DNA from: a virus
Reading direction: 5' to 3' (one strand)
IMG/VR virus record: IMGVR_UViG_3300024262_000253
Coordinates: 1 to 23,439 of that record
DNA length: 23,439 bases
Positions 1 to 23,439 of the stretch are shown in pieces. The notes under the pieces were generated by a model, which was not told where the DNA came from, made no database searches, and worked only from the letters and a program-made list of their open reading frames with translations. A program made the translations under genes and the position numbers. Position 1 is the first letter of the stretch; each line of letters starts with the position of its first letter.

Positions 1-111
1 TTCTACCTCTACAATCCAGTTGTGGCCATGTATTCTAGAACACGGCGACTCGTAAGGAAGTGTAAGAGAATGGGAGCCTGCTATTTCTACTCTTTTTGTT
101 ACTTTGAACAT
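1..111 (-). CDS. queD: 6-carboxytetrahydropterin synthase QueD, N-terminal part (runs off the window)
   Basis: The first 37 residues of a QueD/PTPS-family enzyme are visible; the rest lies beyond base 1. QueD converts dihydroneopterin triphosphate to 6-carboxytetrahydropterin, an early step of the preQ0/7-deazaguanine pathway. Seen directly: His14 in the segment IAGSHSL, then CSRIHGHNW at residues 24-32. That segment holds the expected catalytic Cys (Cys24) and the zinc-binding pair His28/His30 in the family's HGHN signature. The start at 111 has an AGGAG site 8 nt upstream. It is the last gene seen in the leftward arm and follows a 91-nt leader that can fold. Phages carry this pathway either to replace guanine in their DNA with 7-deazaguanines or to feed tRNA queuosine. 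Which applies here depends on genes outside the window. Confidence 0.85.
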   Translation of the reverse strand, partial: MFKVTKRVEIAGSHSLTLPYESPCSRIHGHNWIVEVE

Positions 112-202
112 ATCTTATTCTCCTAGACAAGGAAAGTGCTGGGCGGGTAGAGCTTTCCAACCTTCTTCGTAGCCCTAAGAACCGCCCAAACAACACCATG
201 TT
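112..202 (-). promoter_or_regulatory. structured leader of queD, candidate H-type pseudoknot
   Basis: This is the gap between the acidic winged-helix gene and queD. Read on the minus strand it has an outer stem GGGCGG (187-182) with CCGCCC (146-141), extendable by U-A and U-G pairs. An inner hairpin pairs UUCUU (181-177) with AAGAA (167-163). GGAAAG (158-153) can pair with CUUUCC (136-131). The last pairing crosses the outer stem, so the order is A-B-A'-B', an H-type pseudoknot. Its 3' strand ends 6 nt before the AGGAG ribosome site (124-120). That geometry suits a translation-controlling riboswitch, and preQ1 would be the obvious ligand before queD. The sequence does not match the preQ1-I consensus as I know it (no A-rich tail ending in ACUAA). 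Confidence 0.45.
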
Positions 203-817
203 CTATTTTTCTACTTCTACGACATGAATACTATATTTACCGTCGTCGTCTCTCTTCAGGAAGCCTTTGGACAGTAGGTCTCGCAGATGAGTACTTACCC
301 TACCGTTTGGTAGGCCGGTTGCTTCTGCGATTTCCTTTATAGTCTTGCCTTCGTTGCTAATGTGTTCATCTATTAGGGCTCCTTGAGAACCTAATCGACG
401 ACCGAAAGCATCTTTTCCTATTCCTTTCTTTGTCTTTTTTGTTGGTTGTTTTGTTTCTGGTTTTTCCGATTCGGGTTCGTTTTCTTCCGGTTCGGCATCT
501 TCCACCTCGTCTTCGTCTTCTTCTTCAATTGCTTCCTCATCGGCGTCTTCTTCTTCTGTTTCCTCATTGGAAACTTCTTCGTTAGAGCTCTCTGGCTCCC
601 CTTCTTCCTTGAAGATTATTTCGTCGGCGTCCAAGACCGATTCTAGAATTCTTTCTATTTTAGGATCTTCTATACCATCTATCTTCGAATCGTCCAGAAT
701 ATCTGGGAGTTGCTTGACCTTTTTCAATAGTTTTTCTTCGTCCCAGGTATCTGCTGTCTTGAACCCTAATCCTACAAACATCTTTACCACTGTCTCTTTT
801 TTGATCTTTAGTCTCAT
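203..817 (-). CDS. acidic protein with C-terminal winged helix-turn-helix
   Basis: A 204-residue protein in three parts. Residues 1-70 are a Lys-rich, apparently folded N-terminus. Residues 72-118 are almost pure Glu/Asp, followed by a Lys/Thr-rich linker around 120-132. Residues 140-198 look like a winged helix: GSQGALIDEHI, then IKEIAEATGL and RVSTHLRDLLSKGFL, ending in a short wing with KYSIHVVEV. The C-terminus resembles MarR/IclR-like DNA-binding modules, so a DNA-binding or transcription role is inferred. The acidic stretch could act as a nucleic-acid mimic or an interaction surface. The start has AAGGAG 8 nt upstream. It lies between the small basic gene and queD in the leftward transcript. 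The exact family was not recognised. Confidence 0.75.
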   Translation of the reverse strand: MRLKIKKETVVKMFVGLGFKTADTWDEEKLLKKVKQLPDILDDSKIDGIEDPKIERILESVLDADEIIFKEEGEPESSNEEVSNEETEEEDADEEAIEEEDEDEVEDAEPEENEPESEKPETKQPTKKTKKGIGKDAFGRRLGSQGALIDEHISNEGKTIKEIAEATGLPNGRVSTHLRDLLSKGFLKRDDDGKYSIHVVEVEK

Positions 818-855
818 CTTATTTTCTCCTTAGAAATTAAATTGACTTATTTATT

Positions 856-1143
856 CTATATTTTATTATCGTCTTTTTTGTCTATAATTTGAAATCTTTT
901 TTTGAGATTTTTAGAAAAACTTTTAAGAATTAGAATAATCTCCTCGATATTAGATGCCCACTGTGTATTTTTGGCTATTATTAAGACTTCTTTTGAAGTC
1001 CTTCCGTTTGATAAAAGATCCTCTACGAACTCTCGAACTGTCCTGCATCTCCCTTCATACTTTCTTTTAGCAAATACATTATGAGGGGGACTGAGTTCAA
1101 AACGATAACCTCTTCTTCTTCTTATTCTTAGTTTCTTTTTCAT
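856..1143 (-). CDS. small basic protein of unknown function
   Basis: This 95-residue protein begins with a strongly basic segment (MKKKLRIRRRRGYRF). A conserved-looking helical middle follows, TVREFVEDLLSNGRTSKEVLIIAKNT in character, with WASNIEEIILILKSF after it, and the C-terminus is again Lys-rich. The start lies only 4 nt beyond the stop of the DnaB-like helicase gene, with GGTGAG just upstream, so the two are almost certainly cotranscribed and may be translationally coupled. The basic N-terminus suggests nucleic-acid binding. A helicase-accessory role is possible from position only. I do not recognise the family. Confidence 0.65.
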   Translation of the reverse strand: MKKKLRIRRRRGYRFELSPPHNVFAKRKYEGRCRTVREFVEDLLSNGRTSKEVLIIAKNTQWASNIEEIILILKSFSKNLKKRFQIIDKKDDNKI

Positions 1144-1147
1144 ATTC

Positions 1148-2539
1148 TCACCACATCGACCTAACTGCAGGATTAGCCTTATCTAAGCACCCCGCTACAT
1201 ACACACATTTACCCACACCAAAAGCCCTTTCGCGTAGGACTACCCAATTTAATCTGGTTATACCCATTTCCTTCTCTTTTTCTGTCACATTCAAACCCAC
1301 CATGCCTGTCACATGAGCAAGCTTTCGCTTGTCTTCACTAAAATTACTTCTAGTAATAATACCTGTTTTATATGCATTTGTATTCGTTTGAGAAGCCGTC
1401 ACAACAAGACAATGAAATATTTGGGATAGTGAACGTAGTCTTTTCCAAGTCTCGTTTATTCTGTCTCTTCCCTCTATTCCTGAATAATCCATGTTGAGGA
1501 TATCTGCGTAATCTATTACAACGACGTCCGGTATCCAATCTTCTCTTATCCAATTTTGGATAATGCTTCGAATACCCTCAACAGAGAGAGTAGAGTTAGG
1601 GTGGCAGGATAAACGAAAATACGAATTCTTAGACCGAATCTTTCTTCGCATTACCTCCTTGCACGCTTTTAGAGCATCCCTCCAAGAAATCCTACCTTTG
1701 ACTGTTTCTATATCCGTCTTGACCCTTATTCTTCCATCCCTTCTCTTTCCTATACGAACAGGATAAGTAATCTTACCTGGAAATAAAGGTCTTCCTACCG
1801 TTCGAATCATTAATCTTCTCATTACCTGGTTTTGGCTCATGTCTCCTGCTTCAAAGAAAGCGACTTTCTTTCTTTCTAACATGGCCCTATAGGCTATATC
1901 TATCAACCAAAAAGACTTCCCCACCTTATCTGGGCCCATAAAGGATATGAATGAATCTCTTTCTAAGGTGCCTTTAAAGAATTCTCCTAGATCGCCTGGG
2001 TATTTAATAAGAGGAATTTTCTTCTCTTCAAAGGCTTCTTTAATAGCCTCTGCATCTTGTAGTATATTTATTCCTTGACCCACACCCATCTCGATTTGGT
2101 TAAAGGATGTGGTACGATTAATTGCTTTTGAAACCTTGCCTCTATCTATATCTCCTTGCACACTATCTATTAATCTCTCTACCTTGACGCGATTAAAGTA
2201 ATCTCCTGCTACATCTATGATATAGTCGCTGTTCGATTCTTTTTGTAGTTCTTCATATTCCTCAGACAAGGAACTTAAAAACTTGTCTATAATTTTTATC
2301 AACTCTTTATCGTTCGTTTCGGAGGTCCAGGATTCAAATAGACTTTCTATTTGATTCATTGGAGCGTCTTCATATTTACGATAGAAAGAAATACACCAAT
2401 TAGCTATTATATTTGCCCACCTACTCTTGAACATATTTCGTTCCCACTTAGAACTGATACGACCGAGGACGGTGCTATCAATAATCATTCCAATTAGGAT
2501 AGACCTCTCCTCGTTGTTCTCTTTTTTCTCTATTTTCAT
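1148..2539 (-). CDS. DnaB-like replicative DNA helicase
   Basis: A 463-residue RecA-fold helicase of the DnaB/gp41 type, expected to be the hexameric 5'-3' replicative helicase. The helical N-terminal domain (about 1-150) begins with an ERSILIGMIIDS segment like the DnaB N-terminal domain. The ATPase domain begins near residue 180. Walker A is GPDKVGKS at 202-209, Walker B is VVVIDYAD at 339-346, and a polar TASQTN segment follows where DnaB proteins have motif H3. The usual P-loop GxxxxGK[ST] pattern is intact. It lies directly downstream of the initiator gene, with 7 nt between the two, and primase is encoded in the same arm, so the replisome is nearly complete. Length matches the family. 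Confidence 0.85.
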   Translation of the reverse strand: MKIEKKENNEERSILIGMIIDSTVLGRISSKWERNMFKSRWANIIANWCISFYRKYEDAPMNQIESLFESWTSETNDKELIKIIDKFLSSLSEEYEELQKESNSDYIIDVAGDYFNRVKVERLIDSVQGDIDRGKVSKAINRTTSFNQIEMGVGQGINILQDAEAIKEAFEEKKIPLIKYPGDLGEFFKGTLERDSFISFMGPDKVGKSFWLIDIAYRAMLERKKVAFFEAGDMSQNQVMRRLMIRTVGRPLFPGKITYPVRIGKRRDGRIRVKTDIETVKGRISWRDALKACKEVMRRKIRSKNSYFRLSCHPNSTLSVEGIRSIIQNWIREDWIPDVVVIDYADILNMDYSGIEGRDRINETWKRLRSLSQIFHCLVVTASQTNTNAYKTGIITRSNFSEDKRKLAHVTGMVGLNVTEKEKEMGITRLNWVVLRERAFGVGKCVYVAGCLDKANPAVRSMW

Positions 2540-2546
2540 ATTTTTA

Positions 2547-3344
2547 TCAATCGTAGTCTAAAATGTGCGTTGTTGTACTTCCCTTTTTGTACGTTTCGAC
2601 TTTGATATCTCCAGTCCCTTTTTCTTGTTGACCAGACCTTTCTATGGCATTTAATATTCTAATAAATTTCTCTCTAAAAGCCTTGCCTGATTCAGCTATA
2701 GGAACATATGGATCTCCGAAATGAGACATATACCATTTCAATGTAGTTTTAATTACTCTCTTTGAAATACCATCTCGTGTGTGCAATAGTTTGAGTTGAC
2801 GTATCCATTCTTTCATATTGGTATTCTTTTTTACCTTCTTATGTTTGTCGAGTATTTTATATAAATATTTTGAAGCACTCGTAAAAAATATATCTTGGTC
2901 GTCCACTCTCTTTTGAGTGACGACAGTATTATCTCTGCTAGTATTTCTCTTATTAGTACTGTAAGTATTTATAGTTTGGTTGCCGGACTTCGGCCTTTCC
3001 TGTAGTCCGGCCTTTCCTGTAGTCCGGCCTTTTTGATAGTATCTTACCTTGATGTAATTTCCGGTTATCTTTCCTTTGTTGTTTCGGGTAGATACATCTT
3101 CAATCAAGCCTATTTGCGATAAGACTTTCTTGTTTTTGCGAACTTTGGCTTCTGATATTTTTAAGGCCTTAGCAGTGTATCTTGTTGTGCAATAAGGTTG
3201 ATATGTGTTTTGCCAGACAGCAGTGTAGTAATAGAAACAATAGAGTCCAATTACTCCATCTATTCCTGTAATGTCTATTTCTCTTATCTTATCTATCGTA
3301 GCTTTTGGTATAGAGATAGGTCGATATTGGATGTTTATATTCAT
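2547..3344 (-). CDS. replication initiator / replisome organizer with winged helix
   Basis: A 265-residue protein. Residues 1-110 look like a winged-helix DNA-binding domain of the lambda O/DnaD-like organizer type: a first helix after SIPKATIDKIREI, then YTAKALKISEAKVRKNKKVL as turn and recognition helix, then GLIEDVSTRNNKGKITGNYIKVRYY as the wing. A polar linker (about 110-150) is encoded by DNA with 17-bp tandem repeats. The C-terminal part (150-235) is helical and could bind helicase or helicase loader. The start has AAAGGA upstream. The gene is followed immediately by the DnaB-like helicase, and its repeats resemble origin iterons inside an O-type gene. I infer that it binds those iterons and loads the helicase. 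The family assignment rests on fold-like pattern and context rather than a diagnostic motif. Confidence 0.65.
   Translation of the reverse strand: MNINIQYRPISIPKATIDKIREIDITGIDGVIGLYCFYYYTAVWQNTYQPYCTTRYTAKALKISEAKVRKNKKVLSQIGLIEDVSTRNNKGKITGNYIKVRYYQKGRTTGKAGLQERPKSGNQTINTYSTNKRNTSRDNTVVTQKRVDDQDIFFTSASKYLYKILDKHKKVKKNTNMKEWIRQLKLLHTRDGISKRVIKTTLKWYMSHFGDPYVPIAESGKAFREKFIRILNAIERSGQQEKGTGDIKVETYKKGSTTTHILDYD
2898..2924. repeat. dyad next to the iterons
   Basis: A 10-bp inverted repeat: GTCGT-C-CACTC, a 6-nt TCTTTT turn, then GAGTG-ACGAC, with one bulged C at 2903. It lies inside the initiator coding region about 60 bp left of the 17-bp repeats. The stretch between them (about 2925-2980) is AT-rich. 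Dyad, AT-rich stretch and iterons together resemble the layout of lambdoid origins. Confidence 0.5.
2987..3037. repeat. three 17-bp tandem repeats inside the initiator gene: candidate origin iterons
   Basis: Three head-to-tail 17-bp units start at 2987, 3004 and 3021. The central unit is AGTCCGGCCTTTCCTGT. The first differs at 2 positions (ACTTC start) and the third diverges in its last 5 bases. The two middle copies of GGCCTTTCCTGTAGTCC (2992-3008 and 3009-3025) are identical. A 17-bp period is not a multiple of three, so successive copies are read in different frames. That argues that selection acts on DNA rather than on a protein repeat. The GC-rich block stands out in AT-rich surroundings. 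Iterons inside the initiator gene are the classic lambda O arrangement, so this is a candidate replication origin (2.9-3.04 kb). Confidence 0.65.
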
Positions 3345-3366
3345 TTTAAATCCTTTATGATAAGAA

Positions 3367-3417
3367 GGAACTGCTAGGAGATATAAGAGTATTCAAGAAA
3401 AACCACCTAGCAGTCCC
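3367..3417 (-). promoter_or_regulatory. 12-bp leader hairpin upstream of the initiator gene
   Basis: On the minus strand GGGACUGCUAGG (3417-3406) pairs with CCUAGCAGUUCC (3378-3367): 12 bp including one G-U, with a 27-nt loop. The hairpin ends just ahead of the AAAGGA ribosome site of the initiator gene. No U-run follows, so it is not a standard terminator. It more likely affects translation or mRNA stability of the initiator. Confidence 0.55.
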
Positions 3418-3474
3418 ACAAAAAAGTATTTTGGATTGGGAATATTCTTTCAATTTTAATACTTTCTTATTTTT

Positions 3475-3502
3475 ATTATATAATATTATCATTGATTTAC
3501 AA
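3475..3502 (-). promoter_or_regulatory. candidate promoter for the initiator-helicase block
   Basis: On the minus strand a TTGTAA box (3502-3497) and a perfect TATAAT (3480-3475) are separated by 16 nt in very AT-rich DNA. The expected start near 3467 would give a leader of about 120 nt containing the 12-bp hairpin. This is the only gap of notable size in the leftward arm, and a local promoter would let initiator and helicase be expressed apart from the upstream operon. Confidence 0.45.
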
Positions 3503-3529
3503 TATATTTCTAAGAAAATAATTGTAAGA

Positions 3530-3583
3530 GGAGACTACAAGCAATAATCGGTCGCAGGAATAAATGAATTACCTGCAGTCTCC
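3530..3583 (-). other. imperfect inverted repeat after the glycosyltransferase-like gene
   Basis: GGAGACT (3530-3536) pairs with AGTCTCC (3577-3583), and GCAGG (3554-3558) with CCTGC (3572-3576), giving a 12-base continuous strand opposite a strand with a 17-nt bulge. In the direction of transcription the stem is followed by UCUUAC, which is only weakly U-rich. It could be a poor terminator or 3'-end structure for the upstream operon. The rest of the 278-nt gap (3345-3622) is AT-rich and shows no gene. Confidence 0.4.
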
Positions 3584-3622
3584 TTAGCTTCTTGTTCTAT
3601 TATATTATCGTTTCTTTTTGTC

Positions 3623-4693
3623 TTATTTCGTTGGAATAATATCATATTTTCCTTTTTCAAATCTTATACAGAAGTCTTTGTGGTTTGTTTTGATGTGATA
3701 TAAATGCTTATCGATTCGGTCTTTACTTAATTCTATTTTCTTACAGAGTTCTTCCATTGTGTTTTTTTGTGTGAGTAGTATCATATCAAGTCTGCCTATA
3801 CCTTTTATTCGATGCCCTAATCTAGAATGGGTTAGAATGGTTCTAAATTGCTTGGTCTTGCCTAGATAGAAGAAGTGGTTAGGGTATCGTTTTGCCCAAT
3901 ATGCTCTGAGTATTTCTAAGCACTTCTTCCAGTGGGCATTTCTTGTATCCACCACAGATTTTTTTGTTACTTTTCCTCCTTGAGGAGAGTTACCATATGT
4001 GGTACTTCTTTCGTTATCTTTCATTCGCTCGAAGGCAATGTGATGATTTTCTACAACGGGTATGTCGTGGGCGATACATTTGGCTCTAAGGGCAAAGTCG
4101 TCTAGAGGATATTCAAACCCGTACTCGGGGTCTGCCACATCCTCATCTTCATAGGGTATGTTTAGGTCGGATTTGATGAATATAGCCCACCCTGTAGCAG
4201 ACACACGACATCTATTATAGTCCTCATCCTTTTCATATAGACTTTCGAGATGGTGCGTGTATAGATATTGCTTTGGCCCGTAGCAGTGGAAGAAGCAGCA
4301 GGAGGCTGGTACCGATTGAGGATTTCGGAGGATATCTTTTATCTTTGGGATGGTGTTTTGGTATAATAGAACGTTGGTTTTTTCGTAGGGAAGTACATCA
4401 TCGTCCATGAATAGAATAGCCTTATCTTTTTCTCTATATAGAAGTTTAAGGACTTCGTTTATCTTCCTCCATTTATACATGCGTTCTTCTCGGAAGACTG
4501 CCTCGAACCCGTGTTGCTTGAATATGTCTTTCATTTTTTGGTCATAGGTACAAGCGTGGGTAACAATATGAAATTCATCTCCGAAGAGTTCTTTTAATCT
4601 TATTCGTTGTTTGATGTGCGATTCGAATCTGAATTTTCTTGTGATTCTGTCATTTCCTGGATAGGAAGGTATGACTATGTGAGGTAAATTCAT
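3623..4693 (-). CDS. GT-A-type glycosyltransferase-like protein with C-terminal winged helix
   Basis: A 356-residue protein. The N-terminal part (1-280) has features of a GT-A nucleotide-sugar transferase: HIVIPSYPG at residues 5-13, a Rossmann-like first half, and AILFMDDDVLP with DDD at 97-99 as the likely metal/nucleotide-sugar motif. PLDDFALRAKC at 196-206 could hold the catalytic acid. Residues 297-356 look like a winged helix (RLDMILLTQ, then EELCKKIELSKDRIDKHLYHI and a wing ending YDIIPTK). It overlaps the primase gene by 4 nt (ATGA). A glycosyltransferase with a DNA-binding tail among replication genes suggests that it glycosylates modified bases in phage DNA. That is inference: no base hydroxylase is visible. 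Glycosylation of another target remains possible. Confidence 0.6.
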   Translation of the reverse strand: MNLPHIVIPSYPGNDRITRKFRFESHIKQRIRLKELFGDEFHIVTHACTYDQKMKDIFKQHGFEAVFREERMYKWRKINEVLKLLYREKDKAILFMDDDVLPYEKTNVLLYQNTIPKIKDILRNPQSVPASCCFFHCYGPKQYLYTHHLESLYEKDEDYNRCRVSATGWAIFIKSDLNIPYEDEDVADPEYGFEYPLDDFALRAKCIAHDIPVVENHHIAFERMKDNERSTTYGNSPQGGKVTKKSVVDTRNAHWKKCLEILRAYWAKRYPNHFFYLGKTKQFRTILTHSRLGHRIKGIGRLDMILLTQKNTMEELCKKIELSKDRIDKHLYHIKTNHKDFCIRFEKGKYDIIPTK

Positions 4694-5559
4694 AATATCT
4701 CCTTTCGTATTCTTTCTATTTCCCTATTGGTTGCCGAGGCTGCGTCTTTTGCATCTAATTGTATGTTGAAGGTTTTGCCTGGAAAGACAGAAAGTTCGTT
4801 GCACAATCTTTTTGCTCTTTCTTGAGCAATTCTTTCGTGGTCAAAACAAACCATTCTTTTTGGATATTTTGTCATTCGGAGTAGTTGTTCTAGGGAGTAT
4901 CCTATTCCTAGTGTAGCTACTGCACCGGGTCCTATTTTCCAAACATCGAATGGTCCTTCTGTAATGACGATGGTCTTTTGTGCATAGTCCTCTCCATACA
5001 GGAGAGATTTGTGAGGTATAGATTCTTCTTTCAAAGAAGCACTTATATATCTTGTGACCATATTACTGTTAGAAATAGAACGTGTGGTCCAACTAACCAT
5101 CTTCCCGTGGTGGAGAATGGGAATAAAAATCCTCCAAGGTAGCTTGCTTGCTATTCCTATACCAGATATTTGCCATAGGTTTTGTATCTTTTTCCAATTG
5201 AATCTTCGACTGCGAAGATAGCGTCTGTGTGGTTTCTGTAGCTTCCCTATTCCTTTTGGTAGTATGAGTTTACCTTTAGGTTTCTCTCTTTTGACTTCTG
5301 TATATTCTACATCTTTGAGGATTTTCTTGCACTTGGTAGCAGAATATCCTGTTATTTCCATTAGGGTCTCGATGATAGAGTGGAATCCACACCTCCAACA
5401 ATGAAAGAAATTGCTTTCTATGGAATAGCCTAAGTGCCATTTGTGAGAATCTTTTCCACAGAAGGGGCAGTCTAGATTTATCCATCCAGGACGACAATGA
5501 TGATGGCCCTCTGTTTTATATTCTATATTAAGTTCTTGTAGGATGTCTGTGAACTTCAT
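4690..5559 (-). CDS. DNA primase, zinc ribbon plus Toprim
   Basis: A 289-residue DnaG/gp4-like primase that makes RNA primers for lagging-strand synthesis. The N-terminal zinc ribbon uses Cys31-x2-Cys34 and Cys54-x2-Cys57 (CPFCGKDS and HCWRCGFHS). A linker carries RRYLRSRRFNW. The Toprim domain follows: IVITEGPFDVWKIG with the catalytic Glu201, a GIGYS turn, and the second acidic motif MVCFDHE (Asp240). No helicase domain is attached; the DnaB-like helicase is a separate gene. The start overlaps the stop of the small membrane protein gene as TAATG, so the two are probably translationally coupled. The stop overlaps the next gene by 4 nt. Confidence 0.88.
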   Translation of the reverse strand: MKFTDILQELNIEYKTEGHHHCRPGWINLDCPFCGKDSHKWHLGYSIESNFFHCWRCGFHSIIETLMEITGYSATKCKKILKDVEYTEVKREKPKGKLILPKGIGKLQKPHRRYLRSRRFNWKKIQNLWQISGIGIASKLPWRIFIPILHHGKMVSWTTRSISNSNMVTRYISASLKEESIPHKSLLYGEDYAQKTIVITEGPFDVWKIGPGAVATLGIGYSLEQLLRMTKYPKRMVCFDHERIAQERAKRLCNELSVFPGKTFNIQLDAKDAASATNREIERIRKEIL

Positions 5560-5735
5560 TATTTGTTGTGTAATACCTTAGTAGCTGCTACGGAAAGCAG
5601 CACAATACACGTATCAATTGTTATGATTCCTATTACCCTGGTTAAAAAATCTCCATTGGGAGTCATTAGGATGGCTGTCATAGTGGCTATTGCAACGTAA
5701 ATTATTGTTAAGATGTAGAATAGTTTTCTATTCAT
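5559..5735 (-). CDS. 58-residue membrane protein between SNF2 ATPase and primase genes
   Basis: A short ORF of 58 residues beginning MNRKLFYILTIIYVAIA and ending KVLHNK. Two hydrophobic segments (about 5-24 and 34-52) are separated by a polar turn with PNGDF, so two membrane passes are likely. The evidence for a real gene is good: AAAGGAG sits 8 nt before the ATG, its start overlaps the SNF2-like gene end by 8 nt, and its stop overlaps the primase start as TAATG. Without it there would be an unusually long gap in this operon. The function is unknown. Membrane anchoring of the replisome is conceivable but only a guess. Confidence 0.7.
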   Translation of the reverse strand: MNRKLFYILTIIYVAIATMTAILMTPNGDFLTRVIGIITIDTCIVLLSVAATKVLHNK

Positions 5736-7113
5736 ATTGTTCTCCTTTCAAATGTTTCCCTGAAAGACGGTTTCTAATTTGTATTTCCTTTAACAAGCTA
5801 TCGAACACATTGAGCTCATTCACTTTTGTCTTACCATCCAATGTAGCTGCAAGTACCTTTTGTTTCTTCTGTATAACTTTGCACAGTGCTGCTTCTATTG
5901 TATCTTTGGCAATAAGGTAATAGATGTTAGCAGTGTTCTTTTGTCCTATTCTATGGATACGGTCCTCAGCTTGAGTGTGGTTCCCGGGTACCCAATCCAT
6001 TTCTACGAAAGCTAAGGAACTTGCCGCTGTCAATGTTATGCCTACTCCTGCTGCCTTGATATTTCCTATAAATATTCTTATTCGTTTATCCTTTTGAAAA
6101 CTGCGAACTGCTTTCTTTCTGTCTATTCCTGTTACGCTTCCATCTATTACTACACAAGTCTTTTTATAATTATCGTAAAGAATGTCTATAATTTTCCTGT
6201 GAAAACAGAATAAAACTATTTTACCTTCTGTTTCTTCTAAAAAATCATCTATCCAAGATATTACTAATTTCATCTTGAGTTCTGCTGCTAATCTTTTTAG
6301 GTATCCCATTTTAACCAATTGTTCTGCTTTGGCTGCACGTTTGGCCTTGGCTGTAGATATTTTGGACAACCATTTGACAAAGTTGTGAACTGCTTCGTCA
6401 TATTCTTTTCTTTCTATTTCAAGGGGTATGGTGTGTCTAATTTTGTCTGGTAGTTCTTTTAGTACATCCTTTTTCAACCTTCTTATCATCATTGTCGATT
6501 TGAGTTTTGTGTGGAGTTCATCTAAATGGCTTGCTCCACTGATGTCCCAACCCCACGGGGTCCATTTGCGATTACAGTACCTGATGGTGAAGGGAAGTTT
6601 TGCTTCAAATATATCTGGTCGGAGAAGATGAATTGTGTTGTATAGTTCAGCAGGTCTATTGGTTAGAGGAGTTCCACTGATAGCTATGATATAGGGGATG
6701 TCTTTTAGTGTACGAACAGCTTTTGTCCTCTGTGCTTTATGGTTCTTAATGTAATGGCATTCGTCGATTATCAGTATTTTGGGGTTTAATTTTTTGAGGT
6801 CATTGACCCAATACTGTAGAATTTCATAGTTGATAATTAGAAAGTCGTAGGTTTTTTTCAACGATAGTGGAGTAGTCCCGTACAGTATTTTGCAGCTTAC
6901 TCTGAGAACTCTACGGACAAAGGACTTCCACATCCATTTTAGGGAGGCTGGACAGACAATTATTACAGGCCTTCTTTTTGGATGTCTTCTAATCCATAGT
7001 AAGGCTTCTATAGTTTTTCCGAGGCCCATTTCATCCGCTAAAAGTGCCCGTCCGTTGAAATGCTCGATTCTACGAACTGCCTCTAGTTGATATTTGTAGG
7101 CCTTATTTTTCAT
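5728..7113 (-). CDS. SNF2-family (SWI2/SNF2-like) DNA-dependent ATPase
   Basis: A 461-residue two-lobed superfamily 2 ATPase. Motif I is LADEMGLGKT (25-34), motif II is DECH (117-120) followed by YIKN, and motif III is SGTP (146-149). In the second lobe QAEDRIHRIGQ (381-391) is the motif VI typical of SNF2 proteins. The short form without extra domains resembles SMARCAL1-like annealing ATPases and phage-encoded relatives. A role in remodelling DNA-protein complexes or forks during replication or recombination is likely. It lies between a sigma-like gene and the small membrane protein, overlapping both slightly. All key catalytic motifs are intact. Confidence 0.88.
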   Translation of the reverse strand: MKNKAYKYQLEAVRRIEHFNGRALLADEMGLGKTIEALLWIRRHPKRRPVIIVCPASLKWMWKSFVRRVLRVSCKILYGTTPLSLKKTYDFLIINYEILQYWVNDLKKLNPKILIIDECHYIKNHKAQRTKAVRTLKDIPYIIAISGTPLTNRPAELYNTIHLLRPDIFEAKLPFTIRYCNRKWTPWGWDISGASHLDELHTKLKSTMMIRRLKKDVLKELPDKIRHTIPLEIERKEYDEAVHNFVKWLSKISTAKAKRAAKAEQLVKMGYLKRLAAELKMKLVISWIDDFLEETEGKIVLFCFHRKIIDILYDNYKKTCVVIDGSVTGIDRKKAVRSFQKDKRIRIFIGNIKAAGVGITLTAASSLAFVEMDWVPGNHTQAEDRIHRIGQKNTANIYYLIAKDTIEAALCKVIQKKQKVLAATLDGKTKVNELNVFDSLLKEIQIRNRLSGKHLKGEQYE

Positions 7114-7660
7114 TGATTACCTCTGCTATTTCGATAAAGGCTTCTTTAATTCTTCGACCTGTCCAACCTATATCGTGTAGGTATTTTCTTAGAGCAACCT
7201 TCATATGGCAAGGGTTCTCTCCATTTTTTACTTTCATATTTTTTAATTCTTCAGTGGGATTCCATATCAATAGAACGATTGTTTTTGCGTCTTCTTGTAG
7301 TTCGTCTAGCAACTCTAAAGGGGAGAAGGAAGGATTTCCCTTGTCCTCGATTTCTTTTATGTAGTTTCTATCTTCTTGAGCGGTGGGGTAAGGTACTGTC
7401 TTTGGCATCTGCTTGTATAGCGAGTTGGCGTAGTCTAGTAGGTTTGTCCTGATACCCCAACAAAGCCAGGTGGAGAGTTTTGCTTTCGTTCTTTTGTGGT
7501 TGTTATAGCCTTCAACGAAGCTGAGATTTGCTTGGGCTTTCCACTCTTCAAAATCTCCTCCATATCTTAAATAGAATTTCCAAGCTATTGTGCTTATTAG
7601 GTTTTGCATGTCGTAGTAGGTTTCGGTTAGGGCATCTTTTTGTAATGGTGTTGCATTCAT
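7103..7660 (-). CDS. sigma-factor-like protein (early arm)
   Basis: About 185 residues. The N-terminal half resembles sigma70 region 2: MQNLISTIAWKFYLRYGGDFE, then EEWKAQANLSFVEGYNNHKR and a TWLCWGIRTNLLDYANSL segment. The C-terminal part contains LRKYLHDIGWTGRRIKEAFIEI, which could be a region-4-like helix-turn-helix. This suggests a divergent sigma factor or anti-repressor that redirects host RNA polymerase. The ATG at 7660 is chosen because AAAGGAG lies 7 nt ahead. The ATG two codons earlier (7666) sits only 1 nt from that site. The stop overlaps the SNF2 start. The match is by pattern only, so another HTH protein is possible. Confidence 0.55.
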   Translation of the reverse strand: MNATPLQKDALTETYYDMQNLISTIAWKFYLRYGGDFEEWKAQANLSFVEGYNNHKRTKAKLSTWLCWGIRTNLLDYANSLYKQMPKTVPYPTAQEDRNYIKEIEDKGNPSFSPLELLDELQEDAKTIVLLIWNPTEELKNMKVKNGENPCHMKVALRKYLHDIGWTGRRIKEAFIEIAEVINEK

Positions 7661-7672
7661 GGTCATACTCCT

Positions 7673-7870
7673 TTATGGTTTATTGTTTTCCATAGAATTT
7701 AGGGCATTAAATATTTTTTCGAGGTTTGCTGCTGTCATCTCCGATTCTCCTCGTAGATACTTGTATATTGTATCCGGGTGGATATCAGATATACGAGATA
7801 ATCTAGCAGTACTAATTTTCTTTTGCTCCATGAGGCTTTTAATTTGCGTTTTGAAGTCTGTATTTTTCAT
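7673..7870 (-). CDS. XRE/Cro-type helix-turn-helix mini-repressor
   Basis: A 65-residue single-domain protein with the five-helix layout of the Cro/C1 fold: FKTQIKSLMEQKKISTARLS, then RISDIHPDTIYKYLRGES as turn and recognition helix, then MTAANLEKIFNALNSM. It is preceded by AAAGGA and followed 12 nt later by the sigma-like gene. Proteins of this size usually bind short palindromic operators as dimers. The ATTGTCAAT dyads at the early promoter (12193-12201 and 12254-12262) are candidate targets. That pairing is inferred, not shown. Confidence 0.8.
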   Translation of the reverse strand: MKNTDFKTQIKSLMEQKKISTARLSRISDIHPDTIYKYLRGESEMTAANLEKIFNALNSMENNKP

Positions 7871-7889
7871 TTGGTTCCTTTCTAAATTG

Positions 7890-8630
7890 TTATTGTTTAC
7901 CTACTAATCGTGATGCAATGGCTCTCGGGTTTCCTCCTACAATCTTAATGAATTGTTTGAGTTCTTCTATAGTGAAGGAGCCTCCTATAGAGGAGACCTC
8001 TAATAATTCTGTGTCTATTTTCTTAAATCTCATCCAAAATTGGTTTCCTTGTTTGTAGAGATATTTGAAGGGGGGTTCGTAAGGAGTGGGATTGGATAGT
8101 TCTACTCCGAGTTCTTCGCAGAGTTGCTTATGGAATTCTTTTGATTCTTTTATTCTTTGTTCTCCCTTTTGTTCTGCTACTATTGATTCATCTATTTTGG
8201 CACGTCCAACTGTGAGAGCCTCTTCAACTCTTTCTATTACCCCTTCTAGATATCTTGACTTTGTTGCTTTGGGATTACTATATTGTCCATTGGGATAATA
8301 TGTGTTGGTTATAGGCACCCTGAGAACTATAGCACATCTTTTTTCGTTTTCGTAGAGCCATTTGATGTGAACTTTTATTAGGCAGTTTTTATGTTTTTGG
8401 GTCAGGGTGATTTCATAGGGTTGAGTTCTACCCGTCTCGAATTTGTCTCTTGCTTCGGTAGCTGTACTTGAGATATTATAGGAGATATAAGAGTGTTCTT
8501 CTTTGAACCGGGGTAGTACTTGGAGAGCCTTTGCAACCATTACCAAGGGTAGTTCCTCCCAGTTTTTGGGAAGGGTAGGTTGAACTAATTTTGTTCTTTT
8601 CTTTCTTGTTTTCAAATCTTTTGTAGACAT
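7890..8630 (-). CDS. hypothetical phage protein
   Basis: A 246-residue soluble protein I do not recognise. The N-terminus is basic (KTRKKRTKLVQ). The middle holds beta-rich stretches (YEITLTQKHKNCLIKVHIKWL and CAIVLRVPITNTYYP). A charged helical region follows at about 135-180. The C-terminal part has FWMRFKKIDTELLEVSSIGG and a helix ending ASRLVGKQ. No membrane segment or catalytic motif stands out. It is cotranscribed with the MoxR/VWA genes (19 nt downstream of the VWA-like gene), so a part in that module is possible. Confidence 0.65.
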   Translation of the reverse strand: MSTKDLKTRKKRTKLVQPTLPKNWEELPLVMVAKALQVLPRFKEEHSYISYNISSTATEARDKFETGRTQPYEITLTQKHKNCLIKVHIKWLYENEKRCAIVLRVPITNTYYPNGQYSNPKATKSRYLEGVIERVEEALTVGRAKIDESIVAEQKGEQRIKESKEFHKQLCEELGVELSNPTPYEPPFKYLYKQGNQFWMRFKKIDTELLEVSSIGGSFTIEELKQFIKIVGGNPRAIASRLVGKQ

Positions 8631-8648
8631 GGTATTGTTCCTTTCGTT

Positions 8649-9809
8649 TTAGTTCGAGAATTGTACTGTTGCTCCGAATGGGGCTTTTTTATCCTTTGTT
8701 GTGGTAAGCCACATGGTAGGGTAGTTTGGTTCTTGTTTTGGAAATCTGCCGTGCATGTCTGTGAAGTATATTAGGCAGGAGGGTGTGAGGTTTTGTTTTT
8801 CGATATGGTCAAACACAGGACGGAAGTCTGTCCCTCCACCACCTACAGGTTTTAGTTTCATTGGAAAGTCTGCTCGGGTGAATGTTTCTTCTTTTTGTAT
8901 TCTATTGTTACAGTATATGATTTTGATTGTGGTATCGTAAGCACTAAGGACATTGGACGCCTCTGCAGCGAATGTAGATAAAGCCTTTTTGTCTATACTC
9001 CCACTGGTATCTATTGCTATGATTGTTTCTGGAAGTTCTTCACTGATGAGGCTTGGTAGTACGATACCTTGTCCTATGTATCTCCTTGATGGTCTCATCC
9101 AGTTGTAGTCGTTGCGGGCAGTTTTTTCTACAAAATCTCTCAATAAGATATACCAAGGTATTGTGGGGTTGAGAATTTCTTGTATTTGTCTTTTGATATT
9201 TGCTGGTAGTGTTCCTTTTGCCAATTGGGCAGCTTGTACGGTTGCTGCTTGCCATTCTGCTTTTAATTCTTTTTCTTCTTGTTTGTTCTTTGTGGGTAGG
9301 ATTATACCGCACATACCTGGGTCTGTTTTGCAGTCTTCTTTTTTATTATCTTGTTGCTTACTCTGTTGTTTGTTCTTGTCTTGTTGCTTGGTCTTGTCTT
9401 CCTTCTTATTGGTTTGTGATGCTATTTGAGCATAGATTCCTTCAGAGGAGAATGCATCATATCTTGAGTCTATCAAAGCACCTTCCGGCAGGCAAAAACC
9501 GGTGCTTATCAAGTTTTGGTTAATAGCATAGTCGCTTGCTATGTTCCATATCATAGGGTCTCTTGTGCCTTGTCTCCAGGAATGTCCTAAGGATAGATGC
9601 ATTACTTCGTGGGCCAATACACCTATCATCTCTCTTGTTGATAGGGAATCTATATATTTAGAATTATAGTAGATTCCTTTTCCGTCTGTTGCTAATGTTG
9701 GAAACGAATTGTCTTCTACTAATGACAATCGCAGTGATAAGACACCGAAGAAAGGATGGTCAAGAACAAGAGCAGAACGGGCCTTTAAGATTTTATCTAA
9801 GGTCGACAT
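8649..9809 (-). CDS. metallopeptidase-like / VWA domain protein (DUF2201-like)
   Basis: A 386-residue protein with a zincin-like N-terminal part and a VWA-like C-terminal part, the layout of DUF2201 proteins. The N-terminal domain has HEVMH at 67-71 followed by LSLGHSWRQ, matching an HExxH zinc site, and DYAINQNL after it. A low-complexity Lys/Gln/Asp linker spans about 133-162. The VWA-like part begins near 260 with IIAIDTSGSID (DTSGS at 267-271, a MIDAS metal site) and continues with GGGGTDF near 323-329. It ends close to the MoxR-type ATPase start, and such VWA proteins usually work with MoxR ATPases as chaperone-like pairs. Both metal-binding motifs look intact. The target in phage biology is unknown. 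Confidence 0.8.
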   Translation of the reverse strand: MSTLDKILKARSALVLDHPFFGVLSLRLSLVEDNSFPTLATDGKGIYYNSKYIDSLSTREMIGVLAHEVMHLSLGHSWRQGTRDPMIWNIASDYAINQNLISTGFCLPEGALIDSRYDAFSSEGIYAQIASQTNKKEDKTKQQDKNKQQSKQQDNKKEDCKTDPGMCGIILPTKNKQEEKELKAEWQAATVQAAQLAKGTLPANIKRQIQEILNPTIPWYILLRDFVEKTARNDYNWMRPSRRYIGQGIVLPSLISEELPETIIAIDTSGSIDKKALSTFAAEASNVLSAYDTTIKIIYCNNRIQKEETFTRADFPMKLKPVGGGGTDFRPVFDHIEKQNLTPSCLIYFTDMHGRFPKQEPNYPTMWLTTTKDKKAPFGATVQFSN

Positions 9810-9825
9810 TGTCGCACTCTCCTTT

Positions 9826-10812
9826 CTATAGTAAGACGTCTTGATGTTTTGTTGCCCAGTCTATAAATCCTTTTGTGTTTTGGATTCCGGGTTCTTTGCG
9901 TATCATATCACGTACCAACAGAACATTGAAGTCTATAGGTAATCGGTTACTGTATTTTAGGATTCGATTTGCGTTGTCTTCTGTAGCCTTTTCGACTAAG
10001 GCAGCTACTATTGCATAGACTGCTGCTGGTTCTGTAGGAACAATTCCACTTTCTGGGTCTAATAAGATGGCTGCTATGTTGGGTAGGCTCTTATAGATTT
10101 TTAGGAATCCCAACAGTTCCACCGCACAACCTTCTCCAACCGCCCCTGATAGTACTTCCATCTTATCCAGACCTGCATTTAGTAATGCTCCACAATAAGC
10201 AATAGTTCGAGGGCATGGGTGATTGACAATATCTGCTGTTGCTTCTTCTGTGCTGAGTAGAGCAGGGCGAAAGTGAATAAAGCCTATTAGCTCTGCTGGC
10301 ATTTTATTGTATAGTGCCCATTCAATCCAATCGTCTGCGTTTGCTTCCAATTCTAATATGGTAGCAAATCTACTCTTGACTGGTTCTAGAATACCTGTTA
10401 CACCTGCTCTATCTTGTCGTCTGTTTGTGGCTGCTATAAACACAACCTTATCGTTTATCTTGTGACCATTGACTCTTCGTGCCAGTATCAATTGCATGGC
10501 AGCAGCCTGAACTACTGCAGGAGCTTGGCCCAAATCATCCAGAAAACAGATGGTAGGTTTTTTGGCCTCGATTAGCTGCCTTAAATCTCCGAAGGGTAAG
10601 AACTCAGCCTTGCCGTCTACTATTCCAGGTAAGCCTTTGAAGTCTGTAGGGTCTGAGACGACAGGGTGGCTTATGGTTATGTCCATCTCTAGCTTTTTTG
10701 CTACTTGGTTAACGATATCACTTTTGCCTATACCGGGTGCTCCTTTAATTAGAACCGGCAGGCCCGCTTGTACTGCCTTTAACAGTACTTCTTTTAATTC
10801 TTTTGGGGACAT
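9826..10812 (-). CDS. MoxR-type AAA+ ATPase
   Basis: A 328-residue AAA+ protein of the MoxR/dynein-related type. Walker A is GAPGIGKS (24-31), Walker B is CFLDDLGQA (about 89-97), and sensor 1 is FIAATNRR (125-132) followed by a likely arginine-finger region EPVKSRFATI. Helical lid sequences follow, and the length suits a single AAA+ module. AAAGGAG precedes the start. It is encoded between a coiled-coil-rich protein and the VWA-domain protein. MoxR ATPases typically act with VWA proteins to assemble or remodel complexes or insert cofactors. The specific substrate cannot be read from the sequence. Confidence 0.85.
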   Translation of the reverse strand: MSPKELKEVLLKAVQAGLPVLIKGAPGIGKSDIVNQVAKKLEMDITISHPVVSDPTDFKGLPGIVDGKAEFLPFGDLRQLIEAKKPTICFLDDLGQAPAVVQAAAMQLILARRVNGHKINDKVVFIAATNRRQDRAGVTGILEPVKSRFATILELEANADDWIEWALYNKMPAELIGFIHFRPALLSTEEATADIVNHPCPRTIAYCGALLNAGLDKMEVLSGAVGEGCAVELLGFLKIYKSLPNIAAILLDPESGIVPTEPAAVYAIVAALVEKATEDNANRILKYSNRLPIDFNVLLVRDMIRKEPGIQNTKGFIDWATKHQDVLL

Positions 10813-10829
10813 GGTGTTGTCTCCTTTCT

Positions 10830-10848
10830 GTTTGGGTTTGGGTTTGGG
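10830..10848. repeat. three tandem TTTGGG hexamers in the gap before the MoxR gene
   Basis: Three perfect TTTGGG units (10831-10848) fill most of the gap between the stop of the upstream gene and the ribosome site of the ATPase gene. With the GGGG at 10805 they give four G-runs on the plus strand, although the first loop would be long. On the transcript this is a C-rich leader. Confidence 0.6.
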
Positions 10849-11712
10849 TCATACGTTCAAGTAATCATTCATCTTTTTCAGTACATCTTTTGCTGATGTG
10901 TGAGCTGTTTTTCGTTCTGTTTCGTTTTCTCGCAACTCGTTGGGCTTTAGATTTGCGAGTTTTTTGGATACTTCTTTTCTGAAGTCTTCCAGTTTGGAGT
11001 CTTCTGTTAGATTGAGTTTTGGTATGAGCTCACAAAATTCGTTAAGGTTCCCTATAAGCGAGTCTCTGAAAACCTTCTTGGGTTCTCCTAATGTTTTTTC
11101 TATCTTTTCAACGAGTTCAGCAAGTCGTTGCCATATACCTGTCATTGCTTTTTCTACTGTGCTATCTATGGACGACTGCATTTGGCTGCGAATGTTTTGT
11201 ACATCGTCGTTGGATAAGTCTACTCGGAAGTCTGCAGTATTTGGTAGAGGATATATTTCTTGGTGAACACCAAACTTGCTCTTGATTTCGGTAGCCGTCG
11301 GAAGAGCCTTGTCTTTTAGTAAGTCGCCCAGTCTTTTGTGAGCACTGGATAATATGTTTGGATATTCTCTTAGGAATTCATCTACCGCTTCGTCGAACTC
11401 TGCTTTTGCTTCCCTCATTGCCTTGCTGTATTTGATGAACATTGCTGTAGGAAGGATTCTGTCTCCTCCGTCTCTCCAAGGTAGTGTGAGGTTATTATGA
11501 ACAGATTTACATCTACCGTATGCAGTGTTGATGTTTCGCATGGAGCTTCTTGGAATAAGATAGGTCCACCAAGTTCCTCCGTCTTTGTCCGCGTTCTTAT
11601 TTGTGGTTACTTCGTTTGATACTTTGTTATCTTTTATTCTTCCTGTCCACATTGAGAAGGACAAATGAGTTATCATAGCCTTCTCACTTAATTTTTTTGT
11701 TTCGTTTGGCAT
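10849..11712 (-). CDS. coiled-coil-rich protein of the MoxR/VWA module (DUF3150-like)
   Basis: About 287 residues from the ATG at 11712, chosen because AAAGGA lies 8 nt upstream; a longer ORF starting at 11790 overlaps the preceding gene and lacks such a site. The N-terminal part has beta-like segments (ITHLSFSMWTGRIKDN, WTYLIPRSSM) and is followed by long amphipathic helices from about 95 to the end. The position immediately before a MoxR ATPase and a VWA protein, with a largely helical make-up, resembles the phage DUF3150 family. That match is from memory of context rather than a motif. It may be the third component of the module. Confidence 0.65.
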   Translation of the reverse strand: MPNETKKLSEKAMITHLSFSMWTGRIKDNKVSNEVTTNKNADKDGGTWWTYLIPRSSMRNINTAYGRCKSVHNNLTLPWRDGGDRILPTAMFIKYSKAMREAKAEFDEAVDEFLREYPNILSSAHKRLGDLLKDKALPTATEIKSKFGVHQEIYPLPNTADFRVDLSNDDVQNIRSQMQSSIDSTVEKAMTGIWQRLAELVEKIEKTLGEPKKVFRDSLIGNLNEFCELIPKLNLTEDSKLEDFRKEVSKKLANLKPNELRENETERKTAHTSAKDVLKKMNDYLNV

Positions 11713-11731
11713 GTTATTGTCCTTTCTTCCA

Positions 11732-11947
11732 TTACGGGTTATAATTATACGTTTGTTTAGCTTGTTCTCTGGCCTCTTTAAGAGTAACACCTGATGTGCC
11801 TACATACTGCACTCCGTCTTTCCACCAAGCATATGCCCCTAAGCCAGCTAAATAACCTCGATGATATGCTATACGTACTAATTCGTCTAACTGTTTTTGT
11901 GTTCTACCTTGTTGACAACTTACTATTTTTATTGGATGGGTACACAT
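11732..11947 (-). CDS. small protein, first gene of the leftward operon
   Basis: 71 residues from the ATG at 11947 (MCTHPIKIVSCQQGR...). AAAGGA lies about 9 nt before this ATG, while the longer reading starting at 11977 has no such site. It contains two Cys residues near the N-terminus, a helical QKQLDELVRIAYHRGYLAGLG stretch and an aromatic AYAWWKDGVQYV segment. No family was recognised. As the first gene behind the strong early promoter it may act early in takeover. Confidence 0.6.
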   Translation of the reverse strand: MCTHPIKIVSCQQGRTQKQLDELVRIAYHRGYLAGLGAYAWWKDGVQYVGTSGVTLKEAREQAKQTYNYNP

Positions 11948-12225
11948 AATATTAGTTCCTTTCTTTTGATTTGTCATACGACCAATTTACCGTCGTGCCC
12001 AATTGTTTTCCTGTTCCAGCTGATTTGGATTTTCTAGCATAAAATCCTCGGCTTTTGAACTTGTCAGAAAACAATCCCTACGCGAATAAATTAGAAGTGG
12101 CTACAAGTTTTCAACCTTGCTTCTCCATTAGCCCTACCGACACCTGGACTCGATTTTAGGACATTGCCTATGACTGCCCTACATATTATTCAATTGTCAA
12201 TGAGCACTTTACTATATATCCTACG
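11948..12225 (-). ncRNA. long structured 5' leader of the leftward operon
   Basis: About 278 nt separate the expected start (near 12225) from the first gene, with no supported ORF. On the minus strand AUUGUUUUC (12075-12067) pairs with GAAAACAAU (12010-12002), 9 bp. Inside is a perfect hairpin GGAUUUU/AAAAUCC (12047-12041 with 12033-12027). AACUUGU (12109-12103) can pair with ACAAGUU (12064-12058), which lies inside the 9-bp stem, so the whole can form a pseudoknot. ACGAC/GUCGU forms a further small hairpin near 11975-11993. It may be a leader that controls or stabilises the early transcript, or a separately released RNA. No known RNA family was recognised. Confidence 0.45.
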
Positions 12226-12231
12226 TTTCTT

Positions 12232-12260
12232 ATAATACGTGAGAATTAAGAGATTGTCAA
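12232..12260 (-). promoter_or_regulatory. strong sigma70-type leftward promoter
   Basis: On the minus strand TTGACA (12260-12255) and TATTAT (12237-12232) are exactly 17 nt apart: a perfect -35 and a 5/6 -10 box. Directly upstream, at 12261-12300, three A/T-tracts recur every 10 bp, as in an UP element. The -35 overlaps the dyad ATTGTCAAT (12254-12262), and the same dyad recurs at 12193-12201 in the leader, so a small repressor could act here. Expected transcription start is near 12225. This should be the main host-polymerase early promoter. Confidence 0.8.
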
Positions 12261-12457
12261 TAGAAAAATTAGAAATTTTTTGAAATTTTTTGATTTTTTT
12301 AGGAAAACCGCGTTCTTCGCATAGAATCAAGCATTTTTTGTGAAAAAAAAGTGGAAAAATTTGTATATTTTTCGTAATTTTCGGTGGATTTTGGTGGTTT
12401 TTGGCCCCGTCCTAGGGAATCCTAGGGATTTGAGCTTGTTTGAGGAGGATGTAGATG
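12261..12457. other. AT-tract and short-repeat spacer of the divergent control region
   Basis: No gene is supported here. T-tracts at 12276-12281, 12286-12291 and 12294-12300 are phased at 10 bp and should bend the DNA. Further A- and T-runs follow to about 12375. Next come two near-copies of TTTT[C/G]GGTGG (about 12379-12398) and two tandem 10-bp units CCTAGGGAAT/CCTAGGGATT (12411-12430). These short repeats could be protein-binding sites. Confidence 0.5.
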
Positions 12458-12487
12458 TTATCATGAAACGTGGAGAAATCATATAAT
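12458..12487 (+). promoter_or_regulatory. candidate rightward promoter
   Basis: A perfect TATAAT (12482-12487) lies 18 nt downstream of TTATCA (12458-12463, 4/6 match to TTGACA). The start would be near 12494 and the leader would include the structured RNA at 12603-12737. A second -10-like box, TATAAA (12598-12603), lies directly at the 5' edge of that RNA but lacks a -35, and could serve a phage-directed polymerase. Confidence 0.35.
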
Positions 12488-12602
12488 TTTGTTTTTATTT
12501 CAATTTATTGCTGCGAATGACGATAATAAGACATAGGAAGGATAATAGAAGAGAACTTATTACGAAATTATAAGGATAAGAGAATTATTCAAATCGCTAT
12601 AA

Positions 12603-12737
12603 ATAACCATCGGTGGCGTAGCAGCGTCAGGTTGATAGCTCAGGTAGATTATAGTCAAGCGTTGCATGAACTGCTAATGATGCGACCGCCTAGGAGTTTT
12701 TCGGTAGGAGCCGGGTGGGGAATCCGGCCCGATGGTT
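12603..12737 (+). ncRNA. structured leader RNA element, copy 1
   Basis: A 135-nt element closed by a perfect 9-bp stem AACCAUCGG (12605-12613) with CCGAUGGUU (12729-12737). The first 29 nt match copy 2 (18357-18385) at 26 positions, with all three differences being transitions. The last 28 nt (12710-12737) match copy 2 exactly and contain a hairpin GCCGG/CCGGC around the loop GUGGGGAAU. The middle is not shared; here it can form GUUGCAU/AUGCGAC (12661-12667 with 12681-12687). The match continues through UAUAUGAAAGGA, the ribosome site of the downstream reading frame. Conserved ends, a variable middle and a fixed spot before an SD suggest a cis-acting RNA such as a riboswitch or translation element. 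No known family was recognised. Confidence 0.7.
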
Positions 12738-12757
12738 CTATATGAAAGGACAGAACG

Positions 12758-12829
12758 ATGTTTTTTATCCGTGTTCTACCGTGTCCAGCGTTTTTTAGAA
12801 AGGAAGGTTGTAGTGATAGAAACGTGTGA
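12758..12829 (+). CDS. 23-codon leader ORF overlapping the co-chaperonin start
   Basis: A 23-residue ORF (MFFIRVLPCPAFFRKEGC...) whose ATG has the ideal AAAGGA site 7 nt upstream, supplied by the structured RNA. Its stop lies 17 nt inside the co-chaperonin gene, which begins at GTG 12813 in another frame. Its translation could control the downstream start by coupling. It may instead be the debris of a gene that once followed the RNA element. No homology was recognised. Confidence 0.4.
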   Translation: MFFIRVLPCPAFFRKEGCSDRNV

Positions 12830-13253
12830 AATTTGTGGGAAGAGGTATATATTAGAACCTAGCAAACCTTCTCTTCCAGATTACTATGAGAAGGTTCCTT
12901 TCTTTTGTAAAGGATGTGGGAACATACGATTTGATATGCGTGCTATTCAGGGTAAGGTTATACTCTATCCGTTTCCTCCGGAGAAGACATATGAAGGAAC
13001 TTCTATAGAAGTTCCTATTCAGTATCAGGAGTTTTACAAAGCATGGAAGGGGTTTGTTCTTTCAGTGGGCTCTGGATATTATGAGCAGAGTGGGCAGTTT
13101 ATTCCTACGACATTAGAAGAGGGTTCGCTCGTTCTATTCAATCGAGATGTGCCTTGGTATGGTACTCGTAAGGGATTGGATGGTAAAGAGCATCCTATTG
13201 TTCTTTGTGGTGAGAGAGACGTGTGGATAGTACTTTCAGATAATGTGGTTTAG
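12813..13253 (+). CDS. GroES-like co-chaperonin with N-terminal zinc ribbon
   Basis: 146 residues. Residues 1-40 form a zinc ribbon with Cys5-x2-Cys8 and Cys32-x2-Cys35 (CEICGK and CKGCGN). The remainder reads like a Cpn10/GroES fold: IQGKVILYPFPPE as the first strand, EKTYEGTSIEVPIQ where the GroEL-binding mobile loop lies, GFVLSVGSGYYEQSGQFIP (the GKVLAVGxG region), LEEGSLVLFNRD, and GERDVWIVLSDNV as the final strand. Such phage proteins (T4 gp31 type) partner host GroEL to fold capsid proteins. The GTG at 12813 is chosen for its AGGAAGG site and because the longer frame from ATG 12732 starts inside the RNA stem. GroES proteins are normally about 95 residues, so the extra ribbon is unusual. 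Confidence 0.7.
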   Translation: MIETCEICGKRYILEPSKPSLPDYYEKVPFFCKGCGNIRFDMRAIQGKVILYPFPPEKTYEGTSIEVPIQYQEFYKAWKGFVLSVGSGYYEQSGQFIPTTLEEGSLVLFNRDVPWYGTRKGLDGKEHPIVLCGERDVWIVLSDNVV

Positions 13254-13467
13254 GGGTGTCTTAATTATTTCTAGGAAAGTAAATAAAGAAATTGTTCAAA
13301 AGGAATTGGAAAGGATACTAAAAAAGTTCGGTCCTCGAAGGGGTTTGCAGTATCTTGTAGGGATTATACCTTTCTTGCCTATGGAAGAAAGGGAGGCCTA
13401 TAACGGTCAAATCCACGACTTGGAAGAGAAGGTAAAGGAGAGGAATAGTCGATTGATAGAGTATTGA
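13243..13467 (+). CDS. small protein between co-chaperonin and terminase genes
   Basis: 74 residues, mostly helical and charged: VNKEIVQKELERILKKFGPRR, then GLQYLVGIIPFLPMEEREAY and a C-terminal LEEKVKERNSRL helix. The ATG at 13243 overlaps the end of the co-chaperonin gene by 11 nt. No good ribosome site is seen, so translation probably depends on coupling. Not recognised. Confidence 0.6.
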   Translation: MWFRGVLIISRKVNKEIVQKELERILKKFGPRRGLQYLVGIIPFLPMEEREAYNGQIHDLEEKVKERNSRLIEY

Positions 13468-13492
13468 CTTTCCAGGTATTATCTATTATAAT
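13464..13492 (+). promoter_or_regulatory. sigma70-type promoter giving a leaderless terminase transcript
   Basis: TTGACT (13464-13469) and a perfect TATAAT (13487-13492) are separated by 17 nt. The usual start distance puts the transcript's first base at about 13499-13501, on or next to the ATG of the next gene at 13501. No SD-like sequence precedes that ATG, so the message would be essentially leaderless. Confidence 0.65.
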
Positions 13493-13500
13493 ATATATAA

Positions 13501-14040
13501 ATGGCAAACATACAGAAATATGTCTTGGAAGAGAAGATTAGATTGTTGCATGCTAAGCATCGAGGTAATATCTTAGCAATGTCGGAGGAGTCTAATCTTT
13601 CTATTGAGTATGTAAGGAAGATTGCGAATAAAATTAAGAAGAAGTGTTCACGGGATGTTTCATATCTTATTTCACAGACCTTAATGGAGCATATCTTGGA
13701 GGGTCATAGGCAACGGGTTTCCCATTTAGAAGATTCTTTGAGAAATGTAGACTCATTGTCACCAAAGGGCATTGGATTGAAATTGGCTGTTATAGAGTCC
13801 TTGCGATTGGAAGATGTTGCACTTGTTTCTTTTGCGGAGAAGATGGGTTATACGAATAAGGAACAGGTTCCTAATCAGAAAATAGAGCAGAATATTATTT
13901 ATTTTCCTAATGTAGGTAAGAGGGATGTTGCTATAGCAGACGAAATAGCTAATCTTCCTCCTAGGGAAAGAGAGAGAATAAGGAAGGAATTGGAGAGGAA
14001 GATTGGGAATATAGAGTTGGTAGGAGCAGTGGAAAAATAA
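13501..14040 (+). CDS. HTH protein, candidate small terminase subunit
   Basis: 179 residues. The N-terminal part has a helix-turn-helix look: EEKIRLLHAKHRGNILAMSE, then SNLSIEYVRKIANKIKKK. Long helices follow, as in oligomerising TerS cores, with a C-terminal LPPRERERIRKELERKIG helix. It lies 2 nt before the large terminase gene, the usual TerS place. TerS recognises the packaging site and feeds DNA to the motor. Family-level similarity is weak, so the call leans on position, length and HTH. The start at 13501 overlaps a likely transcription start, which suggests leaderless translation. Confidence 0.65.
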   Translation: MANIQKYVLEEKIRLLHAKHRGNILAMSEESNLSIEYVRKIANKIKKKCSRDVSYLISQTLMEHILEGHRQRVSHLEDSLRNVDSLSPKGIGLKLAVIESLRLEDVALVSFAEKMGYTNKEQVPNQKIEQNIIYFPNVGKRDVAIADEIANLPPRERERIRKELERKIGNIELVGAVEK

Positions 14041-14042
14041 AT

Positions 14043-16007
14043 ATGGGTAGGTATCGTAATATAGATAGGGTGGAGACATATTTAGAATATATGTACAAAT
14101 TGGATTATAAAGAGCGTCCTGTAAGCATACGACGATTTATATGTGAGGATAGATTTTTGGGTAAGTCGACTGCTGGAGGGAAGGCAGTTTATGATGTTTG
14201 GAAGAGAGAGTTAGATAATATTTTTTCTGAGGACAAATGGTATCTTGTGGTATTGACAGGAGCTATCGGGATAGGCAAGACATTTGCAGATATGGTAGGT
14301 ATTGCCTATGTCATGTATAGGATTTTATGTCTAAAAGAACCTTGGAGTTTCTTTGGTTTAGCGTCCGGAAGTAAGATGAGCATAGCATTTTTTAATCTGA
14401 CTAAGACGTTGAGTGCTTCTAAGGGTTATAATCTTTTGCAGTCGTTGATAACAAATTCTTCTTGGTTTGTAGAGCGGGGAAACCTACGAGGGATAAAGGA
14501 GCCTTATTTAGATTTTCCGTTATTTAGATATGTATTAGCTTCTCCGTATGCTTCTGGATTTGGTACGGTGGGAGAAGATGTTATTGTAGCCTCAATGGAC
14601 GAGGTAGACTCTTCTATGGTTTCGGAGAAGGTTAAGATGAAGATATTAAAGGCCTATGAATCTACTGTTCGTAGGTTTATATCTAGGTTTGTTGTGGACG
14701 ACGAATCATTAGGCAAGTTTTTTCTGGTGTCTTCTAAGCAGGATACCATGTCTTTTATTGATACCTTTGTGGAAGAGCATAAGAACTCTGGTAGGATGTA
14801 TGTGGTAGATATCCCTATTTGGGAGGCCAAACCGAATGCTAATTATTGTGGAGATAAGTTTAAGGTGTCTGTAGGAGATGTATATCACCCACCTCAAATA
14901 TTGCATACTCAAGCAGATACAGACTTAGTTATATCTAGTGGTTATGAGATTATAGAAGTTCCAGTAGAATATAGAGAAGACTTTGATATGGATATTGTAG
15001 GGGCTCTACGAGACATAGCAGGCAGGTCGGTAGAGGGTATCAGTAAGTCTAAGCTGTTTCCTTCGGAGAATATAATTAGTGATTGTTATGATCCAGATAA
15101 GGAGAATCCTGTTTCTATGTCTACGATAGAAATAGGATTGAAAGATGATATAGACCTTATGAACTTTTTAGATATGAGTAAGATTACTCTTCCTTTGAAT
15201 GTTCCTAGAGTAATTCATATAGATATAGCCTACGCAGGGGATGGAGATGCTTTGGGTCTAGGAATGTCGGGAATCTGTGGATGGACGAATGTAGATGTAG
15301 AAAAAGAAGAAGGTGTTATAGCAACGCAAAAGGTTCCAGTTGTAGAAACAGATTTTGCTATGCGAATAAAGGCTAGGTCAGGAGACCAAATTCCTTTACA
15401 CAAAGTAAGGCAGTTCATTTTTTCGTTGCGACGTAAGGGCTTCAATATATTAAAGGTTACATCGGATTTGAGGCTAGCATCTGCCGATACGACACAGTTG
15501 TTGGAGCGTGCGGGAATAGATACTGGTTACTTGAGTCTAGATAAGAGTGTGCAGAATTATCTAGATTTTAGGAACTTGGTGTTTGAGGGGCGTTGGGTAT
15601 TTTTCCACTACGGGTACGCTCATTTTGAATTGAAGAACTTGCTGTACGATAGAGTAAAGCAGAAAGTAGACCATCCTGATAAGGTAAAAGATATAGTGCT
15701 TCTAGACGACAGCGGTATCAAAGAAGTCGTTTTGAAGGGGAGTAAAGATTTGTCAGACGGTATTGTGGGTTCTGTCATAGGCATCATAAATGAGAGTGAA
15801 ATACCTGTTGAGGTAGGAGCTATGAGGCAACTTGCTAAGAAGGTGTTGAGCCCCTCGAAGGAAAAGAAGAAAGAATATTGGTGGGTAGATATAGAGGAAT
15901 CTCAAGGTAAAGAAGCGGTTAGTTCTGCCCCATCTAATATGACAAAACAGGAGACCAAGACGTTTTTGAGTATATTGAAGAAGGTCGGTAAAGGGAGAGA
16001 TTTGTGA
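14043..16007 (+). CDS. large terminase subunit (ATPase and nuclease)
   Basis: A 654-residue packaging motor. ATPase domain: Walker A GAIGIGKT (73-80), Walker B VIVASMDEVD (180-189) with the catalytic Glu inside, and coupling motif FFLVSSKQD (226-234). Nuclease domain (RNase H-like): IHIDIAYAGD with Asp394, KVTSDL with Asp475 and LSDGIVGSV with Asp572, the expected acidic triad. It cuts concatemers and pumps DNA through the portal. The genes for HTH/TerS upstream and portal downstream fit, but about 5.3 kb of other genes lie between terminase and portal. It is longer than many TerL proteins, with extra sequence between the domains. Confidence 0.9.
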   Translation: MGRYRNIDRVETYLEYMYKLDYKERPVSIRRFICEDRFLGKSTAGGKAVYDVWKRELDNIFSEDKWYLVVLTGAIGIGKTFADMVGIAYVMYRILCLKEPWSFFGLASGSKMSIAFFNLTKTLSASKGYNLLQSLITNSSWFVERGNLRGIKEPYLDFPLFRYVLASPYASGFGTVGEDVIVASMDEVDSSMVSEKVKMKILKAYESTVRRFISRFVVDDESLGKFFLVSSKQDTMSFIDTFVEEHKNSGRMYVVDIPIWEAKPNANYCGDKFKVSVGDVYHPPQILHTQADTDLVISSGYEIIEVPVEYREDFDMDIVGALRDIAGRSVEGISKSKLFPSENIISDCYDPDKENPVSMSTIEIGLKDDIDLMNFLDMSKITLPLNVPRVIHIDIAYAGDGDALGLGMSGICGWTNVDVEKEEGVIATQKVPVVETDFAMRIKARSGDQIPLHKVRQFIFSLRRKGFNILKVTSDLRLASADTTQLLERAGIDTGYLSLDKSVQNYLDFRNLVFEGRWVFFHYGYAHFELKNLLYDRVKQKVDHPDKVKDIVLLDDSGIKEVVLKGSKDLSDGIVGSVIGIINESEIPVEVGAMRQLAKKVLSPSKEKKKEYWWVDIEESQGKEAVSSAPSNMTKQETKTFLSILKKVGKGRDL

Positions 16008-16025
16008 GTATTTTAGGAATATGTC

Positions 16026-16670
16026 GTGAGAAACGAGCGGTTAGTCATACTGAAGGATTTATTTTTGGAGTATCAAAAGAATCCTTGTTTAAGTACGTTT
16101 GAGAGTATTTTGAAACGTGTAGACAATTTTATTCTATATGTGGTGAAGAACCTAAAGCGGTCTCGATATTACTTGAACACGGTTGGTACGGGAGAGTTGT
16201 ATCAAGTAGGAGTGATAGGAATTTACGATGCTATCAATAGTTTTAAGCCCGAATATAATTGTTCTATGATTCCTGCTAGAATGAAGATTTGCATACGAAA
16301 AGCTATAACAAAATCTTATTGTTGCTATAAGAAGGAAATGGTTGTAGTAGAGCCTCGCGATTCAGAATATAATGACATCTTGGGTCTATATTTTGACTCT
16401 TCTGAAGATGGGGTTTGTGAAAGGGATGAAGTAGATTTGGTAGTTAGACATATAGGTAGGTTATTGGCTGTAGATATTCTTTCTGAGGAAGATATGTTTC
16501 TAATTAGAGAAAGGATATTGCTAGGAAAGCCTCTGCATGTTCTGGCTGAAGTCTTAGGAGTTCGGGGTCAAACAATACTCAATAGAACTAAGAAATTGAA
16601 GAATCGAATTTTATCTTCTATATCTGCAGAACAGTTTGATATGGAGTTTAGAAAGATTAGAAGGCGGTGA
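16026..16670 (+). CDS. sigma70-like factor (late arm)
   Basis: 214 residues from a GTG start with AGGA 7 nt upstream. The region-2-like part is VDNFILYVVKNLKRSRYYLNT, then GELYQVGVIGIYDAINSFKPEYN, which matches the sigma DLxQEGxxGLxxAxxxF(D/K)P pattern, then ARMKICIRKAI. The region-4-like HTH is near the C-terminus: EDMFLIRERILLGKPLHVLAEVLGV followed by RGQTILNRTKKLKNRIL. Both halves are shorter than in full sigma factors. It probably directs host polymerase to phage promoters, perhaps late ones. It directly follows the large terminase gene. Confidence 0.75.
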   Translation: MRNERLVILKDLFLEYQKNPCLSTFESILKRVDNFILYVVKNLKRSRYYLNTVGTGELYQVGVIGIYDAINSFKPEYNCSMIPARMKICIRKAITKSYCCYKKEMVVVEPRDSEYNDILGLYFDSSEDGVCERDEVDLVVRHIGRLLAVDILSEEDMFLIRERILLGKPLHVLAEVLGVRGQTILNRTKKLKNRILSSISAEQFDMEFRKIRRR

Positions 16671-16758
16671 GAATAAATAATAATAGTATCTAAATTATAG
16701 GAGGAAAAGACGATAATAAGAATATAGAAGGTACTGTAAAGATATAGGTGAAGGACTC

Positions 16759-16953
16759 ATGAAGGTTAGAGTAGGTGATAAGATATACGATGGTGAGAAG
16801 GAACCTGTTATGGTGCTCTTGACGACGCAGGATAAGTGTAATATATCGAACATGTCTAAGGATGACCATAGGTATTGTCAGTATCCAGAGGACTGGACAA
16901 GGGAAAACATATGGTGTTGGTTGGCTCAAGAGCAAGAGATAATGTCTCAATAA
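16759..16953 (+). CDS. small conserved phage protein
   Basis: 64 residues (MKVRVGDKIYDGEKEP...). A beta-rich first half with VGDKIYDGEKEPVMVLLT is followed by an acidic segment with NISNM and CQYPEDW, and a Trp-rich helix ends the protein. It resembles small conserved hypothetical proteins seen in many tailed phages. The function is unknown. AAGGA lies 5 nt before the ATG. It still has the AT-rich codon use of the phage core and sits just before the compositional change at about 16.98 kb. Confidence 0.65.
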   Translation: MKVRVGDKIYDGEKEPVMVLLTTQDKCNISNMSKDDHRYCQYPEDWTRENIWCWLAQEQEIMSQ

Positions 16954-16985
16954 ACGACGAACTGTGAAGCAAAAGGGACAGAATG

Positions 16986-17264
16986 ATGGTTACTAATGAA
17001 GAATTTGAAAGAATGAAAGAAGAGCGGGACGAACTCAAGAACCAGCTTGACATCGAGCGGATAGGCCACCGTGACCAAATAAGAAAGTTAGAGGCCGAAC
17101 TCGCCGCCGAAAGTATTAGCACCCACAATTCTGCCGTTGAAATAGATGAACTTAAAGACATATTAGAGAGCTTGGTTGATATTCAAAACGGCCCGCCACT
17201 AATAAGAGCCACAGACAAATGGAATGAAATAATGACCAAAGCATATAAATTGTTAGGTAGGTAA
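16986..17264 (+). CDS. coiled-coil protein, first gene of the inserted cassette
   Basis: 92 residues; residues 1-60 are a clear coiled coil (EEFERMKEERDELKNQLD, then DQIRKLEAELAAES). A short globular tail contains GPPLIRATDKWNEIM. The second of two adjacent ATGs (16986) is preferred because the upstream string GGGACAGAATGATG matches the ribosome region of the genes at 12758 and 20164, where the equivalent second position is the start. From here GC content rises and codons such as GCC, GAC and CTT become common, unlike the terminase gene. Not recognised. Confidence 0.65.
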   Translation: MVTNEEFERMKEERDELKNQLDIERIGHRDQIRKLEAELAAESISTHNSAVEIDELKDILESLVDIQNGPPLIRATDKWNEIMTKAYKLLGR

Positions 17265-17299
17265 TTTTTAGCCAAAATGGCAGAAACGGAGCGTGAGTT

Positions 17300-17449
17300 A
17301 TGAGCCTTAATAGTTGTGAACACGATGAAGGCATAATGGTGTTTGATAGTATCAAGTGTCCTTATTGTGAGTTGCAGACCGAAAAAGAAGATTTAGAAAA
17401 TAATCTTAGCGGGTTGCAGGCCGAGATTGATAGAGTTGAATCTAATTAG
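17300..17449 (+). CDS. 49-residue zinc-finger/coiled-coil mini-protein
   Basis: A short ORF, MSLNSCEHDEGIM..., with a CPYC knuckle at residues 20-23 and further Cys6/His8 upstream, which together could bind one zinc. An amphipathic helix LQTEKEDLENNLSGLQAEID follows. GGAG lies 9 nt before the ATG, and codon use matches the cassette. It overlaps no other supported gene except for a short stretch upstream of the lipoprotein start. Function unknown. Confidence 0.55.
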   Translation: MSLNSCEHDEGIMVFDSIKCPYCELQTEKEDLENNLSGLQAEIDRVESN

Positions 17450-17474
17450 CCCAGACGGGCAGGACGGAGTTGTT

Positions 17475-17726
17475 ATGAAAAAGAGAATGGTATTGTTGGT
17501 AGTGGTATTGGCACTTGTTGTGTCAATGGTAGGTTGTCGAGGGGTTGTCTTAAATGCAAAGTATTCTGATCTACTTGACAGAACGGCAGCGGTGTCGGCG
17601 GAAATGGCAAACAGGGCTAATGAAGACAAGCTGTCGGCGGATGACATGAAATCGGCTTTGACTTTGCAGGCAAAGACGTGGCAGTTGTTTCAGGACGCAC
17701 GGGACGGTAAAGGGGGTGATGAATAA
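17475..17726 (+). CDS. small phage lipoprotein
   Basis: 83 residues from the ATG at 17475 (MKKRMVLLVVVLALVVSMVGCRG...). A classic lipoprotein signal peptide ends in the lipobox SMVGC, so Cys21 should be lipidated and the mature 63-residue, mostly helical protein anchored to a membrane. A longer reading from 17427 would bury the signal and is rejected. The stop overlaps the next start as TAATG. Possible roles are an outer-membrane spanin-like lysis factor or superinfection exclusion. The sequence does not decide; it lacks the Pro-rich character of lambda Rz1. Confidence 0.7.
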   Translation: MKKRMVLLVVVLALVVSMVGCRGVVLNAKYSDLLDRTAAVSAEMANRANEDKLSADDMKSALTLQAKTWQLFQDARDGKGGDE

Positions 17727-18064
17727 TGCCGAAAAAAATAATGACAATTGAAGAGCTGACGGCGAAGTTGCCAGAGGAATTTCATCCAGTAGCGGCAAAG
17801 TATGGGCCTGTGTTGCTTGATATGGCAGTAGATGAACTGTGGAATTGGTTAGAGTTGATGGTTATGGGAAAAATTGTGGTAGCATATCAAGTATTAATAA
17901 GTCGAATGCCTAATAGCGATTTGCTTGCGGAGCTTGACAAGTTAAATGTGGACTGGGAAAAAGAGAACAAGGCCAATGCACAGAGACTTGATTTGCAACG
18001 GAATGCGTTATTTGCAATTCTTCGTGTGGTGTTACAGATGGTTTTAGCCCTGGTGGGTCTTTAA
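17726..18064 (+). CDS. protein with C-terminal hydrophobic tail
   Basis: 112 residues, translationally coupled to the lipoprotein gene (TAATG). The N-terminal half is soluble and helical (IEELTAKLPEEFHPVAAKYG), a central hydrophobic helix is around residues 38-60 (LWNWLELMVMGKIVVAYQVL), and the last 20 residues (ALFAILRVVLQMVLALVGL) look membrane-inserting. It sits between lipoprotein and holin-like genes, so a lysis-related membrane role is possible. Not recognised. Confidence 0.65.
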   Translation: MPKKIMTIEELTAKLPEEFHPVAAKYGPVLLDMAVDELWNWLELMVMGKIVVAYQVLISRMPNSDLLAELDKLNVDWEKENKANAQRLDLQRNALFAILRVVLQMVLALVGL

Positions 18065-18104
18065 TGCCTGGGTGGCCTGGAAACTTATTTTAAGGATGTA
18101 TTTT

Positions 18105-18344
18105 GTGGATAAAAAAGAAGTGATTAAATTGCTGGCCGGAACAGTTGCCAGAGGCTTGATGTGGGGAATAGCAACCTTGTCAGCTTATCTTGGAACCGAG
18201 ACATTAGATGAAGATACGACCGGCAAGCTGGCTTATTTTCTAACAAGTGTGGCTGTTGCGATTATTGCAACAATCTGGTCGAAAAAGAAAGACACAAAGC
18301 TGGCGGCAGCAGAACCGAAAAACGAGACCAATGACAAGCTCTGA
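18105..18344 (+). CDS. holin-like two-pass membrane protein
   Basis: 79 residues from GTG 18105, chosen because AAGGA lies 9 nt upstream; a longer frame from GTG 18072 has no ribosome site. There are two hydrophobic helices: AGTVARGLMWGIATLSAYLG (about 9-28) and LAYFLTSVAVAIIATIW (about 40-56). A short acidic turn separates them, and a strongly charged C-terminal tail (KKKDTKLAAAEPKNE) follows. This is the layout of class II phage holins, which form membrane holes for lysis. The candidate spanin pair lies 1 kb downstream, but no endolysin is visible. Confidence 0.65.
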   Translation: MDKKEVIKLLAGTVARGLMWGIATLSAYLGTETLDEDTTGKLAYFLTSVAVAIIATIWSKKKDTKLAAAEPKNETNDKL

Positions 18345-18356
18345 GAGAGCGAGAGA

Positions 18357-18489
18357 ATAACCATCGGCGGCGTGGCAGCGTCGGGCGTAAGAGCGATTAG
18401 TTCAGAACTATGTAACTGCTTGAAAGAGATGTGTAATATACTGTCTAATTTATTACTGGGTGCCGGGTGGGGAATCCGGCCCGATGGTT
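18357..18489 (+). ncRNA. structured leader RNA element, copy 2
   Basis: The second copy of the 12603-12737 element, 133 nt long. The closing 9-bp stem (18359-18367 with 18481-18489) and the 3' hairpin GCCGG/CCGGC with loop GUGGGGAAU (18462-18480) are base-identical to copy 1. The 5' conserved block differs only by three transitions. The middle is unrelated to copy 1. It begins 12 nt after the holin-like gene and runs straight into UAUAUGAAAGGA, the ribosome site of the next gene. Conservation of the ends with a divergent interior points to selection on RNA structure. Confidence 0.7.
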
Positions 18490-18513
18490 TATATGAAAGG
18501 AAAAAAGATAGAT

Positions 18514-18759
18514 ATGTGTATTCAAATAGCTTGCGAAAACAATGGTCATTTCTGTGACGCAATGAGGAACATGCTTATAGCTTCCGAGATAGCCATGGAA
18601 CCTTTTACTGTGTATCGGCCAAAGTTGTATCCTGATGGAAACCAGTGGTGTGTCTTATTGGGAGACAATTTACAGTCCGGCCTTTGTGGTTTCGGAGATA
18701 CCCCACGATTAGCTGTTGAAGACTTCAATAGAAATTTTAATCTTCAAACGCTTAAATAA
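18514..18759 (+). CDS. small conserved phage protein with the YPDGNQWC motif
   Basis: 81 residues from the ATG at 18514, which follows a GAAAGGA site supplied at the end of the RNA element. The second half contains RPKLYPDGNQWCVLLGDNLQ and SGLCGFGDTPRLAVEDFNRN. This recurrent sequence type is seen in many small hypothetical proteins of tailed phages and resembles the compact HicB-like fold in layout. The function is unknown. In-frame ATGs at 18484 and 18493 lie within or at the edge of the RNA stem and are less likely starts. Confidence 0.7.
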   Translation: MCIQIACENNGHFCDAMRNMLIASEIAMEPFTVYRPKLYPDGNQWCVLLGDNLQSGLCGFGDTPRLAVEDFNRNFNLQTLK

Positions 18760-18789
18760 TCATTGACGTTTCATCGCGTCCCGGTTATT
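18755..18789 (+). promoter_or_regulatory. short hairpin leader before the 156-residue gene
   Basis: AATAA (18755-18759) pairs with TTATT (18785-18789), and GACG (18765-18768) with CGTC (18777-18780). The outer stem ends directly at TTGAAAGGA. It is weaker than the other cassette leaders but has the same layout. Confidence 0.35.
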
Positions 18790-18802
18790 TGAAAGGATAA
18801 AG

Positions 18803-19273
18803 ATGAGTTTATATAATATAATAAATGGGATAAATCAAGCGACATTTTGGCTGTTACCAATGTTAGGAAAGCACTCTGATGAATACCCCCGTTTTCGCGA
18901 CTGTTTTGCTGGAAAAGCCACAAATAACGAAAAGGAATTTGACCAATTTGGCATTCCTAAAAAGAAATTCAATCCACGAGACAAGTTTATTACAATCTAC
19001 ACGAGAACAGGAGGTGCAAACAGAGAGGATTATGTAGAAGATAATAAAAAATTAACAGAAATGCCGGAATACGTTATTGATTATGATGACGATTTTGATA
19101 CCACATTTGCCTATTGGGTATTCAAAGTTCCACCAGAGTTTGAAAATGATTATGATATTTTAACAAACCCAGAAAACCCAAAAACTATTAAGGATACAAG
19201 TGAAGCATACAAACGAAAAGTTTTGGGCGTTTATCCTAAACTTATGGACAAACTAAAGGAACATCTTTATTGA
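18803..19273 (+). CDS. conserved hypothetical phage protein
   Basis: 156 residues, soluble. The opening MSLYNIINGINQATFWLLPMLG leads into HSDEYPRFRDCF, then DKFITIYTRTGGANREDY, YVIDYDDDFDTTFAYWVFKVP and a helical C-terminus ending KLKEHLY. I recall similar hypothetical proteins from other phages and metagenomes (opening SLYN.ING.N, then YTR.GG.NR and DYDDDFD), but none with a known role. A GAAAGGA site 7 nt ahead of the ATG supports the start. Composition fits the cassette. Confidence 0.7.
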   Translation: MSLYNIINGINQATFWLLPMLGKHSDEYPRFRDCFAGKATNNEKEFDQFGIPKKKFNPRDKFITIYTRTGGANREDYVEDNKKLTEMPEYVIDYDDDFDTTFAYWVFKVPPEFENDYDILTNPENPKTIKDTSEAYKRKVLGVYPKLMDKLKEHLY

Positions 19274-19274
19274 C

Positions 19275-19321
19275 CGATGGCAGGCGTCCCTAAAAGGGCC
19301 TGGCTTGCCGTCGATATTTTT
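19275..19321 (+). promoter_or_regulatory. GC-rich hairpin with U-run before the i-spanin-like gene
   Basis: CGATGGCA (19275-19282) pairs with TGCCGTCG (19306-19313), 8 bp with one T-G. An inner CCCT/AGGG hairpin lies near 19287-19297. The stem is followed by ATATTTTT and then TGAAAGGA. It could be a weak terminator for the upstream gene and a leader hairpin for the next, or either alone. Confidence 0.45.
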
Positions 19322-19335
19322 GAAAGGAAAAAGAA

Positions 19336-19587
19336 ATGAAAATCTTATCAATAATCGGTTCACTTATCACCGGAGTGGTCTTGATCCTCCAGTGGTATTT
19401 TTCAGACGATAGAACAAAAATGAGGAAGTATAAAGGCAATGAAAAAGAAAAAGAAATCTTCAAACAACGGTTTGTTTGTGCGTATGAGTATGCGCTGGAC
19501 GGCGATAAGGAGGGGCGGGATCATTATCTTAGGCTTGCTCGTGATGATTTTAGGAGTAAGCTGCGAAAGGCCCGTGCGTTACGTTGA
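19336..19587 (+). CDS. candidate inner-membrane spanin (Rz-like)
   Basis: 83 residues with one N-terminal membrane helix (MKILSIIGSLITGVVLILQW) and a charged, helical remainder (KGNEKEKEIFKQRF... YLRLARDDFRSKLRKARAL). The topology fits an i-spanin, and an ORF with a lipobox overlaps it in another frame, the hallmark of Rz/Rz1 pairs. It is shorter than lambda Rz (153 residues). A GAAAGGA site precedes the ATG. Spanins fuse inner and outer membranes at the end of lysis of Gram-negative hosts. Confidence 0.55.
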   Translation: MKILSIIGSLITGVVLILQWYFSDDRTKMRKYKGNEKEKEIFKQRFVCAYEYALDGDKEGRDHYLRLARDDFRSKLRKARALR

Positions 19588-19651
19588 CAAGAACACAGAG
19601 TGGCATATTCCTCAAGACCCGATACAGGGAATAATGGGAATCCCAAATTAG
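19484..19651 (+). CDS. candidate outer-membrane spanin lipoprotein (Rz1-like), overlapping frame
   Basis: From ATG 19484 this is a 55-residue protein starting MSMRWTAIRRGGIIILGLLV. It has a basic n-region and a hydrophobic core, and the lipobox LGVSC puts lipidated Cys at residue 27. The mature tail (CERPVRYVDKNTEW..., then IPQDPIQGIMGIPN) has several prolines, as o-spanins do. It lies +1 relative to the upstream gene and extends 64 nt past its stop. An earlier ATG at 19439 adds a KKKKKSSNN stretch and makes the signal region unusually long. No clear ribosome site is seen, so coupling to the overlapping gene is assumed. Confidence 0.5.
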   Translation: MSMRWTAIRRGGIIILGLLVMILGVSCERPVRYVDKNTEWHIPQDPIQGIMGIPN

Positions 19652-19766
19652 CCTTAATGGCCAACAAATCCATCTGGGCTTATTTAACTCCGAGATCGAA
19701 TCCGCAAGGGTTTATGACGCTAAATCGTTAGAGCTTTTTGGTGAGTACGCAAACATTAATTTCTAA
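19635..19766 (+). pseudogene. remnant of an AP2-domain (HNH-type homing endonuclease) gene
   Basis: Translated in the frame ending at the TAA at 19764, the DNA reads WESQISLNGQQIHLGLFN then SEIESARVYDAKSLELFGEY and ANINF. That is a nearly complete AP2 DNA-binding domain end (IHLGxFxxExEAARAYDxxAxxxFGEFAxLNF in family form). An in-frame TAA at 19632 cuts it off upstream, and no HNH part or start codon is present. AP2 domains with this ending are typical of phage HNH homing endonucleases. The 5' part of the remnant overlaps the tail of the o-spanin-like frame. Confidence 0.65.
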
Positions 19767-19778
19767 ACAGGAGTTATT

Positions 19779-19985
19779 ATGGATGTTAAAGCGATAATAA
19801 GAGAGTACCTTGAGGACAATGGGTTCGATGGGTTGTGCGGTGATCAGTGTGGCTGCAAGATTGACGACTTGGCTCCTTGTGACGGATGCCACAGCATATC
19901 TGAATGTGTGCCGGGTTATCTTGTCACCGAAACACGAAACGGGAAGTATTGGGGTTGGCATATAAGCTCTAAAAAACCTGAATAG
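19779..19985 (+). CDS. small Cys-rich phage protein
   Basis: 68 residues. After a helical start (DVKAIIREYLEDNGFDGL) it carries CGDQCGCKIDDLAPCDGC and SECVPGYL, with seven Cys residues in a compact block likely to bind zinc. Similar small proteins with CxxxCGCxxDDLxPC and CxPGY occur in many tailed phages without known function. AGGAG lies 6 nt before the ATG. Confidence 0.75.
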   Translation: MDVKAIIREYLEDNGFDGLCGDQCGCKIDDLAPCDGCHSISECVPGYLVTETRNGKYWGWHISSKKPE

Positions 19986-20034
19986 AAAACGAACGATGGA
20001 CGCTAACGGCGATATTTGCATAAATATAAACCGT

Positions 20035-20146
20035 ATAACGATCCGGGATTAGATATCGGAGATGCTATCGGATTGGGCAGGTGGTGGCTGGATGAGGTTT
20101 AGAGTGATCGATGAGATAGGGACCGAGGGGCTACTAATCCCGTTAT
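20035..20146 (+). promoter_or_regulatory. third structured leader, before the YopX-family gene
   Basis: A long-range stem: ATAAC (20035-20039) with GTTAT (20142-20146), and GGGATTAG (20045-20052) with CTAATCCC (20134-20141), 13 bp in all with a 5-nt bulge GATCC on the 5' side. It encloses about 80 nt and ends 3 nt before GAAAGGA. Its sequence is unrelated to the 12.6/18.4-kb element but the placement is the same. One frame through it (RRYLHKYKPYNDPG... ending WWLDEV) is open for about 30 codons, so a decayed gene is an alternative reading. Confidence 0.5.
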
Positions 20147-20163
20147 TGTGAAAGGACAGAATG

Positions 20164-20598
20164 ATGAGAAACTACAGAGGCAAGCGAATAGATGACGGGG
20201 AATGGGTATATGGTGATAAATTAGAAGTTGAGGAAAGTGTATATATTATTCCTGATAATGCCTATATATCATGCGACGAATATGGCAACGACAAGCTGGT
20301 TGGTTTTATCGAAGTCGTCCCCGAAACCGTCGGACGGTCACCTGGCCGTAAAGACAAAGACGGTGTTGATATATACGGAGGGGATATTATGGAATATGTC
20401 GGCAAGGCCTGCCCGGAGTGTGGCCAGAAATATAAATATCCGGGCCATAAATTATATGAAATCAAAGACAAAGGAACAGAGTTTGTCTGTGAAAATGATT
20501 CTAATTTTATGGTGCCTTCAGTTTGGTCAACCGACATGAAAGTTGTCGGCAGTATCACAGACAACCCCGAACTGATGGACGAAAGGGCAAAAGAATGA
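20164..20598 (+). CDS. YopX-family protein
   Basis: 144 residues of the phage YopX family. It begins MRNYRGKRIDDGEWVYGD and continues with VETVG-like VVPETVGRSPGRKDKDG, DIYGGDIMEYV, a zinc knuckle ACPECGQKY (CxxC only, so pairing is uncertain), and the family-typical end VVGSITDNPEL. The function of the family is unknown; it is common in phages and prophages of many hosts. The second of two ATGs (20164) is preferred for spacing from GAAAGGA. The stop overlaps the next gene as ATGA. GC content is higher than in the phage core. Confidence 0.85.
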   Translation: MRNYRGKRIDDGEWVYGDKLEVEESVYIIPDNAYISCDEYGNDKLVGFIEVVPETVGRSPGRKDKDGVDIYGGDIMEYVGKACPECGQKYKYPGHKLYEIKDKGTEFVCENDSNFMVPSVWSTDMKVVGSITDNPELMDERAKE

Positions 20599-20957
20599 GT
20601 ATGACTAAGACATCTAAATTGTTGCTGTATTTGAGGAAGGAACCTTCTCATTTAACAGACATTGCCATGTACTTATATGGAATAGATTATAGGAAGAGTA
20701 GATTGAACGCTGAAAGTATTATTACGAATTCTATTAGATTGGGTTGGGATATTCGTAAGCAGGGTCAGAGATATTTTCTAGGGGAAGAGCATTATAAATT
20801 GATTTATCGAGATAAAGCTCGTGCTATTATTCGTTGGGATAGAAATTGTAAGATGACTCCTGAGAATGTATCTAAGGAGATATCTCGAATTGCTGCAGTA
20901 AATAAGGGGAGGCTGCAGGTAATTCACTTCCCCCCAATTTGTAATCCTATTTGGTAA
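20595..20957 (+). CDS. winged-helix-like protein
   Basis: 120 residues from ATG 20595, overlapping the YopX stop by 4 nt. The N-terminal 60 residues look like a winged helix: SKLLLYLRKEPSHLTDIAMY, then NAESIITNSIRLGWDI and RKQGQRYFLGE. A helical C-terminal half follows (TPENVSKEISRIAAVNKGR). Base use returns to the AT-rich phage style here, so the foreign stretch appears to end at the YopX gene. DNA binding is inferred from fold pattern only. Confidence 0.6.
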   Translation: MSMTKTSKLLLYLRKEPSHLTDIAMYLYGIDYRKSRLNAESIITNSIRLGWDIRKQGQRYFLGEEHYKLIYRDKARAIIRWDRNCKMTPENVSKEISRIAAVNKGRLQVIHFPPICNPIW

Positions 20958-20969
20958 GGAGATATAAAA

Positions 20970-21167
20970 ATGTCGATATTGTTGACAGTACTAATGACGA
21001 TTGCAATAGGTGCTATATTATTGATGGCAATTAGTTCTAAAGCGTCTATTGGTAGTAAGAGTTGGGAATGGTTTGAAAGTGCAGGAGACTCTTTCATATT
21101 TGTAATGGTTGTAGCAGCAGTGGTATTGATAGGAATTGTCGTGATAGTTGCTATCGGGTCTCAATAG
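20970..21167 (+). CDS. small two-pass membrane protein
   Basis: 65 residues with hydrophobic helices MSILLTVLMTIAIGAILLM (1-19) and FIFVMVVAAVVLIGIVVIVAI (about 42-62) around a polar loop with SKSWEWFESAGD. AAGGAG sits 8 nt before the ATG. Size and topology would also suit a holin, so the 18105 gene is not the only candidate. It ends about 40 nt before a strong terminator. Confidence 0.65.
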   Translation: MSILLTVLMTIAIGAILLMAISSKASIGSKSWEWFESAGDSFIFVMVVAAVVLIGIVVIVAIGSQ

Positions 21168-21206
21168 ATATAGGAAGATGAGAAAGATTAGATAATATTC
21201 GTGGTA

Positions 21207-21263
21207 GCTGGGCTTGGTTTATTCACTTCTTTTTCTTCGTGTCCCAAGCCCAGCATTTTTTTT
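21207..21263 (+). terminator. strong intrinsic terminator
   Basis: A perfect 11-bp stem, GCTGGGCTTGG (21207-21217) with CCAAGCCCAGC (21244-21254), has a 26-nt loop and is followed by A and eight Ts (21256-21263). It closes the terminase-cassette transcript before the portal gene. Confidence 0.9.
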
Positions 21264-21309
21264 AGAATAACTAAATTCTGATTTGGATATAAAATTATAG
21301 AGATTTAAC

Positions 21310-21337
21310 TTGATTTTCCTACATAAGACTGTAATAT
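21310..21337 (+). promoter_or_regulatory. candidate promoter for portal and downstream genes
   Basis: TTGATT (21310-21315) and TAATAT (21332-21337) are 16 nt apart, just after the terminator and 35 nt before the portal start. Both boxes match the sigma70 consensus only in part. The terminator upstream makes a new start site here necessary unless readthrough occurs. Confidence 0.4.
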
Positions 21338-21371
21338 TAAATATAGAATAGTCCTTATGTGGAGAGTTATT

Positions 21372-23024
21372 GTGAATATAAATCCTTTAAAGATGTTGAA
21401 GAAGGCTTTTACGACTCCTTCTTCTGTTCCAGCAGCCACAGTAGTAGACCTATCTAAAACAAATCTTTCAGACGAAGATAAGCAGATGTTGCGTCGTATA
21501 GGCTTCACAGCTAAAGAGCTAAAGAAGCAAATACAAGATTCATCTCAGATTAGCTTTGAAAGACAGGCTATTTATAAGGATATAGATAGAGCATTATCAC
21601 ATTGGATGATGGGGGGAGCAGTCGAATTGTTTGCAGACGTGGCTACTACCTACAGTTCCTTGCACGATGCGACTGTATGGGTATCGGGTAGTAAGAAATA
21701 TGAGTTAGAACTAAATAAGCTATTAAATAGAATAGGAATAGAGGAAAAGATATTCGATTGGGCCTGGACAACAGGAGCATATGGAGATTTGATTGTTAAG
21801 GTAGAATCGGAACCAGGTTTAGGAATCATAAGTATAGAAGATGGTGATCATCCTATATTAATCAGTCGGGTAGATTACAGGGGGGCTTTGATAGGGTTTT
21901 TTAGAACTCCTTTAGGATATGCAGCAGAAGAACGAGAACTTTTACCTCCATGGGAGTATATTCATTTTAGACTGCTAGGAGCAAAACGAAAGCGACCTTT
22001 GTATAGTGATCCTATGAGTTCAGAGTTTAGAGATATAAGACTTCTATCTCCAGATCCTCGAAGAGTAAATTCTAATTATGGAACCAGTCTGTTATTGAAT
22101 GGGTTAGGTGCTTGGAAGAGATTAAGAATGGCCGAAGATTCTTTATTGCTGGCCAGATTGACAAGAGGAGTATTGAGATATATATATAAGGTAAAAGTTG
22201 ATTCGAGAAATATGGAAGCAGTAAACGAGATAATAGACGAAGTGTCTGCTACTCTTAAACAGGCTAGAGCATTAAATACAGATTCGAGCGATCCTAACTT
22301 CGACAGTAAATTCAATCCAGTATCTGCTACAGAGGATATTATTTTACCTGTATGGGGAGACGTCAATGATGTGGCTGTAGAAAAGGTAGGAGGAGAAGTA
22401 GATATAAGATGGATTGTAGATATAGAAGAATTGCGAAATCAACTGTCCTCTGCTATAAGGACTCCTCTATCATTATTGGGTGGCTTTGTTGAGGGAGCGT
22501 CGGGTGCGTTAGGAAGTGAAGCAATTTCTCAGTTGGACATTAGATTCTCACGAAGTGCTCGACGCCTTCAACGTGCTATTAAAGAAGGCATCAAACGTCT
22601 CTGTCAGATACACCTAGCCTATATAGGATTAGACCCCAACCCCGAACTGTTCGATATTCACATGTCAGAAACGTCCTCGGCAGAAGAAGAAGAATTGAAA
22701 GCAGCTTTGGATACCGGCACAGATGTGGTAGCGAAGTTTATGGATATGATAGACGGTCTAGATACACCTGTGGATAAGGTGGGAATATTAGGTGTTTTGA
22801 GCGATAAGATATTGAAGTTGGGAGATATAGATTTGCTTTCTTATATAGGATCTAATAGTGGAGGGTCATTGAAGGATAGCATAAAGGAGTCATTGAAAGA
22901 GGTTAAGAGAAAAAAAGTTATAACCAATATAGACTTGAATGCTTGGACCATAAGGAATATAAAAGAGTGGAAAGACAGATATGGTGAGTGTAAGATAAGC
23001 ATAAAGGAACAGAAAGAGTTGTGA
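21372..23024 (+). CDS. portal protein (T4 gp20-like type)
   Basis: About 550 residues. The portal is the dodecameric ring at the capsid vertex through which DNA is packaged and ejected. Family-like features: an N-terminal region with FERQAIYKDIDRALSH and VELFADVATTYSSLHDATVW, a middle with AWTTGAYGDLIVKVE, and the late segment EDIILPVWGDVNDVAVEKVGG, then VDIEELRNQLSSAIRTPLSLLG, which matches the T4-type portal pattern (EDFWLPR..., then a dimer/ring helix). The GTG at 21372 is preferred because GGAGAG lies 7 nt upstream; the ATG at 21357 has no such site. The stop overlaps a GTG that opens the next, duplicated start. Confidence 0.85.
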   Translation: MNINPLKMLKKAFTTPSSVPAATVVDLSKTNLSDEDKQMLRRIGFTAKELKKQIQDSSQISFERQAIYKDIDRALSHWMMGGAVELFADVATTYSSLHDATVWVSGSKKYELELNKLLNRIGIEEKIFDWAWTTGAYGDLIVKVESEPGLGIISIEDGDHPILISRVDYRGALIGFFRTPLGYAAEERELLPPWEYIHFRLLGAKRKRPLYSDPMSSEFRDIRLLSPDPRRVNSNYGTSLLLNGLGAWKRLRMAEDSLLLARLTRGVLRYIYKVKVDSRNMEAVNEIIDEVSATLKQARALNTDSSDPNFDSKFNPVSATEDIILPVWGDVNDVAVEKVGGEVDIRWIVDIEELRNQLSSAIRTPLSLLGGFVEGASGALGSEAISQLDIRFSRSARRLQRAIKEGIKRLCQIHLAYIGLDPNPELFDIHMSETSSAEEEELKAALDTGTDVVAKFMDMIDGLDTPVDKVGILGVLSDKILKLGDIDLLSYIGSNSGGSLKDSIKESLKEVKRKKVITNIDLNAWTIRNIKEWKDRYGECKISIKEQKEL

Positions 23025-23059
23025 TAACAGAACTCTACAATCAGATAAAAGAGGAATAA
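23021..23059 (+). pseudogene. 12-codon duplicate of the start of the next gene
   Basis: GTG at 23021 overlaps the portal stop (GTGA) and reads MITELYNQIKEE before a TAA. The gene that begins at 23388 reads MIVELYNKIREQDRFSD, and it too overlaps the preceding stop as ATGA. Over 36 nt the two DNA stretches agree at 27 positions, including GAACTCTACAAT. This looks like a left-over 5' end of the gene that once followed the portal. Confidence 0.5.
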
Positions 23060-23061
23060 CG

Positions 23062-23391
23062 ATGTGTTGTGGTGGAAGCAGACGTAAGACTATCAAGAGA
23101 AGACTTCTAAGAATTATAGAAGGATTTGGTAGATTAGCTATAGATAGTATCTTTGGATCTGTCTTGGGAGATGTAGTGTCAAGACGATTAGTCGCTTGTT
23201 CTTTATGTGATTACCATACCTTCTTAAGTATATTGCAGTGGGGGAGAGGGGCTATAACAGAAGGAGATTTACCTATAAACCATACATACAGACCAGGCGA
23301 TACATTGTGGTGTGCTGTTTGCAAGTGCTGTATAGAAGCAAAGATAAGAGTAAGAGGAGAAGAGTGTCTTAAAGATAGATGGGATATATGA
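23062..23391 (+). CDS. zinc-finger protein in the portal region
   Basis: 109 residues. A basic, partly helical N-terminus (MCCGGSRRKTIKRRLLRI) precedes a hydrophobic helix with SIFGSVLGDVV. The C-terminal part binds zinc by pattern: CSLCDYH, then WCAVCKCCIEAKIR and EECLKDRW, the spacing seen in small phage proteins of the DUF6171-like type with C-x2-C ... C-x2-C ends. GAGGA lies upstream of the ATG. Flanking 5'-end duplicates of the next gene suggest that it was inserted behind the portal gene. Confidence 0.65.
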   Translation: MCCGGSRRKTIKRRLLRIIEGFGRLAIDSIFGSVLGDVVSRRLVACSLCDYHTFLSILQWGRGAITEGDLPINHTYRPGDTLWCAVCKCCIEAKIRVRGEECLKDRWDI

Positions 23392-23439
23392 TAGTTGAAC
23401 TCTACAATAAAATAAGAGAACAAGACAGATTCAGTGATG
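23388..23439 (+). CDS. gene start cut by the window end
   Basis: An ATG overlapping the previous stop (ATGA) opens a frame reading MIVELYNKIREQDRFSD up to the last base. The family cannot be told from 17 residues. It is the intact counterpart of the 12-codon fragment at 23021. By position it should belong to the virion or head-morphogenesis genes after the portal. Confidence 0.6.
   Translation, partial: MIVELYNKIREQDRFSD

Follow-up and report, generated by a model that had tools for sequence, protein, structure and literature searches.

The two RNA elements in the window–the entire 23,439-base virus record that we analysed–belong to a previously uncatalogued class of phage structured RNA, of which we found about 80 distinct elements with a common architecture, scattered over unrelated uncultured phages, with rare occurrences in bacterial genomes. 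Each element has a closing stem (P1), a hairpin (P2), a pseudoknot that joins the P2 loop to the middle of the element inside a further helix (P5), and a hairpin (P4) that abuts P1. The layout is tRNA-like, with P1 as the closing stem, a T-arm-like P4 stacked on it, and the P2-P5 pseudoknot, and the operons in which the elements lie carry small accessory genes and tRNA genes. We tentatively favor reading them as a new class of tRNA-like phage RNAs that are probably cut from operon transcripts and act in trans.

Within the window, copy 1 spans positions 12605–12737 (133 nt) and copy 2 spans 18359–18489 (131 nt); both are on the plus strand, as are all the window features described here. The initial annotation had reported two matching elements of about 135 nt, with the same 9-bp closing stem and the same GCCGG/CCGGC hairpin, and all of this stands with the limits now exact. 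In copy 1 the 5' strand of P1 (AACCATCGG, 12605–12613) pairs with the 3' strand (CCGATGGTT, 12729–12737) and runs into the P2 hairpin TGGCG-UAGCAG-CGUCA (12614–12629), whose loop (12619–12624) pairs with the segment CUGCUA (12671–12676) enclosed by P5 (GUUGCAU/AUGCGAC, 12661–12686). An optional hairpin, CCUA..UAGG (12689–12708), is predicted from the single sequence and is only putatively conserved. The P4 hairpin GCCGG-GUGGGGAAU-CCGGC (12710–12728), which is near-invariant in the family, then abuts P1 with no spacer. Copy 2 has the same P1 strands (AACCATCGG, 18359–18367, paired with CCGATGGTT, 18481–18489), a P2 hairpin CGGCG-UGGCAG-CGUCG (18368–18383) whose loop (18373–18378) pairs with CUGCU (18416–18420), and a P4 hairpin GCCGG-GUGGGGAAU-CCGGC (18462–18480) identical to that of copy 1. 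The chance expectation for the identical 28-mer at the 3' ends is approximately 4 x 10−9. Three differences noted earlier at the 5' ends are real, and they are structural: two of them make a compensatory swap within P2 (T12614-A12629 in copy 1, C18368-G18383 in copy 2), and the third, in the P2 loop (A12620 versus G18374), leaves the pseudoknot pair intact as A-U or G-U. The middles, which had been called unrelated, are not wholly so, because both hold the pseudoknot partner (CTGCTA in copy 1, CTGCT in copy 2). Taken singly, each copy has only a slight folding advantage over shuffled sequence (z = −1.3 and −1.5), so the case for a structured RNA rests on comparison.

Behind copy 1 there is a ribosome-site-like GAAAGGA, as first described; it leads first into a 23-codon ORF (ATG at 12758; site and ORF together 12744–12829), and this ORF (12758–12829) overlaps the GTG start (12813) of a co-chaperonin-like gene (12813–13253). 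The proposal that this gene encodes a zinc-ribbon co-chaperonin is borne out by its N-terminal CxxC pairs and its GroES-like (Cpn10) domain (PF00166, E = 7.4 x 10−7). Another GAAAGGA lies behind copy 2, followed by a gene for an 81-residue protein with the motif YPDGNQWC (ATG at 18514; site and gene 18495–18759), whose product had no match in Pfam or PHROG. Copy 1 is at the start of a rightward gene block, and a weak promoter-like site lies 115 nt upstream of it. We looked for a relative of the window's terminase and found none.

We found the 17-nt P4 core in 77 IMG/VR stretches, most of which showed, unprompted, complementary end stems and a GGCG..CGYC hairpin directly after the 5' stem. From 36 of them we built a covariance model (R1), which identified a complete element in almost all 77 stretches (about 70). 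In cellular genomes (257 Gb) the P4 17-mer occurs in 86 stretches and the complete element in about eight, the carriers being Desulfovibrio relatives, Thiodiazotropha, a Chromatiales bacterium and a Gemmatimonadales bacterium. When whole genomes were scanned in two host orders, 1 of 247 and 3 of 195 carried the element. The L146 element lies in the prophage of Solidesulfovibrio alcoholivorans DSM 5433. Scans anchored on P2 added few members, and exact P2 matches lacking P4 were mostly chance occurrences. By BLAST we found no convincing copy in 50,697 annotated phage records; the best two candidates, MT835574 and MT835541 (13 and 19 bits), lack P4 and were rejected. The first impression that no known RNA family is involved was upheld: the window copies had no match in Rfam 15 at E-values up to 10, and Rfam searches of 20 + 10 family loci and seven loci of a sister type (described below) hit only separate tRNA genes or chance matches. 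The families covered by Rfam 15 include HEARO, GOLLD, ROOL, C4, group I and II introns, riboswitches, tmRNA and ribozymes. The literature that we searched, which is a partial sample with most subscription journals outside it, contains no description of the family.

Conservation of the fold is clearest in P1. Its sequence is distinct in 62 of 65 elements and yet it remains paired: 7.58 of 8 positions pair when each 5' strand is matched with its own partner, as opposed to 3.92 with partners from other phages. P1 and P2 together have 12 pairs with changes on both sides and a covariation score of 0.50 (0.15 in shuffles), in a 36-row alignment for which P1 pairing was used in choosing the rows, so the comparison of own and swapped partners is the cleaner evidence on position. 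Counted in the closing stem, double-change cells number 125, compared to 37 in shuffles, a strong compensatory signal in keeping with the conserved structured RNA that had been proposed; neither of the outcomes named beforehand as refuting it, uncompensated primary-sequence copies or a known repeat, was what we found. Pairing of the six-base P2 loop with the middle segment (the P3 pseudoknot) has a combined P of 2 x 10−19 and occurs in many compensated versions–among them UGGCAG/CUGCCA, UGUCAG/CUGACA, UGACAG/CUGUCA and UUGCAG/CUGCAA–and P5, around the partner segment, has a combined P of 4 x 10−6. Compensated variants of P4 (GCCGG-GUGGGGAAU-CCGGC) are rare (CCAG/CUGG in L188, L189 and L191; AUCGG/CCGAU in L048), and the CCAG/CUGG version occurs in only 6 stretches as against 77 with CCGG, which indicates that the sequence of the P4 stem is itself important. 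The ratio of G-U pairs to A-C mismatches is 34:7 in P1 and 38:3 in P2, figures to which model-based selection may add some bias, and the excess of G-U points to the sense-strand (transcribed) RNA as the folded form.

Elements are oriented with transcription and typically lie 1–24 nt past a stop codon and 15–34 nt before a start codon with its ribosome site. The downstream genes are small ORFs that are unrelated between phages, and the 78 loci have almost no genes in common, the largest protein cluster comprising only four loci. Tandem copies occur in L031 (three), L048 (two) and L024 (two). The initial annotation had supposed that the RNA exists to control the co-chaperonin and YPDGNQWC genes; we find no support for this idea, since elements of the family precede unrelated small genes, adjoin tRNA genes, or stand in tandem with no intervening gene. 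A riboswitch-like leader that senses one ligand has in its favor the compact pseudoknotted fold and the near-invariant loop, and we consider it very improbable in view of the variable middle, the lack of any common regulated gene or pathway, and a scan of the window copies in which neither a terminator nor a sequestered ribosome site was recognised. Riboswitches and gene-specific leaders were both set aside for want of a gene common to the loci.

One alternative is a generic cis role in processing, insulation or translation. In its fuller form, the proposal is that the element is an intergenic leader or insulator that stays in the polycistronic transcript and affects the next small gene through stability, processing, translation or, like the HK022 put RNA, the behaviour of RNA polymerase. 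Orientation with transcription and the tight fit between the upstream stop codon and the downstream ribosome site are what such an element would show; most of the eight elements of one phage, G038, precede a small gene, and copy 1 of the window, with the weak promoter-like site upstream, opens a gene block. The leader-like position of many elements between stop codon and ribosome site also speaks against a stand-alone RNA. We nevertheless regard a cis element as somewhat unlikely, because the downstream genes are unrelated, the elements at one and the same gene differ between the related phages G038 and G009, tandem copies in L031, L048, L024 and G038 have no gene between them, and tRNA genes are the neighbors in several phages.

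Copies within one phage tend to have the same closing stem. The two window copies have a common P1, as do those of several other multi-copy phages. The eight ATGGCGG and eight CCGCCAT sites of G038 pair without exception to form eight elements in the same orientation within 3.7 kb, and these have a single P1 around cores of different types and are interleaved with small genes. Further P1-sharing pairs in the same orientation were found at seven loci, compared to 0.2 expected with foreign P1 sequences, although some matches (for example in L021, L075 and L080) may be unrelated. Where we compared G038 to its relative G009, collinearity was broken at the 5' edge of P1 in the three places inspected. 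A DNA-level boundary or mobile element, with P1 serving as terminal inverted repeat or recombination point for the exchange of gene-plus-element cassettes, would fit these breaks, the framing of different cores by one inverted pair in G038, and the frequent sharing of P1 within a phage. We judge it quite unlikely. The strand-specific use of G-U pairs, like the conservation of the pseudoknot and the P4 loop, points to an RNA, the 78 loci have no recombinase or transposase neighbor in common, and ordinary homologous recombination between repeated ends would yield the same breakpoints. Moreover, a single core (97% identical) is retained in the related prophages L014 and L050, whose P1 stems differ by compensated changes.

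Some of the elements that have a common P1 carry P4 loops like UAUCGAAU or UAUCAAGC. By scanning for P4 we found a sister type, GCCGG-UAUCGAAU-CCGGC; a scan for GCCGGTATCRAATCCGGYC found 30 stretches, and 21 of the 31 sites have a well-paired 8-bp variable stem abutting P4. Several sister-type elements directly precede tRNA genes. The shortest, in L248, lies between tRNA-Pro and tRNA-Thr and has a predicted cloverleaf with a 7-bp acceptor, a 5-bp anticodon-like arm (6-nt loop), a 5-bp T-arm (8-nt loop) and CCA, which ARAGORN did not call as a tRNA. Structure is also evident in other gaps of tRNA arrays of this kind (L273, 3484–3904, z = −7.1). Both types co-occur in L077, L265, L266, L268 and L275. 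Their layout, the P1 that they have in common in L077, and this co-occurrence suggest that the GUGGGGAAU type is linked to the tRNA-shaped type; sequence homology is no part of the case for this link. In loci that include tRNA genes, a same-strand tRNA gene is no more than 350 nt away for 8 of 12 elements (1.9 expected)–for example, tRNA-Arg is 9 nt from the two tandem elements of L048, and a tRNA is 3 nt away in L009. By eye, the interior of the L025 element resembles a degenerate tRNA-Arg with P5 in its D-loop. Against the tRNA-like reading, most loci have no recognised tRNA, and P1 varies from 8 to more than 14 bp, unlike a tRNA acceptor.

If the elements are tRNA-like RNAs that act in trans, they would be transcribed along with the rest of the operon and released by cleavage at P1, through host enzymes that process tRNA or double-stranded RNA. 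The resulting stable RNA of about 100–190 nt could then act through its conserved P2-P5-P4 core on a widely conserved host partner. Its tRNA-like end might direct it to the translation or tRNA apparatus, or to tRNA-attacking nucleases, for which it would be a putative decoy, and a fast-changing middle would fit an arms race. A role against tRNA-directed defences or in translation is an attractive possibility, as judged from the sequence features of the tRNA-like end, the conserved loop and the fast-changing middle. A broader version–a rapidly evolving stock of pseudoknotted tRNA-like RNAs kept up by phages, with a closing stem particular to each phage and swapped cores, interleaved with tRNA and small accessory genes and acting in trans on host translation or tRNA-targeting defences–seems to us doubtful. 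That a strongly covarying RNA family is spread over about 80 unrelated phages and has no entry in Rfam or the literature searched means that the accessory regions of phages contain a class of conserved RNA genes that annotation does not see. Action in trans on translation or tRNA-cleaving defences, if true, would provide a handle on stable RNAs of phage tRNA clusters, of the type of T4 species 1 and 2, which have long been unexplained, and a cis element or cassette boundary, if that were true instead, would account for the expression of small accessory genes or their exchange between phages.

Among known systems, integron attC sites were rejected as a match because their constant RYYYAAC/GTTRRRY end core sites are absent and the end stems differ in 62 of 65 elements. 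On a second attC trait, folding of the bottom DNA strand, the G-U over A-C excess favors the sense strand, subject to the possible selection bias mentioned above. GOLLD and ROOL are large ornate RNAs of phages and mobile DNA, sometimes found near tRNAs. They are several hundred nucleotides long (PMC12286853), and their Rfam models had no match here. The SAS/ESAS sequences of Cluster K mycobacteriophages resemble the new family in being repeats that lie before small phage genes in the same orientation, with an inverted repeat that differs between phage subclusters. ESAS consists of 17-bp imperfect repeats with a 4–13 bp spacer and is associated with a promoter (PMC3203893, PMC11373665), whereas the new elements have an interior of about 80–300 nt with a conserved RNA fold. 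We rejected this identification, since the 17-bp imperfect inverted repeat, the short spacer and the 13-bp SAS downstream are not matched by the anatomy of the element (PMC3203893). The HK022 put RNA is likewise a structured phage RNA with two similar copies per genome, in early operons; compared by description only, it consists of two simple stem-loops near promoters (PMC9378689), whereas the new elements are pseudoknotted and number up to eight copies inside operons. RNAs of the put type are antiterminators, which as nascent RNA suppress pausing and termination. Phage tRNA genes resemble the new elements in that a T-arm-like hairpin is stacked on the closing stem, and also in their position in arrays. 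The R1-type elements differ from them in having the P2-P5 pseudoknot in place of an anticodon arm and the contact bases of the D-loop and T-loop, and neither ARAGORN nor the Rfam tRNA model calls the window elements. In the sister-type cloverleaf the differences are a 6-nt anticodon-like loop and an 8-nt T-loop, both of which have 7 nt in tRNA. The T4 RNAs rnaC and rnaD (species 1 and 2) lack the GGCAGCG P2 loop and the GUGGGGAAU loop of the new family, and we rejected homology because R1 does not match them (with filters off, 4.2 bits and E = 9.5 for rnaC, and nothing for rnaD). These T4 stable RNAs are nonetheless the closest in setting: they are in tandem, 139 and 119 nt long, directly after tRNA-Arg in a phage tRNA cluster, and rnaC ends in a T-arm-like hairpin, CCGGGUUCGAAUCCCGG.

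At L025, one of the other loci carrying an element of this family or of its sister type, the element at 3208-3365 has an interior that looks like a tRNA-Arg whose anticodon loop is shortened and whose D-loop holds the inserted hairpin of the pseudoknot partner, the middle segment that pairs with the P2 loop. At a second such locus, L273, a region flanked by two tRNA genes (3484-3904) contains an element and, besides two more hairpin-closed stretches, a tRNA-like RNA whose anticodon region carries a long insertion; the folding score of the whole region is z = -7.1 (relative to shuffled sequence, with negative values indicating better folding). The gaps between consecutive tRNA genes at L248 (8043-9145) are 67-145 nt long in nearly every case and often tRNA-sized, and several of them fold with a closing stem–for example, 8043-8120 (z = -2.6) and 9065-9145 (z = -2.9). 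The elements at L094 and L168, in two gammaproteobacterial genomes, each have downstream of them a stretch resembling a tRNA and a gene similar to those for HNH endonucleases.

Among the protein genes of the window, 12813-13253 codes for a GroES-like (Cpn10) product with two CxxC motifs at its N-terminus, and the start of this gene is overlapped by a 23-codon ORF lying upstream. For 16026-16670 there was a weak match (E = 3e-4) to PHROG 351, a family of RNA polymerase sigma factors from phages.

In both window copies of the element, the loop of P4, the near-invariant GCCGG/CCGGC hairpin abutting closing stem P1, is GUGGGGAAU (12715-12723 and 18468-18475), with GGAG before it. This arrangement resembles GGGAGGCAGCAGUGGGGAAU, a conserved segment of 16S rRNA in bacteria, a likeness that may be coincidental.
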